From Levilactobacillus humaensis (GTDB lineage: Bacteria > Bacillota > Bacilli > Lactobacillales > Lactobacillaceae), in assembly GCF_024345185.1 (NCBI RefSeq), contig NZ_BROB01000012.1, forward strand, positions 1 to 64,000: a DNA stretch of 64,000 nt. The letters run 5' to 3'. The notes below the pieces were generated by a model. It made no database searches. It was not told where the DNA came from and worked only from the letters and a program-made list of their open reading frames with translations. The position numbers and the translations under genes are program-made. Below are positions 1 to 64,000 of this stretch, in pieces. Positions within the stretch are counted from its first letter, which is position 1; the number at the start of each line of letters is the position of its first letter.

Positions 1-86
1 AATTACTGAACCGCCGTATACGGAACCGTACGTACGGTGGTGTGAGAGGTCGGTAGTCGAAACAATCGGCTACCTCCCACTCGATT
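1..86 (+). mobile_element. Group II intron, 3' end only (domains V and VI)
   Basis: The sequence folds as the two last domains of a group II intron. Domain V: a 9-bp stem pairs 10-18 with 33-41, followed by a 4-bp upper stem (19-22 with 27-30), a GAAC loop and a two-base CG bulge at 31-32, which is the family hallmark. Domain VI: a 9-bp stem pairs 52-60 with 66-74, with lower pairs 44-46/80-82 and an unpaired A79, the likely branch point, 6-7 bases from the intron end near 85-86. The remaining intron and any reverse transcriptase/maturase gene would lie left of the window. The exact 3' splice site and the interrupted sequence are inferred. Confidence 0.85.
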
Positions 87-126
87 AAGCATTTGGTAAA
101 GTTCTGTCTTTCGGTCGGGGACGCCA

Positions 127-156
127 TTGCATTCGGTGGCGGTCGATGGGTAGAAT
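127..156 (+). promoter_or_regulatory. Promoter of the serine hydrolase gene
   Basis: TTGCAT (127-132) and TAGAAT (151-156) are separated by 18 bp. Transcription would begin about 20 bases before the ATG at 183, which supports that start over an upstream in-frame ATG at 93. Confidence 0.5.
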
Positions 157-182
157 GGGAGAAAGAAACAGGAGGTGGCAAG

Positions 183-1202
183 ATGGGTTATCCACAAACG
201 AAGGCGGCCCTCCAACGGCTCGTCACGGAACACGTGGTGCCAGGGGTCAGTTATGCTTTGATCGACGGCGATCGGGTCGAGACCGGTCAGATGGGCGTGG
301 CCGCACTGGTGCCTCAACGTGAAGTGTTGCGGCCGGAGATGCAATACGACGTGGCCTCCCTAACGAAGGTCGTGGGAACCCTGTCGGTGACCTTGCAGCT
401 CCTGGCACAGGGGCGACTTAGCCTAGAGGATCCGATTACCCGGTGGCTACCGGAATGGGGAGATGCGCGGGTCACGGTGCGTCACCTGTTGACACATACC
501 TCCGGGATTACGGGGTATATCCCCAACCGGAACAAACTACCGGCTGATGCGTTAAAGACGGGATTGTTGGGGCTCCACGTAGGGCCAACCTTTAATCGTC
601 AGATGGTTTACGCTGATGTGAATTATGTTTTCATGGGATGGATTATCGAGAAAATTCTAGGGATGTCCATTCAAGCGGCCATTACCCAGCGGGTACTGGA
701 ACCCTTGGGAATGCGGCACAGTACGTTTACGCCCAGTGACCCGCTGCAGTGTATTCCCACGGCGGTTGAACCCGGTCGGGGATTGGTCAGAGGAATTGTT
801 CACGATCCCAAGGGTTGGGTCTTGACCCGCCACTGTGGGTCGGCCGGTCTGTTCAGCACTGTTGATGACCTGGTGCTCTTTTGCCAAGCCTACCTGCATC
901 CCGAGGCGGTGGCCGGTGTGTTACCTCCGGTATTGATCCACGACTTGCTCCGGGACTGGACACCAACTGGTCAGGCTGGCCGATCCCTTGGTTGGGCGCT
1001 GACCACGTCCGCTTGGCCCCAGCCGCATCGGGTGCTGTGGCACTCCGGGTTCACGGGGACCTATCTGGTTTTGGATCCCGTAGCCGATCAGGCGATGGTC
1101 TTTCTTTCCAACCGGGTTTATCCCGTCGCCCCGAATGAACCGTACCTCGATCAGCGAAATGCGGTGATTGGAACTTACTTAGCTGAGAAGACGCGTTCAT
1201 AA
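183..1202 (+). CDS. Beta-lactamase-family serine hydrolase
   Basis: 339-residue protein of the class C beta-lactamase/penicillin-binding-protein-like family (Beta-lactamase, PF00144). The nucleophile motif SLTK is at residues 59-62, a YADVNY motif at 143-148 takes the place of the Y-x-N motif, and HSG near the C-terminus takes the place of K-T-G. No signal peptide is visible, so the enzyme is probably cytoplasmic and more likely an esterase or peptidase-like hydrolase than a true beta-lactamase. The ATG at 183 has a strong AGGAGGTGG ribosome site; the longer in-frame start at 93 would run through the promoter. It stands alone and converges on gatD. Substrate unknown. Confidence 0.85.
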   Translation: MGYPQTKAALQRLVTEHVVPGVSYALIDGDRVETGQMGVAALVPQREVLRPEMQYDVASLTKVVGTLSVTLQLLAQGRLSLEDPITRWLPEWGDARVTVRHLLTHTSGITGYIPNRNKLPADALKTGLLGLHVGPTFNRQMVYADVNYVFMGWIIEKILGMSIQAAITQRVLEPLGMRHSTFTPSDPLQCIPTAVEPGRGLVRGIVHDPKGWVLTRHCGSAGLFSTVDDLVLFCQAYLHPEAVAGVLPPVLIHDLLRDWTPTGQAGRSLGWALTTSAWPQPHRVLWHSGFTGTYLVLDPVADQAMVFLSNRVYPVAPNEPYLDQRNAVIGTYLAEKTRS

Positions 1203-1212
1203 AAACGATCAT

Positions 1213-1252
1213 AAAAAATGCCGCTTCGAGAAATATTCTCGAGGCGGCATTT
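1213..1252 (-). terminator. Terminator of murT-gatD
   Basis: A 15-bp stem (1216-1230 with 1238-1252, one G-U pair) is followed on the minus strand by a run of six T. The plus-strand side has only an interrupted T run, so it may also stop the convergent hydrolase transcript, less efficiently. Confidence 0.85.
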
Positions 1253-1262
1253 GCATTTAAAT

Positions 1263-1967
1263 TTAGAAGGTTGCGGGAATGGACAAGGCTTCCTGTTGGC
1301 TGAAGTCAGCCGTGGGGAATTTCCGCTTGAGAGCAGCAATCAAGAGGTGCTTGGCGATATCACCGTTCCGGGTCAAGATCGGACCGTGGAAGTAGGAGCA
1401 GTAAACATTCTTGTAGATGGCGCCTTCAGTTCCGTCCTCGCCGTTATTACCCTTACCAGAGACCACGTTACCCAGGGGGCGTTCGTCGGTTCCCAGAAAA
1501 GTCCGGCCTTGATGGTTTTCGAAACCGTGGTAGGTCTCACCGGTCTCCTGGTTCTTGATGACGATGTTGCCAATGAACCGGTTGTTATCCTGGGCCAATG
1601 TATAGTGGTCAAGGGCACCAATGCCAGGAAGTTTTTCGCCGTTAGCCCCAATGTAGTAGTGGCCTAAGAGTTGAAAGCCCCCACAGATGGCGAGCAACGG
1701 ACCGTCGGATTCGATGAATTTAGTCAATTCAGCCTTTTTGGTTTGGATGTCTTGGGAAACAATGGTTTGTTCGAAGTCTTGGCCCCCACCAAAGAAGGCG
1801 AGGTCATAGTCAGCGGCATGAAAATCTTCCTCCAAGCTGACGACTTTAACGTTTAAGTGGACGTCCATTTGTTTGGCATAGTAGTTTAACGCCAGAATGT
1901 TACCGACGTCTCCGTAGGTGTTCATTAAGTCTCCGTATAGGTGAGCCACGTTTAATTCGTAGGTCAT
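1263..1967 (-). CDS. gatD: Lipid II isoglutaminyl synthase, glutaminase subunit GatD
   Basis: 234-residue class I glutamine amidotransferase-like protein. It releases ammonia from glutamine and passes it to MurT, which amidates the alpha-carboxylate of D-Glu in lipid II to give D-isoglutamine. The nucleophile Cys95 sits in a LLAICGGFQ elbow and the catalytic His194 in SYFHGP, with the spacing of the Staphylococcus and Streptococcus enzymes. Its ATG overlaps the murT stop by 4 bp (ATGA), which implies translational coupling and fits the obligatory MurT-GatD complex. Length and neighbours leave little room for another cobyric-acid-type function. Confidence 0.95.
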   Translation of the reverse strand: MTYELNVAHLYGDLMNTYGDVGNILALNYYAKQMDVHLNVKVVSLEEDFHAADYDLAFFGGGQDFEQTIVSQDIQTKKAELTKFIESDGPLLAICGGFQLLGHYYIGANGEKLPGIGALDHYTLAQDNNRFIGNIVIKNQETGETYHGFENHQGRTFLGTDERPLGNVVSGKGNNGEDGTEGAIYKNVYCSYFHGPILTRNGDIAKHLLIAALKRKFPTADFSQQEALSIPATF

Positions 1968-3313
1968 ACGCCCAATCCCTCCTTAATGTAGCCCTTAGCG
2001 GCTAGAATCTTACGCATCTGTAGCATGGCCGTGTAGGTGGCCAGAACGTAAACGCGTTCGGTTGGCACCAGCTTGATCTGTTCGACGACCTTTTCCAGAT
2101 CGGGTTCCACGATGTGGTGGCTATCTGGAATCCCGGCCACCTTGAGGCGGAAGGTGATATCTTTGTAGCGTTCACCACCAGTGATAACGGTCGGAATGTC
2201 CAAGTTAACCAGTTGCTCGAAGTCACCATCCCAGATCCAACTCGTATCGATCCCATCAGCATAGTTGGCGTTGAGCAGGCCGACCAGTGAAAATTGGTGG
2301 GTGTCCGTGCCAATCATGTGTAGGACCTGGTCCAAGCCCACAGGGTTCTTAACCAGAATGATTGTGACCTGTTTGCCATCAACGTCGATGACTTCTTGGC
2401 GGCCAAAGACTCGTTCGTTCGCGGTAAAGGCCTGCGAAATTTGGTCAGGTGAAACCTCGAGGAACCGGCCCACGGCATAGGCAGCCAGGGCATTGTAGAT
2501 GTTATACGTTCCCCCGACACCGATCGTGTAGGAATGGCCGTCCAAGTCAAAAGTAGATGACGTTGGAGTTTGTTCACCCAACTTGGTCAAACGATAGGTC
2601 AGTTCTGGCCGGTGGAAGCCACAGTTGGGACAGAAGTACTTGCCTTGGTTGCTATAGGTTAAGGAATGATAATGCAGGATGTGTTCACAAACGGGACACA
2701 GGACCCCATCGGTATTGGGCTTTGCCTTGAAGTCACCGTCTGGTTGATCGTCAAACCCATAGTATTGAATGGGGTTGGGTAGCTCCTTAGAGTTAAAGAG
2801 CGGGGAATCACCGTTGGCAATAATGGTGGCTTCGGGGGCTAAAGCCACCCCATCCAAGATCTTTTGGTAGGTCGTGTAAATTTCCCCGTAACGGTCCATT
2901 TGATCGCGGAAGATGTTCGTGAAGACAAAGGCCTTAGGCTGAATGTACTTGGTGACCTTGATCACGTTAGCCTCATCGACTTCAAGGACGGCAATGGGCC
3001 GACCAGTCTTAGGCCGTTTGGCATTCAGAAAGGTTGTGACAATCCCTTGTTCCATGTTGGAACCGGTCGGGTTCGTCAGAATAGATGGGTACTTCTGACC
3101 CAACACGGAGACGGTGAGGGCCGTGGTCAACGTTTTCCCGTTGGTCCCAGTGATGACGATGACGTCGTAGTTGGCCCCCAAAGCCTTCAGAATGTTGGGG
3201 TCGAGCTTTAAGGTAATCTTTCCAGGGAGGGAACTGCCCCCGTGAAGGAAGGTGTGGAGAAACCAGTAAGAGGATCTCCCCGCAAAGGTGGCAAAGCCGC
3301 TTCTCAATGACAT
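1964..3313 (-). CDS. murT: Lipid II isoglutaminyl synthase, Mur ligase subunit MurT
   Basis: 449-residue Mur-ligase-family protein. It activates the D-Glu carboxylate of lipid II with ATP and uses ammonia from GatD to amidate it, which is needed for efficient peptidoglycan cross-linking. The ATP-binding GTNGK motif is at residues 56-60. A zinc-ribbon insertion typical of MurT has cysteines 206, 209, 228 and 231. A DUF1727-type C-terminal domain ends the protein. ATG follows an AAGGAG ribosome site. First gene of a two-gene operon with gatD. Confidence 0.95.
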   Translation of the reverse strand: MSLRSGFATFAGRSSYWFLHTFLHGGSSLPGKITLKLDPNILKALGANYDVIVITGTNGKTLTTALTVSVLGQKYPSILTNPTGSNMEQGIVTTFLNAKRPKTGRPIAVLEVDEANVIKVTKYIQPKAFVFTNIFRDQMDRYGEIYTTYQKILDGVALAPEATIIANGDSPLFNSKELPNPIQYYGFDDQPDGDFKAKPNTDGVLCPVCEHILHYHSLTYSNQGKYFCPNCGFHRPELTYRLTKLGEQTPTSSTFDLDGHSYTIGVGGTYNIYNALAAYAVGRFLEVSPDQISQAFTANERVFGRQEVIDVDGKQVTIILVKNPVGLDQVLHMIGTDTHQFSLVGLLNANYADGIDTSWIWDGDFEQLVNLDIPTVITGGERYKDITFRLKVAGIPDSHHIVEPDLEKVVEQIKLVPTERVYVLATYTAMLQMRKILAAKGYIKEGLGV

Positions 3314-3378
3314 GAATTGTCGCTCCTTAATTGCACTAATTTTTTTAAAATTGCCGTTTCATTAATATTCAAACATTC

Positions 3379-3488
3379 ATTTTAGCATTTTTTCTGGAAA
3401 TAGGGGAGCGGCGGGCCTGAACTTTGTTAAATCGCAAGGAAAGTTTGCGCGGTCTGAGGTCGAATTTTCAGGTGTAATCAGCTATAAT
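3379..3488. promoter_or_regulatory. Divergent promoters of murT (-) and tdk (+)
   Basis: On the minus strand an extended -10 (TGC then TAAAAT, 3387 to 3379) lies about 65 bp before murT. On the plus strand a perfect TATAAT (3483-3488) lies about 30 bp before tdk. Neither has a good -35 box at 17 bp, so the calls rest on the -10 elements. Confidence 0.5.
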
Positions 3489-3519
3489 AGATAGAAACTG
3501 TCAAAAAGGTGGGAGTAAC

Positions 3520-4104
3520 GTGGCACAGCTGTTTTTTCGGTACGGTGCAATGAATAGTGGGAAAACGATCGAGATTTTAAAGGTCGCGCATAACTACGAG
3601 GAACAACACAAGCGGGTCATCATCATGACCAGTGGCCTGGACACCAGAGATCAGGTCGGTTACATTGCCAGTCGAATTGGGCTGAAGCGAGAAGCCCATC
3701 CAATTTTTGAAGAGACCAACTTGTATGACGAGGTTAAACGCATCGACGAGCACGCCAACTGTGTGTTAATTGATGAGGCTCAGTTCCTTACCAAGGATCA
3801 CGTGTTGCAATTGGCCCGTGTGGTGGATGAGTTAAAGGTCCCCGTCATGACGTTTGGCTTGAAGAATGACTTTAGAAATGAACTGTTTGAGGGCTCCAAG
3901 TATCTGTTACTGTATGCAGATAAGATTGAAGAAATGAAGACCATTTGCTGGTTCTGTGCCAAGAAGGCCATTATGAATCTGCGGTTCCACGACAACCAAC
4001 CGGTTTACGAGGGCGAACAAGTCCAAATCGGGGGGAATGAGGCTTACTACCCCGTTTGTCGGCGGCATTATTTCAATCCACCATTAGATCAGATCGGTAA
4101 ATAA
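3520..4104 (+). CDS. tdk: Thymidine kinase
   Basis: 194-residue type II thymidine kinase. It phosphorylates thymidine (and deoxyuridine) with ATP in pyrimidine salvage. The P-loop GAMNSGKT is at residues 9-16 and the Walker B/catalytic DEAQF near residue 90. The C-terminal zinc lasso is formed by CWFC and a distal C-R-R-H. The start is GTG, preceded by AAAGGTGGGAG and by a TATAAT box about 30 bp upstream. It leads the run tdk-prfA-prmC-sua5, an order conserved from Bacillus to Lactobacillus. Confidence 0.96.
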
Positions 4105-4125
4105 CGAAACGAGGTTAAGTAGAGA

Positions 4126-5211
4126 ATGGACGAGATGTTTGAAAAACTGCAAGCCGTAGCGGACCGCTATGACGAGCTGAATGAATTAATTAGTGACCCC
4201 GCAATTATTGCGGATACCCAACGTTTCATGAAGCTTTCGAAAGAAGAAGGCGAATTGCGGGAAACGGTGGACAAGTATCACCAATTCGAAGATGTCACCA
4301 AGCAAATCAAGGATGACGAGGACATGTTGTATGAAAAGTTAGACGACGACATGGCCTCTATGGTCAAGGATGAATTGAAAGACCTGGAAGCCCAAAAGGA
4401 ACAGCTAGAAGAAGACATCAAGCTGTTGTTGTTGCCTAAGGATCCTAATGATGACAAGAATATCATCATGGAAATCCATGGGGCAGCCGGTGGGGATGAA
4501 GCCAGCTTATTTGCGGCCGATCTCTTTAGCATGTACTCCAAGTATGCCGAACGCCAAGGCTGGAAGATTGAAGTCGTTGATGAGAATGCCACCGAAGTTG
4601 GTGGGTTCAAGGAAATTGTTATCATGATTACCGGAGACAAGGTTTACTCGAAGCTTAAGTTTGAAAATGGGGCTCACCGAGTGCAACGAGTGCCAGCAAC
4701 CGAATCAGCCGGTCGGGTGCATACCAGTACTGCGACGGTTGGGGTCATGCCTGAGGAAGAAGAAGTCGACATTGACATCGATCCTAAGGATATTCGGACT
4801 GACGTTTACCGGTCTTCTGGTGCCGGTGGTCAACATATTAACAAGACCTCCTCTGCCGTGCGGATGACCCACTTACCAACGGGGATCGTCGTTGCCATGC
4901 AAGATGAACGGTCACAACAACAAAACCGGGCTAAGGCCATGCAGATTCTGCGGGCCCGGGTCTATGATTACTACAAGCAACAGGAACGTAGCGCCTACGA
5001 TGCCGAACGGAAGTCCGCAGTGGGGACGGGGGACCGGTCTGAACGGATCAGAACCTACAATTATCCACAAAACCGGGTGACCGATCACCGCATCGGCTTG
5101 ACGTTGAATAAACTTGACCGGATTATGAACGGGGAACTCGATGACATCATCGATGCCTTGATTCTTTCCGATCAAGCCGCTAAATTGGAAAATTTAAAGA
5201 ACAATGACTAA
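4126..5211 (+). CDS. prfA: Peptide chain release factor 1
   Basis: 361-residue RF1. It reads UAA and UAG in the ribosomal A site and triggers hydrolysis of peptidyl-tRNA. The tripeptide anticodon PAT is at residues 190-192, which marks RF1 rather than RF2, and the catalytic GGQ at 234-236 is flanked by the usual SGA and HIN. Length is typical. The Gln of GGQ is the substrate of PrmC, encoded next and overlapping by 8 bp, which suggests translational coupling of factor and modifying enzyme. Confidence 0.98.
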
Positions 5212-6046
5212 CGCCCACACTTACCTGACGGCATTGCGGTGGGGTGAGGACCAGTTACAGGAGACGACGGCCGATCCGGCCGCCGCACAGTACCTCTTAC
5301 TGGAGAGTCATCGGTGGTCATTTACCCAGTTGGTTCAGCACTATCGTGATCCGATGCCGAATGCCGAGTGGGTGACCTATCAGCAGCAAATAGCTCGGAT
5401 CGTCGCCGGTGAACCCGCCCAATATATCTTGGGTCGAGCGCCGTTCTACGGTCATGACTTTCGAGTCACACCAGCCACATTGATTCCCCGTCAAGAAACG
5501 GAGGAGTTAGTCGCCTGGATCTTAGACGATGTCGTCGCTGTCGGCCAGCACGTGTTAGACGTGGGCACCGGGAGCGGCGCCATTGCCGTGACCCTCAAGA
5601 CGCAACGGCCTGAGTGGTTAGTGACGGCCACGGATATCTCGGCTGAGGCGGTGGCGGTCGCTCGTGAGAATGCCATGGCACAACACGCCGAGGTGACCTT
5701 TGCGGTCGGGGATCTATTTACCCCGGTAGCTGGTCAACGGTTTGACGTCATCGTGTCTAATCCGCCCTACATCGATCGGTCGGAGACGGCTGTGATGGAT
5801 GATAGCGTGAAACGCTTTGAGCCCGACCAGGCTTTATTTGCCGCGGATCACGGTCTGGCGTTTTATCGCCGTTTTGCCGCAGAATTAGCCCAACGACTGA
5901 CGCCAACGGGGCAATTCTTTGCGGAAATTGGCTATCAGCAAGGCGCAGTGGTACGAGCGATCTTTGAAACGGCACTGCCCACGGCAACCGTAACGATTCG
6001 CCAGGACATCAACGGGCAAGACCGGATGGTTCGAGTTCAGCTCTAA
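5204..6046 (+). CDS. prmC: Release factor glutamine methyltransferase PrmC (HemK)
   Basis: 280-residue SAM-dependent methyltransferase that N5-methylates the Gln of the GGQ motif in RF1 and RF2. A helical N-terminal substrate-binding domain (to about residue 85) is followed by a Rossmann fold with the SAM motif DVGTGSG at 119-125 and the substrate-glutamine motif NPPY at 186-189. It starts inside the end of prfA. GC content is slightly above its neighbours, with no other sign of transfer. Confidence 0.96.
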
Positions 6047-6074
6047 GTTTAGGGAATGGGAGAGAAGAGACGGA

Positions 6075-7103
6075 ATGGAAACAAAAATTTTTAAACCCAA
6101 TCAGATTAGCGAAGCGGCCGCTGCCATCAAGGCCGGACAACTCGTGGCCTTTCCCACCGAGACCGTGTATGGTCTAGGCGCGGATGCCACCAACGAGGCC
6201 GCCGTGAAACAGGTGTATTTGGCCAAGGGACGTCCGAGTGATAATCCACTGATTGTCCACGTGACGGGCCAAGCCACCGTAGAACGGTATGCCGAACCCC
6301 TGTCAGATAAGGCCAAAGCGCTCATCAAGGCCTTTTGGCCTGGATCGCTGACACTGATCTTCAAGTTACAGCCAGGAGCCTTTTCACCTGCTGTGACTGG
6401 GGGATTGCATACGGCTGCTTTCCGGAATCCAGACAATCAGGTAACTCTGGACCTCATCAAAGAGGCCGGAGTTCCGTTGGTAGGACCATCTGCCAATACT
6501 TCTGGTAAACCCAGTCCAACCTTAGCCAAGCACGTTTACCATGACTTAAATGGTAAAATTGCGGGAATCTTGGATGACGGCCCTACCGAAGTGGGGGTCG
6601 AATCAACGGTCTTGGACATGTCGACCGACGTGCCAACGATCTTGCGCCCAGGCGCCGTGACCGAGGAAGAACTCGAGGCCGTGATTGGCACCGTTCGATC
6701 AACCCATCATAAGGTTGGGGCGACCGAAGTACCTAAGGCGCCGGGGATGAAGTACAAACACTACGCGCCCAATGCGCAAGTCTACATTGTTGATCACGTG
6801 ACGGATTGGGCGGCAGCGCTCAAGTGGGCCGGTCAACAGGACGACGCGATTGGGGTCATGGCACTCGACCACACGTTGAGTGGCTTGACGTTACCCCAGA
6901 ATGCCGAATTCTTCTCACTGGGTCGCGACTTGCCAAGTGCCAGCCACCGACTGTTCGCCGGCTTACGCCACTTCGACCTGGAATCACCCGTCAAGGGCAT
7001 TTTAGCTCAGGGATTCTCCGATGAAGGCTTAGGTGCGGCTTACATGAACCGCCTCAATAAGTCTGCGGGTCAGGTTCACTTTACAAAAGACCAATTATTA
7101 TAA
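6075..7103 (+). CDS. sua5: Threonylcarbamoyl-AMP synthase (Sua5 type)
   Basis: 342-residue Sua5/YrdC protein. It makes threonylcarbamoyl-AMP from threonine, bicarbonate and ATP, the first step of t6A37 formation in tRNAs that read ANN codons. The YrdC domain (about 10-195) shows the PTETVYGLG motif near residue 27, KGRPSDNPL, and the conserved GPSANTSG. The C-terminal Sua5 domain (about 210-340) distinguishes it from the short TsaC form. It follows prmC closely and probably shares its transcript. Confidence 0.95.
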   Translation: METKIFKPNQISEAAAAIKAGQLVAFPTETVYGLGADATNEAAVKQVYLAKGRPSDNPLIVHVTGQATVERYAEPLSDKAKALIKAFWPGSLTLIFKLQPGAFSPAVTGGLHTAAFRNPDNQVTLDLIKEAGVPLVGPSANTSGKPSPTLAKHVYHDLNGKIAGILDDGPTEVGVESTVLDMSTDVPTILRPGAVTEEELEAVIGTVRSTHHKVGATEVPKAPGMKYKHYAPNAQVYIVDHVTDWAAALKWAGQQDDAIGVMALDHTLSGLTLPQNAEFFSLGRDLPSASHRLFAGLRHFDLESPVKGILAQGFSDEGLGAAYMNRLNKSAGQVHFTKDQLL

Positions 7104-7113
7104 GTTTGATGAG

Positions 7114-7184
7114 CAAGGCGGTCCCGCCAGAGCTGAAAGTTTGGTAGAATGAAACCAACTACAGTTCAGGAGGGACCGCCATTG
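7114..7184 (+). promoter_or_regulatory. Nested hairpin masking the glyA ribosome site and start codon
   Basis: Complementary segments nest exactly: 7114-7116 (CAA) with the TTG start 7182-7184; 7117-7125 with 7172-7180 (9 bp, perfect); 7133-7137 with 7165-7169 (5 bp); 7138-7145 with 7154-7160 (7 bp, one bulged T); apical loop AGAATGAA. The ribosome site AGGAGGG (7168-7174) and the start codon fall in the 3' arms. The layout is that of a translational switch, acting on read-through transcripts from sua5. I do not recognise it as SMK/SAM-III, the tetrahydrofolate riboswitch or another named class. A TAGAAT at 7145-7150 lacks a -35, so a promoter inside the loop is unlikely. Confidence 0.6.
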
Positions 7185-8423
7185 AATTTTAAAGAACAGG
7201 ATCCAGCTTTATGGGGCGCCATTGCGCATGAGGAACAGCGGCAAGAGGATACCATTGAGTTGATTGCCTCTGAAAATATCGTCAGTCACGCCGTCCGCAC
7301 GGCACAGGGCTCCGTTCTCACCAACAAGTATGCCGAGGGTTATCCTGGCAAACGGTATTACGGGGGAACCCAGTACATTGATGTCGTCGAACAACTGGCG
7401 ATTGACCGTGCTAAGAAGCTCTTCAACGCCGAATACGCCAATGTGCAACCCCATTCCGGTTCACAGGCCAATCAGGCGGTCTATGCGGCCTTTTTGAAGC
7501 CTGGGGACACCATCCTGGGGATGGGTCTGGATGCCGGCGGTCATTTGACCCATGGGGCCAAGGTGAACTTCTCCGGTAAGCTTTATCAAGCCTACAGCTA
7601 TGGGTTGAATCCGGAGACCGAACTTTTAGACTATGACATGATTCGTGACCTCGCCTTAAAGGTGAAACCACAGTTGATTGTGGCAGGGGCCTCGGCCTAC
7701 TCACGGACAATTGACTTCCAAGCCTTCAGAGACATCGCCGACGAAGTAGGGGCCTATCTGATGGTAGATATGGCCCATATTGCCGGTCTGGTTGCGGCTG
7801 GGCGCCACCCTTCACCAGTTGGCATTGCTGACGTGGTCACCACGACGACGCACAAGACCCTTCGTGGGCCACGAGGGGGCCTCATCCTCTCGCAAGCGGA
7901 GAATGCCAAGCGACTGAACTCAGCCGTCTTCCCCGGCACGCAAGGCGGTCCTTTGGAACACGTGATTGCCGGTAAGGCTGCGGCGTTCTTTGAAGACCTC
8001 CAGCCAGAGTTTACCGACTACGCACAGGCAATTATCGACAATGCCCAAGCTATGGCCGATGAATTTAACAAGTTGCCAACGGTTCGCGTCGTTTCCGGTG
8101 GGACTGACAACCACTTGATGACCTTGGACCTTTCTGCCACCGATTTAAATGGGAAACAGGCGCAGGAACTGCTGGATAGCGTCATGATTACGACGAATAA
8201 AGAAGCGATTCCTAATGAAACGTTGAGTCCGTTCAAGACCTCAGGTATTCGGTTAGGAACACCAGCTATCACAACGCGTGGATTCAATCCAGACGAGTGT
8301 CGCGAGGTAGCTCAGCTCATCGTGAAGACCATCTTAAACGCTAATGACGAGACGGTGTTAGCTGAGGTCCGTGACCAGGTTAGAACGTTGACAGCGGCTC
8401 ATCCACTGAGTGCGTTAAATTAA
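7182..8423 (+). CDS. glyA: Serine hydroxymethyltransferase
   Basis: 413-residue PLP enzyme (fold type I) that converts serine and tetrahydrofolate to glycine and 5,10-methylene-THF, the main one-carbon source. The PLP-binding lysine is K225 in the [14 protein letters not shown] segment. I chose the TTG at 7182 because AGGAGGG sits 8 bp upstream and the protein then has the family length; an in-frame ATG 33 bp earlier has no ribosome site and adds 11 unconserved residues. Translation is probably controlled by the hairpin that covers this start. Upstream of upp, as in other lactobacilli. Confidence 0.97.
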
Positions 8424-8458
8424 TTAACAAAAAAACGTTTTCATTTTAAATTAGTCCG

Positions 8459-8485
8459 TTGCAATGGCTTAGATAATGGTACAAT
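8459..8485 (+). promoter_or_regulatory. Promoter of upp
   Basis: Extended -10 (TGG then TACAAT, 8477-8485) with a TTGCAA 15 bp upstream, a short spacing compensated by the TGn. Twenty bases earlier, 8431-8444 read on the minus strand resemble a CcpA cre site (ATGAAAACGTTTTT), but the last two positions do not match. Confidence 0.55.
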
Positions 8486-8514
8486 TGTAAGAAATCACAA
8501 AGGAGCGTTTATTC

Positions 8515-9144
8515 ATGGGGAAGTTTCAAGTACTTGACCACCCGTTGATTCAACACAAGTTAACAATTATTCGGAACAAAAACTGCGGAACTCGTAGTTT
8601 TCGCGAGGTTGTTAACGAAATTTCGACGCTGATGGCATACGACGTTTCACGCGACATGCCATTACAAGACAAGCAGATCGAGACACCAATGGGCCAGATG
8701 ACGGCAAAAGAGTTATCTGGTAAGAAAGTTGCCATTGTACCAATCCTGCGTGCCGGTATCGGAATGGTCGATGGCATCCTAGAATTGATTCCAGCCGCCA
8801 AGGTTGGTCACATCGGGATGTACCGTGACGAAAAGACCTTACAACCCCACGAATACTTTGTTAAGTTGCCGTCTGACATTGACCAACGACAGATTTTTGT
8901 TGTCGACCCAATGTTGGCAACTGGTGGTTCTGCTATCATGGCAATCGATGCCTTGAAGAAGCGGGGCGCTAGCAACATGAAGTTTGTGTGCTTAGTTTCA
9001 GCACCAGAAGGCGTCAAAGCCTTACAAGAAGCCCATCCAGACGTTGACATTTACACGGCTGCTTTGGATGATCATTTAAATGAAGATGGCTACATTGTTC
9101 CGGGATTAGGCGATGCGGGTGACCGTTTGTTTGGAACAAAGTAA
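8515..9144 (+). CDS. upp: Uracil phosphoribosyltransferase
   Basis: 209-residue enzyme that makes UMP from uracil and PRPP in pyrimidine salvage. The PRPP-binding loop [10 protein letters not shown] is at residues 131-140, and the C-terminal GDAGDR uracil-binding stretch is present. Length is exactly that of the family. AAAGGAG precedes the ATG. It has its own promoter and terminator between glyA and the ATP synthase operon, a position conserved in Bacillus and lactobacilli. Confidence 0.98.
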
Positions 9145-9155
9145 ACATAATTTTC

Positions 9156-9192
9156 AAGTCTGACCGAGTCCCCGGTCAGGCTTGTTCTTTTT
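9156..9192 (+). terminator. Terminator of upp
   Basis: An 11-bp stem (9156-9166 with 9173-9183), loop AGTCCC, followed by TTGTTCTTTTT. Confidence 0.85.
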
Positions 9193-9328
9193 ATGAAAAA
9201 ATGATGAGTAAGCGACCAAATCAGCGGTTTAACGGGCTCTCTCTGGAAGCGTTCTCATTGTTTTCACAGCGCTTTTTGCAAAGCTATGAAAGAAAATGAT
9301 TTTCTTAGTGAAAAATAGGAAATAGGCT

Positions 9329-9357
9329 TTGTCTTTTCCCGATTTTGGTGGTATCAT
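9329..9357 (+). promoter_or_regulatory. Promoter of the ATP synthase operon
   Basis: TTGTCT (9329-9334), 17-bp spacer, extended TGG-TATCAT -10 (9349-9357). The roughly 105-base untranslated leader to atpB carries no structure I recognise. The rest of the 326-bp gap after upp (9193-9328) contains nothing I can name. No atpI gene precedes atpB. Confidence 0.75.
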
Positions 9358-9470
9358 TTTTAATGTGTTTGGGCGCGCTTTCTTACGCCTAAAAATTCGC
9401 GACAATGGTCTTAAATGATTACAGGTTGAAAGGACCAGGCGAAAATGTCTTCGAAAAGAGGTGATATTAG

Positions 9471-10184
9471 GTGGGAAGTGGTACAGTTTCAACCTTTCAA
9501 ATTTGGAAGCTAACATTTAGTACTGCTAATGTGGTGTCAGGTTTGGTGGTGTTCATCCTGGCATTCGCAGTTATCTTCTTTACGTCTCGACATGTTTCGA
9601 TGCGGCCTTCAAAAGGCCAGAACTTTCTCGAATGGTTAATTGACTTCACCAATGGTATCTTAAAAGGGTCAATTCCAGCCAAGGAAGTTAGTGGATTTGG
9701 ACTTTGGGGATTCACGTTATTCCTGTTTCTCTTTCTTTCAAACCAACTTGGTTTATTCTTCAACGTTGCAATCAATGGTTCTGCAATTGTTCGAAGTCCA
9801 ACATCTGATCCAATTGTAACGTTGACGATGTCAATGATGACAGTTGTTTTGGCTAACTATGCTGGTCTCAAAAAATGGGGAACCAAGGGCTACTTGGCAA
9901 GCTTTATTAAGCCATCGCCAATGTTCTTAGCATCGAACTTGTTCGAACAAGTCTCAAGTTTTCTGACTCTCGGTCTTCGTATTTTCGGGATTATCTTCTC
10001 TGGTGAAGTCTTACTGGAAATGGTTTGGTCTCTGGCTGAACTAAAAGGTATTCCTACGTTGATCGCGGCTGTACCAATTGAAATGGCTTGGCAAGGACTC
10101 TCAGTCTTCTTGGGCTCCATTCAAGCATATGTTTTCTTAACACTATCTTCAGTATACATTGGTCGACAATTAGAAGGTGAATAG
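9471..10184 (+). CDS. atpB: ATP synthase Fo subunit a
   Basis: 237-residue multi-pass membrane protein that forms the two proton half-channels next to the c-ring. Five or six hydrophobic helices are visible. The essential channel arginine is R170 in LTLGLRIFG. The start is GTG, 6 bp after GAGGTGATA. First gene of the operon. In lactic acid bacteria the enzyme mainly hydrolyses ATP to export protons and keep cytoplasmic pH neutral. Confidence 0.97.
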   Translation: MGSGTVSTFQIWKLTFSTANVVSGLVVFILAFAVIFFTSRHVSMRPSKGQNFLEWLIDFTNGILKGSIPAKEVSGFGLWGFTLFLFLFLSNQLGLFFNVAINGSAIVRSPTSDPIVTLTMSMMTVVLANYAGLKKWGTKGYLASFIKPSPMFLASNLFEQVSSFLTLGLRIFGIIFSGEVLLEMVWSLAELKGIPTLIAAVPIEMAWQGLSVFLGSIQAYVFLTLSSVYIGRQLEGE

Positions 10185-10224
10185 GCAGTAAGCCTGTTCC
10201 AAATTCAAGGAGGAAATATTAATT

Positions 10225-10437
10225 ATGGGTGCATTAGCAGCAAGTTTTACTATGATGGCAGCAGCATTAGCAGGGGCATTCGGTGACGCGATCGTTATCG
10301 TTAAAACCCTTGAAAGTATGGTTCGTCAACCTGAAATGGCCGGTCAATTCCGTACCACGATGTTCATTGGTGTTGGGTTAGTTGAAGCTATGCCAATCCT
10401 GGGCTTCGTTGTCTCACTGTTGTTGATGAACAAGTAA
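10225..10437 (+). CDS. atpE: ATP synthase Fo subunit c
   Basis: 70-residue hairpin of two membrane helices, the proteolipid of the rotor ring. The polar loop RQP is at 34-36 and the proton-carrying carboxylate is E54 in VGLVEAMPI. No sodium-type ligand set (the Q..E..S/T pattern) is evident, so proton coupling is likely. A strong AGGAGG ribosome site fits the high copy number needed. Confidence 0.98.
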   Translation: MGALAASFTMMAAALAGAFGDAIVIVKTLESMVRQPEMAGQFRTTMFIGVGLVEAMPILGFVVSLLLMNK

Positions 10438-10492
10438 TGTTTCAGGTTACTTTGGATTCAGCAAAAGTTGACAATGAAGGAGGTGTCAATAG

Positions 10493-10997
10493 ATGCTCTC
10501 ACATTTAGTGATTGATGCAACTCTCTACAACGGTGATTCGATCTTTTACGTTGTAACCTTCCTTCTGTTAATGTGGCTCGTCAAGATTTTCGCTTGGGGT
10601 CCCATTACGAAGATGATGCAACAACGGTCGGATAAAATTTCTGATGATATTGACCACGCCGAAAAGTCACGGGCTGAAGCTGCTGATTTAGCAGACCAAC
10701 GTCAGGAAGCCTTACAAGGTTCCCGCGTTGAAGCCCAACAAATCGTCAGCACGGCGAAGAGTGACGGACAGGAACAACGGGGTCAGATCATTAATAAAGC
10801 CGAAGCCGATGCACAGGCCTTGAAGGCCAAAGCCCAGGACGACATTGCCCAAGAACGGGAAGCCGCTTTGGTTGGTGCACGGAACGATGTGGCGGATTTA
10901 TCTATTGAGATTGCTTCCAAGCTAATTCAGCGTGAATTGAATGCTAGTGATCAAAAAGAATTGATCGATTCTTATATCGAAGGGTTGGGGAAGCCAC

Positions 10998-11008
<11 letters not shown>
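10493..11008 (+). CDS. atpF: ATP synthase Fo subunit b
   Basis: 171-residue peripheral-stalk subunit with one N-terminal membrane helix (about residues 17-35) followed by a long charged coiled coil rich in Ala, Glu, Lys and Gln. It joins subunit a to F1 through delta. Preceded by AAGGAGGTG. Its end overlaps the start of atpH by 11 bp. Confidence 0.96.
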
Positions 11009-13116
<2,108 letters not shown>

Positions 13117-13146
13117 AATTGCTTGAAGGAAGGATGGTGAGAAAAA

Positions 13147-14046
13147 ATGGCTGAATCTATCCATGACGTCCAACATCGGATTTCGTCAACCAAGGCAACC
13201 CGACAGATTACTGCCGCGATGCACATGGTGTCGACTGCGAAGTTGAACAAGATTCAGAAGCATACGGCTGGCTATCAAGAGTACGTCTCAAAGATTAAGT
13301 CAGTGGTCATGCGCTTATCTCAGTCTCAACTGTTTGATAATTCCTCAAACAAGTTACAGGCAGACCGTCCAGTTAAGAAAACGGCTTATTTAGTCATAAC
13401 TTCTGACCGCGGTATGGTGGGGAGTTATAACAGTAGTGTCTTGCGCGAAGCCAATGAATTCATTGACAAGCAGACACCTAACCCAGATGACTATATGATT
13501 CTGGCTGTTGGGGGTACCGGAGCAGACTTCTACAAGAACCGGGGCATTAACGTGGCTTATGAATATCGCGGTGTTAGCGATGTTCCTGAGTTTAACGAAG
13601 TCCGGGAGATTGTGAAGACGGTGACGACCATGTTTGATAACGAAATTTTTGACGAACTTTACGTTTGTTATAACCATTTCGTTAACCGCATTACGTCGTC
13701 ATTCCGGGGTGAAAAGACATTGCCAGTGGACCGTGAAACACTTGCGGGTAAAGCTGTTAGTGAGACGCCAACGTCCAATCTTGCAAACGATTATGAAACA
13801 GAACCTTCAGCGCAGGAGGTCTTGGATTCTATCCTGCCACAATACGCTGAGAGTCTGGTTTATGGTGCTATTTTGGATGCCAAAACTGCTGAACATGCAT
13901 CAAGTTCTAATGCGATGCAGTCAGCCACTGACAACGCTGATGACCTGATCTCGGATCTGCAATTACATTACAACCGGGCTCGGCAAGCAGCGATTACGAC
14001 TGAAATCACCGAAATTACTGGTGGTCAAGAAGCCTTAAAGAATTAA
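13147..14046 (+). CDS. atpG: ATP synthase F1 subunit gamma
   Basis: 299-residue central-shaft subunit. N-terminal ([16 protein letters not shown]) and C-terminal ([15 protein letters not shown]) coiled-coil segments form the rotor axle, with a Rossmann-like globular domain between them. Located between atpA and atpD as in most bacteria. Confidence 0.97.
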
Positions 14047-14062
14047 TGACGGGAGGAATTAA

Positions 14063-15484
<1,422 letters not shown>

Positions 15485-15497
15485 GGAGGAATTCTAA

Positions 15498-15914
15498 TTG
15501 GCTGATAAACCAGTTTTATCCGTTAGCATTGTGACTCCCGATGGTCGGGTCTATGAACAGAAGGGTGACTTTCTGATTGTGACTACGTCCTATGCGCCGA
15601 TGGGGATCTTGCCAAATCACGTTCCCGTCCTTGCGACGTTGAAAGTTGATGAGGTTCGTTTCAAGCATGACGGTGAACAAGACCGGATTGCCGTTAACGG
15701 CGGATTCATTGAATTCTCCAATAACGTGGCAACGATTGTTGCCGACAGTGCCGAACGTCAGGGTGACATTGATGTCAACCGGGCGCAGAGCGCTCAGGAA
15801 CGGGCTAAAAAGGCGATTGAAAAGGCAAAGGCCGAGAAGGATCCCGATACCTTAGCACGGGCTGAAGTGGCATTACGCCGGGCTATTAACCGGATTAACG
15901 TTGCCAATCACTAA
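15498..15914 (+). CDS. atpC: ATP synthase F1 subunit epsilon
   Basis: 138-residue subunit that couples gamma to the c-ring and can inhibit ATP hydrolysis through its C-terminal helices. A beta-sandwich N-domain (PMGILPNHVP) is followed by a two-helix C-domain (ERAKKAIEKAKAE...). The start is TTG, 5-6 bp after GGGAGGA. Last gene of the operon. Confidence 0.97.
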   Translation: MADKPVLSVSIVTPDGRVYEQKGDFLIVTTSYAPMGILPNHVPVLATLKVDEVRFKHDGEQDRIAVNGGFIEFSNNVATIVADSAERQGDIDVNRAQSAQERAKKAIEKAKAEKDPDTLARAEVALRRAINRINVANH

Positions 15915-15950
15915 GCACGATGCAAGACAATAGTCCTGAATAGGACCCAG

Positions 15951-15984
15951 AAGCAACTTTCCTCTAGGGGAGAGTTGCTTTTTT
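15951..15984 (+). terminator. Terminator of the ATP synthase operon
   Basis: A 12-bp GC-poor stem (15951-15962 with 15969-15980) followed by six T. Confidence 0.85.
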
Positions 15985-16326
15985 GTCGTAGTAGATCTCA
16001 TGTTTTGGCGTTTTACGCCGTCTAAGTTTGTGTTACATATCGGCTAAAGTGGGGCGAAATACAGGCCTGAAAGCCATAAAAAATAAATTTATTTCCGAAC
16101 GATGCACGAGCTTTGGACTTGAAAATAAGTCGTCCGATTGCGAGAGCGTGATCATCGATTTTGAAATAAGTTCACCACGTAAAACCTTTTAGGTGGCCGT
16201 TTGGTCGGTCACCGGTCATAAACGGATGAAATGTAATATTACAAACACCGATTTTACAGGAATTTCGGGGACAATCATGAAAAATTATGATATAGTGGGT
16301 GAGAATGTTTAGAAAGGATTGGGCGA
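15985..16326 (+). promoter_or_regulatory. Non-coding stretch with a 12-bp palindrome and the DUF1146-murA promoter
   Basis: No convincing gene lies here. Two features stand out: a perfect palindrome TGTAATATTACA at 16232-16243, and an extended -10 (TGA then TATAGT, 16288-16296) about 20 bp before the DUF1146 ribosome site. The palindrome ends 47 bp before the -10, where an activator or repressor could bind, but I cannot assign a regulator. The remainder (about 16000-16230) holds only a short hairpin at GGCGTTTTACGCC. Confidence 0.45.
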
Positions 16327-16554
16327 ATGAAACTCATTGGGTTACAGGGAATATTAACGATTATTAGCCATTTAATCTTTATTGCCCTCGCATTTTGGGC
16401 AATATCTGCGTTACACATTGAACGGTTAATGACGTTTTACCCGCGTCAGTCACGAGTGCTTATCGTGATGCTGGCGGTGGCCATCGGCTTTGGCTGCAGC
16501 TCATTCTTCCTAGACTTCATTAACAACGTTCGTAACCTGGGCTATTTACTTTAA
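16327..16554 (+). CDS. DUF1146 family membrane protein (YwzB-like)
   Basis: 75-residue protein with two hydrophobic helices (about 10-30 and 42-66) joined by a short basic loop (YPRQSR). It matches the small DUF1146 family found between the ATP synthase operon and murA in Bacillus and lactobacilli. No biochemical role is established. An AAAGGAT ribosome site precedes the ATG, and it is probably co-transcribed with murA 38 bp downstream. Confidence 0.85.
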
Positions 16555-16592
16555 AGCAGCAAACGGCTCATAAAATTCTTTGGAGGTATCCC

Positions 16593-17900
16593 ATGGAAAA
16601 AATTATCGTTCATGGTGGGAACCGCTTAACTGGTGTGGTTCAAATTGAAGGAGCTAAGAATGCCGTTCTTCCAATTTTGGCGGCGTCAATTCTTGGCCAA
16701 GATGGCCTCACCCACTTAGCAAATGTTCCGGTTTTATCTGATGTTTATACGATGAATAAAGTCTTACGCTTCCTGAATCTCCGCGTTGATTTCAACGAAG
16801 AAAAACGGGAAGTCACGATTGATGCGACACGCCAAGTTTCTAGTGAAGCGCCTTTTGAATACGTTTCCAAGATGCGTGCCTCAATCGTTGTGATGGGTCC
16901 GCTCTTAGCGCGGTTGGGTCATGCTCGGGTTGCCTTACCTGGTGGTTGTGCCATCGGGACGCGGCCAATTGACTTACACTTGAAGGGCTTAGAAGCCCTC
17001 GGTGCCCGGATTGAACAACACGATGGCTATATTGAAGCCTTCGCTGATCGGTTAGTCGGGAGCCACATTTACTTAGATTTCCCTAGCGTTGGGGCCACTC
17101 AGAACATCATGATGGCCGCTTGTTTAGCTCAAGGAACGACCGTGATTGACAACGTCGCTCGCGAACCAGAAATCGTGGATTTGGCCAACGTCTTAAACAA
17201 GATGGGGGCTCACGTCCGTGGTGCCGGTACGGAAACACTTCGGATCGACGGGGTAGAAAAGATGCATGGGACTGAACACAACGTGGTTCAGGACCGGATC
17301 GAAGCCGGAACCTTTATGGTCGGCGCTGCCTTGACTCACGGGAATGTCTTGATTAAAGACGGGATCGTTGAACACAACAAGCCACTGATCTCCAAGTTAC
17401 AGGAGATGGGTGCCACGGTTACGGAAGAACCAGAAGGCATTCGGGTTGTCGGTCCAGAAAAGTTGCAACCAACGGACGTGAAGACCTTGCCTTATCCTGG
17501 TTTTCCAACTGACATGCAGCCACAAATGACCATCTTACAGTTGGCCGCTGCCGGAACCAGCACCATGACGGAAACTGTCTTTGAGAACCGCTTCATGCAT
17601 CTGGAAGAACTCCGGCGCATGAATGCCCAGTATCAAGTGAACGGCCGGACCGTTGTGATGCATGGCCCAACCGACTTTAATGGGGCTGAAGTGGCCGCTA
17701 CCGACCTGCGGGCTGCTGCGGCATTGGTCTTAGCCGGATTAGTTGCGGACGGGTACACTCAGGTGACCAATCTGAAATACTTAGACCGCGGTTACTATGA
17801 CTTCCACAAGAAGTTAACGGCATTGGGCGCACAAGTTGAACGCGTCACGGTTGCTGATAATGATACTGTGGTGTTAAAAAACTCACACGTAAATAACTAG
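16593..17900 (+). CDS. murA: UDP-N-acetylglucosamine 1-carboxyvinyltransferase
   Basis: 435-residue EPSP-synthase-fold enzyme. It transfers enolpyruvate from PEP to UDP-GlcNAc, the first committed step of peptidoglycan synthesis in the cytoplasm. The active-site Cys119 is in [11 protein letters not shown], the residue alkylated by fosfomycin; a Cys rather than Asp predicts sensitivity at the target level. K22/N23 of the substrate site are in EGAKNAVL. Firmicutes often carry two copies; the position next to DUF1146 and mbl marks this as the MurA1 type. Confidence 0.97.
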
Positions 17901-17905
17901 ACAAC

Positions 17906-17933
17906 AAGGGGTGGCGTAGGGCCACCTTTTTGT
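17906..17933 (+). terminator. Terminator of murA
   Basis: A GGTGGC/GCCACC stem followed by five T; the stem is short but GC-rich. Confidence 0.75.
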
Positions 17934-17948
17934 TTGCTCGAGAAATCA

Positions 17949-17977
17949 TTTAGAGTTTAATGAGAGTATGTTATAAT
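17949..17977 (+). promoter_or_regulatory. Promoter of mbl
   Basis: TTTAGA (17949-17954), 17-bp spacer, and TGT-TATAAT extended -10 (17969-17977). Confidence 0.75.
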
Positions 17978-18021
17978 GATATGTTGAAAATTGGCATTTA
18001 AAATCAGGAGGGCACATAAGT

Positions 18022-19029
18022 ATGGCGAAAGATATTGGAATTGATCTGGGGACTGCGAACGTTTTAATTTACGTGGTCGGCAAGGGTATCGTATTAAATG
18101 AACCATCCGTCGTCGCAATTGATACGAAGACGGATAAGGTCCTGGCAGTGGGTTCAGAGGCTTACCGCATGGTGGGTCGGACTCCAGGGAATATTCGGGC
18201 AATTCGTCCCTTGAAGGACGGGGTCATTTCCGATTTTGACATCACTGAAGCCATGCTCTCCTACTTCATCAATAAGCTTAGCGTTAAGGGGTTCTTGTCC
18301 AAACCAAACATTATGATTTGTGCACCAACCAACATCACTGAGATCGAACGGAAGGCCATCATTCAGGCTGCCGAAAAGTCCGGTGGCGCCAAGGTTTACT
18401 TGGAAGCCGAACCTAAGGTAGCCGCATTAGGTGCTGGAATGGATATCTTCAAGCCTAGTGGTAACATGGTTATCGACATGGGTGGGGGAACTAGTGACAT
18501 TGCTATCCTGTCCTTAGGGGACATCGTGGCGAGTCGGTCTATTCGGGTCGCTGGTGACCGGATGAATGCTGAAATTGTGAACTACATGAAGCATGAACAT
18601 AACCTGATTATCGGGGAACGGACAGCGGAAACCATCAAGATTAAGATTGGGACTGCCTATCCAGAACCTGACAATGAACAGAAGACAATGGCCGTTCGGG
18701 GCCGTGATTCCGTCAGTGGAATGCCAACCGAAACGACGATTACCGCCGCTGAGGTTGAAGTTGCGATTCACGATTCCGTGGACCAAATTGTGGCTGCGGC
18801 CATGTCAGTTCTGGAAACGACGCCACCTGAGTTGGCTGCGGACATCATTGACCGTGGGATCATGTTGACCGGTGGGGGAGCCTTGTTAGATGGTATCGAC
18901 AAGCTCTTCTCAGAACGTTTAACGGTTCCTGTTATCATTTCCGAAGACCCCTTGGACAACGTGGCTAAGGGTGCCGGTGTCCTTCTGGAACACATGGATA
19001 CCAAGACGGCAAAACAAAACAACGACTAG
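18022..19029 (+). CDS. mbl: MreB-like actin homologue Mbl
   Basis: 335-residue bacterial actin that forms membrane-associated filaments guiding lateral wall synthesis. The actin ATPase signatures are present: phosphate-1 IDLGTANV at the N-terminus, phosphate-2 VIDMGGGTSDIA near residue 155, and the adenosine motif LTGGGALL near 285. It differs from the second MreB-family gene at 46114 and sits with yidD and rodA rather than mreCD, the arrangement of Bacillus mbl. AGGAGGG ribosome site. A rod-shaped cell is implied. Confidence 0.93.
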   Translation: MAKDIGIDLGTANVLIYVVGKGIVLNEPSVVAIDTKTDKVLAVGSEAYRMVGRTPGNIRAIRPLKDGVISDFDITEAMLSYFINKLSVKGFLSKPNIMICAPTNITEIERKAIIQAAEKSGGAKVYLEAEPKVAALGAGMDIFKPSGNMVIDMGGGTSDIAILSLGDIVASRSIRVAGDRMNAEIVNYMKHEHNLIIGERTAETIKIKIGTAYPEPDNEQKTMAVRGRDSVSGMPTETTITAAEVEVAIHDSVDQIVAAAMSVLETTPPELAADIIDRGIMLTGGGALLDGIDKLFSERLTVPVIISEDPLDNVAKGAGVLLEHMDTKTAKQNND

Positions 19030-19047
19030 CATTCAGGAGGTGGCGTG

Positions 19048-19341
19048 ATGCGTTGGCTATTGACGACTTTAGTACGTGGGTACCAGCGATTCATTTCGCC
19101 ACTATTCCCACCGACCTGTCGGTATTATCCGACTTGTTCGAATTACATGTTGCAGGCGTTAGCAAAGCATGGGGCGCTTAAGGGCGGTCTCATGGGGGTG
19201 GCCCGAATCTTGCGGTGCCATCCATTCGTGCGGGGCGGGATTGATCCCGTGCCGGACCACTTTAGCCTCCGTCGCAACACGAAAGCGGAAGCAGAATACC
19301 GAGCGGCGATGCATCTGGATCAGCTGCCGCCCACTAAATAA
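19048..19341 (+). CDS. yidD: Membrane protein insertion efficiency factor YidD
   Basis: 97-residue small protein of the YidD family (DUF37). The diagnostic cysteines lie in [10 protein letters not shown] and LRCHPF, and the family end motif GGIDPVP is present. It is an amphipathic inner-membrane-associated protein thought to help YidC insert proteins. The ATG at 19048 lies 7 bp after AGGAGG; the GTG just before it is too close. Follows mbl at once, probably on the same transcript. Confidence 0.93.
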
Positions 19342-19353
19342 AGGAGAGTTGGC

Positions 19354-19578
19354 ATGAGTAAACGAGAAAAAGCAGTGCAAGTGACCATTGATGAACAAAA
19401 ATTACCAGACGGCCAAACAATGTCCGTTCTGAAGATTGGTTCAGAGACGATCGGAACCGTCACACCTGACGACGACCGATTCTCGGCCCAGTTGAATGAC
19501 GGCGATGTTTACCGTGTAAAGACAGTCGACGAGGGTGTCGAGCTATTATTACGCGATTACCATTTACACCGGGGTTAA
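19354..19578 (+). CDS. DUF2969 family protein
   Basis: 74-residue conserved protein of lactic acid bacteria (DUF2969), soluble and acidic, with a compact beta-rich composition. No catalytic motif is evident. It is consistently found between yidD and rodA in lactobacilli, which hints at a wall-elongation link, but this is context only. An AAGGAGAG ribosome site precedes the ATG. Confidence 0.8.
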   Translation: MSKREKAVQVTIDEQKLPDGQTMSVLKIGSETIGTVTPDDDRFSAQLNDGDVYRVKTVDEGVELLLRDYHLHRG

Positions 19579-19595
19579 TAAATTTTCGTAAAGTT

Positions 19596-19636
19596 GGCCG
19601 GAGTGCGACGTGTTCGTCCACTCTGGCCTTTATAAT
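19596..19636 (+). terminator. Hairpin after DUF2969, merging into a -10 box before rodA
   Basis: A 10-bp stem (19596-19605 with 19619-19628) runs directly into TTTATAAT. The T run is too short for a strong terminator, and TATAAT at 19631-19636 could serve as the rodA -10, although no -35 is seen at the proper distance. Confidence 0.5.
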
Positions 19637-19673
19637 AAAGACAAATCTTAGTTTGAATTAAGGAGCAATCATA

Positions 19674-20879
19674 GTGGCAAAGAATGCGACAGAACAACGG
19701 ACCGAGACCGAGTCGCGTATCGACTGGGGGATTATCTTCTGTATCCTCATGTTGGCGTTGATTGGACTCGCCTCCATCTATGTAGCGGCGACCCACGATA
19801 GCGGGTCGACTAGCATTACTTCTGCGGTGGTTTCCCAATTGGTGTGGTATGTCATTGGGACCGTGGCAATTATTATCATCATGCAGTTTGATTCGGAACA
19901 GCTTTGGAAGGTAGCCCCTGTGCTCTATGGGTTAGGGATCTTCCTCCTGCTGGCGGTACTGGTCCTTTACAGTCGGACCTACTTTGACAATACCGGTGCC
20001 AAGAGTTGGTTTGCGATTGGACCGTTGACCTTCCAACCTTCCGAAGTTATGAAGCCAGCCTTTATTTTAATGCTAGCACGGGTGGTGACGGAGAATAACA
20101 ATGCCAATCCGGTCCACACGATGCGTACCGACTGGCAACTGATTGGTAAGCTGATCCTATGGACCTTACCAGTAGCAGCGCTCTTGAAATTACAAAATGA
20201 CTTTGGGACGATGCTGGTGTTCTTCGCGATTGTTGGTGGGGTGTTGCTGGTTTCCGGGATTACCTGGAAGATTATTGCCCCAGCCTTCTCCATCATTGCG
20301 GTGGTTGGGGGTAGCGTCTTGGCTCTGGTCACGACGGATGGTGGGCGTAAGATTCTCGAGAAAGTGGGTTTCCAGGCCTACCAATTCTCCCGGGTCGACA
20401 CCTGGCTTCATCCGTCTGCAGATACCTCAAATCAGGGTTATCAACTCTGGCAGAGTATGAAGGCGATCGGGTCCGGTGGGATCTTTGGGACGGGGTTTAA
20501 CGTCTCACACGTCTACGTACCTGTTCGAGAATCCGATATGATTTTCTCCGTTGTTGGGGAAAACTTCGGATTCATCGGGGGCTGTGTCCTGATCTTCCTG
20601 TACTTCCTATTGATCTACCAAATGATTCGGGTCACCTTCGATACCAAGAACGTGTTCTATGCCTATATCTCAACTGGGGTTATCATGATGATTCTCTTCC
20701 ACGTGTTTGAAAACATTGGGATGAGTATTGGTCTGTTGCCACTGACTGGGATTCCGTTGCCATTCGTGAGCCAAGGGGGGTCCGCGTTGATCGGGAACCT
20801 CATTGGGATTGGTTTAATCATGTCAATGCGGTATCATTATAAGAGTTACATGTTTAGTCGAAACGAGTCTTTCGAATAA
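19674..20879 (+). CDS. rodA: SEDS glycosyltransferase RodA
   Basis: 401-residue SEDS-family membrane enzyme with about ten helices. It polymerises lipid II into glycan strands for cell elongation, working with a class B PBP and the MreB cytoskeleton. The catalytic-region motif VRESDMIFSVVGE and the C-terminal GIPLPFVSQGGS are present, and the gene neighbours mbl, favouring RodA over FtsW. GTG start with AAGGAG upstream. Confidence 0.93.
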   Translation: MAKNATEQRTETESRIDWGIIFCILMLALIGLASIYVAATHDSGSTSITSAVVSQLVWYVIGTVAIIIIMQFDSEQLWKVAPVLYGLGIFLLLAVLVLYSRTYFDNTGAKSWFAIGPLTFQPSEVMKPAFILMLARVVTENNNANPVHTMRTDWQLIGKLILWTLPVAALLKLQNDFGTMLVFFAIVGGVLLVSGITWKIIAPAFSIIAVVGGSVLALVTTDGGRKILEKVGFQAYQFSRVDTWLHPSADTSNQGYQLWQSMKAIGSGGIFGTGFNVSHVYVPVRESDMIFSVVGENFGFIGGCVLIFLYFLLIYQMIRVTFDTKNVFYAYISTGVIMMILFHVFENIGMSIGLLPLTGIPLPFVSQGGSALIGNLIGIGLIMSMRYHYKSYMFSRNESFE

Positions 20880-20894
20880 AAGGGAGCGGTTAGT

Positions 20895-21197
20895 ATGGCT
20901 GAAATGGTAAAGTATTTTTGGACGAAAAAGGTGGCTGATGGCACGCGAATCGGTTTGACCAGTGAGGGCCAATCCGAATTAGGCACGATCAGTTTTGCTA
21001 AGTTACCCGCAGTTGGGGACCACGTTGCTGATGGCGAAAACCTATTGAGTGTTGAGGCGGATAAAGCCGTTTCCGACATTCCGAGTCCTGTTACTGGTAC
21101 CGTGACGGCGGTCAATCCGGCTTTGGAGGCGGACTTCGACGCTCTGAACGGCACCGATACGGCTGCAGCCTGGTTTGTCGATGTGCAAGAAGCTTAA
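20895..21197 (+). CDS. Glycine cleavage H-like lipoyl-domain protein
   Basis: 100-residue single lipoyl (biotinyl-lipoyl-like) domain. The predicted lipoylated lysine lies in VEADKAVSD, close to K57, followed by SPVTGTV as in GcvH. The EADKA form resembles the E2 lipoyl loop more than the usual GcvH ESVKA. No T- or P-protein genes are nearby, so it may act as a lipoyl carrier or relay rather than in glycine cleavage; this is inference. It starts 15 bp after rodA. Confidence 0.8.
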   Translation: MAEMVKYFWTKKVADGTRIGLTSEGQSELGTISFAKLPAVGDHVADGENLLSVEADKAVSDIPSPVTGTVTAVNPALEADFDALNGTDTAAAWFVDVQEA

Positions 21198-21212
21198 ACT
21201 AATTATTAAAGT

Positions 21213-21246
21213 GACCGACTCTTTGCTGGCAAAGGGCCGGTTTTTT
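21213..21246 (+). terminator. Terminator after the H-like protein
   Basis: ACCGACTCTTTGC pairs with GCAAAGGGCCGGT, followed by six T. A TATAAT at 21269-21274, with a possible TTAGTG 18 bp upstream, then starts the next unit. Confidence 0.8.
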
Positions 21247-21350
21247 AGTGGTTTCCCAGCCAGTCGGGTATAATAAGGATAGTTGACGTTTAGGGGGGCG
21301 GTGCGAGCCGTCACGCTAGACCGACCAAATGGGGAATGGAGTGAGTCCAA

Positions 21351-22202
21351 ATGAAAGAAAAGAATGTCGTTCACATGAACGGGTATCTCGGACTACTATT
21401 AGTTTTGGCGTTGATTGTATTTGCTGGCTGGTTGATTGTGATGGCGGGGATGATTGTGACGGGGACGGTCCTCCTGATTGTGGCGATTCTAGCCGCTAGC
21501 AGCCTGACCATCATCAGTCCTAACCAATCCAAGGTGCTGACGTTTTTCGGACAGTACATCGGAACGATCCGCGAGTCGGGGTTGTTCCTGACGATTCCGT
21601 TGACCAATAAGGCCACGGTATCCTTGCGAGTCCGTAACTTTAACAGTGCGATCCTCAAGGTCAATGACCTGCAAGGAAATCCCGTGGAAATTGCCGCGGT
21701 TATTGTCTTCAAGGTTGTGGATACCAGTAAGGCCCTGTTCTCCGTCGAGGACTACGAACAATTCGTGGAAATTCAAACGGAGTCGGCCGTCCGTCACGTG
21801 GCCTCAGAGTACGCTTACGATAATTTTGGTGACGGTGAGGCATTGACCTTGCGGAGCAATCCTACCGAGGTCTCGAATCGTTTGACACAGGAACTCCAGG
21901 AGCGGCTCGACGTCGCCGGGGTCGAAATTATTGAAACGCGGTTGACGCACCTGGCCTACGCCACAGAAATTGCCTCGGCAATGTTACAACGACAACAATC
22001 TCAGGCCATTCTATCGGCGCGGAAGATTATTGTTGAAGGGGCTGTGTCAATTACGGAAGGTGCGATTAGCAAGCTCGCCGATGAGACGGATCTGAAACTA
22101 ACAGACAATCAAAAGATTCAATTAATTAATAACATGATGGTTTCAATTATTAACGAACGGGGCTCACAACCGGTGCTCAATACCGGGAAGATTGAGTCTT
22201 AG
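21351..22202 (+). CDS. SPFH/Band 7 (stomatin-like) membrane protein
   Basis: 283-residue protein with one or two N-terminal membrane helices (about 10-55), an SPFH/Band 7 domain (about 55-215; SLTIISPNQSKVLTFFG, then AIVF-type strands) and a helical C-terminal oligomerisation part. Such proteins scaffold membrane microdomains; no enzymatic motif is expected. The ATG follows GGAGTGAG. It is directly followed by a DUF2785 gene 24 bp away, suggesting an operon. Exact partner unknown. Confidence 0.88.
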   Translation: MKEKNVVHMNGYLGLLLVLALIVFAGWLIVMAGMIVTGTVLLIVAILAASSLTIISPNQSKVLTFFGQYIGTIRESGLFLTIPLTNKATVSLRVRNFNSAILKVNDLQGNPVEIAAVIVFKVVDTSKALFSVEDYEQFVEIQTESAVRHVASEYAYDNFGDGEALTLRSNPTEVSNRLTQELQERLDVAGVEIIETRLTHLAYATEIASAMLQRQQSQAILSARKIIVEGAVSITEGAISKLADETDLKLTDNQKIQLINNMMVSIINERGSQPVLNTGKIES

Positions 22203-22226
22203 TCGGATGCTCAGGAGGCTTATTTG

Positions 22227-23198
22227 ATGGATGAACAGATTGGGACGCTTCAACAGCAGTTGGCGGACCTCAATGCGGAATTGAAGGCGGGACAGGTGTA
22301 TCAGTCCCTGGGACATCGAATTGGGGAGGTTATGGACGGCATTCACCGGCGACGGCGGACGACTGTCGCGTTACCAGACGATTCGGATGGCATTCAGGAA
22401 CTTCTGGACCAACTCAATGAGCAACTTGCTCATCAGGAAAAATTAGCCCTGACGCCAGCCAACTTACAATTTCTCTTACGCCATTTGGCCTCACTCGATC
22501 CTAAGATTCGGTATAATGGCGTGAATTTCACCCTGTATGACGCCCTGCAACAGGATGCCATCGGCGAACAGGGGATGCGGCGGTTGATCTCAACGCTCAG
22601 TAGCGACCAAGTTCTCTTTAATCACGTCCTGGAACCCGCGAATGTGGCCGTCTTTGGCCGGGCTAGTGCGGCCTCGCTACTAGCCGTTGTCCTGCACTTT
22701 GTGAACGAGCAGTCGACACCGCTAGACTTAGACTGGCATCGCCTGGTGATTCAGGTGGCAACCTATATTAGCGTCGAGACGGACACCCGTGGCGTTGTGA
22801 ACCAACAGGGCTGGGCCCACGCCTATGCGGCCATGGTGGACCTGCTAGCCGTGTTAGCGGCCAGTGACCAGCTGACCCGTGCGGACAAGCTCTTTCTGTT
22901 GGTGACCTATATGGAGCGTCTCAAGCGCGTCACGACGCCGCTCATCTATGGGGAGAACGACCGGATGGCCGCGTACCTGGTGGAACTGACGAATCGCCAC
23001 AGTCTGTACGAGACGGCCTTTCTGGACTCGCTGAAGCATTGGCGGCAGGAAGTGGCCAAGCGTCGGCGACCTGACAACCTGGCGGGGTGGAATCAATTCT
23101 TTAACCGCAAACGTCTGTTAGACGCCTTACGTTTGAAGGCGGGACTCTCGCCGGCCATTAAAAAATATTTAAATTCAACTATCGATTTTTTAGGCTAA
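22227..23198 (+). CDS. DUF2785 family protein
   Basis: 323-residue soluble, mostly helical protein. The central segment GVVNQQGWAHAYAAMVDLL matches the signature of DUF2785, a family of unknown function. The N-terminus is a short predicted coiled coil (residues 1-25) and a basic patch (RRRRT). The ATG at 22227 is 8 bp after CAGGAGG; a TTG one codon earlier is possible. It probably shares a transcript with the SPFH gene, so membrane recruitment of this protein is conceivable but unproven. Confidence 0.75.
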   Translation: MDEQIGTLQQQLADLNAELKAGQVYQSLGHRIGEVMDGIHRRRRTTVALPDDSDGIQELLDQLNEQLAHQEKLALTPANLQFLLRHLASLDPKIRYNGVNFTLYDALQQDAIGEQGMRRLISTLSSDQVLFNHVLEPANVAVFGRASAASLLAVVLHFVNEQSTPLDLDWHRLVIQVATYISVETDTRGVVNQQGWAHAYAAMVDLLAVLAASDQLTRADKLFLLVTYMERLKRVTTPLIYGENDRMAAYLVELTNRHSLYETAFLDSLKHWRQEVAKRRRPDNLAGWNQFFNRKRLLDALRLKAGLSPAIKKYLNSTIDFLG

Positions 23199-23224
23199 AA
23201 AATATACGCATTTTTTTTGAGAAA

Positions 23225-23233
23225 TGGTATACT
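23225..23233 (+). promoter_or_regulatory. Extended -10 promoter of ddl
   Basis: TGG followed by TATACT, 45 bp before the gene, in an AT-rich stretch with no clear -35. Confidence 0.5.
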
Positions 23234-23277
23234 GAAGGCTAACCGAAATCTATATGATAGGATGAGTGACAAACAAG

Positions 23278-24423
23278 ATGGAGAAGAAAACAAAGTTACA
23301 TGTAGGTCTACTATTCGGTGGAAATTCTTCGGAGCATGACGTTTCCAAGCGTTCGGCCCACAACATTTACGATGCGATGGACAAATCTCATTACGACGTT
23401 AGCCTATTCCTGCTGACGCGTAGCGGTTTTGTTCTGAGCGACGCTGCTTCACGGCGCGTATTTGACGGCGAGGACGAGGCAACGGTCGCCGCAGAAGAAC
23501 TCACCAAAGTAGATTCTTCCAACCCCTTGGCACCCATTTGGAATTTATCTCAGGCAAAGGACATTGATGTTTTCTTCCCAATTATTCATGGTAATTTGGG
23601 TGAAGACGGTACGATCCAAGGGCTTTTCCGTCTCTTGAAAAAGCCTTTCGTGGGGAGTGGCGTCTTAGCATCAGCGACGTCCTTTGATAAGGACTTAACG
23701 AAGCAAGTGTTGACCACACACGGTATCCGGAACACCAAGTACGTGGTGATTACACCGGAAAACCGTAACGAGAACGACTACGAAACGATCAAGGCCAAAT
23801 TGGGCGCCAATGTCTTCATCAAGCCCGCTAACCAAGGATCATCCGTGGGGATTCATAAGGCAACGAACGCAACGGAATATGACGAAGGCATTGCCGACGC
23901 TTTCCGTTACGACTTTAAGGTGTTGGTTGAAGAAACCATCGCCGGTCCAGAAGAAGTTGAGATTTCCATTTTGGGTAACGAGAAGCCACAAGCTTCCCGT
24001 CTGGGTGCCATTCGGGTCCCAGAATCCGATGTCTTTTATGATTACAACAACAAGTTCGTGGATGCTAGTGGCGTGACCTTTGAAGTTCCAGTCGACTTGC
24101 CAGCCGACTTGACGACTGAAATCACGACGATGGGTCTGCGGACGTACGCGGCTCTTGGTTTAAAGGGTATGGCACGGATCGACTACCTGGTTTCTAAGGA
24201 TGGCGTGCCCTACGTTGGTGAAGTCAATACCTTACCAGGATTTACCAATATCAGTCTTTATCCACAACTGTGGCAGGCTTCCGGGATCAGCTATGCTGAC
24301 CTGATCGACCGACTGATTCAGTTGGCGCTTGATGAATTCGATTATCAAGACGAATTGGCTTACGACTTTATTCCGTTGGACAACGCTTCAGCGGCATCGA
24401 CCTACAAGCCTAAATCAAAGTAA
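23278..24423 (+). CDS. ddl: D-alanine--D-alanine/D-lactate ligase, phenylalanine type
   Basis: 381-residue ATP-grasp ligase that joins D-Ala to D-Ala or D-lactate for the peptidoglycan stem terminus. N-terminal FGGNSSEHDVS, ATP-grasp KPANQGSSVG and C-terminal GEVNTLPGFT are present. The selectivity residue, Tyr in D-Ala-D-Ala ligases, is Phe260 in the YNNKFVDASG segment, as in Leuconostoc (F261) and vancomycin-resistant lactobacilli, which predicts depsipeptide synthesis and intrinsic vancomycin resistance. The ATG start is preferred; a GTG four codons earlier cannot be excluded because neither ribosome site is strong. Confidence 0.93.
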   Translation: MEKKTKLHVGLLFGGNSSEHDVSKRSAHNIYDAMDKSHYDVSLFLLTRSGFVLSDAASRRVFDGEDEATVAAEELTKVDSSNPLAPIWNLSQAKDIDVFFPIIHGNLGEDGTIQGLFRLLKKPFVGSGVLASATSFDKDLTKQVLTTHGIRNTKYVVITPENRNENDYETIKAKLGANVFIKPANQGSSVGIHKATNATEYDEGIADAFRYDFKVLVEETIAGPEEVEISILGNEKPQASRLGAIRVPESDVFYDYNNKFVDASGVTFEVPVDLPADLTTEITTMGLRTYAALGLKGMARIDYLVSKDGVPYVGEVNTLPGFTNISLYPQLWQASGISYADLIDRLIQLALDEFDYQDELAYDFIPLDNASAASTYKPKSK

Positions 24424-24432
24424 GTTTAAACG

Positions 24433-24469
24433 TCGGTGGGCCACGGTAACGTGACTCACCGATTTTTTT
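24433..24469 (+). terminator. Terminator of ddl
   Basis: TCGGTG pairs with CACCGA, with inner CACG/CGTG pairs, followed by seven T. Confidence 0.85.
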
Positions 24470-24485
24470 ATAGGGAGGATTTTCT

Positions 24486-26072
24486 GTGCAACAGTATCGA
24501 CACCAACTGAATCGTGTTTGGCGACTGAGTCTCACGCAACCCCGGCTTCTGACGGGGTGGGGCGGCTTAATTAGCCTGTTACTGGCCGTGCGCTGGTTGA
24601 GTCAGCGGCCTGGCTGGTCACTATCATTGGTCCTGAGTATCATGGGTCTCTGTGTGGTTACAGCGGGACAATTCACTCAGTTGGCGGCAGCGGTTTCTGG
24701 GAAAATGACGACTGGGTCAGAAACCTGGCACCGTGTCTGGCAGCGTAAATGGGCGTGGGGCCTGGTCCTTTTGGTATCGGTTGTCCTGGCCTTGCCATTT
24801 GGTCTGTGGGGTCTGGGAAGCCGTTTCTGGGCCCGTCTGGTGTTACCGGCGGCACTGATTAATTTTGTGACGCTGAATCGGCGGCCGGTACTGATGGTTG
24901 TAGGGGGACTCTATTTGCTCCTGGCTGGAATCTTCTGGTTATGGGGGCCACGTTGGTGGTTTCGCTGTGAACCCGCAACTGGTGGGGCAATACGACAAAT
25001 TGGTGGTGCCCTAGTTATTTGGGCTGGTCTCGCCGTGGTGTGGCTTGCCGGCAGTGAGGGCTTAGTTGCGGGACTTCACGTGGTGACTGACCGGTTGCTG
25101 TTGCTAGTTGCCGTATTCATCGTCTTGTTGGGATTCTGCTTGGTAACCATTCTAGGATTAACAACAGCTATTTGGGCCTGGTGTGGGCAGCCACAGCAAG
25201 TATTGGTCAGTCAGGAGACGCATGGTCTGCCTGAGGCATTGGTTTTATCACTAGTCAGCCTGGTGATGATGGGGATGGTGACGTCACAAACGGTCTTCGC
25301 CCAACCGGCGTGGGGACCAACCACCCTGATCAGTCATCGTGGGGTTGACCACGGTCATGGCGTTCAGAACACGGTCGGGGCCTTGCGCCACGTGACGACT
25401 CACCATCCGGACTACGTGGAAATGGATTTGCACGAGACCCGCGATCATCAGTGGGTCGTGTTGCATGACGAGAACCTTAACGTGTTAGCTGGTCGTAATG
25501 TGACCCCTCACGACCTGACCCTCCGGCAGTTGCAACGCCTGACGCTCCATGAAAATGGGCAGCAGGCCCGACTCAGTAGTTGGCCAGCCTATCTGCGGAT
25601 GGCTGAAGCCCAACATCAACGTCTGATGGTGGAGATCAAAACGACGTCACACGACTCACCGGATGCCATTCGGCGATTTGCCACGACCTATGGTGACCGG
25701 TTACGGCGTGATGGGAGTGTGGTTCATTCGCTAGATTATCGGGTAGTCCGGCAGTTACGTCGGCTACAGCCACGTTTAAAGGTAGGGGCAATCCTTCCGT
25801 TCAATTGGGTTAATCCCCGATCACTTCCCGCGGACTTCTATTCCTTTCAACGGCTGTCCGCCAGTCAACAGTTCATCGCGGCGGCTCATCAGCAGGGGGC
25901 ACCGGCGTACCTATGGACACCCGATACATCGGCAACCATGACGCGAATGTGGGCGCTAGGTGCCGACGGTCAGATTACCAATGAGTTATCACGATTACGT
26001 TGGGTGACTCGGCAATCGGCTTCAGCGACGCGGTGGGCAGTCTTGCAAAACTTTGTTTTAAGCTATGCATAG
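24486..26072 (+). CDS. Membrane glycerophosphodiester phosphodiesterase
   Basis: 528-residue protein with an N-terminal membrane domain of several helices (residues 25-270) and an extracytoplasmic GDPD TIM-barrel domain (280-500). Catalytic and metal residues are visible: H284-R285 in LISHRG, E312 and D314 in VEMDLHETRD, and H327 in VLHDENL. It probably cleaves glycerophosphodiesters or lipoteichoic-acid-type polymers at the cell surface. Relatives with this architecture are common in lactobacilli. GTG start after GGGAGGA. Single-gene unit. Confidence 0.88.
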   Translation: MQQYRHQLNRVWRLSLTQPRLLTGWGGLISLLLAVRWLSQRPGWSLSLVLSIMGLCVVTAGQFTQLAAAVSGKMTTGSETWHRVWQRKWAWGLVLLVSVVLALPFGLWGLGSRFWARLVLPAALINFVTLNRRPVLMVVGGLYLLLAGIFWLWGPRWWFRCEPATGGAIRQIGGALVIWAGLAVVWLAGSEGLVAGLHVVTDRLLLLVAVFIVLLGFCLVTILGLTTAIWAWCGQPQQVLVSQETHGLPEALVLSLVSLVMMGMVTSQTVFAQPAWGPTTLISHRGVDHGHGVQNTVGALRHVTTHHPDYVEMDLHETRDHQWVVLHDENLNVLAGRNVTPHDLTLRQLQRLTLHENGQQARLSSWPAYLRMAEAQHQRLMVEIKTTSHDSPDAIRRFATTYGDRLRRDGSVVHSLDYRVVRQLRRLQPRLKVGAILPFNWVNPRSLPADFYSFQRLSASQQFIAAAHQQGAPAYLWTPDTSATMTRMWALGADGQITNELSRLRWVTRQSASATRWAVLQNFVLSYA

Positions 26073-26119
26073 GTTGCCGGATTAGCAGATTAATCGATTA
26101 TTTACGTACGATAGAAACT

Positions 26120-26145
26120 AAGGCGGACAAGATGTCCGCCTTTTT
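26120..26145 (+). terminator. Terminator of the phosphodiesterase gene
   Basis: AAGGCGGACA pairs with TGTCCGCCTT around a 3-base loop, followed by T5. Confidence 0.88.
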
Positions 26146-26425
26146 AAAATCTTATTATTATAGTTTTTATATAAAAATGAGTGAATGGACTAGACAGATT
26201 AGATTTTCTTAATGATATCGCATATTGCTTGTAATTCTCTATAAATCGCCTATTATTGTAACTAACGATAAACAGGCTGAGTCTGGCCAGTCATTACCAG
26301 GGGCTGAATATTAACGGCTGCAATAACTTAAGTGTCGGGGAATGGTCGTTAATCACGTTTTGAGTAATGTTCGGTTTTATCATGTTGACGGTACCTAACG
26401 TTACGACTCGTGAGGGAGAGATGAG
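26146..26425. other. AT-rich gap with no gene recognised
   Basis: Together with the end of the previous unit this is a 353-bp gap. 26146-26270 is distinctly AT-rich and contains a 14-bp palindrome TTTTTATATAAAAA (26164-26177). A TATCAT at 26378-26383 may be a -10 of the next gene, but no correctly spaced -35 is seen. No RNA gene or reading frame is convincing. Confidence 0.4.
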
Positions 26426-27286
26426 ATGCGTTTATTAGGGAGTAAAGTTAAACAATATCGGAAGCAGAAGAACTTGTCACAACAGGAATTGGCCGAAGGA
26501 ATCTGTACCCAAGCGACGGTCAGTTTGATGGAAAAAAAGAACAAAGTACCGAGCATCAAGATTATTTTACAGATTTGCCGGCGGCTCAATATTTCGTTAA
26601 ATGATGTTTTATCCGGTCTCGGGAGTGGGATGGATGAACAATTCGACGATATTGCCGGGGCGATCCGTCGTGAAGACTATGCGCTCGCGGATGATCTGCT
26701 GGGTAAAGTTAATATGACGAATGTTCAGAATGCCTTTGACCGCGAACGTTACCATTACTACCGCGGTTTTGTGGAGCTTGGCGCTCGTAATCGTCCGGAT
26801 GAAGCAATCTTTCACTTTAACTTGTTGCTTCACCGGGCCTACCGGATGCCGTGGGATTTGTATGCGATTGTCGGTAACGTCGGCATGGCCACAGCTTACC
26901 TCAATCGGCAGGAACTCGATAAGGCGCGTTTCTATTTGAATGCGGCGGTCGGGTACCTTGATGATTTCGAATGGCATGATGAGGATAATTTCAAGCGACT
27001 CATCTGGGCCCGTTACCAGATTGCCCAGATGTACCTGAAGTTGGAACAGCCACAACTGGTGATTGATAACGTGGAAGCCGCTTTGCGGGCTGTTAAGCAC
27101 CAGGGGTCACTGTACCTGATTGATGTCTTGTATGAGATGAAGGGGGAGGCTGAGAAGGCCTTACTGGCGACGACAGCTTCCAAACGAAGCCTGACGATTG
27201 CCCGGACGCTCGCCTTGGTAACCCACAACGTTGCCTTGCAGGAACGGCTGACACCTCAGGTTGGCAGCACAATTATTGCCGATTAA
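26426..27286 (+). CDS. XRE-family HTH regulator with TPR-like C-terminus
   Basis: 286-residue regulator. An N-terminal Cro/C1-type helix-turn-helix (residues 5-60; KNLSQQELAEG... SLMEKKNKVPS) is followed by helical repeats (about 75-280), the architecture of the Rgg/PlcR/ComR group whose TPR domain may bind a small peptide. No pheromone gene is seen beside it. The ATG follows GGGAGAGATG. It converges on usp. Target genes are unknown; autoregulation is plausible. Confidence 0.85.
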   Translation: MRLLGSKVKQYRKQKNLSQQELAEGICTQATVSLMEKKNKVPSIKIILQICRRLNISLNDVLSGLGSGMDEQFDDIAGAIRREDYALADDLLGKVNMTNVQNAFDRERYHYYRGFVELGARNRPDEAIFHFNLLLHRAYRMPWDLYAIVGNVGMATAYLNRQELDKARFYLNAAVGYLDDFEWHDEDNFKRLIWARYQIAQMYLKLEQPQLVIDNVEAALRAVKHQGSLYLIDVLYEMKGEAEKALLATTASKRSLTIARTLALVTHNVALQERLTPQVGSTIIAD

Positions 27287-27297
27287 ATGACTGTATC

Positions 27298-27334
27298 AAA
27301 AAAAGTCGTTGTCCCATACGGGGCAACGACTTTT
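27298..27334. terminator. Bidirectional terminator between the regulator and usp
   Basis: A 15-bp stem (27301-27315 with 27320-27334) has A-run and T-run flanks suitable for both convergent genes; the T run is longer on the minus strand. Confidence 0.85.
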
Positions 27335-27349
27335 ACTGATTAATGAGGC

Positions 27350-27829
27350 TTAGTTTTCTGGATGAGTCTTCTTGGCGGGCTGGTTGTCTAAATCAGTCCG
27401 GACAACGATAACGTCGCAGACGGCCGTCCGAGTAACATATTCGGTAACAGAACCAATCAAGAGACGTTCAACGGCATTTAACCCCGTTGCCCCAATCATG
27501 ATTAAATCTGTATCGTTATCCCGGGGAACATCACGGGCAATGATCGTCTTCGGCGCACCATACTCAATCGCGTAATCGATGTTGTCTAGGCCAGCAGCCT
27601 TAGCATCGGCAACGTACTTATCAAGTGTCTTCTTCGCCGTTTCCGTGACTTGTTCAACCATGCTGGTATCGAAGCTGGAAATGTTTTGGAAAGCCCGCGT
27701 ATCAACAACGTGAACGAGATGTAAATCAGCATCGTTACGCTTAGCCACAGCGACCGCTTTCTTGAAAGCTAATTCTGCTTCGTAGGAACCGTCGACTGGT
27801 ACTAAAATGTGCTTATATTGTTGTAACAT
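27350..27829 (-). CDS. Universal stress protein UspA family
   Basis: 159-residue Usp domain. The N-terminal strand HILVPVDGS and the ATP-binding pattern G-x-T-G-(9x)-G-S in GATGLNAVERLLIGSVTEY indicate an ATP-binding type. Usually induced by stress or starvation; the biochemical role is not defined. ATG at 27829 lies 6 bp after GAGAGGTG; a GTG three codons upstream overlaps that site and is rejected. In lactic acid bacteria a usp gene often lies near the 6S RNA gene, as it does here. Confidence 0.93.
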   Translation of the reverse strand: MLQQYKHILVPVDGSYEAELAFKKAVAVAKRNDADLHLVHVVDTRAFQNISSFDTSMVEQVTETAKKTLDKYVADAKAAGLDNIDYAIEYGAPKTIIARDVPRDNDTDLIMIGATGLNAVERLLIGSVTEYVTRTAVCDVIVVRTDLDNQPAKKTHPEN

Positions 27830-27925
27830 ATTGTTCACCTCTCATTACTTTATACTCTTATCATACGTTATTTATGGGCAAATAAAAAGCAAAATGGCAG
27901 AAATTTTCAGAGAAAATGAAACCGG

Positions 27926-28213
27926 TTACGCCTTGGGCAACCACCGAACCATTAAAATTTGGAGAACCAAAATTAGGATAATGCCCGCTAAGAGGGCAAT
28001 GAGGATGAGGACCGTGTTGTTCAGAGCGGTGGCAATTGCTGACAAAATACCGACGAGCAAAAGCAGAATCCCGCCGACCTTTAAAATATTACTGAGGGCC
28101 GCATTTTCTTCAGGATGAAAGACTAGAAATGGTCGGTTACGGTGGCTATAAGCCCCCCAACCGAGGCCGAGGGCCAGCACGGTGTAGCAGATCATTAGAA
28201 TAGTTATGAGCAC
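27926..28213 (-). CDS. Small membrane protein, unknown function
   Basis: 95-residue protein with three predicted helices (about 1-20, 45-65, 68-90) and a short basic C-terminus. The start is GTG at 28213, 8 bp after AAAGGAGG; a longer frame to 28270 would run through the 6S RNA terminator and is rejected. It resembles short DUF3899-like proteins in topology, but I do not recognise a named family. It lies between usp and the 6S RNA. Confidence 0.7.
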   Translation of the reverse strand: MLITILMICYTVLALGLGWGAYSHRNRPFLVFHPEENAALSNILKVGGILLLLVGILSAIATALNNTVLILIALLAGIILILVLQILMVRWLPKA

Positions 28214-28235
28214 GAGGTGTTCCTCCTTTAATTTG

Positions 28236-28266
28236 AAAAGAAAAGGACCATTCAATGGAATGGTCC
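28236..28266 (-). terminator. Terminator after the 6S RNA
   Basis: Minus strand: GGACCATTC pairs with GAATGGTCC (28266-28258 with 28253-28245), then TTTTCTTTT. A smaller palindromic hairpin AAAGCT/AGCTTT (28281-28269) precedes it. Confidence 0.85.
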
Positions 28267-28271
28267 TCAAA

Positions 28272-28480
28272 GCTGAGCTTTGGTTGATCTAAGTGGTGCC
28301 GTTAATTGTCCAGTCATGTTGACCCGCGATGACAATGCAGGGGGGAATGTCTGTTGGAGTGTCTGACTTCCAAGTGAAAAGGCCTGCCATCTTCTCCACC
28401 ATAGAACATTCCCATATATAAATTACTTGTTCGGCAACTTGTAGTGAGACAACGCGTACACCTTAGAACCATCTTGATAT
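28272..28480 (-). ncRNA. ssrS: 6S RNA (Lacto-usp type)
   Basis: An untranslated unit of about 200 nt with its own promoter: perfect TATAAT at 28492-28487 (minus) and a terminator just downstream. The RNA ends pair: GGTT-CTAAG-GTG at 28470 and below with CAC-CTTAG-AACC at 28300-28282, the closing stem typical of 6S RNA, which sequesters sigma-A RNA polymerase by mimicking an open promoter. Its position next to rarA matches Bacillus bsrA, and its nearness to usp matches the Lacto-usp motif of lactobacilli. Ends are approximate. Confidence 0.8.
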
Positions 28481-28509
28481 TAGCATATTATAGGGTAAAG
28501 TTCAATTTA

Positions 28510-29787
28510 TCACTTTCGATTTGCCTGACGAAGGCGCTGGTATTGTTCGGCCAACTGACTTTCGAAACGGCCATTGGTTTTGGGATGGTAGTACTGGGCC
28601 GACCTGAGGCTATCCGGCAGGTATTGTTGCTTGACCCAGTCGTTGGGGAAGTCGTGAGGAAATTGGTAGCCATTCCCGTGACCCAGCTTCTTGGCGCCAC
28701 TGTAATGGGCATCCTTGAGGTGTTCGGGGACGGCACCGTTGTGACCACCCATGACGTCTTCCAGGGCGTCGTCGATGGCGGCAATCCCCGAGTTGGACTT
28801 AGGAGACAAGCACAGCTCGATGACGGCGTCCGCGAGGGGAATTCGTCCCTCAGGCAGGCCTAACTGTTGCGCGGCTTGTACGGCCTGTACGGTGCGTCCT
28901 GCGGCGGGGAGGTTGGCGAGACCAATATCCTCGTAGGCAATGACCATCAGCCGTCGACAGATCGATGGGAGGTCACCGGCCGCAACCAATTGTGCCAAAT
29001 AATGTAAGGCGGCGTCGGTGTCACTCCCGCGAATGGACTTCTGAAAGGCGGAGATGACGTCGTAATGGGCATCCCCGTTCTTATCACCCACCAGGGCCTT
29101 ACGTTGCAGACAGGTTTCCGCAACCTCACGGGTCACGTGAATCTGACCGTCCTCGGCCGGTGACGTGGATTGTGCGGCCAGCTCCAGGCCATTTAAGGCA
29201 CTGCGGAGGTCCCCATTGGTGGCCCCAGCAATGAAGTCGAGGGCCTCGGCGTCAACGTGCAGGGGTAACTCACCGAGTCCACGTTCCTTGTCGGTGATGG
29301 CCCGGTTCAAGGCCACCTTGATGTCCTCTAAGGAGAGGGGATGGACCTCGAAGATCTGGGTTCGACTCCGAATGGCAGGGTTGATGTTGATGTAAGGATT
29401 CTCAGTGGTGGCGCCGATGAGAATGATGCGACCACTCTCCAAGTGAGGTAGCAGGAAGTCCTGCTTGGTCTTGTCCAATCGGTGAATTTCATCGAGTAAC
29501 AGGATGACGGTACCGCTCATTTTGGCCTCGGCCGCGACAACCTGAAGGTCCTTCTTGGAGTCCGTCGCGGCATTTAATTTACGAAAGGCGTATTTCGTCG
29601 ACCCGGCGATCGCACTGGCAATGCTGGTCTTTCCGGTTCCCGGTGGACCATAGAGAATCATGGACGACAGGAGTTTAGCTGCCACCATGCGGGCGATGAT
29701 CTTGCCAGGGCCCACCAAGTCTTGTTGGCCCACAATGTCTTCGAGACGTTGGGGCCGCATACGATAGGCTAATGGATGTTGTGCCAA
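28510..29787 (-). CDS. rarA: Replication-associated recombination protein RarA (MgsA)
   Basis: 425-residue clamp-loader-like AAA+ ATPase that acts at stalled replication forks. Walker A is GPPGTGKTS near residue 47, Walker B LLLDEIHRLD near 98, and the sensor segment follows; the C-terminal half is the helical tetramerisation domain. The start codon is TTG after AAAGGAAC. It is 16 bp downstream of the DUF1694 gene and probably co-transcribed with it. The 6S RNA promoter lies just past its stop. Confidence 0.95.
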   Translation of the reverse strand: MAQHPLAYRMRPQRLEDIVGQQDLVGPGKIIARMVAAKLLSSMILYGPPGTGKTSIASAIAGSTKYAFRKLNAATDSKKDLQVVAAEAKMSGTVILLLDEIHRLDKTKQDFLLPHLESGRIILIGATTENPYININPAIRSRTQIFEVHPLSLEDIKVALNRAITDKERGLGELPLHVDAEALDFIAGATNGDLRSALNGLELAAQSTSPAEDGQIHVTREVAETCLQRKALVGDKNGDAHYDVISAFQKSIRGSDTDAALHYLAQLVAAGDLPSICRRLMVIAYEDIGLANLPAAGRTVQAVQAAQQLGLPEGRIPLADAVIELCLSPKSNSGIAAIDDALEDVMGGHNGAVPEHLKDAHYSGAKKLGHGNGYQFPHDFPNDWVKQQYLPDSLRSAQYYHPKTNGRFESQLAEQYQRLRQANRK

Positions 29788-29803
29788 AGTGAAGTTCCTT
29801 TCT

Positions 29804-30268
29804 TTAGTGGTGACCGAAGAGACGGGCTAACCAACCAGGTTGTTTAGCCGGGTGTGTGACCTGAGTCTTGGCTGGAGTTGCGGGGTATTTAGCAGTTAGG
29901 CTGATGGGATTCTGGTCGATCGCGTGGTCACTAGCGACGACGAGCCCCAGATCCGTGGCCTGATGACCGTAGAAGTCATCTTGGCGAATCGTAAATTTTA
30001 AGTTGTGTTGACCGGTGGCCTTGAGATAAGGAGCCAGGTCACTCTGGTCGATGTGACCGTTGAAGATCACCTGCAGGTCCGGATGGGCGCTGATTTCACG
30101 CGTGAAGGCCCGGACATTTTGAGCATTGGTGACCTCGGCAATCGTCATGGCGAGGGAGACGCGTTCGCGAAATGTCCCCAGGTAATGGCGTTGTTCATCG
30201 GGGTGAACCATCGGCGTGCCATAGACCGAATTCTGTAGATGCTGTTCCATTTGACTCTTCTCAGCCAT
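29804..30268 (-). CDS. DUF1694 family protein (YueI-like)
   Basis: 154-residue soluble protein of the YueI/DUF1694 family, with the conserved GTFRERVSLA segment near residue 30 and a Pro/Lys-rich C-terminal tail. Function unknown. The ATG at 30268 has AAGAGGG upstream; a 16-codon longer frame lacks a ribosome site. Forms an operon with rarA and is divergent from the DUF1054 gene. Confidence 0.82.
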   Translation of the reverse strand: MAEKSQMEQHLQNSVYGTPMVHPDEQRHYLGTFRERVSLAMTIAEVTNAQNVRAFTREISAHPDLQVIFNGHIDQSDLAPYLKATGQHNLKFTIRQDDFYGHQATDLGLVVASDHAIDQNPISLTAKYPATPAKTQVTHPAKQPGWLARLFGHH

Positions 30269-30342
30269 GAGGATCCCTCTTTTCAAGTTAGTTCTATTAG
30301 TATAACATGGAATCAATTGAACGTTTAGAAGGGGGATTAGCG

Positions 30343-30942
30343 ATGTACGAGGACCAAGATTTCCGAGTATTTGAGGACCAAACGTTACCTGGACGCTTAG
30401 GCAAGATTAGGGAACAGATTGATCCCAAATTCATGGTGACGGTGGCGGATCTCCAACCGGTCTTTGCCACACTGGCGGTACCAATCTATGATCACGTTTC
30501 CAAACATTTGCGGCGAACCAAGAACCCGCCAACTGATACCTGGGTGGCTTTCAGTACGTCCAGGCGGGGCTATAAGATGTTACCGCATCTGGAGATTGGC
30601 TTCTGGGACGACCGTTTCTTCATCTGGCTGGCTGTGTTACAGGAGGCCAAGAATCGTCAGGCCTTGTTGAGTAGCCTAAAGGAAGATCTCGTCATGACGC
30701 TACCTAATGATTTCGAGTGCGGTGGTGATCATACGGACAAGGATTCCGGGGTGCCACTGACGCGCGAGGCTTATCAAGCCTTGATGGCAACCCAGACCGA
30801 TCGGCATGCCGAATGGCAGGTTGGTCGGCAGTTTCATCGCGGGGATGCCTTCTTTACGTTGACACCGGAGGCTCAAGCGGCCACAATTAGAGAGATTGTG
30901 ACGGCGTTGTTGCCGGTATATGATCAATTGATTCGAATTTAA
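30343..30942 (+). CDS. DUF1054 / UPF0637 family protein (YktB-like)
   Basis: 199-residue protein of the UPF0637 (YktB) family. Conserved family blocks include TWVAFSTSRRGYKMLPH and FFIWLAVLQEAKN. Cytoplasmic, function unknown. I moved the start to the ATG at 30343, 7-9 bp after AGAAGGGGG; a TATAAC box at 30301-30306 fits a transcript beginning just before it. An ATG at 30307 would lie at the transcription start. Confidence 0.85.
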   Translation: MYEDQDFRVFEDQTLPGRLGKIREQIDPKFMVTVADLQPVFATLAVPIYDHVSKHLRRTKNPPTDTWVAFSTSRRGYKMLPHLEIGFWDDRFFIWLAVLQEAKNRQALLSSLKEDLVMTLPNDFECGGDHTDKDSGVPLTREAYQALMATQTDRHAEWQVGRQFHRGDAFFTLTPEAQAATIREIVTALLPVYDQLIRI

Positions 30943-30988
30943 CGCGATAAAGTAGCTTGTAACCACCAAAATTAGAGGGGGAGTTCTT

Positions 30989-32035
30989 GTGATTGCATTT
31001 CTCAAACGGACCTGGCAAAATCCGTTGACGATGACTTATATTGCCTTAGTTTTACTGATTTTTATTGCCTGGCAGGCCCGTTCATTTCTGTCGCTCGCGT
31101 TGTTTACGGTGATTTTTATTTATTTGGGGAACGCAGCGATTGTCAGTATCGAAAGGCGATTGCATCTGCATCACTTGTGGGCGACGTTGTTGGTTTACAT
31201 CCTGTTCCTGGGGATTCTCGTGGCGGCGTTCTCACAGATTATTCCACCACTGGTGTCGGAGGCGTCGAACCTACCGAATACGATTGATAAATTAATCGAT
31301 ACTTACCCGCAACTGCAGAGTCAGGTGACCAAGATGGTCAAGAACCTCTCGCAGAATGCATCGGTTATCAGCAATGGGAAGAATCTGTTGACCAGTGGAA
31401 TTGGCCAACTTTCCCGACTGAGTTCTGGTGTGGAAACGATTCTATTAGCTTTCTTCTTTAGTTTTGTTTTCAACCTGACCAAGGTTCAACTCCAAACGTT
31501 TGCCCACGCCTTCACTCGGAGCCGGTTTGCCAGTCTGTTCGTTCCAATGGGCCAACTGATTATGAAGTTTGTCCAGATCTTCGGAACGGTTATCGAAACA
31601 CAGTTACTGATCTGTACGATTAATACGATCCTGATGGTTTTGGGTCTGTGGGCAATCGGCATGCCGAGTCTCTTAATCCTGGGGATTATGGTCTTCTTCC
31701 TAGGGTTAATTCCCGTGGCCGGGGTGTTGATCTCACTGATTCCGTTAACGATTGTGGCCTTCGTGACGGGTGGTATTATCCGCGTGATTGCGGTGCTGGT
31801 GCTGATCGTGGTGATTCATATGTTTGAATCCTACTTCCTGCATCCACGACTGATGGCCAACGCCACTAACTTACCCATCTTCGTGACCTTCATCACCTTA
31901 ATTGTCAGTGAGCAAATCTTTGGCATGTGGGGCCTTTTGGTTGGGATGCCATTGATGGCGTTCTTCCTGGATGTGTTCGACGTTCAGTTGAAGCCTCACC
32001 GCGTGACGTCAGAAGACGCGGACGTGGATTCATAA
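30989..32035 (+). CDS. AI-2E family transporter
   Basis: 348-residue PerM/AI-2E-family membrane protein with about seven to eight helices: a pair at the N-terminus (18-55), one near 62-80, and a C-terminal bundle (205-330). The family includes sodium/proton antiporters and exporters, so the name does not prove autoinducer transport. GTG start after AGAGGGGG. The C-terminus is hydrophilic and acidic (SEDADVDS). Confidence 0.88.
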   Translation: MIAFLKRTWQNPLTMTYIALVLLIFIAWQARSFLSLALFTVIFIYLGNAAIVSIERRLHLHHLWATLLVYILFLGILVAAFSQIIPPLVSEASNLPNTIDKLIDTYPQLQSQVTKMVKNLSQNASVISNGKNLLTSGIGQLSRLSSGVETILLAFFFSFVFNLTKVQLQTFAHAFTRSRFASLFVPMGQLIMKFVQIFGTVIETQLLICTINTILMVLGLWAIGMPSLLILGIMVFFLGLIPVAGVLISLIPLTIVAFVTGGIIRVIAVLVLIVVIHMFESYFLHPRLMANATNLPIFVTFITLIVSEQIFGMWGLLVGMPLMAFFLDVFDVQLKPHRVTSEDADVDS

Positions 32036-32067
32036 AATAGGAACTATTCTTGAAAGGAAGCGGCGTG

Positions 32068-32415
32068 ATGAAAGAAAAGAAACAGGGCTGGTTTACCAAA
32101 CAGTCGAAATGGCTGTGGGGTGGTCTCATTGTCTTGGCCTTAGTTGGCACCTTCACGCCATTTGTCCCAAGTAATGCGGTGCGTCTGAGCATTCTTCAGC
32201 AGGGCCATCCCGTGGCGGCATTGCTGTCGGGGCCTTGGAAGATGCCGAAGTCGGCGGTTAAAGATTATGCCGGGAGCGGCAAGTCGCAATACTACCAAGT
32301 CAGTGCGCGTTTCTCCAATGACAGTTCGGATGTCCACGTGTTGACGGTTGATAAGGTTTCGGGATTCCATATCCTTAATCGGTATGTGGCGAAACCCGCT
32401 GTGTCGAAAAAGTAG
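32068..32415 (+). CDS. Membrane-anchored hypothetical protein
   Basis: 115-residue protein: a short basic cytoplasmic end, one membrane helix (about 15-35) and a roughly 75-residue exterior domain with no motif I recognise. The ATG at 32068 lies 7 bp after AAAGGAAGC; an upstream in-frame ATG at 32050 overlaps that site. Only 32 bp after the AI-2E gene, probably co-transcribed with it. Confidence 0.7.
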   Translation: MKEKKQGWFTKQSKWLWGGLIVLALVGTFTPFVPSNAVRLSILQQGHPVAALLSGPWKMPKSAVKDYAGSGKSQYYQVSARFSNDSSDVHVLTVDKVSGFHILNRYVAKPAVSKK

Positions 32416-32444
32416 TTGGGAAACACGATAATTGTAGATATAGC

Positions 32445-32489
32445 AAAAGCAGTCGCAAGCCACTTGGAGTGGGGGTGCGACTGCTTTTT
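32445..32489. terminator. Bidirectional terminator
   Basis: A 13-bp stem, AAAAGCAGTCGCA with TGCGACTGCTTTT, lies between two convergent genes. Confidence 0.85.
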
Positions 32490-32515
32490 GATTTGCTTGA
32501 TATTCAGCATGGTGC

Positions 32516-33481
32516 TTAATACAGTCCCTGAATGTAATCAGTAGCTGCTTGGGCATCTTCAGGAGAAACGGCATCTGCACCGGTCGTGCCCCTGATGGAG
32601 CCGACATACTTCCATCCCAGATCGTTAAGATAAACGAAGAATTCTTGTTTGCCATTGGTGATGGTGAGATTGTAACCATCACTGTCAGCATCCTCGAACA
32701 ATGCTTGGAAAACGCGGCCCATTTTAAAAGTTACACGATAGAGATGAGTTTTACCAGATTTAACCTTTTTCGTGACAACGCCCTTCACTGGTTTTGCTAG
32801 GTAGTAGGTTATGCTAGAGTGCGTGAGCTTAAATTTCTTAATCTTAGCATAACGCGTCGGCTTATATTGTGACCCCTTGGTGTGATAAACAAGCTGACTG
32901 TCTGCTGAGATTGAGACGAAAGGTAAAGTAAGACCTTCGGCATTAGAGATAGGATTGTTGGACTTAACGGATAGGAACGGACATAGAGCCAACGAGTTGT
33001 CAGAAAAAGCATTAGTCTTAGTGTAGGGTTGTTGAGCGCCACCATTGTTTTTTGACACTGGGAGACTTCTATCCCAATTTCTAAGTGATTTAAAAACTAA
33101 CTTTTGATTTTTAATACTCAGGGAGGGATTGCTAATAGAAGTAAGATTACCCTTACCGTCGCTAGCTCCAGCAACGATAGAACCCTTAGGCAAAGTTGTT
33201 GTTTTATGTTTGTTTAGATCGGTTATTTTTACGGGCTTTTTCAATTTGAAAGTGTGATAGTTACCCTGACGAAACTGGTGTGGAGTTGGATAATCAAGTG
33301 TTACGTCGAGATTTGACAGCTTTCGAATATCAACCTTATGGATTAAAACATCGACATTTTTCCCCGTATTTACGAGTGTTGCCTTTTCGGCGGATGCGCT
33401 AGTAACGCCTAAACTTCCTACAATAGCACCCAGTAGTACGAGCAGTAGGGTACTTCTTCTTTTTATTTTAAACAATCCCAA
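32516..33481 (-). CDS. Secreted protein of unknown function
   Basis: 321-residue protein with a Sec signal peptide: basic start (KIKRRS), hydrophobic core (10-25) and a likely cleavage after ASA near residue 31. The mature part is Lys/Thr/Ser-rich and probably beta-rich, with repeated strand-like blocks such as KKPVKIT, KFKLTHSS and YRVTFKMG, but no domain I can name and no LPxTG or lipobox, so it is probably released or wall-associated. It is more AT-rich than its neighbours. A GGAGGAAT ribosome site precedes the ATG. Possible lineage-specific acquisition. Confidence 0.75.
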   Translation of the reverse strand: MGLFKIKRRSTLLLVLLGAIVGSLGVTSASAEKATLVNTGKNVDVLIHKVDIRKLSNLDVTLDYPTPHQFRQGNYHTFKLKKPVKITDLNKHKTTTLPKGSIVAGASDGKGNLTSISNPSLSIKNQKLVFKSLRNWDRSLPVSKNNGGAQQPYTKTNAFSDNSLALCPFLSVKSNNPISNAEGLTLPFVSISADSQLVYHTKGSQYKPTRYAKIKKFKLTHSSITYYLAKPVKGVVTKKVKSGKTHLYRVTFKMGRVFQALFEDADSDGYNLTITNGKQEFFVYLNDLGWKYVGSIRGTTGADAVSPEDAQAATDYIQGLY

Positions 33482-33542
33482 TTCCTCCTAAATAATATTT
33501 TCCCCTGGAACTTCCTATGACATCAGTATAACTCAAGCTGAC

Positions 33543-33595
33543 GTTAGTTTGGTCCGCTATTTTCACGGAATGGAAGTGTCTTCTAAAACTAACGG
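33543..33595. repeat. 9-bp inverted repeat in a divergent promoter region
   Basis: CGTTAGTTT (33543-33551) and its exact complement AAACTAACG (33587-33595) are 35 bp apart, between two divergent genes for secreted proteins. The spacing is long for a hairpin and could reflect two operator half-sites. A TATAAT at 33688-33693 probably serves the plus-strand gene. Confidence 0.5.
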
Positions 33596-33730
33596 AGACC
33601 AATTATCTTTGTTCACAGGTCTCTAATATGGTATATAGTAATACTTTAAAACACACATCATATAGTGATTTAGCCGACCATTAGCGTTATAATTAAACTG
33701 TTCAAATAATAGTTTAGGGGACTTTACATT

Positions 33731-34102
33731 ATGAAGAAAACGTTGTTGGCAATGGCTTCGACCCTTGTCCTGTTACCCGTTGTTGGAACGAGTACTACGG
33801 CACAAGCGGCATCATGGCATAAAGGTTCACCGAAAATCGCTCGGGGAATGTGGACGGATAAGGCCAAATACCCTAAGGGTGCAATGTATGACTATATCCA
33901 CATTAGTAAGACCAGATTTGTAATGAGTGATAACGACCCCTTACTTACCCACTTGCGGTACAAAAAGGTTGGGAAGCGGACCTATAAATTCCGCGGTTAT
34001 GAGCCCGAGGCAAGAAAATATGAATCTACGCCTAAGATCCACTTTACAAAGCACAATCTTAAAATGCATCAATATGGGCATTATTTACATTTGACCAAGT
34101 AA
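33731..34102 (+). CDS. Small secreted protein of unknown function
   Basis: 123-residue protein with a clear signal peptide (MKKTLLAMAS..., cleavage after AQA near residue 26). The mature part, about 97 residues, is basic and aromatic with alternating Lys, Tyr and His (for example KKVGKRTYKFRGY). It resembles the many small exported proteins of lactobacilli that have no known role. It has no cysteines in the mature part. AT-rich flanks, like its divergent secreted neighbour. Confidence 0.75.
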   Translation: MKKTLLAMASTLVLLPVVGTSTTAQAASWHKGSPKIARGMWTDKAKYPKGAMYDYIHISKTRFVMSDNDPLLTHLRYKKVGKRTYKFRGYEPEARKYESTPKIHFTKHNLKMHQYGHYLHLTK

Positions 34103-34105
34103 AAA

Positions 34106-34149
34106 TAGAGCCACTCTATCCAAAATGGGTAGGGTGGCTCTACATTTTT
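34106..34149 (+). terminator. Terminator of the small secreted protein gene
   Basis: A 16-bp stem (34106-34121 with 34127-34142) followed by CATTTTTG. Confidence 0.85.
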
Positions 34150-34173
34150 GATCTCGAATACTTTCGAACATAA

Positions 34174-34203
34174 CAAAAAAGACTTGCCACAAGGACAAGT
34201 CTT
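34174..34203 (-). terminator. Terminator of rpsD
   Basis: Minus strand: AGACTTG pairs with CAAGTCT, followed by six T. Confidence 0.85.
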
Positions 34204-34229
34204 CTGTGAACCGAAATAAGAACTGCGTC

Positions 34230-34835
34230 TTACCGGTTGTAGTATTCAACGATAAGAGCATCGTCGAGTTCTGCATCTAATTCTTCACGTTGTGGCAAAC
34301 GGGTAAGGGAACCTTCCAGCTTGTCAGCGTCGAATTGAACGTATTGTGGACGGCCAACAACGGCTTCCACAGCACCCTTGATAACAGCTAAGTCCTTGGA
34401 CTTTTCACGAACGCTGATCACTTGACCAACTTCAACTTCGTATGAAGGGATGTCCAGACGCTTGCCGTCAACAGTGATGTGACCATGGTTAACCAATTGA
34501 CGAGCTTGGCGACGAGTAGTAGCCAAACCTAAACGGTAAACCATGTTGTCGAGACGACGTTCGAGTAAGATCATGAAGTTAGTACCATGGGTACCTTCAG
34601 CGATCTTGCCGGCACGCTTGAACAAGTTGTAGAATTGACGTTCAGTCATGCCGTAAGTGAACCGGAGCTTTTGCTTTTCACGCAATTGCGTACCGTATTC
34701 AGATAACTTTTGACGACGACCTTGACCATGATCACCAGGTGCGTAAGGACGACGGTTTAATTCTTTACCAGTGCCGGAAAGGGATACCCCTAAACGACGG
34801 GAAATACGCCAGCTTGGGCCAGTGTAACGAGACAT
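34230..34835 (-). CDS. rpsD: 30S ribosomal protein S4
   Basis: 201-residue primary 16S rRNA-binding protein that nucleates assembly of the 30S body. The N-terminal region is of the non-zinc type (no CxxC set), and the S4 RNA-binding domain lies at about 92-155 ([25 protein letters not shown]). The ATG at 34835 follows TTGGAGGA; the upstream in-frame sequence belongs to the leader. As in Bacillus, rpsD is a separate unit, normally feedback-controlled by S4 binding its own mRNA leader. Confidence 0.98.
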
Positions 34836-35047
34836 AGATAGTTCCTCCAATAAAATATTATTTGGAGTAAAATAAGCTGTATATAAGTTTAGTATTCGTG
34901 CAGATTGCTTTGCAGGTTTCACCGTATGCAGCCGCAGGTTACTTCCTGAACCAATGTAACGGCAACAATCTGTTGACGAGCTTACCACTTATCGCTGCAT
35001 TATTTTACACAAACGCCATTATACCCAGGTTAGCTAGACTTTGTCAA
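34836..35047 (-). promoter_or_regulatory. rpsD promoter and long 5' leader
   Basis: TTGACA (35047-35042) and TATAAT (35023-35018), 18-bp spacer, give a near-consensus promoter inside the 3' end of the upstream gene. The leader is about 175 nt, much longer than needed, with internal complementarity such as CAGGAAGTAACCTG-type segments. In Firmicutes this region usually carries the S4 autoregulatory structure; that function is inferred here from position and length, not from a matched motif. Confidence 0.7.
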
Positions 35048-35504
35048 TGTGTTTCAGCAAAACACGGGCGAATTCCTCGAGAACCGCCTGATCATCGGTC
35101 GTGAAACGCCCCTTGATAGGGGAGTCAATATCGAGAACACCTAACTTGGTGCCGTCCGCTAAGGTCAATGGGACGACAATCTCTGAGTTACTAGCGGAGT
35201 CACAGGCAATGTGACCGGCAAAGGCGTGGACATCAGGAACCAATTGGGTGTCCTGCGTCGCCAGTGCGGTGCCACAGACCCCGTGGCCATTTTCAATGTG
35301 GACACAGGCCACGTTGCCTTGGAAGGGGCCGAGGATGAGGTCGTCGCTGGCTGGTTGGTAAAGATAGAAACCAGCCCAGTTGATGTCGGTTAGCGTTTGT
35401 TTCAAGAGAGCGGAGGCGTTGGCAAGGTTTGCCACGAGATTCGTTTCTTCATATAGAAGTGCATCGAGTTGCTCGGTAAGTAAGGGATTAATTTGGTCAC
35501 TCAT
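35034..35504 (-). CDS. msrC: Free methionine-(R)-sulfoxide reductase (GAF domain)
   Basis: 156-residue GAF-domain enzyme that reduces free methionine-R-sulfoxide. Cysteines 67, 77 and 101 (in ACVHI, GVCGT and IACDS) keep exactly the 10- and 24-residue spacing of the catalytic cysteines of the E. coli enzyme. Cytoplasmic, probably thioredoxin-coupled. Its stop codon region overlaps the rpsD -35 box. In several Firmicutes this gene neighbours rpsD or ezrA, as here. Confidence 0.93.
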   Translation of the reverse strand: MSDQINPLLTEQLDALLYEETNLVANLANASALLKQTLTDINWAGFYLYQPASDDLILGPFQGNVACVHIENGHGVCGTALATQDTQLVPDVHAFAGHIACDSASNSEIVVPLTLADGTKLGVLDIDSPIKGRFTTDDQAVLEEFARVLLKHIDKV

Positions 35505-35598
35505 GAAAAGGCCTCCAATGTGATAAGCGTAAATAGTCGCGTATAGGCAAAAAGGTTAAGAGAATCGTGAAAACGTTGTGAAGCCTAGGCGTGACTTA

Positions 35599-35607
35599 TG
35601 CTATAAT
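35599..35607 (+). promoter_or_regulatory. Extended -10 promoter of ezrA
   Basis: TGC followed by TATAAT, with a TTGTGA 20 bp upstream (spacing too long). The 80-base leader has a short CGAGT/ACTCG hairpin. Confidence 0.55.
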
Positions 35608-35690
35608 CGAGATTAGATTAAATTGTAAGATGAACCGAGTGATTTTGCAACTCGTTAAACGTTGAAATGTGGATGAAGGATGGGGTCAAT

Positions 35691-37424
35691 ATGGTAGCTG
35701 TGCTAATTGGAATTGTCATACTGGCGATTATCGTGTATGCCGGTGTGCTGGTTTACCAGCAACGAATTCGCCGACAAGTCACGGCGTTAACCGCAAAAAA
35801 AGAAGCAATGGTGGAAATCCCACTGGAAGAAGAGCTCCGGTTAGTGGGGCAACTCAGCCTGACTGGGCAATCGGCCGATCAATATGATCAGCTGAAGGCC
35901 GATTTTGTGGACATTAACGAGAATCGATTTGTGCGTATGGACGAACAGTTGACCCAATTAGATGCCGACTCGCGGGGGATGAACCTCCTGCAGCTTAACC
36001 AGCGTTTGACCAAGGTTACGACCTTGGTTAACCAGACCCAGGAGCTCATTCAAACGGTGCAAGGCCAGTTGACCCACTTACAAGAGGTCGACAAGCAACA
36101 TCGCCAAGCCGTGAAGGAACTCGAACAAGAGTATCAAGGTTTACGGAAGACCCTACTGGCCAAGAACTTTGCCTTTGGGCCCAGCATCGATGGTCTTGAG
36201 GAACAACTGAGTCACATCGAGGATAACTTTGATACGTTCTCTCGTCTGACGGATGAAGGGGACCACGAACGAGCTGCCGATGTGTTGACACAATTACAAG
36301 AAGATACTGAGAACTTAAAGGCCTTAATCAAGGCGATTCCACCCGTTTACAAGGACCTGACCGTCGTCTTTCCAGACCAGGTTAAGGAATTGCAGGCTGG
36401 TTACGACCAGTTGACTGCTCAGGACTTTAAGTTCGGTGAAACCGATGTGCCAGCCCTAATCAAGGCGATTGAGGACCGGACCAAAGAAAACCTCGAGACG
36501 TTGGGTCAGTTGCGTCCGGATGACGCCAAAGTCGTTAACGAGCGAATCGCCAAGCAGATTGATCAAGTCTACGATGTCATGCAGACTGAAATTGATGCCA
36601 AAGATCCCGTTGAAGCCAACTTGGATGGGGTCGCGAAGTTTATCGGGCATGCCCAAAATCAAAGCCACACGCTGTTAAGTGAGTTGGACCGTTTGGGTCA
36701 GAACTACACGCTGGATCATCAAGAACTAGAAACGGCGCGTGAGTTGAATGAACAATTGCGGTCAATCGACGGCATCTATCAGAAGGACGTTCAAGATCTG
36801 ACGGCCAAGACCGCCACGTTCTCACAAGTGCTGGCACACCAGCAACAACAACAGAAAGATGTGCAACAGATTGAAGAGCAACAGGGTCAAATTATGCAGA
36901 GTGTCGCGGGGTTAGCCGATGAAGAACGGCAGGCACGGGACACGTTACAACAGTTTGATTTCAACTTACATAGTTTACGGCGTCAGGTCGAAAATATTAA
37001 CTTGCCTGGAATTCCTCAAGACTATCTGGATTACTTCTTCGTCGTTCGTGACGAGGTGGCTCAGCTGGCCAATGACATGGATCAGCCCCAGATTGATATG
37101 GAGCGGATTACCAAGCAGTTGTTGATTATTCAAACAGATTTGGACACCTTACAAGAAAAGACCGACGATCTGATCGACAGTGCGGAGTTGGCAGAACAAT
37201 TGTTACAATACGCCAACCGTTATCAGACGAGTCATCCCGATGTGGCTGCGGCCAGCAAGAAAGCTTCCGACTTGTTCGAGACGGAACATCAATATGCCAA
37301 GGCCTTGGAAACCATTGCGACGGTCTTGGATGAGGTTGAACCCGGCTCGTACAAGCGTCTCGAAGATGCTTACTATCAGAGCAAGGGCAAGACAGCCCCA
37401 CATCGTGACGATACAACCAACTAA
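35691..37424 (+). CDS. ezrA: Septation ring regulator EzrA
   Basis: 577-residue protein with one N-terminal membrane helix (about residues 2-22) and a cytoplasmic region made almost entirely of spectrin-like coiled coils. It binds FtsZ, limits extra Z-rings and helps switch between elongation and division. The ATG at 35691 lies 6-7 bp after AAGGATGGGG; an earlier in-frame ATG lacks a site. It precedes the cysteine desulfurase-thiI pair, a conserved Firmicute arrangement. Confidence 0.93.
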   Translation: MVAVLIGIVILAIIVYAGVLVYQQRIRRQVTALTAKKEAMVEIPLEEELRLVGQLSLTGQSADQYDQLKADFVDINENRFVRMDEQLTQLDADSRGMNLLQLNQRLTKVTTLVNQTQELIQTVQGQLTHLQEVDKQHRQAVKELEQEYQGLRKTLLAKNFAFGPSIDGLEEQLSHIEDNFDTFSRLTDEGDHERAADVLTQLQEDTENLKALIKAIPPVYKDLTVVFPDQVKELQAGYDQLTAQDFKFGETDVPALIKAIEDRTKENLETLGQLRPDDAKVVNERIAKQIDQVYDVMQTEIDAKDPVEANLDGVAKFIGHAQNQSHTLLSELDRLGQNYTLDHQELETARELNEQLRSIDGIYQKDVQDLTAKTATFSQVLAHQQQQQKDVQQIEEQQGQIMQSVAGLADEERQARDTLQQFDFNLHSLRRQVENINLPGIPQDYLDYFFVVRDEVAQLANDMDQPQIDMERITKQLLIIQTDLDTLQEKTDDLIDSAELAEQLLQYANRYQTSHPDVAAASKKASDLFETEHQYAKALETIATVLDEVEPGSYKRLEDAYYQSKGKTAPHRDDTTN

Positions 37425-37433
37425 GTCAATCAT

Positions 37434-37467
37434 GAAGAGTTTGGGATAACCTAAACTCTTTTTTTAT
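37434..37467 (+). terminator. Terminator of ezrA
   Basis: AAGAGTTTGGG pairs with CCTAAACTCTT, followed by T7. Confidence 0.88.
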
Positions 37468-37521
37468 CCAAAATTTTTCAGAGGGCAATCGCAGTGAAAC
37501 CGTAATCACGAGGCATGGGGC

Positions 37522-37550
37522 TTGTGATCGACGAATTTTGTGTTTATAAT
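37522..37550 (+). promoter_or_regulatory. Promoter of the desulfurase-thiI operon
   Basis: TTGTGA (37522-37527), 17-bp spacer, TATAAT (37545-37550). Confidence 0.8.
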
Positions 37551-37606
37551 TAGAAAGAATTTCTATCGGAGTCGAACCAATAGAAAATAGAATAAGAGGG
37601 TTCAGT

Positions 37607-38752
37607 ATGATTTATTTTGATAACAGTGCCACGACCAAAGCCGCACCGGAAGTGGTTGATACGTATGCCAAAGTTAGCGCCAACTACTGGGGTAATCCTT
37701 CTAGTTTGCATAAGTTTGGGGAACAGGCTTTTAACCTGTTGGAACAGTCTCGCCAACAGATTGCCGATCTTGTCGGAGCCAAGCTCAGTGAAATTCTCTT
37801 CACGAGTGGCGGTACCGAAGGCGATAACTGGGCAATTAAGGGAACGGCGATGGCTAAGCGTGAGTTTGGCAATCACCTGATTACCACCGAGGTTGAACAT
37901 CCGGCCGTTCATAATTCCATGGAACAACTGAAACAACAAGGCTTCGAGGTCACGTACCTACCCGTCGATGAAAATGGACGGGTCTCTGCCGCTGACTTGC
38001 GCGCAGCAATCAAGCCCACCACGATCCTGGTCTCAACCATGGCCGTTAACAATGAAATCGGTGCGGTGCAACCGCTCGATGAAATTGCCGATGTCATGCG
38101 CGACTTTCCTAGCATCCACTGGCACATTGATGCCGTTCAGGGAATTGGGAAAGGCTTAGCCGACAAGATCTTTAACGATCGTGTCGACTTTGTGACCTTC
38201 TCCGGGCACAAGTTCCATGCGCCTCGCGGTATTGGGTTTATGTACAAACGCCAAGGACGTCAAATCGCGCCACTGATGGCCGGTGGGGGTCAGGAACGGA
38301 ATCTGCGTTCTGGTACCGAAAACTTACCAGCCATTGCCGCAATGGCCAAGGCCTTACGGTTATTACTCGACGGTGAGGATGCCAAGGTTAAGCGTCAACG
38401 TGAGATTCGCTTAGCGATTCTGAACCACGTCGCCGCCTTTCCTAACGTCACGATTTTCTCCAAGGACTTACCTGTGTTTGCTCCACACATTCTGTGTTTT
38501 GCAATCGCCGGTGTCCGGGGAGAAACGGTCGTGCATGCCTTTGAGGAACACGATATCTATATTTCAACGACCAGTGCTTGCTCCTCCAAGAAGCATGTGG
38601 AATCTAGCACGTTACAGGCCATGAAGGTCGATGATGGCATTGCCACCAGTGCCATTCGGATTTCACTGGACGAACACAACACCATGGCAGAAGCCGAAGA
38701 ATTTAACCGCGTATTTGACGAACTCTATACGCAATTTGAAAAGTTAGCCTAA
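37607..38752 (+). CDS. Cysteine desulfurase (NifS/IscS-like, ThiI partner)
   Basis: 381-residue PLP enzyme of aminotransferase class V. It removes sulfur from cysteine and carries it as a persulfide. The PLP lysine is K202 in [10 protein letters not shown] and the catalytic cysteine is C326 in TSACSSKK. Its coupling to thiI, 20 bp downstream, matches Bacillus nifZ-thiI, so its main job is probably sulfur supply for 4-thiouridine in tRNA rather than Fe-S clusters. Confidence 0.95.
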
Positions 38753-38771
38753 CTACGAAAGGGGTCGCGCA

Positions 38772-39989
38772 ATGGAATACAGTGAAATTATGGTCCGTTA
38801 CGGCGAGCTGTCGACGAAGGGGAAAAACAAGAAAGACTTCATCAAGCAGCTAGGCCAAAATGTTCGCAAAGCACTTAGCGAATTTGACGGATTAGAAGTT
38901 AAAGCACAACACGACCGGTTACATGTCACACTGAACGGGGCAGACTCAAGCGCCGTCATGGAACGCCTCAAGGGTGTTTTTGGGATCGAAAACTTTTCAC
39001 CTTCCGTGAAGGTGGATAAGGATCTTGATGCTATCAAAGAGGTTGCAGTGGCCATGGTCAAGGAAGTCTTCGAACCCGGGATGACGTTTAAGATCAACAC
39101 GCGTCGTCAAGATAAGGAATTCGAATACGATACCTACCAAATGAATAACATCATGGGTGACACGATCTTGGACAACGTTCCCGGAATTACTGTGCAAATG
39201 AAGCATCCCGACATCGAACTTCGGGTTGAAGTTCGGATGAATGGGGTTTACCTGTCCGGTAAGACCATCCAAGGTGCCGGTGGATTACCCGTCGGAACCG
39301 GTGGTAAGGCCGTGATGATGCTGTCCGGTGGAATTGACTCGCCGGTTGCGTCCTACTATGCCATGCGTCGGGGGGTTAAGATTGATATGGTGCACTTCTT
39401 CAGTCCACCATACACGTCCGAACAAGCTCTGGCTAAGGCCAAGGAATTGACGGCTAAGTTGGCCGGTTATTCCGGTGGCATTCAGTTCATTCAGGTCCCC
39501 TTCACCAAGATCCAAGAAACGATCAAGGAAAAGGTGCCCGAGGGTTATCTGATGACGGTTCAACGGCGGTTAATGCTCCGTTTGACCGTGGCGATTGCCG
39601 AAATGCGTCATGCTAAGGGGATCTTCAATGGGGAATCTCTGGGGCAAGTCGCTTCTCAGACACTCGACAGTATGCAAGCCATTAACGATGTGACGACGAT
39701 GCCGATCTTACGGCCATTGTTGTCGCTGGATAAGACGGAAATCATCAAGGTGGCCGAGGACATCGACACCTATGATCTGTCGATCTTGCCATACGAGGAC
39801 TGTTGTACCATCTTCACGCCGCCGTCTCCTAAGACGCGTCCGGATCTGGAGAAGACCCGGAAGTATGAGGGGTACATCGACGTTGAAGGCTTGATGAAGG
39901 AAGCCCTTGATGGGATCGTCATCTCCGAGATTCGTCCTGGGGATAATTACCTGAACCAAAACGAAGATGTCTTTGCCGAATTGCTTTAA
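38772..39989 (+). CDS. thiI: tRNA 4-thiouridine synthase ThiI
   Basis: 405-residue enzyme that thiolates U8 of tRNA. N-terminal ferredoxin-like and THUMP domains (about 1-165) are followed by a PP-loop ATPase with the [10 protein letters not shown] motif near residue 185. The C-terminal rhodanese domain of the enterobacterial enzyme is absent, as is usual in Firmicutes, so persulfide must be delivered by the adjacent desulfurase. AAAGGGG precedes the ATG. Confidence 0.96.
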
Positions 39990-40012
39990 TTTGGTAATCA
40001 CGCTGATAAGTG

Positions 40013-40043
40013 ACGCTCTGGGTTTTAGCCTAGGGCGTTTTTT
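40013..40043 (+). terminator. Terminator of the desulfurase-thiI operon
   Basis: A 10-bp stem (40013-40022 with 40029-40038) with two G-U pairs, then T-rich tail. Confidence 0.8.
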
Positions 40044-40116
40044 GGTGCCCGGATGTTCGTCAACGGACCAGTTAGGTGGCTAAACTTGAGTTTTTCGTGA
40101 TTTTATGGCAAAACGC

Positions 40117-40146
40117 TTGTCTTTGCCCCCCTAGTTGCGGGATAAT
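40117..40146 (+). promoter_or_regulatory. Promoter of tpx
   Basis: TTGTCT (40117-40122), 18-bp spacer, GATAAT (40141-40146). Confidence 0.7.
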
Positions 40147-40196
40147 TAAAGCAGATATCGGTTCTACCGATAAACATCTTGAAGGGGTTGATCTGC

Positions 40197-40706
40197 GTGG
40201 AAGTTACACGGCTCGGCAATACATTTTCTCTCTCTGGCACGCTGCCAGAAGTAGGGGATCAGTTACCAAAGTTTAAAGTTTTTGATCAGAAAGATGTCAA
40301 GGTTAAAACGGCAAATTTGATTGGTAAAGTGACATTGATCAGTGTTGTTCCGGACCTTGAGACACCGGTTTGCACGTTGCAAACGCGGAAGTTCACACAG
40401 CAAGCGGACCACTATCCAGCTGCCCGGTTTGCGACGATTTCGAATAACTCGATCGCCCAACAGACCGGCTGGTGTGCCGCACAAGGCGTTGAAAACGTCG
40501 ACCTGTTGTCCGATGAAGAGCTTTCTTTCGGATACGAAATGGGTCTATACGTGCCTAACCTAGGGAACTTGGCTCGGTCAATTTGGATCATCGACGAGAC
40601 TGGTAAGATTGTTTACCGTCAGATCGTCACTGAACAATCCGACGAACCTAACTACCTGGAAGCCATCGAGGCTTTGGAAAAATTAGTCCCAAGAGTTGAT
40701 CTTTAG
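40197..40706 (+). CDS. tpx: Thiol peroxidase Tpx
   Basis: 169-residue atypical 2-Cys peroxiredoxin that reduces hydrogen peroxide and alkyl hydroperoxides using thioredoxin. The peroxidatic cysteine is in the DLETPVCTLQTRKF segment (near residue 58) and the resolving cysteine in TGWCAAQG. GTG start at 40197, 8 bp after AAGGGGTTG; a longer frame from 40179 overlaps that site. Its 3' end contains the -35 box of the valS leader. Confidence 0.94.
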   Translation: MEVTRLGNTFSLSGTLPEVGDQLPKFKVFDQKDVKVKTANLIGKVTLISVVPDLETPVCTLQTRKFTQQADHYPAARFATISNNSIAQQTGWCAAQGVENVDLLSDEELSFGYEMGLYVPNLGNLARSIWIIDETGKIVYRQIVTEQSDEPNYLEAIEALEKLVPRVDL

Positions 40707-40971
40707 GTCAAAAGTGAGTAGACTAATTAAAAATAGCTAGGAACAAGTCAGTAGCGTTTGAGGGATTGTACAGAGAGCCGGGGTGCTGGAAGCCGGTCAG
40801 TCGTGAGACGTGAACGTAGCTTGCGAGCTGATGACCTGAACCAAAAGTAGGGTCATTCCGGAGCACTCTCCGTTAACAAAGAAGTTAAGTGGGGCATAAA
40901 CGCCCAATTTAGGTGGTACCGCGAAGAACTCTTCGTCCTAATTTTTAGGATGGAGAGCTTTTTTGCGTCAC
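40696..40971 (+). promoter_or_regulatory. Valine T-box leader of valS with promoter and terminator
   Basis: Promoter TTGATC (40696) -17- TAGACT (40719). The leader shows the T-box elements in order: AGTA box, AGAGAGCCGGGGTG distal stem, a specifier loop in which the codon GTA (40816-40818) follows GAAC, and the T-box AGGTGGTACCGCG (40911-40923). The variable base T fits a tRNA with discriminator A, as tRNA-Val has. A 13-bp terminator stem (about 40929-40959) with T6 follows. Uncharged tRNA-Val should stabilise the antiterminator and raise valS transcription. Confidence 0.93.
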
Positions 40972-41009
40972 CAACGCGTAGCTTAAGCACAAGAAAGGAA
41001 ATGATTATT

Positions 41010-43676
41010 ATGGCAGACAAACAAGTTGATATGCCAACCAAGTATGACCCAACCGCCGTCGAAGCCGGCCGTTACCAAGCTTGGCTTGATGAAGATGTTT
41101 TTAAACCTAGTGGGGATAAGAAAGCCAAGCCTTACTCGATCGTTTTACCACCACCAAATGTTACCGGGAAGCTGCATTTAGGCCATGCCTGGGACACGAC
41201 GTTACAAGATATGATCATCCGGCAGAAGCGGATGCAAGGCTTTGATACACTCTGGCTTCCAGGGATGGACCATGCCGGAATCGCCACGCAAGCCAAGGTG
41301 GAAGCCCGCTTACGTGAACAGGGCATTACCCGTTATGACCTCGGTCGGGAAAAGTTTGTCGACAAGGTTTGGGAATGGAAGGACGAATACGCCGCAACCA
41401 TCCACAAGCAATGGGCTAAGATGGGACTGTCCTTGGACTACTCCCGTGAACGGTTTACCTTGGATGATGGTTTATCTGACGCCGTTAAGAAGGTCTTCGT
41501 TAGCCTGTACAAGAAGGGCCTGATCTACCGGGGCGAATACATCATCAACTGGGACCCCCAAGCTCGGACTGCGCTTTCAGATATTGAAGTTATCCACAAG
41601 GATGACAAAGGTGCCTTTTACCATGTTAAATACCCATTTGCTAATCCAGATGATACGTTTAACGGCAAGCACTACATCGAAATTGCCACGACACGTCCTG
41701 AAACCATGATGGGGGACACGGCCGTGGCCGTTAACCCAGATGACGACCGTTACAAGGACTTAGTGGGCAAGAAGGTTATCTTGCCACTAGCTAACCGTGA
41801 GATTCCAATTATTGCCGACCAATACGTCGACATTAACTTTGGGACGGGGATGGTGAAGATTACGCCAGCCCACGACCCTAACGACTTCTTAGTTGGGAAT
41901 CGTCACAACCTCGAACGGATCAATACCATGAACGAAGACGCTTCGATGAACGATCGCGCCGGCAAGTACGCTGGCATGGACCGATTCGATGCCCGTAAGG
42001 CCATGGTTGCTGATCTGGACGACCAAGGGTTAATGATTAAGATTGACCCAATCGTCCATTCCGTTGGACATTCAGAACGGACCGGGGTTCAAGTCGAAGC
42101 CCGGCTCTCGACCCAATGGTTCGTCAAGATGAAGCCACTCGCTGAGGAAGCCCTTAAGAACCAAGAGGGCGACAATGCTGTTGATTTCGTTCCAGAACGT
42201 TTCGAAAGTACCTTCACCCAGTGGATGGAAAACGTTCATGACTGGGTTATCTCCCGTCAACTTTGGTGGGGACACCGGATTCCAGCCTGGTACAACAAGA
42301 AGACTGGTGAAGTCTACGTTAACGAAGAAGCCCCTAAGGACATTGAAAACTGGGAACAAGACCCTGACGTCTTAGATACCTGGTTCTCCAGTGCTCTGTG
42401 GCCATTCACGACGATGGGTTGGCCAAATGAAGACAGCGCTGATTTCAAACGCTACTTCCCAACCGACACGCTGGTTACCGGTTACGACATCATCTTCTTC
42501 TGGGTTTCTCGGATGATTTTCCAAAGTCTTGAATTTACGGGTAAGAAGCCATTCAAGCACGCCTTAATCCACGGGTTGATTCGGGCCGAAGACGGTCGCA
42601 AGATGAGTAAGTCCCTTGGTAACGGGATTGATCCAATGGACGTCATCGACAAGTATGGTGCCGATGCCTTGCGTTGGTTCCTGTCCACCGGTTCAACGGC
42701 GGGGCAAGACGTTCGGTTCAGTTATGACAAGATGGACTCCGCTTGGAACTTCATCAACAAGATCTGGAACGCCAGTCGATTCGTCATCATGAACTTGGGT
42801 GAAAACACCCAGCCAGTGGTTCCGGCAGCCGACAAGTGGGACCTGACCGACAAGTGGATTCTGAGCCGCTTGAACGACACGGTTAAGCACGTCACGGAAA
42901 TGTTCGACAAGTTCGACTTTGGTGAAGCTGGCCGTTCCCTGTACAACTTTATCTGGAACGACTTCTGTGATTGGTATATTGAAATGAGTAAGGAAGTCTT
43001 GAACGGCGACGATGAAGCCGCTAAGGCTACCAAGCAAGACCTATTGGCCTACGTCTTAGACCAAACCTTGCGTCTGCTCCAACCAATCATGCCATTCGTG
43101 ACCGAAGCTATCTGGCAAGCGATGCCACATGACGGCAAGTCCTTAGTGACCGCCGCCTACCCAGTGGATCACCCAGAATTTAGCAATGCCAAGGCCGAAA
43201 GCGACATGACCAGCCTGATCGACTTGATCAAGGCCGTTCGGAACATTCGTGCCGAAGCAAATGCCCCAATGTCCACGCCAATCGACTTGCAGGTTAAGAC
43301 CAGCAATGCCAACTTACAGAGTGTCTTCGAAGGCAACCGCGACTTCATCGACCGGTTTGTTCACCCGAAGGACTTTGAAATTGGCGCTGACCTGACCGCA
43401 CCTAAGTTATCCATGACGGCTGTGATTACGGATGCCGAGGTTTCCGTACCATTAGCTGAATTGGTTGACTTGAATGACGAGGCCGCACGTTTGGACAAGG
43501 AAGTGGCGAAGTTTACTGCCGAAGTTCAACGGGCAACCAAGAAGTTAGGCAACGAACGCTTCGTGGCTAACGCGCCAGAGGACGTGGTTAATGCCGAACG
43601 TGACAAGCAAGCTGACAACGAAAAGAAGTTAGCCGCTACGCAACAACGTTTAGCCGACATCAAGGCCCAACTTTAA
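41010..43676 (+). CDS. valS: Valyl-tRNA synthetase
   Basis: 888-residue class I synthetase. The HIGH-type motif LHLGHAW and KMSKSLGNG are present, the large CP1 editing domain lies between them, and the C-terminal coiled coil (about 820-888) is typical of ValRS. The ATG at 41010 (MADKQVD...) is chosen, about 9 bp after AAAGGA; the reading frame upstream runs into the T-box terminator. Controlled by the T-box leader directly upstream. Confidence 0.97.
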
Positions 43677-43712
43677 ACCTAAATTAGTTGAGACTGAAAC
43701 TTGGTCTTAAGG

Positions 43713-43746
43713 AATCACTGTCTCCGTTGGGGGATGGTGATTTTTT
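43713..43746 (+). terminator. Terminator of valS
   Basis: AATCACTGTCTCC pairs with GGGGATGGTGATT (several G-U pairs), followed by T6. The next 187 bp contain an extended -10 (TGC-TACACT, 43893-43901) for folC and nothing else I recognise. Confidence 0.8.
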
Positions 43747-43933
43747 GTTTTCAGCCCATACTATTACTAACGAAAAATGACAGTGATTTGTCGCACGTTT
43801 GGCGAGAACCTTAAGCTTTCTTAAGAAGTTCGGCTGACTGGGCCGATTTCTAATCCGTGATGGGGCAATTGCGGCCCACTTCTTAAAAAATCTGCTACAC
43901 TAAGAAATAGTGATTTAGCGGGAGGTTTTCATT

Positions 43934-45253
43934 TTGGTAAAAACGTACGACGAAGCCTTGGCGTTCATCCACGGTCGAGATCGCTTCAAGAAGAAGCCGA
44001 CGCTCGATCGGATGCGGCAGTTCATGCACATCTTGGGTGATCCACAAGAAAAGTTGGATATGATTCACGTTGCCGGGACCAATGGTAAGGGGTCTACGGT
44101 GGCTTACTTACGAGATTTATTCATGGCCGAGGGCCAGACGGTGGGGACCTTTACCTCACCATTCATCACCCGCTTTAACGAACGGATTAGTACCGATGGC
44201 CAGCCAATTCCTGACGATGATCTGTTGGCAATGGTCAATCAGATTCAACCAGTCGTGGCCCAATTAGACCAGGAGTTAGGGGCCGAGGGACCCACCGAAT
44301 TCGAAATCGACACGGCCCTCATGTTCTGTTATTTTGCCAGTCATCCCGTGGATATCGTCATTGTCGAAGTCGGGCTGGGTGGTCTGTATGATTCGACAAA
44401 CATCATCACACCAGCCGTGTCGGTCATTACCACGATTGGCATGGATCACATGAAGATTTTGGGCGATACCATCCCCAAGATTGCCACGCAAAAGGCCGGA
44501 ATCATTAAGCCCGGTGTGCCAGTGGTCTGCGGTCGTTTAACGCCGGATGCCTTGGCGGTGATGGACGAGACGGCAACCCGCCAACACACCGATGTGCGGG
44601 CCCTCGGTCGCGACTTTACGGTTAAGAATCGACCAGAGGACGGGTGGGGTGAACGCTTTGATTACCACTGGGGTGATCGGCGCTGGCGCCACTTGGAGAT
44701 TGACCTATTGGGAGAGTATCAGATCGACAATGCGGCCACAGCTTTGACGGCCTTTACCACCTATCATCAGTTGCGGCACCTGCCGATGCGGTTGGTGGAT
44801 ATCCGGGAAGGTTTGCGGCACACCGCTTGGCCGGGGCGTTTCGAACGACTGAATGCAGAACCTCTGATTGCGATCGACGGGGCGCATAACGAGCCAGCGA
44901 TGCTTGAACTGGCGCACTTGTTGCGACAACACTTCAAGCAACATGATATTTACATTATCTTGGCGGTATTGGCGGATAAGCAGTATGAGAAGATGGTCCA
45001 GACGTTACTCACAGTGCCAAACGTGCACATCGTCGTGACGCAGTTCCAGGGGCCTGGGAAACGTTCTGCGGCCACGCCACAAGCATTAGAAGATGCCGTG
45101 GCCTCGCACAAACGGATTACGATGGCGCCAGATTGGCCGAGTGCCCTGAAGAAGGTCTTATCGAGCGTTTCCGCCGATGATTTGGTACTTTTGACGGGAT
45201 CGCTCTACTTTATTTCGGAGGTTCGGCACTATTTTAAGGATACCGACGAATAA
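43934..45253 (+). CDS. folC: Folylpolyglutamate synthase / dihydrofolate synthase
   Basis: 439-residue Mur-ligase-like enzyme that adds glutamates to folates, retaining them in the cell. The P-loop AGTNGKGSTV is near residue 45, the conserved EVGLGGLYDSTN near 145, and the C-terminal domain has DGAHNEPA. TTG start, about 8 bp after GGGAGG. The order valS-folC is conserved in Bacillus and lactobacilli. Whether it also has dihydrofolate synthase activity cannot be read from the sequence. Confidence 0.95.
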   Translation: MVKTYDEALAFIHGRDRFKKKPTLDRMRQFMHILGDPQEKLDMIHVAGTNGKGSTVAYLRDLFMAEGQTVGTFTSPFITRFNERISTDGQPIPDDDLLAMVNQIQPVVAQLDQELGAEGPTEFEIDTALMFCYFASHPVDIVIVEVGLGGLYDSTNIITPAVSVITTIGMDHMKILGDTIPKIATQKAGIIKPGVPVVCGRLTPDALAVMDETATRQHTDVRALGRDFTVKNRPEDGWGERFDYHWGDRRWRHLEIDLLGEYQIDNAATALTAFTTYHQLRHLPMRLVDIREGLRHTAWPGRFERLNAEPLIAIDGAHNEPAMLELAHLLRQHFKQHDIYIILAVLADKQYEKMVQTLLTVPNVHIVVTQFQGPGKRSAATPQALEDAVASHKRITMAPDWPSALKKVLSSVSADDLVLLTGSLYFISEVRHYFKDTDE

Positions 45254-45296
45254 GCTGGCTCGCTTTACGGAGTTACCCGTAAGGAGCTGAGGCGAT

Positions 45297-45962
45297 ATGC
45301 GGCAAGAACAGGTAACGAGTCAAAATGAACGGCAACTATTGGGACGCGTGATGCGTCATTTAGGATTAGTGGAGACCAGCGAGGTTGAGCGGTTCTTCCG
45401 TTACTTTCATAGCCTCGCCAATCTACGATATGCGAGTCGCCAACAGTGTCAACAGTACGTGGCGGGTTTACCGCGTCGCCGGGCCCTTTTGACGGCGATT
45501 GATCTGGGGCGGTGGGTGCAACGCGCACCACGACCGCTCCTGGGAGAGGTTCTGGCGAGTGGTCAGATGGGGCAACGCTTAATGGCTGACCTGCGTTACC
45601 TGCCGCAGGAGCGAGTCGAGGTGTTCGTGCTCGATGCCAAGCATCGCATTCTAGAGCGGCAGACGGTCTTTCAGGGAACCCTGACCAGTTGTCCCGTTCA
45701 TCCCCGGGAGATCTTTCAACTCGCGGTAATGAGTGGGGCGGCCGGTGTGATCATCGCCCACAACCATCCAAGTGGCTCGGCTGAGCCATCGCCGAACGAT
45801 CTGGCCTTTATGCATCGCTTAGCGGCGTGTGGTGAACTGATGGGAATCCCGGTTCTAGACGGCTTTGTCGTCGGCCTGCAAGCCTACTTCAGCCTCCGTG
45901 AGGCCGGGATCTTGCCACTGTCACCTGCGTCGAATAAGACAGAACGTTTAAAATCTGATTAA
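45297..45962 (+). CDS. radC: RadC/JAB domain protein
   Basis: 221-residue protein with the C-terminal JAB/MPN domain carrying the metal motif HNHPSG...D (near residues 160-172) plus the upstream conserved Glu. The N-terminal helix-hairpin-helix half is diverged. The old link of RadC to DNA repair is not well supported; the biochemical role is unknown. Its place between folC and mreB is the usual one in Firmicutes. Confidence 0.9.
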   Translation: MRQEQVTSQNERQLLGRVMRHLGLVETSEVERFFRYFHSLANLRYASRQQCQQYVAGLPRRRALLTAIDLGRWVQRAPRPLLGEVLASGQMGQRLMADLRYLPQERVEVFVLDAKHRILERQTVFQGTLTSCPVHPREIFQLAVMSGAAGVIIAHNHPSGSAEPSPNDLAFMHRLAACGELMGIPVLDGFVVGLQAYFSLREAGILPLSPASNKTERLKSD

Positions 45963-46020
45963 AATCAGTTTTACCTATTTCTTTCTCGTTAAAAGTTCGG
46001 TATTCTTGTCAGTGACGACG

Positions 46021-46049
46021 TGTTCTCACGTAGATAGGTATGTTATAAT
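46021..46049 (+). promoter_or_regulatory. Promoter of the mreBCD-minCD operon
   Basis: TGTTCT (46021-46026), 17-bp spacer, TGT-TATAAT extended -10 (46041-46049). The TATGTTATAAT core is identical to that of the mbl promoter. Confidence 0.7.
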
Positions 46050-46113
46050 ACGTCTATCAATGAATAAGACAAATAACTAAAAAATTTTGTTGACAATGAA
46101 GGGATGAAACACT

Positions 46114-47118
46114 GTGTTCGGATTAGGAACGAAAAATATTGGAATCGATCTTGGTACCGCCAATACGATTGTTTACGTTGACGGTAAAGGAATCGTTCTA
46201 CGCGAACCTTCTGTTGTCGCCAAGAACACAAAGTCTGGGGAAATTGTGTCCGTTGGTGAAGATGCTCGTGCAATGATCGGCCGTACGCCGGCAAGTATTG
46301 TTGCCATTCGGCCAATGAAAGACGGGGTTATCGCAGATTACGATACGACCGTTGCCATGATGAAGTACTTCATCGAAAAGACTTTGGGCCGTTCAAACGG
46401 CAAACCTTATGTTATGGTTTGTGTGCCAAGTGGTGTCACAGAAGTTGAAAAGCGAGCAGTCATCGACGCCACTCGGGTTGCCGGTGCGCGTGACGCTTAC
46501 GTTATCGAAGAACCATTTGCTGCAGCGATCGGTGCCGGGTTACCCGTCATGGACCCAACTGGTAGCATGGTTGTCGACATGGGTGGTGGGACCACAGACG
46601 TTGCCACTATTTCATTAGGTGGGATTGTCTCAAGCCGCTCCATTCGAGTTGCCGGTGACAAGCTGGACGAAGCCATTGCGACTTACGTTCGGTCGAACTT
46701 CAATCTCTTGATTGGGGAACGGACTGCCGAAAAATTGAAGATGGATATTGGATCAGCTTCAGTCGAAGCTGCTGAAAAGATGGATGGATCCACAATTCGT
46801 GGACGTGACCTGGTTACCGGGTTGCCTAAGGCTGTTGAAGTTTCAGCTGTTGACGTGGCCAAGGCCATTCAAGAACCCGTTCAAGACGTCATCACCGCAA
46901 TCAAGGAAACGTTGGAAGAAACGTCTCCTGAAATTGCTGCCGACGTGATTGACCATGGGATCGTCTTAACCGGTGGTGGGGCTTTACTGCAAAACTTATC
47001 AGAAGTTATTGCGGATGCCACCAAGGTACCCGTTTCGATTGCCAACGATCCTTTGGATTGTGTGGCTGCCGGAACCGGTGAATCATTAAAGAGTATCGAT
47101 GTCATGAAGAAGAAATAG
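46114..47118 (+). CDS. mreB: Cell-shape actin homologue MreB
   Basis: 334-residue actin-like ATPase. [25 protein letters not shown] and LTGGGALLQ are the three nucleotide-binding segments. The N-terminal MFGLGTKN can form the short amphipathic membrane-binding stretch. GTG start after GAAGGGATG. Adjacent to mreC and mreD, so this is the MreB proper, in contrast to Mbl at 18022. Filaments guide RodA-PBP complexes during elongation. Confidence 0.96.
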
Positions 47119-47123
47119 GGACT

Positions 47124-47152
47124 AGCGGGAAGGCAGCTTCCCGCTTCTTTAT
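47124..47152 (+). terminator. Attenuating hairpin between mreB and mreC
   Basis: AGCGGGAAG pairs with CTTCCCGCT, followed by TCTTTATT. The T run is interrupted, so partial read-through to mreC is likely. Confidence 0.65.
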
Positions 47153-47203
47153 TGTGACGCTAGAGTGTTTCGACACAGCTGGCGAACAAGATGGAGGTCA
47201 AAC

Positions 47204-48055
47204 ATGCAGAAATTTTCTTTCAATCGGCGACTGGTGATCATCATCGTCTGCCTGATTGTTAGCTTTGCTTTGATGACGGTGTCCGTGGTGATTCGTAACA
47301 AGCGGTCTACGCCACCTTTAATTCAACAGTTCGGTAACGATATTGTTGGTTTAGCGGACCGGGTAGTGGCCCTCCCTGCCAATGGCTTAAGTGGTTCAGT
47401 TAGCTCCGTTTCGGAGCTGTTGAACACGTATCAAGAAAACCAACAGTTGAAGAAGCAGGTGAGTGAACTCGCCCAGACCAAGGTGCGGGATCAAACCTTA
47501 GCTAAAGAAAACAAACAATTGAAACAACAGGTTAAGCTAAATGATTCGTTGACGGACTACACCGCCATTTCGGCCGCCGTTATTACGCGGACGCCATCAT
47601 CTTGGCAAAACCAAGTGGTCATTAACAAGGGCTCGTCAGCTGGCGTGCAGAAGAACATGCCAGTCATGTCCGGATCTGGTCTGATTGGCCGGGTTGCCGA
47701 GGTGAACAAGACGAATTCTAAGGTTGAATTGATTACGGATAATAATGATTCCGCTAACCGATTTGCCGTTCAGATTACCACGAAGTCTGGGACCACGGTT
47801 AACGGGGTTCTGAGTGGTTACAAGTCCGCAACCGGACAGATTACGATGAATAACATCACCACCAAAGCCAAGATTCACAAGGGCGACAAGGTCGTTACGA
47901 GTGGGCTTGGTGGCGTGACGCCTAAGGGCCTGTATGTCGGAAAAGTTGCCGAAACTGGCGGCGACGACTACGGGTTGTCAACGAAGCTATACATCACGCC
48001 AGCGACCGATCTGACCGACTTAAACATCGTCACAGTCGCTGTTACGAAGCAGTAG
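47204..48055 (+). CDS. mreC: Cell-shape protein MreC
   Basis: 283-residue bitopic membrane protein: one N-terminal helix (about 10-30), a coiled coil (about 68-110) and the paired beta-barrels of MreC outside the membrane. It links the cytoplasmic MreB with wall synthases. The ATG at 47204 lies 5 bp after ATGGAGGTC; the upstream frame is not used. Between mreB and mreD. Confidence 0.95.
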   Translation: MQKFSFNRRLVIIIVCLIVSFALMTVSVVIRNKRSTPPLIQQFGNDIVGLADRVVALPANGLSGSVSSVSELLNTYQENQQLKKQVSELAQTKVRDQTLAKENKQLKQQVKLNDSLTDYTAISAAVITRTPSSWQNQVVINKGSSAGVQKNMPVMSGSGLIGRVAEVNKTNSKVELITDNNDSANRFAVQITTKSGTTVNGVLSGYKSATGQITMNNITTKAKIHKGDKVVTSGLGGVTPKGLYVGKVAETGGDDYGLSTKLYITPATDLTDLNIVTVAVTKQ

Positions 48056-48067
48056 GGGGGCTAAGAC

Positions 48068-48589
48068 GTGTATCGATTATCAAAGTTACGTTTTGGTTTT
48101 CCCATTGGCTTATTGATTATGCTGCTGCTAGACGGCAGTTTGAGTCATATTTTCAGTAGCCAAATGTTTAATTACCCCACGGTCATGGTGAGCCACCTGG
48201 TCGTGTTATGGTTAGTCACGGCCGTCCTCTACGAGGAGAATGTGACGATGCCATTGGGTCGCTGGGCCATTGTGGCCGGGGCCATCTTTGATCTGTACTA
48301 CACGGGGATTTTTGGGATTTACATTTTTATCTTTCCCTTAATCGTGTATGTGACGCGGATTATGGTGACCTACATTAGTCCCAACTTTCTGAGTGGACTA
48401 TTAATTTACTTTATTGATATTACTTTAGTTGAGGGGCTAGGATTTTTGGCTAGTCGTGTGGTGCATATGACCGTTATCTCTGGGAGTTCATTTCTGGTGA
48501 ATACCTTAGGTCCCACACTGGCTCTGAATCTCGCGTTGTATGTCATCTTATATTTCCCGATTCGTTGGGTGTATAATTGGTTAAATTAG
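48068..48589 (+). CDS. mreD: Cell-shape protein MreD
   Basis: 173-residue integral membrane protein with five to six helices and almost no soluble part, the usual MreD pattern (FDLYYTGIFGIYIFIFP is characteristic). GTG start after AGGGGGG. Partner of MreC in the elongation complex. Confidence 0.93.
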   Translation: MYRLSKLRFGFPIGLLIMLLLDGSLSHIFSSQMFNYPTVMVSHLVVLWLVTAVLYEENVTMPLGRWAIVAGAIFDLYYTGIFGIYIFIFPLIVYVTRIMVTYISPNFLSGLLIYFIDITLVEGLGFLASRVVHMTVISGSSFLVNTLGPTLALNLALYVILYFPIRWVYNWLN

Positions 48590-48607
48590 GTGAAGGGAAC
48601 GAACGCT

Positions 48608-49279
48608 ATGCAAGCTGCCGTATTACGGGGAACGCAAAACGGCTATGATCTGGTGCTGAAGCAGTCAGCCAGTTTTGAACAGATTCTGGTTGATCTGAAG
48701 GCATTGCTGGAGAAACTCAAGACCGATCCCAAGGCATTGGAGACGACCAAAGTGTCGTTGGATGTGCTGACTGAGGATCGTCTCTTGACGGCCGATGAAA
48801 AAGCTCAAATTGAAGAAATGGTGGGGAATTACCCACGCTTTGAAATCCACAAGATTGCGGCTAACGTGATCACCGTTGACGATGCCATTCAACTCCGCGA
48901 ACGTGAGAACGTTCATCTGTTGAGTAAGGTTATTCGTAACGGACAAGAGGTCGTCATGCAAGGGGATGTTCTCTTCCTGGGAACGATCCACGAGGGTGGC
49001 AAGCTCCGGACGACGGGCAATATCTTTTCGATGGGCGACGTGAGCGGCATCTTGCAAGCCGGCTATCCCGATGATGAATCCAAGCTGATTATGGGAAATC
49101 TTCATAGTGCCCAACAGGTTCGTATTGCCGAACAGTTTGACATTATCGAATCGGAACAACTGGCCGATTCTCGTCAAACGATCGCGTATGTGAACGATCT
49201 TCATGTGTTGTCATACGGTAAGCTGGCACAACTAAAGAAGATTAATCCGAAGTTATATAACCAGATTGGAGGAATTTAG
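48608..49279 (+). CDS. minC: Septum-site inhibitor MinC
   Basis: 223-residue FtsZ-assembly inhibitor. The N-terminal domain (about 1-105) precedes a C-terminal right-handed beta-helix (TIHEGGKLRTTGNIFSMGDV) that binds MinD. The ATG at 48608 is preferred over the GTG at 48590, which has no room for a ribosome site. It directly precedes minD. No minE is present; in Firmicutes DivIVA supplies polar positioning. Confidence 0.94.
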   Translation: MQAAVLRGTQNGYDLVLKQSASFEQILVDLKALLEKLKTDPKALETTKVSLDVLTEDRLLTADEKAQIEEMVGNYPRFEIHKIAANVITVDDAIQLRERENVHLLSKVIRNGQEVVMQGDVLFLGTIHEGGKLRTTGNIFSMGDVSGILQAGYPDDESKLIMGNLHSAQQVRIAEQFDIIESEQLADSRQTIAYVNDLHVLSYGKLAQLKKINPKLYNQIGGI

Positions 49280-49281
49280 TT

Positions 49282-50088
49282 ATGGGAAAAGCAATTGTCA
49301 TCACCTCTGGTAAAGGTGGGGTTGGTAAGACGACCACCAGTGCCAATATCGGAACGGCGTTAGCCTTAATGGGCAAACGGGTGTGTCTGATGGATCTGGA
49401 TATCGGTCTGCGAAACTTGGACGTGGTCTTAGGTCTCGATAACCGCATTATTTATGATATCGTTGACGTCGCTGAAGGTCGGGCTAAGCTCCCCCAAGCG
49501 TTGGTCAAGGACAAGCGGTTTGACGACAAGCTCTACCTATTACCAGCCGCTCAAAACACCGACAAGAGTGCCTTACAACCGGAACAAGTTAAGGAAATCG
49601 TCGATGAATTGAAACCAGAATACGACTATGTTCTGATCGACTGTCCAGCCGGAATTGAACAAGGCTTCATGAACGCCGTTGCTGGTGCCGATGCCGCTAT
49701 TGTGGTGACGACGCCAGAAATTTCCGCCGTTCGGGATGCCGATCGGGTCGTTGGTCTGTTGGAACAACATCCACTGACCGAAGCCCCACGGCTGTTAATC
49801 AACCGGATTCGCCGGAACATGATGCAGGACGGGTCCATGATGGATATCGATGAGATTACCCATCATCTGGGTATCGAACTACTCGGGATCATCTTTGATG
49901 ATGACGCCGTGATCACGACGTCTAACCAAGGGGAACCCATCGTCATGCAAACCGATAATCCCGCTTCTCAAGGGTACCGGAATGTTGCGCGGCGCCTTGA
50001 GGGTGAAACGGTGCCATTGATGAAGATTGAAGCCGAAGCCCCAACTGGGTTCTGGCACAAGGTCAGTGGCTGGTTCCATCGCGGGTAG
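49282..50088 (+). CDS. minD: Septum-site ATPase MinD
   Basis: 268-residue ParA/MinD-type ATPase. The deviant Walker A SGKGGVGKTT is at the N-terminus (residues 9-18), and the C-terminus ends in an amphipathic, tryptophan-containing helix (FWHKVSGWFHRG) for membrane binding. It recruits MinC to the membrane to block polar division. It starts 2 bp after the minC stop, with GGAGGAA inside the end of minC. Confidence 0.97.
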   Translation: MGKAIVITSGKGGVGKTTTSANIGTALALMGKRVCLMDLDIGLRNLDVVLGLDNRIIYDIVDVAEGRAKLPQALVKDKRFDDKLYLLPAAQNTDKSALQPEQVKEIVDELKPEYDYVLIDCPAGIEQGFMNAVAGADAAIVVTTPEISAVRDADRVVGLLEQHPLTEAPRLLINRIRRNMMQDGSMMDIDEITHHLGIELLGIIFDDDAVITTSNQGEPIVMQTDNPASQGYRNVARRLEGETVPLMKIEAEAPTGFWHKVSGWFHRG

Positions 50089-50121
50089 CGTTGTAACCGA
50101 CGGCTAAATTTTCAATAAAGC

Positions 50122-50532
50122 TTGACGGCGATTGAAAAAGATCGTAGTATGTTGTCAATGAATCAATAACGTTGAACAGAAGAGTAGGTCACCAAAGTCT
50201 CAACAGAAAGCCCGGTCGATGGAAACGGGTGTCCTTGGTTAACCGAAACACATCTGTGAGTTGGTCGTCTGAATCTAGTAGGACGACCCGGGGTAGCCCG
50301 TTATCGCTGGAGTTGCTAGCAACTCGCTGAGGTTAGACCAGTGATGGTTTAACAAACAGAGGTGGAACCACGATGTGATCGTCCTCTTAGGTCTACGGAC
50401 CTAAGGGGACTTTTTTATTTTTGTGGCAGCGGGCAACTCCCTGAGTCGGTGTGGCGTGAGCCCATCGAGCACATGAGGTGGAACCGCGGTCGAACGCCCT
50501 CTTGAGAGTTGATCTCAAGAGGGCGTTTTTTA
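50122..50532 (+). promoter_or_regulatory. Partially duplicated T-box leader of the amino-acid ABC transporter
   Basis: Promoter TTGACG (50122) -17- TAGTAT (50145). One stem I: AGTA box, distal GGTCGATGGAAAC segment, and a specifier loop in which CAC (50249-50251, His) follows GAAA, in the same register as the valS GAAC-GTA. Two T-box/terminator modules follow: T-box at 50358-50373 with terminator 50381-50417, and T-box at 50474-50489 with terminator 50493-50532. The second module lacks a stem I of its own. Both T-boxes read TGGA, which predicts a tRNA with discriminator U, whereas bacterial tRNA-His normally has C, so the amino acid is uncertain. Confidence 0.9.
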
Positions 50533-50553
50533 GTTGAAGAGAGGATGATTGCC

Positions 50554-51195
50554 ATGAATTATGTGAGTCAAATTTTACCATCGTTAATTTCGGGAACCGG
50601 CACGACGCTGTCGATTTTCTTCTGGACGTTAATTATTTCTGTCCCATTAGGGATCTTAGTGGGGTTGGGGATGATTACCAATTTCAAACCCTTAACCTGG
50701 TTGATTGATGTCTACGTGTGGTTAATGCGAGGAACCCCACTGTTGTTGCAACTCATCTTCGTCTTCTACGGCCTTCCCATTATTGGCATCGTGTTCCAAC
50801 GTTACGATGCGGCGCTGTTCGCCTTTATCTTAAATTACACGGCCTACTTCGCTGAAATCTTCCGGGGTGGCTTACAAGCTATTCCCGTAGGACAGTACGA
50901 AAGCGCGCGCGTCTTACGGCTGACAAATTGGCAGACCTTACGTAAGATCGTCATTCCCCAAGTGGTCAAAATCGTGCTCCCTTCAATTGGTAATGAGGTT
51001 ATCAATTTGATTAAGGATTCTTCACTGGTCTACGTCATTGGTCTGGGTGACCTCCTGCGAGCCGGAAATGTGGCCATGGCCCGCGACGTCACACTCGTTC
51101 CAATGGTGTTGGTTGCCGTTATTTACTTGTTACTCACAGCGGTTTGCACAGTGGTCCTGAAGCGATTAGAGAAGCACTACAGCGCTTGGCGTTAG
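50554..51195 (+). CDS. Amino-acid ABC transporter, permease
   Basis: 213-residue HisM-type permease with five membrane helices. The family entry TTLSIFFWTLI and the ATPase-contact EAA-type loop (ESARVLRLTNWQTLRKIVIPQ) are present. The ATG at 50554 follows GAGAGGATG; a longer frame would start inside the T-box terminator. First gene of a complete permease-ATPase-binding-protein importer. With a His specifier it would correspond to the predicted HisXYZ transporters of Lactobacillales. Confidence 0.92.
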   Translation: MNYVSQILPSLISGTGTTLSIFFWTLIISVPLGILVGLGMITNFKPLTWLIDVYVWLMRGTPLLLQLIFVFYGLPIIGIVFQRYDAALFAFILNYTAYFAEIFRGGLQAIPVGQYESARVLRLTNWQTLRKIVIPQVVKIVLPSIGNEVINLIKDSSLVYVIGLGDLLRAGNVAMARDVTLVPMVLVAVIYLLLTAVCTVVLKRLEKHYSAWR

Positions 51196-51212
51196 AGAAA
51201 GGGTGACAATCA

Positions 51213-51848
51213 ATGCTAGAACTTAAAAACATTACGAAAAGATTTGCCGGTAAATTAATCTTGGATGGCGTGAACTTAACCGTTAACGATGGTCAGATCC
51301 TCACCATCGTCGGGCCTTCCGGTGCCGGTAAGACGACTCTGTTACGATGTATCAGTGGTCTGGAAGAAACCGATAGTGGGGACTTCTTCTTAGACGGCCA
51401 GCCCTTCAATCCCGTCACCAACCGCAATAACGACACGGTGATTGGCGTGGTCTTCCAAGACTTTCAACTGTTTCCTAATTTGACGGTGCTTCAAAACGTG
51501 ACACTGGCCCCAACCATGGTGCTTAAGCAGAGCAAGGCCGAGGCCGAAGCCACTGCGCAACGGTTGTTGAAACAACTGAACCTGGATGGTAAGGCAGATC
51601 TGTATCCTTACGAATTATCCGGGGGCCAGAAACAACGGGTGGCCATTGTGCGGGCATTGGCCATGCGGCCTAAGCTCCTGTGCTACGACGAACCCACGTC
51701 GGCGTTGGATCCAGACCTACGTAAAGAAGTAGAAGAGATTATTTTAAAACTGAAGGCCGAGGGCATGACTCAGATTGTGGTCACCCACGATATCCCATTT
51801 GCGGAATCGATTGCCGATCAGATGTTACGGGTAGAAGCGAAGAGTTAG
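51213..51848 (+). CDS. Amino-acid ABC transporter, ATP-binding protein
   Basis: 211-residue ABC ATPase. Walker A GPSGAGKTTL (near residue 34), Q-loop, signature LSGGQKQR, Walker B LLCYDEPTSALD and the H-loop (VTHD) are all intact. Slightly shorter than GlnQ-type relatives (about 240). AAAGGGTGA ribosome site. Powers uptake through the adjacent permease. Confidence 0.95.
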   Translation: MLELKNITKRFAGKLILDGVNLTVNDGQILTIVGPSGAGKTTLLRCISGLEETDSGDFFLDGQPFNPVTNRNNDTVIGVVFQDFQLFPNLTVLQNVTLAPTMVLKQSKAEAEATAQRLLKQLNLDGKADLYPYELSGGQKQRVAIVRALAMRPKLLCYDEPTSALDPDLRKEVEEIILKLKAEGMTQIVVTHDIPFAESIADQMLRVEAKS

Positions 51849-51860
51849 GAGTGAGTTACC

Positions 51861-52709
51861 ATGAGAAGAAAATTCGGACGCTGGGCAGTGTTGCTCACGG
51901 TACTGCTGACTCTGGGCACGACGTTGGCCGGCTGCGGTCAGTCTGCTAAACAGGCCGATACGCGCGATACCTGGTCACGGATTCAACGGCGAAAAAAGGT
52001 GGTCATTGGCCTTGACGATAGCTTCGTACCGATGGGCTTTCGCCAAAAGAGTGGGAAGCTGGTCGGCTATGACATTGACCTCGCCCGGGCCGTATTCAAA
52101 CAATACGGGATCAAGGTTGATTTTCAAACCATTGACTGGTCCATGAATGCCACGGAGTTGCGCAACGGCACGATTGATTTGATTTGGAACGGGTATTCAA
52201 TCACACCGGAACGGGCGAAGAAAGTGGCCTTCTCGCGGACGTACTTGAACAATGACCAAGTATTGGTTACGTTAAAGAAGAGCGGCATTAGTAGCTTTGC
52301 CGGGATGCAGGGCAAGGTTCTAGGCGCGCAAAGTGGTTCCTCCGGCTACAATGATATTGAGGATTATCCCAAGGTCTTTAAGAACCGGATTAAGAATCAC
52401 GCCGCTGTCCAGTATGATTCCTTTACCAACGCCTTCATCGACCTGAACGCCGGTCGGATTCAAGGCCTGCTCATCGACAGCACCTATGCCAACTACTACA
52501 TTAAGCACCAACAGCATCCTGAAGACTTCAAGGTTACCGTGGGGAGCTTCCCTAAGGAACAATTTGCGGTGGGGATGCGTAAAGGGGACGTGACCCTTCG
52601 GAACAAAATTAACCGGGGGTTAGCCCGAACTGCTAAGGATGGTCAGCTAGCCAAGATTAATCAAAAGTGGTTTGGTGGAAACGTGGATACACCATTACTG
52701 AAAAAATAA
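51861..52709 (+). CDS. Amino-acid ABC transporter, substrate-binding lipoprotein
   Basis: 282-residue SBP family 3 protein. A lipoprotein signal peptide ends in LAGC (cysteine near residue 26), anchoring it to the outer face of the membrane. The mature part starts the fold with KVVIGLDDSFVPMGF and contains YDIDLARAVF and the ligand-contact region near DLIWNGYS. Polar amino-acid binding is expected; the substrate cannot be read from sequence alone. A weak GGGTCC/GGGCCC hairpin with TTT follows. Confidence 0.94.
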   Translation: MRRKFGRWAVLLTVLLTLGTTLAGCGQSAKQADTRDTWSRIQRRKKVVIGLDDSFVPMGFRQKSGKLVGYDIDLARAVFKQYGIKVDFQTIDWSMNATELRNGTIDLIWNGYSITPERAKKVAFSRTYLNNDQVLVTLKKSGISSFAGMQGKVLGAQSGSSGYNDIEDYPKVFKNRIKNHAAVQYDSFTNAFIDLNAGRIQGLLIDSTYANYYIKHQQHPEDFKVTVGSFPKEQFAVGMRKGDVTLRNKINRGLARTAKDGQLAKINQKWFGGNVDTPLLKK

Positions 52710-52817
52710 ATTGGTATTCTGAGGGTCCGGGACAGTCGTCTGGGGCCCTTTACCGTGTTTTCGGACTTATCAGCCGGCTATGACCGATCAAAACTCGGTG
52801 AAAATGAAAGTGGTTGC

Positions 52818-52846
52818 TTGTATTTACCGGTTAGTTCCCTTATCAT
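52818..52846 (+). promoter_or_regulatory. Promoter of ymfF-ymfH
   Basis: TTGTAT (52818-52823), 17-bp spacer, TATCAT (52841-52846), 40 bp before the chosen GTG start. It argues against the longer reading frame from 52755. Confidence 0.65.
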
Positions 52847-52886
52847 TAAACACCGATTAGACTTTTGTCAGAGGAGGATTCTGCGC

Positions 52887-54167
52887 GTGCATTTTCGCAT
52901 AAAAAATGGGGTAACTCTCGATTTGTTACCCACTAAACAATTCAAAACTGTCGGCATCAAAGTGGACTTTGTGGCGCCGCTTCAAGCGATGGCCATTACA
53001 GGCAGAGCCCTCTTAGCCCAGGTGCTCGAGACGAGCACGGAACAGTACCCAACACAAACGGCCTTGGCTCGTGAGTTGTCTCGTCTTTACGGGGCAACGT
53101 TTGGGATCAGTGTCCTAAAGCTTGGGACCAAGCATGTGATTCGCTTGACCTGCTCGGTGGTTGATGAGCAGTATCTGGCAAATTATGCAGATGATGCGCC
53201 TTTATTCGAGCGGGGGATGGACCTGTTAAAGCAGGTGTTATTCGCACCACTATTGCCAGGTGGCAACTTTGATCCGGCAACCTTTACGCAACAACGTCAG
53301 AACCTTTATACGGCCATCAAGTCACTGGATGACGACAAGCAGTACCTGGCCAATCGTCGTTTGCAGGAGCTACTCTTCACGGGTCAGCCAACCCAAGCGA
53401 TGAATGCGTTGGGTGATCTGCACGTTTTGAGTGGGCTGTCAGCCACAGATATTTTAGGAACTTACCATGACATGTTGGCCAATGACGCGGTTCACGTGGC
53501 TGTGATTGGGGATGTGACGGCTGAACGCGTTCAGTCTGCCCTGGCGCAGTGGCCACTCGATGACCGGACGGAACCGACTAGTGATCCCTACTATCATTGG
53601 GATGCTCGGAAACAGGTTCAGGTCGGTGATGACCTGGCACCGGTCGTTCAAGCAAAATTAAATCTCGGGTATCAGTTACCCGTTTATCGTAACGATCCAG
53701 ACTTTATGGCCGCGGTGGTCTTTAATGCGGCCTTTGGGGGTAGCCCCTTGTCGCTTCTCTTTACCAATGTGCGTGAGAAGGCCAGTCTGGCCTACTATGC
53801 TAGCAGCGGCTACAATCCCTTTAATGGGACGTTGACGGTGCAGGCCGGGATCCAAGCGGAGAATCAAAAACGTGTGGAAACGATTATTGGGGAACAGTTA
53901 GCTGCTATGCAACGGGGAGAGCTCCCTGCGACTCTGTTAGATGAAGTTAAGGCTAGTCTGTTGAATGCCCGTTTATCGGCACTCGACAGTCCCCAACGCC
54001 GGCTGACTGGGCTGCTCAACGTGCAATTGACGCACCTGAGTGAACCCCTGGCAACCTGGCAAGAAAAGCTCATGGCGATCACGGCTGACGATGTGGCTCG
54101 GGTCGCTAAACGCGTGACGCTTCAGGCCACGTACTGCTTACATGGAGGTGACCAAAGTGCTGAATAA
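52887..54167 (+). CDS. ymfF: M16 peptidase-like protein YmfF (inactive-subunit type)
   Basis: 426-residue M16-fold protein (two clan ME domains). The zinc motif HxxEH is missing: the matching helix reads ALLAQVLETST, so it is probably the non-catalytic partner of the next protein, as in heterodimeric mitochondrial-type M16 enzymes. It retains the C-terminal arginine/tyrosine region (VREKASLAYYASSGYN). Start is GTG after AGAGGAGG. Databases link YmfF/YmfH to EF-P modification in Bacillus; no direct evidence here. Confidence 0.88.
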   Translation: MHFRIKNGVTLDLLPTKQFKTVGIKVDFVAPLQAMAITGRALLAQVLETSTEQYPTQTALARELSRLYGATFGISVLKLGTKHVIRLTCSVVDEQYLANYADDAPLFERGMDLLKQVLFAPLLPGGNFDPATFTQQRQNLYTAIKSLDDDKQYLANRRLQELLFTGQPTQAMNALGDLHVLSGLSATDILGTYHDMLANDAVHVAVIGDVTAERVQSALAQWPLDDRTEPTSDPYYHWDARKQVQVGDDLAPVVQAKLNLGYQLPVYRNDPDFMAAVVFNAAFGGSPLSLLFTNVREKASLAYYASSGYNPFNGTLTVQAGIQAENQKRVETIIGEQLAAMQRGELPATLLDEVKASLLNARLSALDSPQRRLTGLLNVQLTHLSEPLATWQEKLMAITADDVARVAKRVTLQATYCLHGGDQSAE

Positions 54168-55446
54168 GGAAAGTTACGACCGACTGGGTGAGAGTATCTA
54201 TCAGACGACGCTGGCCAATGGCCTCCGGGTGATTTTGATGCCCAAGGCCGGTTTTCACAAGACCTTTGCCATCATGACGACCGACTACGGTGCCGTGGAC
54301 AATGCTTTTGTTCCGAGAGATCAGACCGAACCCGTACGCTTGCCAGATGGGATTGCGCACTTCCTGGAACATAAATTATTTGAAAAAGAAGACCACGATG
54401 CCTTTGACCTATTTGGTCAGTATGGGGCCTCAGCCAATGCCTTTACCAGCTTTACCCAGACCAGCTACCTCTTTGCGACGACGAGCCATTTGAAAGAAAA
54501 TCTTGATATTCTCATGGATTTCGTTCAACAGCCGTACTTTACGGCGGCGACGGTCAATAAGGAAAAGGGGATCATCGGCCAAGAAATTAAAATGTACGAT
54601 GATGACCCCGGTTGGCAAAGCTACTTTGGCATGATTGGCAATCTGTATCCCAAGGAACCACTGCACATTGACATCGCCGGCACGGTGGACTCAATCGCTA
54701 AGATTACGGCGGACGATCTCTACACGGCCTACAACACGTTCTACCATCCTAGTAACATGAGTCTCGTGGTGGTAGGACAGTTGGACCCCGAAGAAACCCT
54801 GAGTTGGATTTCTGACAATCAGGATCACAAAACGTTTGGGCCAGCTAGTCCTATTCGGCGAGTGGCTAGCGAACAATCGACGCCAGCAGATATCCCGGCG
54901 ACGCAGACGCGTCACCTGGCCGTGACTCGGCCCCGGGTTAACCTCGGGTTACGTGGCTTTGACACGGTACCAGCCGGCCGGGCAGGCTTAAAGTACAGTG
55001 CGGCCATTTCGCTGATGTTTGACCTGTTATTCAACGACAGTGGGGATAACTATCTACGTTTGTATGATGCAAACATTATTGACGATAGCTTTGGCTATGA
55101 CTTCCAGGTTCAGCGGGGCGCACATTTTGCCCAGCTGACCGGTGATACCGACCAACCTGAACAATTTGCCCAGGAATTGACGGCTATTTTACAGGATGCA
55201 CCGGCCCAATTAAAGGCTGCTGAACCGCAATTTGTATTAGTCAAACAAGAGGCAATCGGACGAATTGTGGGGGCCATGAACTCGGTGGAAGCTATTGCTA
55301 ATCAATACGATGGGCCTCTCTTCTCCGGAGCCACCATTTTCGACGAGTTGGCCATTCTGGAAAACTTGACGTTCGCTGATCTGCAAGAAGCCTCTGAGGC
55401 TTTCTTGTCAGCCAGCCAACAGACGATTCATACCATCCTGCCTTAA
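54157..55446 (+). CDS. ymfH: M16 family zinc peptidase YmfH
   Basis: 429-residue insulinase-family metalloprotease. The inverted zinc motif HFLEH (near residue 69) and the downstream third ligand Glu (EKGIIGQEIKMYDDDP) are intact, so this is the active subunit. The GTG at 54157, 6 bp after GGAGGTGA, overlaps the ymfF stop by 11 bp, implying coupled synthesis. In Bacillus the reductase gene ymfI follows; here it is absent and the RodZ-like gene comes next. Confidence 0.9.
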   Translation: MLNKESYDRLGESIYQTTLANGLRVILMPKAGFHKTFAIMTTDYGAVDNAFVPRDQTEPVRLPDGIAHFLEHKLFEKEDHDAFDLFGQYGASANAFTSFTQTSYLFATTSHLKENLDILMDFVQQPYFTAATVNKEKGIIGQEIKMYDDDPGWQSYFGMIGNLYPKEPLHIDIAGTVDSIAKITADDLYTAYNTFYHPSNMSLVVVGQLDPEETLSWISDNQDHKTFGPASPIRRVASEQSTPADIPATQTRHLAVTRPRVNLGLRGFDTVPAGRAGLKYSAAISLMFDLLFNDSGDNYLRLYDANIIDDSFGYDFQVQRGAHFAQLTGDTDQPEQFAQELTAILQDAPAQLKAAEPQFVLVKQEAIGRIVGAMNSVEAIANQYDGPLFSGATIFDELAILENLTFADLQEASEAFLSASQQTIHTILP

Positions 55447-55512
55447 GGGGAGGTTAAGAATCGTTTAAATCCAGATTTATCGGCCCTCTGGCTAAAAATG
55501 CGCCAGTGCCTA

Positions 55513-55521
55513 TGCTATACT
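55513..55521 (+). promoter_or_regulatory. Extended -10 promoter of the RodZ-like gene
   Basis: TGC followed by TATACT, 38 bp before the ATG; no clear -35. Confidence 0.5.
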
Positions 55522-55558
55522 GCTAATAGAGAAATTTTGAACAGGTGGAGAGTTTATA

Positions 55559-56497
55559 ATGAGTGAAAATAAAATAACTTTGGGGAAAACGTTGCGTGAC
55601 GCTCGGATTGCTAAGGGCTTTACCTTAGACGATTTGCAGCAAACGACGAAGATTCAAAAACGCTACCTCATCGCAATTGAAGACCAAAACTTTGATGAAT
55701 TACCAGGGGACTTTTACGTTCGGGCGTTCATCAAGCAGTACGCGGACATGGTGGATCTGGACGGTGGCGAACTGTTGAAGCAATTCGACAGTACCTTGCC
55801 AAGCACCCAGACCCAAGAATATGTCGATAAGGTTAACGAAAACAATCCGGAAACCCGCTCACAACAGCGTAAGGTGGACGACCGTTACGTCAAACTACGG
55901 CGGACGGTACCAGTGATTGGTATCGTGATCGTGGTGTTAGCGGTGCTCCTCGGGATCTGGATGGCGGCGGCCCACAGTGGTAGCTCAACTAAGAAAGATA
56001 ACGTCGACAGCAGTTCCGTCAGCGTTTCAGGTAGCTCCGAGAAGAAGACCAGTAGCTCGGCTAAGAGCAAGTCGTCTTCCAAGAAAGCTTCCTCCAAGAA
56101 GGTGACGAAGACGCCTGTGTTTAAGCAATTGAGCACGACGACTTCTGGCTCTACTTGGCAGGTTAAGAACGTTTCCTCTAAGCCTAAGTTGAAGTTGTCC
56201 GCTTCATCGAGTGCTTGGATGTCCGTCAGTGTTGCTGGGTCGACGGTTTGGCAGGGAACCTTGTCTGCCTCAACGTCACACAGCATGCGAATTCCAAGTT
56301 CCGCAACCAGTGTGACCTTCAACTTTGGGAATGCGCCGGCAACCAAGGTTAAAGTTGATGGCGAAACGTTCCACTTCAACTCTGCAACCAGTACCAGTGC
56401 TGCTTCAAGTACGTCCGATTCAACATCAACGGACACAACGAGTTCCAGCACGACGACTTCGTCGCAGGTTCAAGCAGTTACCCTAGAATTTAAATAA
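55559..56497 (+). CDS. RodZ-like HTH membrane protein (YmfM-like)
   Basis: 312-residue protein. A Cro/C1-type HTH (about 8-70; RDARIAKGFTLDDLQQTTKI) is followed by a membrane helix (about 117-138), a Ser/Lys-rich linker (145-180), a DUF4115 domain outside the cell (about 185-275) and a Ser/Thr-rich tail. RodZ connects MreB to the wall machinery in rods. Both MreB and Mbl are encoded in the same window. Position before pgsA is conserved in Firmicutes. Confidence 0.9.
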   Translation: MSENKITLGKTLRDARIAKGFTLDDLQQTTKIQKRYLIAIEDQNFDELPGDFYVRAFIKQYADMVDLDGGELLKQFDSTLPSTQTQEYVDKVNENNPETRSQQRKVDDRYVKLRRTVPVIGIVIVVLAVLLGIWMAAAHSGSSTKKDNVDSSSVSVSGSSEKKTSSSAKSKSSSKKASSKKVTKTPVFKQLSTTTSGSTWQVKNVSSKPKLKLSASSSAWMSVSVAGSTVWQGTLSASTSHSMRIPSSATSVTFNFGNAPATKVKVDGETFHFNSATSTSAASSTSDSTSTDTTSSSTTTSSQVQAVTLEFK

Positions 56498-56501
56498 AGT
56501 A

Positions 56502-56538
56502 GAAGCGGGTCGGTCCGTGGCGGCCGACACGCTTTTTT
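56502..56538 (+). terminator. Terminator after the RodZ-like gene
   Basis: AAGCG-GTCGG pairs with CCGAC-CGCTT with single bulges, followed by T6. Confidence 0.75.
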
Positions 56539-56574
56539 GATGACAAGTTTTGGTATTTGAAGGAGGAAATTTCT

Positions 56575-57162
56575 GTGAACGTTCCAAATCGTTTGACCAT
56601 TATTCGGATTATCTTAATCCCCGTTTTCTTGCTGTTACTGGTACTCCCACTGGACTGGGGGACGGTAACCTGGTTAGGAACGGCGATTCCGGTCACCCAA
56701 ATCTTGGGCGCCTTGGTATTTGCCGTGGCTTCCATTACGGATTTCTTGGACGGTCAAATCGCCCGGCGTCAGCACCTGGTCACTAATTTCGGTAAGTTTG
56801 CCGATCCTTTGGCTGACAAGATGATTGTTATGACGGCCTTCATTCTCTTAGTGTCGATGGGGAAGGTTCCAGCCTGGGGTGTCGCAATCATTGTCTGCCG
56901 GGAGTTAGCCGTGACCGGCCTGCGTCTGATTGTCGTGGAAACCGGTGGCCGGGTCTTGGCTGCCGCTTGGCCGGGTAAGATTAAGACGACCACCCAAATG
57001 GTTGGGATTATTCTCCTCTTGCTTAACAACATTGGCTTTGGGGCAATCAACGTGCCAATGGCCCTGATCTTCTTCTACATTTGCCTCTTCTTCACCATTT
57101 ACTCTGGTATCGATTATTTTGTACAAAACAAGCAGGTCTTCGCGGAATCTTCCGCCGAATAG
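56575..57162 (+). CDS. pgsA: CDP-diacylglycerol--glycerol-3-phosphate phosphatidyltransferase
   Basis: 195-residue CDP-alcohol phosphotransferase in the membrane. It makes phosphatidylglycerol phosphate, precursor of phosphatidylglycerol and of lipoteichoic acid. The catalytic pattern D-x2-D-G-x2-A-R-x8-G-x3-D-x3-D reads SITDFLDGQIARRQH...FADPLADK. Four to five helices. GTG start 6 bp after AAGGAGGA; the longer frame covers that site. Confidence 0.95.
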   Translation: MNVPNRLTIIRIILIPVFLLLLVLPLDWGTVTWLGTAIPVTQILGALVFAVASITDFLDGQIARRQHLVTNFGKFADPLADKMIVMTAFILLVSMGKVPAWGVAIIVCRELAVTGLRLIVVETGGRVLAAAWPGKIKTTTQMVGIILLLLNNIGFGAINVPMALIFFYICLFFTIYSGIDYFVQNKQVFAESSAE

Positions 57163-57170
57163 GCCCGGCG

Positions 57171-57200
57171 AGCCCCCGTGAGTCATTAACGGGGGTTCTT
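57171..57200 (+). terminator. Terminator of pgsA
   Basis: AGCCCCCGT pairs with ACGGGGGTT, followed by a short mixed T tail. Confidence 0.7.
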
Positions 57201-57277
57201 GTGTCTAAAAAGATGATTTGGCACGAATAAACACGGCCATTTTACGGAGTTAACTAAGTCAGCATCGGAGGGATAGT

Positions 57278-58522
57278 ATGCAGGCAGAAATTATTGCAGT
57301 GGGTACAGAAATTTTATTGGGACAGGTTGTCGACACTAACTCGGCGTTTATCGCGCGGGGACTGGCTTCCGCCGGCATCGAGGTTTATTATCATTCACTA
57401 GTGGGTGATAATGCCGATCGGTTGACCGCCGTGGTCACGCAGGCCCGGTCGCGCAGTGACTTGGTTGTGATCAGTGGTGGGTTAGGCCCGACTAAAGACG
57501 ATCTGACCAAGCAGACCGTGGCGCATCTTCTAGGGGTTAAATTAGTTGAGGACGAGACGGCGATGGCGAAAATCCACCAGTACTTCCTCACGACGGGGCA
57601 GAAATTGACCCCTAATAATCGCCTACAGGCACTTTACCCGGATGGTAGCCTCCCACTGAAGAACCGAACTGGAATGGCTGTGGGTGCCTTCTATCAAGCA
57701 CCTACGGGGGCAGATGTGATGTTACTCCCTGGGCCACCGAGTGAATTGGAACCAATGTTTCGTGAGGAAGCCTTGCCGGTCTTGAAGCACGCCTATCAAC
57801 GAGAAGAATATTTGGTCTCAAAGGTTCTTCGCTTCTTTGGCATCGGGGAGTCTCAATTGGTCACGACCTTGGGTGACCTGATTGCCCAGCAAACCAATCC
57901 GACAATTGCGCCGTATGCCAAGGTAAATGAGGTGACGCTGCGATTGACGGCGACGGCTAGCAGTGAAGCCGCGGCGGGCGACCTGATCGATGGTCTAGTG
58001 ACCTTGATTCGGCAGCGTGTCGGAGACTATCTCTATGGTTATGGCGATGATAACAGCTTGGCCAATGTGGTGGTTCACGGGTTGATCGACCGCAAGCTGA
58101 CCATTACGGCGGCCGAGAGCCTGACTGCGGGTGAATTTCAGAGCGCGTTGGGCGATATCGCCGGCGTCTCGGCGGTATTTCCGGGAGGCTTCGTGACCTA
58201 TGCGAATGAAGCCAAGCATGCGCTTTTAGGTATCCCGAATGCGATTATTGATACTGAGGGTGTGGTCAGTGCGGCTACGGCGAAACGCATGGCTGAAGGG
58301 GCGCGGCAACGACTCGATACCGATCTGGCGTTGAGCTTCACCGGTGTCGCCGGACCGGATACCCTGGAAGGACAACCGGCCGGAACCGTTTGGTTGGGAT
58401 TGGCCCAACGGGGACAAGATCCCCAAGCTAAGTTGGTTCATCTAACGGGTAATCGCGATAAGATTCGGGCCAGAACGGTTCTCTTAGGACTAGATTGGAT
58501 TCGCCGAACACTTGGATTTTAG
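57278..58522 (+). CDS. cinA: CinA family protein (competence/damage-inducible)
   Basis: 414-residue protein with an N-terminal MoCF-like/COG1058 domain (1-170; GTEILLGQVVDTNS, SGGLGPTKDDLT) and a C-terminal CinA domain (about 255-410; TAAESLTAGEFQ, GVAGPDT) of the nicotinamide-nucleotide amidase type. It is the full two-domain form. NAD salvage deamidation is the best-supported role; in streptococci it is co-induced with recA during competence. Upstream of recA as usual. Confidence 0.94.
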   Translation: MQAEIIAVGTEILLGQVVDTNSAFIARGLASAGIEVYYHSLVGDNADRLTAVVTQARSRSDLVVISGGLGPTKDDLTKQTVAHLLGVKLVEDETAMAKIHQYFLTTGQKLTPNNRLQALYPDGSLPLKNRTGMAVGAFYQAPTGADVMLLPGPPSELEPMFREEALPVLKHAYQREEYLVSKVLRFFGIGESQLVTTLGDLIAQQTNPTIAPYAKVNEVTLRLTATASSEAAAGDLIDGLVTLIRQRVGDYLYGYGDDNSLANVVVHGLIDRKLTITAAESLTAGEFQSALGDIAGVSAVFPGGFVTYANEAKHALLGIPNAIIDTEGVVSAATAKRMAEGARQRLDTDLALSFTGVAGPDTLEGQPAGTVWLGLAQRGQDPQAKLVHLTGNRDKIRARTVLLGLDWIRRTLGF

Positions 58523-58529
58523 ATTAGGG

Positions 58530-58541
58530 GAACTTTTGTTC
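58530..58541 (+). promoter_or_regulatory. LexA/DinR (SOS) box of recA
   Basis: GAACTTTTGTTC matches the Gram-positive core GAAC-N4-GTTC exactly and ends 10 bp before the recA -35 box, so recA is probably repressed by LexA and induced on DNA damage. Confidence 0.8.
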
Positions 58542-58550
58542 TGTTTTTGC

Positions 58551-58579
58551 TTGCAATTTTAGATTGAAGCCGGTATAGT
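58551..58579 (+). promoter_or_regulatory. Promoter of recA
   Basis: TTGCAA (58551-58556), 17-bp spacer, TATAGT (58574-58579). Confidence 0.85.
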
Positions 58580-58614
58580 GTTACTAGAATATGAAGCACT
58601 CAAGGAGGATTCAA

Positions 58615-59730
58615 ATGGCTGACGAACGACAAGCGGCGCTGGATAAAGCGCTGAAGAAAATTGAAAAAGACTTTGGTAAAGGGTCCATCATGCGGCTAGG
58701 GGACAATACGAACATGCAGGTGGAAACCGTGCCTTCTGGATCGTTAGCCCTGGACGTAGCATTAGGTGTCGGAGGCTATCCTCGTGGCCGAATCGTTGAA
58801 ATTTATGGACCTGAATCTTCCGGTAAAACGACGGTGGCATTACACGCCGTTGCCGAGGTCCAAAAACGCGGGGGTACTGCGGCTTATATCGATGCTGAAA
58901 ATGCCTTGGACCCTGCCTATGCAACGGCCCTAGGTGTTGATATCGACAGCTTGCTACTCTCACAACCAGATACTGGTGAACAAGGGTTGGAAATTGCCGA
59001 TGCCCTGATTTCCAGTGGTGCCGTGGATATCGTGGTTGTTGACTCTGTCGCAGCCTTGGTGCCACGAGCCGAAATCGAAGGGGAAATGGGAGACGCTCAC
59101 GTGGGTCTGCAAGCCCGGATGATGTCTCAAGCCCTGCGTAAGTTGTCTGGTTCCATTAACAAGACGAAGACGATTGCGCTCTTCATTAACCAAATTCGTG
59201 AAAAAGTTGGGGTTATGTTTGGTAACCCTGAAACTACGCCTGGTGGACGGGCCCTGAAGTTCTATGCCACGGTGCGTTTGGAAGTTCGGCGTGCTGAACA
59301 GATCAAGGACGGGACCGATGTTATTGGTAACCGGACGCGGATCAAGGTTGTGAAGAACAAGGTGGCTTCACCATTCAAACGGGCTGAAGTCGACATCATG
59401 TATGGCCAAGGGATCTCACAAACTGGTGAGCTCTTGGATATGGCGGTTGAGAAGGATATCGTGGATAAGAGCGGGTCTTGGTACTCTTATGGCGAAGACC
59501 GGATTGGTCAAGGACGTGAAAATGCCAAACAATACCTGGCTGACCATGCCGACATGATGGCCGAAATTAACACCCGGGTACGTAAGGCCTACGGTGTTAG
59601 CGTTGATGGTGACGAACCAGAGACACCGGCTAAAGACAAAGATCAAAAGGCCTCTAAGGACAGCAAGACGGCGTCCAAGAAAGGGTCACAACAAATTGAA
59701 TTAACGCCCGGCAAGCCACAAGGCAAGTAG
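58615..59730 (+). CDS. recA: Recombinase RecA
   Basis: 371-residue strand-exchange ATPase central to recombination and SOS. Walker [10 protein letters not shown] near residue 66, the catalytic Glu region, L1/L2 DNA loops (L2 around [22 protein letters not shown]) and a Lys/Ser-rich C-terminal tail. The ATG at 58615 follows AAGGAGGA; an in-frame ATG eight codons earlier is ignored. Regulated by the SOS box upstream. Confidence 0.98.
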
Positions 59731-59742
59731 GGATTTAACCGT

Positions 59743-59776
59743 TCACGCTGGTGCAGAGACGCCAGCGTGATTTTTT
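59743..59776 (+). terminator. Terminator of recA
   Basis: TCACGCTGG pairs with CCAGCGTGA, followed by T6. Confidence 0.88.
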
Positions 59777-59799
59777 GTGTTCCCAATCAAGGAGTTTAG

Positions 59800-59828
59800 T
59801 TGACAGCGTTCACGGCAACCATTAAAAT
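59800..59828 (+). promoter_or_regulatory. Promoter of rny
   Basis: Consensus TTGACA (59800-59805), 17-bp spacer, TAAAAT (59823-59828). An 80-base leader precedes the gene. Confidence 0.88.
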
Positions 59829-59910
59829 TGAGGTTGTGTCAGTAATCATAACAACATCTTGAAAAGTCTGATTTTAAATTAGTCATTTTTGATGATGCGG
59901 AGGTGGAATC

Positions 59911-61482
59911 ATGAGTGGAATCATGACTGTTCCAACTATAATCCTCGCAATCATCGCTATCGTTGTTGGTGTTGTGGGCGGGTATTATTATCGTAAATCT
60001 GTCCATGAACGCAAGCTAGATGCCGCTAAGTACACCGCAAAAGGTGTGTTAGCGGAAGCGCAGAAGCAAGCTGAGACGGCTACTAAAGAGGCCTTGTTAG
60101 AGGCCAAAGAAGACAGCCACAAGTATCGGGCGGAAGTCGAAACAGAGCTGAAAGAACGTCGTGCCGAAGTTCAGAAGCAAGAGGACCGTTTGATTCAACG
60201 AGAAGAGTCACTGGACCGGAAAGATAACTCTCTGGAAAAGCGTGAGAACTCCTTGAATCGCCGAGACAAAAAGCTCAGTGCTGAAGAACAAAATTTAGCT
60301 AAGAAACAGCAACAGGCAGACTCACTGATTGAAAAACGACAGGCAGCGGTTGAAACCGTTGCGGCGTTATCCCAGGAAGATGCACGTGACCTGATCATCT
60401 CAGAGGCAAAGACCTCTCTGGCCGGGGAACGGGCAAAAATGATTCAAGAAAGCGAAGAGACGGCTCGTAAGACGGCCCAGGCTAATGCAAAGGACCTGAT
60501 TGTCTCTGCCATTCAACGGAGTGCCGCTGATATGGTAACAGAAACGACGATTACCGTTGTGACGTTGCCTAATGACGACATGAAGGGCCGAATTATCGGT
60601 CGTGAAGGACGGAACATTCGGACTCTGGAAACATTGACCGGGATTGATTTAATTATCGATGATACGCCGGAAGCAGTCGTCTTGAGTGGCTTTGACCCCT
60701 TACGGCGAGAAGTTGCCAAGATTGCATTGGAGAAATTGATTCAAGACGGGCGGATTCATCCAGCTCGGATTGAGGAAATGGTGGCAAAAGCCAAGAAAGA
60801 ACTGGACGAACGTGTCCGGGAGATTGGTGAGCAAACGACCTTTGATCTTGGGATTCACTCGATGCATCCCGAATTGGTCAAGGCTGTTGGCCGCTTGAAT
60901 TTCCGAATTTCTCATGGGCAGAATGCTTTGGCCCATTCAGTCGAGGTTGCCAAGATCACTGGGGTATTGGCTGCTGAATTAGGTGAGGATGTCACGTTAG
61001 CAAAACGTGCAGGATTATTACATGATATTGGCCGTGCTGCGGAACACGAGGATGACAATTCGTACATCACGACAGGGATGGAACTGGCGAAGAAATATCG
61101 TGAGAGTTCCGTCGTTGTGAATGCCATTGCCGCTCAAGCAGATGGAACGGCTTCGCAATCTGTGATTGCGGAACTGGTAGGGACTGCCGACATTATCTCG
61201 GCTACCCGTCCAGGCGCACGCTCAGATACATTAGAGAGCTACATTCACCGCTTAGACAAGCTGGAAACCATCGCCAATGCATTTGACGGTGTGGATCATA
61301 GCTTTGCCATTCAAGCGGGACGTGAAGTTCGCGTCATCGTGCGGCCAGAGAAGATTTCCGATACGGATGCCGTTGTCTTGGCACGAGACATCAAGAAGCA
61401 AATTGAAGGCGACCTGGATTATCCAGGTCACGTCAAAGTTTCCGTCATCCGGGAAGTCCGGTCAGTTGAATATGCGAAATAA
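59911..61482 (+). CDS. rny: Ribonuclease Y
   Basis: 523-residue membrane-anchored endoribonuclease that initiates mRNA decay in many Firmicutes. An N-terminal helix (about 5-25) is followed by a long charged coiled coil (about 30-190), a KH domain (about 215-275; [18 protein letters not shown]) and an HD domain with the metal pair in [14 protein letters not shown] (near residue 372). Single-gene unit with its own promoter and terminator. Confidence 0.97.
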
Positions 61483-61489
61483 GTCAGAG

Positions 61490-61520
61490 AAGCTAGGCCA
61501 ATTGTGGTCCTAGCTTTTTT
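61490..61520 (+). terminator. Terminator of rny
   Basis: AAGCTAGG pairs with CCTAGCTT, followed by T6. Confidence 0.85.
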
Positions 61521-61541
61521 ACGTCATTAGGGGTTAATCCA

Positions 61542-61704
61542 TGGTAAAATAGACCGTATGCAATTGACAGAATTGAATGAAGCGGCTTGAGTCGTGCTTG
61601 GCTATGCCAGCTAAGCGATTCGAACCGATTGAATAGACTGAAAAAATGATTGGGTAAGACCGATCAACGAGGGCCCATTAGGGGTCACAGATAGGGGAAC
61701 GAAG
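61542..61704 (+). promoter_or_regulatory. Promoter and long leader of ymdB
   Basis: Extended -10 TGG-TAAAAT (61542-61550). The leader of about 145 nt contains several small possible hairpins, for example GATTGG/CCGATC (around 61649-61666) and CCC-ATTA-GGG just before the ribosome site. I do not recognise a known leader class and the pairings could be chance. Confidence 0.4.
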
Positions 61705-62502
61705 ATGCGTATTCTTTTTGTTGGTGACGTTGTTGGAAATATCGGTGTGGACATGATTCACGAGTACCTACCGCAATTAAAACGGGACTTAAAGCCCCAA
61801 GTCACCATCGTCAATGGGGAAAATTCAACCCCAGTTGGGCGTGGTATTAGTCAAAGTATTTACAAGCAACTGCTTAAGGATGGGGCCGACGTGGTCACTA
61901 TGGGGAACCATACGTGGGATAACGCCGAACTCTATGACTTTATTGGGGGCGCCAATCGCCTGGTTCGACCCGCTAACTTTCCTGGTGAGAACACACCGGG
62001 ACAAGGTTGGACGAAGGTTAAGGTTAACCAACAAGTCTTAGCGGTGGTCAACATGCAGGGCCGAGTCTTCATGAACCCCATGGACGATCCCTTTGCGACG
62101 ATGAAGGATCTCCTGCCGGAATTGGATACCGACTTTGTCTTTGTCGACTTCCATGCCGAGACAACGAGTGAGAAGCGGGCCTTCGCCATGCGTTATGACG
62201 GTCAGCTTTCCGCAGTCGTTGGGACCCATACCCACGTTCAAACCAGTGATGCCCAAGTGTTGAAACACGGGACGGCTTTCTTGACGGAAGTTGGAATGAC
62301 TGGTCCGGCCGACAGTGTCCTTGGGATGCAGGCCGACAGTGTGATCGAACGCTTTGAAAATCAACGACCAACGCGCTATACCGTTCAAGAAAAAGGGGCG
62401 GGACTCTTATCCGGTTGTGTCATTGACTTAAACGATAAGACTGGCCATGCCTCACGGATTCGGCCGATCTTAATCAGCCCGCAACACCCGTACCAAAGCT
62501 AG
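61705..62502 (+). CDS. ymdB: YmdB-family metallophosphoesterase
   Basis: 265-residue calcineurin-like phosphodiesterase; the Bacillus homologue hydrolyses 2',3'-cyclic nucleotides and influences biofilm and motility choices. Metal ligands are visible in GDVVGNIG (Asp8), NGEN, MGNHTWDN, DFHAE and GTHTHVQT. ATG after AGGGGAACGAAG. Between rny and mutS, as in other Firmicutes. Confidence 0.94.
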   Translation: MRILFVGDVVGNIGVDMIHEYLPQLKRDLKPQVTIVNGENSTPVGRGISQSIYKQLLKDGADVVTMGNHTWDNAELYDFIGGANRLVRPANFPGENTPGQGWTKVKVNQQVLAVVNMQGRVFMNPMDDPFATMKDLLPELDTDFVFVDFHAETTSEKRAFAMRYDGQLSAVVGTHTHVQTSDAQVLKHGTAFLTEVGMTGPADSVLGMQADSVIERFENQRPTRYTVQEKGAGLLSGCVIDLNDKTGHASRIRPILISPQHPYQS

Positions 62503-62529
62503 AGTTACTGAAAGGATGAACCAATTTTC

Positions 62530-64000
62530 ATGACGAAAACGACGCCCATGATGGCCCAATATCAGAAAATTAAAGATCAGTACCCAGATGCCTTTTTGTT
62601 TTATCGGCTCGGGGACTTTTATGAAATGTTCAATGAGGATGCGGTAAAGGGATCTCAGATCTTGGAGCTGACCCTGACGACTAGAAGTCACAGTGCCAAG
62701 AACCCAATCCCCATGTGTGGGGTACCACATAAGGCGGTTCAGAGCTACATCGACATTCTCGTGGACCAAGGCTACAAGGTCGCCATTTGTGAGCAGATGG
62801 AAGATCCCAAGTTAGCCAAGGGCATGGTAAAGCGTGAGGTCATTCAGCTGGTGACACCCGGGACACAGACCGACACCGGTGCGGCTGGGGCCAAACGAAA
62901 CAACTATCTGACAGCCCTGACCCTCACTAGTCCGACAAACTTTGGCCTGGCGTATACCGACCTGTCGACCGGGGAACTCAAGGCCGCCGAGATTCAGGGC
63001 GATGATGCCGTAGTCAATGAGCTCATGGGTTTGCAGACCAAAGAAGTTGTGGTCGATGACACGGTGCCAGAGGCGTTACGTGCCCGGTTGAAACAGCTAG
63101 GGATGATGATTTCTAAGCAGCTTGAGGTCCAAGAAAGTGCTGAACTAAGTTATGTCCAGCAGGACCTAAAGACGGCCCCACTTCAGCGGGTTGTGGCTGT
63201 GTTAGTAACCTACGTCACGGTGACCCAGAAGCGAAGTCTGGCCCATTTACAACGCGCGGTGGCCTATCAACCGGCGTCATTTTTGAAGATGGATCATTCC
63301 TCACAGACCAACCTCGAGATTACCCAGAACTTGCGGACGAAGAAGAAGTCCGGAACCTTACTCTGGTTACTGGATGAAACCAAGACGGCTATGGGGGGAC
63401 GACTCCTCAAACAATGGCTGGATCGCCCACTGATTGACCGGAAAGCCATCGAGACTCGTCAGGCCAAGGTTGGTGTGCTCCTAGATCATTACTTTGAACG
63501 AAGCAATCTCCAAGCCGAATTGGTCAAGGTCTATGACCTGGAGCGATTGGCCGGACGCGTTGCCTTTGGGAGCGTCAACGGACGCGATCTGATTCAACTG
63601 CAGACGTCTCTAGAGCAGGTACCACAGATTGAACACACGATTGCGGATCTGGGCGAGAGTGTCTTCGATGAAACCTTGAAACACTTGGATCCTGTAGAGG
63701 ACGTGGCCGCCGCCATTCGCGCGGCAATTGTGCCTGAACCGCCGCTTTCCGTCACAGACGGTGGCGTGATTCGTGACGGCTACAACGACCAGCTGGACCA
63801 GTACCGCGATGCCATGCGTCATGGTAAGAATTGGTTGGCCGAGTTGGAGGCTCACGAACGCGAAGTTACCGGGATTAACAACCTCAAAATTGGGTACAAT
63901 CACGTCTTCGGGTACTACATCGAGGTCACGAAGGTTAACCTCAGCAAGCTTCCCACGGATCGTTATGAACGAAAGCAAACGTTAACGAATGCCGAACGGT
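62530..64000 (+). CDS. mutS: DNA mismatch repair protein MutS (5' part; runs off the window)
   Basis: The first 490 codons of MutS, still open at the right edge. The mismatch-recognition FYE motif is in RLGDFYEMF (near residue 35), followed by the CGVPHKAV and CEQMEDP segments of domain I. The lever and clamp regions follow; the ATPase domain lies beyond the window. It detects base mismatches and recruits MutL. The ATG is 10-12 bp after GAAAGGATG. mutL is expected next but cannot be seen. Confidence 0.96.

Follow-up and report, generated by a model that had tools for sequence, protein, structure and literature searches.

The leader at positions 50122-50532 of the window (the whole 64,000-nucleotide stretch of Levilactobacillus humaensis DNA analysed here) raises the question of how a single tRNA-decoding arm can serve two consecutive termination decisions, and of which tRNA it reads, its specifier codon and T-box sequences having been predicted to disagree. 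By its sequence the leader is a T-box riboswitch of the partially tandem type with a CAC specifier, whose response to tRNA is predicted. Our reading, to which we give a probability of roughly two in three, is that of a His-specific partially tandem T-box in which strand exchange would let one stem I serve first one discriminator and then the other.

Organization of the leader

All features of the leader and of the genes that it precedes lie on the forward strand. A sigma-70-like promoter, recognised by consensus match only (TTGACG-17-TAGTAT, 50122-50150), is followed by one copy of stem I, the tRNA decoding arm (50163-50275 in the Rfam alignment, the 3' edge being approximate). The whole Rfam T-box model RF00230 matched 50163-50389 at 108.9 bits, above its gathering score of 93. 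In the register of this alignment the specifier loop reads GAA-A-CAC-A, which places the His codon CAC at 50249-50251 as had been predicted; in the same register, a T-box elsewhere in the window with one module and the core UGGU (40730-40943, forward strand, 121.5 bits) reads GUA (Val). The motif CCCGUUA at 50297-50303, in the stem IIA/B region, is one that we take to be the F-box. This name also finds support in the accessible part of PMC7583486.

The F-box is followed by a hairpin, X-loop-X', which precedes module 1. Its 5' strand X, with the first loop base or bases (50309-50317), is the partner common to X' (50319-50325, directly 5' of module 1) and to a lone strand X'' (50432-50440) that precedes module 2 and can form nine pairs with 50309-50317, one of them G-U. 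The discriminator of module 1 (50327-50388) comprises stem III (50332-50353) and an antiterminator (50358-50387) with the T-box UGGAACC (50363-50369), and terminator 1 occupies 50381-50410 with a U-tract to 50416. The discriminator of module 2 (50441-50503), without a stem I of its own, likewise comprises stem III (50446-50468) and an antiterminator with the T-box UGGAACC (50479-50485), followed by terminator 2 (50492-50528, with a U-tract to 50534), which is predicted to be strong (-28.9 kcal/mol). Antiterminator and terminator overlap at 50381-50387 in the first module and at 50495-50501 in the second and are, by sequence, mutually exclusive in each. The terminator scan found three terminator-like sites against 0.5 expected, the third, at 50089, being unrelated.

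The original prediction thus stands as to the single stem I, the two antiterminator/terminator modules and the UGGA core of both T-boxes (50363-50366 and 50479-50482); its spacing of about 90 bp holds only if measured between other points, the T-boxes starting 116 bases apart. It was also correct in giving the second module no stem I, since the 24 bases between the first U-tract and module 2 (50417-50440) are too few to hold one. The leader accordingly lacks the second stem I of a complete tandem T-box and has the layout of a partially tandem one, with two complete discriminator/terminator units behind a single stem I.

Downstream lie a HisXYZ-type amino-acid ABC permease (BPD_transp_1, 50554-51195), an ABC ATPase (51213-51848) and a solute-binding protein of family 3 (51861-52709), whose domains (PF00528, PF00005 and PF00497) bear out the predicted amino-acid ABC importer. 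Among the matches listed for the importer proteins no substrate-naming NCBIfam model reached its cut-off, so that histidine as the substrate, the other half of that prediction, is read from the specifier.

Detection and conservation of the second module

Given alone to the Rfam model, module 2 scored 12.1 bits (E 0.82) over model positions 185-216 only. We built a covariance model, R1, from first modules only, using 26 of 36 candidates (that of L. humaensis included) and leaving out three identical genus copies, three near-duplicates and four badly trimmed sequences; 93.1% of the pair cells of this training set were standard, and 15 of its 19 pairs showed changes on both sides. Under R1, module 2 reached 51.4 bits (E 1.1e-9), compared with 71.3 bits for module 1, itself among the training sequences. 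The weak Rfam signal of module 2 may explain why an RF00230-based survey reported mostly single T-boxes before his genes and, in five Enterococcus species, tandem ones upstream of the his transporter (PMC9413887, as far as its accessible part goes).

Of 20 other T-box loci in the genome, 19 gave one module match each with R1 and one (L002) gave none, a single-module verdict limited by the tuning of R1 to His modules. A strict double-module sequence pattern had this leader as its sole match in the genome. Alone among the 19, L009 (G000:C1:66886-67071, minus strand) gave an extra R1 match (13.3 bits, E 0.56); this single T-box aligns with GAC (Asp) and UGGU, not with a His codon, and the protein encoded after it is presumably HisS-like.

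The permease is present in all 35 genomes of the genus and in 135 of the 151 genomes of the family. We read 139 leaders, namely those of the 35 genus members and 104 of the 129 permease matches outside the genus, the other 25 not having been fetched. At an E-value threshold of 1e-4, two modules were found in 91 leaders, one in 44 and none in four; two-module leaders occur in 20 of 35 genera and, within the genus, in 35 of 35 members. The decay of module 2, which the original prediction proposed to judge from orthologous leaders, is dismissed on this last count. A strict T-box regular expression had suggested that the module was absent from 12 of the 35 genus leaders; these have a variant core with stem III and a terminator, and the covariance model found the module in all 35. 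The second T-box core in the 12 (L083 and L098, for example) is GGTGGNACAGCG and not GGTGGNACCGCG, so that the conserved ACC is altered in part of the genus.

Of 295 genomes of the order, 32 matched the strict double pattern, each at one place, and the reversed control gave no match. All 30 of these doubles that were fetched precede the same permease, and the remaining two sit just 5' of previously located permease sites. This includes 16 of 16 matches in a second family, f3, whose leaders, having been picked by the pattern, are uninformative on frequency. Together with the 91 of the first family they make a set of 107 double leaders, in 104 of which the modules start 100-136 bases apart. Stem III, the T-box bulge and the antiterminator of module 2 are retained across genera.

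Complementarity and co-variation of strand X''

The strand X'', which the original prediction had missed, complements X, and in most leaders its complementarity extends into the hairpin loop. Complementarity to the loop is not expected of a copied X', which argues that X'' is not a plain copy of it. An uninterrupted X:X'' helix of at least eight pairs is found in 80 of the 107 leaders, and the loop is reached in 85. The longest helices, which cover X and extend over most or the whole of the loop, have 12-13 uninterrupted pairs in g38, g24, g14 and g20, and 16 in g34; the weakest have three in g31 (L141) and five in g8 (L195), while the helix is interrupted in g37 (L133) and hardly uses the loop in g5.

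The pairing co-varies. In a permutation test on the 107 leaders, arranged in 21 groups (20 genera, with f3 as one group), X and the loop paired with their own X'' at -10.55 kcal/mol and with permuted ones at -4.36 kcal/mol (sd 0.46), a difference matched in 0 of 20,000 permutations. The loop with two further bases gave -2.83 kcal/mol against X'' and -0.71 kcal/mol when permuted, again with 0 of 20,000, as did each of the positive controls (X:X', stem III-1 and stem III-2). This co-variation is the main evidence for the putative exchange. In 106 of the 107 leaders the duplex of X and loop with X'' is stronger than the X:X' hairpin, a count that a wider window reproduced; the means, -12.6 and -4.5 kcal/mol, exclude the cost of closing a loop of about 110 nt.

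Predicted folds, which model no pseudoknots, tRNA or kinetics, partly support a switch from X:X' to X:X''. In short segments, the minimum-energy fold before X'' contained X:X' in 98 of 107 leaders; once X'' was made it contained X:X'' in 103, and in 80 when antiterminator 2 was added. With 30, 60 and 110 nt of 5' context and X'' made, X:X'' appeared in 95, 77 and 68 of the 107 minimum-energy folds, and barring the F-box from other pairs raised the last figure to 75. In the fold of the full L. humaensis leader, starting at 50163, X:X' persists and the F-box (50297-50302) is paired with 50428-50433; when this leader was folded under constraints, X:X'' formed only if hairpin IIA was fixed and the whole of antiterminator 2 was present. 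A duplex including the F-box, between 50293-50308 and 50423-50438, has a predicted energy of -18.3 kcal/mol. Most leaders thus give the switch, as modelled, good thermodynamic support, whereas that of L. humaensis is ambiguous. Pairing of the F-box with the bases just 5' of X'' was, by eye, not common to the other genus leaders displayed.

Proposed mechanism and alternative readings

In the mechanism that we propose, X:X' would be paired when the polymerase reaches terminator 1, with discriminator 1 adjoining stem I. Uncharged tRNA-His would stabilise antiterminator 1 and allow the polymerase to read past terminator 1. Lying 3' of terminator 1, X'' exists only in transcripts that have got past the first decision, and the second is therefore the only one that it can influence; being complementary to X and part of the loop, X'' could nucleate at the loop and displace X'. 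Module 1 would then be looped out, where its terminator hairpin may form harmlessly, and, in what would be the simplest role for X'', stem III-2 and antiterminator 2 would take over the place of module 1 by docking on that one stem I. At terminator 2 an acceptor end would be tested a second time, whether that of the original tRNA or of one that has replaced it. Expression would then require two consecutive uncharged readings, which may reduce leakage, sharpen the response and reward sustained starvation. Displacement in the nascent RNA, the handover of the tRNA and the regulatory benefit are what we infer from the pairing; that serial terminators give a tighter or stepped response, as also predicted originally, is plausible.

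Two attenuators might instead act in series with no physical exchange, module 2 being a terminator, constitutive or weakly responsive to tRNA, whose sole effect is to lower basal expression. The strength of terminator 2, the lower R1 score of module 2 (51.4 as against 71.3 bits) and the unconstrained full-leader folds of L. humaensis, in which X:X'' is not favoured, all speak for such an arrangement, which we nevertheless regard as unlikely: the stem III, T-box bulge and antiterminator 2 kept across genera would be needless for a plain terminator, and X'' co-varies with X and the loop.

That module 2 is a duplication, recent or repeatedly homogenised, now decaying or neutral, with X'' a mere copy of X', appears very improbable. 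X'' does resemble X' and occupies the matching place before stem III-2, and a duplication control in which stem III was paired across modules gave values slightly above chance (-2.84 against -2.17 kcal/mol, 31 of 20,000 permutations, and -3.11 against -2.33 kcal/mol, 4 of 20,000); cross-pairing that is weak yet above chance indicates that some copy similarity between the modules persists. The stem III arms have nonetheless largely diverged between modules, and the module is kept throughout the genus. On its loop side, moreover, X'' is complementary rather than copied: as group means, the loop bases opposite X'' are complementary in a fraction of 0.86 (chance about 0.375) and copied in 0.29 (chance about 0.25).

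Specifier, T-box and base 73

The predicted conflict turned on the fourth T-box base. The one tRNA-His(GTG) gene found in the genome matches the specifier CAC and has G-1 and C73; C73, with a G at -1 able to pair with it, was present in all 23 tRNA-His loci that could be parsed (of 30 fetched, own included, seven were unparsed). The prediction that tRNA-His ends in C73 was therefore accurate, and UGGA does not pair with this base. The predicted disagreement loses its meaning, in our view, given that within the tRNA C73 should be paired with G-1, which would leave the fourth T-box base without a free partner in the mature tRNA. TBDB exempts His T-boxes from discriminator matching because C73 of tRNA-His is paired with G-1, so that, as far as the accessible part of that resource goes, the mismatch is a recognised His exception and pairing with base 73 does not define His T-boxes.

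Base 73 of the tRNAs of the genome, read by eye, is A in tRNA-Thr(UGU), G in tRNA-Asn and U in tRNA-Thr(GGU), Gly and Cys. A shift of the specifier by one base to ACA (Thr), as suggested originally, would need tRNA-Thr(UGU), whose A73 would want UGGU, the Thr tRNA with U73 being the GGU isoacceptor; a shift to AAC (Asn) would need tRNA-Asn with its G73. Nor did the genome provide the U73 tRNA reading the aligned codon that would have reconciled the two, the reader of CAC having C73.

The fourth T-box base itself varies: it is A in 90, C in 11, U in six and G in none of the 107 first modules, A in 52, C in 39, U in 14 and G in two of the 107 second modules, and A in 23, C in six and G in 15 of the 44 single-module leaders. 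UGGG, which would match C73, is thus found in 15 of 44 single-module His leaders and in 2 of the 214 modules of double leaders, a difference that may be phylogenetic. The specifier of the 107 double leaders, as read by regular expression, was CAC in 103, CAU in one and unmatched in three; such expressions left 35 of 151 leaders unread in one version and 13 of 151 in another. A switch of dual or wrong specificity, in which a second tRNA (that for Thr, for example, or one with U73) would act beside tRNA-His, is scarcely credible as a reading of the mismatch, for although UGGA would pair with the U73 of tRNA-Thr(GGU), Gly and Cys, CAC prevails among the double leaders, the tRNAs reading CAC, ACA and AAC carry C73, A73 and G73, the fourth base varies between A, C and U in module 2, and TBDB makes its exception for His.

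Relation to known systems and a second instance

The L. humaensis leader shares with the transcriptional T-boxes of RF00230 a stem I with specifier, stem II and F-box, stem III, an antiterminator with a UGGN bulge and a competing terminator, and differs from them in having two discriminators on one stem I together with the exchange strand X''. The abstract of Vitreschak 2008 reportedly names a class of T-boxes with duplicated terminator-antiterminator elements. T-boxes of the partially tandem kind have been described before, and the accessible part of PMC7583486 calls the way in which they act unknown; they have the same single decoding arm and two antiterminator/terminator units, to which the co-varying exchange strand is added here. 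The tandem T-boxes of Enterococcus his transporters resemble our leader in gene type and serial control and are called tandem riboswitches in the available portion of PMC9413887. Tandem riboswitches, as treated in the accessible parts of PMC9481103 and PMC12452182, likewise take serial decisions on one transcript, each platform having its own aptamer or several aptamers sharing one platform, whereas here one aptamer has two platforms; a layout in which one aptamer drives several successive decisions was not found in those parts. No description of an exchange strand in a T-box was found in the openly accessible literature, a comparison outside which lie Vitreschak 2008 and Gutierrez-Preciado 2009.

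From the exchange strand follow predictions as to the strand by which module 2 is joined to stem I, the moment of the switch and the compensatory changes that should restore it. The exchange strand makes the mode of action of partially tandem T-boxes testable by a few point changes, and it suggests how one aptamer could drive several successive decisions.

Outside the order, the double pattern was found in six genomes among 240 sampled from the class, another genome giving two matches of the reversed control. A further 18 double loci, of narrower spacing, were found in 18 of 41 genomes of the family f14. Wherever the regular expression could read the specifier codon of these loci (L240-L245 and, in f14, L276-L293), it was UUC (Phe) or UAC (Tyr). 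Sixteen of the 24 precede a protein with the motif AGPCSVE or SGPCSVE, which we take to be DAHP-synthase-like; the protein after L245 is presumably an NSS-like transporter. Some genomes carry two such Phe/Tyr double leaders.

In these leaders the partner of the strand 5' of T-box 2 is the 5' strand of stem III-1 together with its loop, the own pairing having -20.9 kcal/mol against -17.1 kcal/mol when permuted (0 of 20,000 for the 24 loci, relatedness being ignored). L277 departs from this, stem III of its module 2 being local. Phe/Tyr T-boxes elsewhere thus seem to share stem III in a similar way. We lean, on the whole, towards a general RNA design that evolved at least twice, in which one ligand-reading arm would have two platforms swapped by toehold-like co-transcriptional strand exchange, amounting to a kinetic double check of tRNA charging; the exchanged strand would lie 5' of stem III in the His leaders of the Lactobacillales and mostly be stem III itself in the Phe/Tyr leaders (f14 and one of f25).

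Elsewhere in the window, a 6S RNA candidate lies at 28282-28472 on the reverse strand (49.0 bits, the gathering score being 46.4), and a Group II intron domain was matched at 9-85 on the forward strand (45.4 bits).
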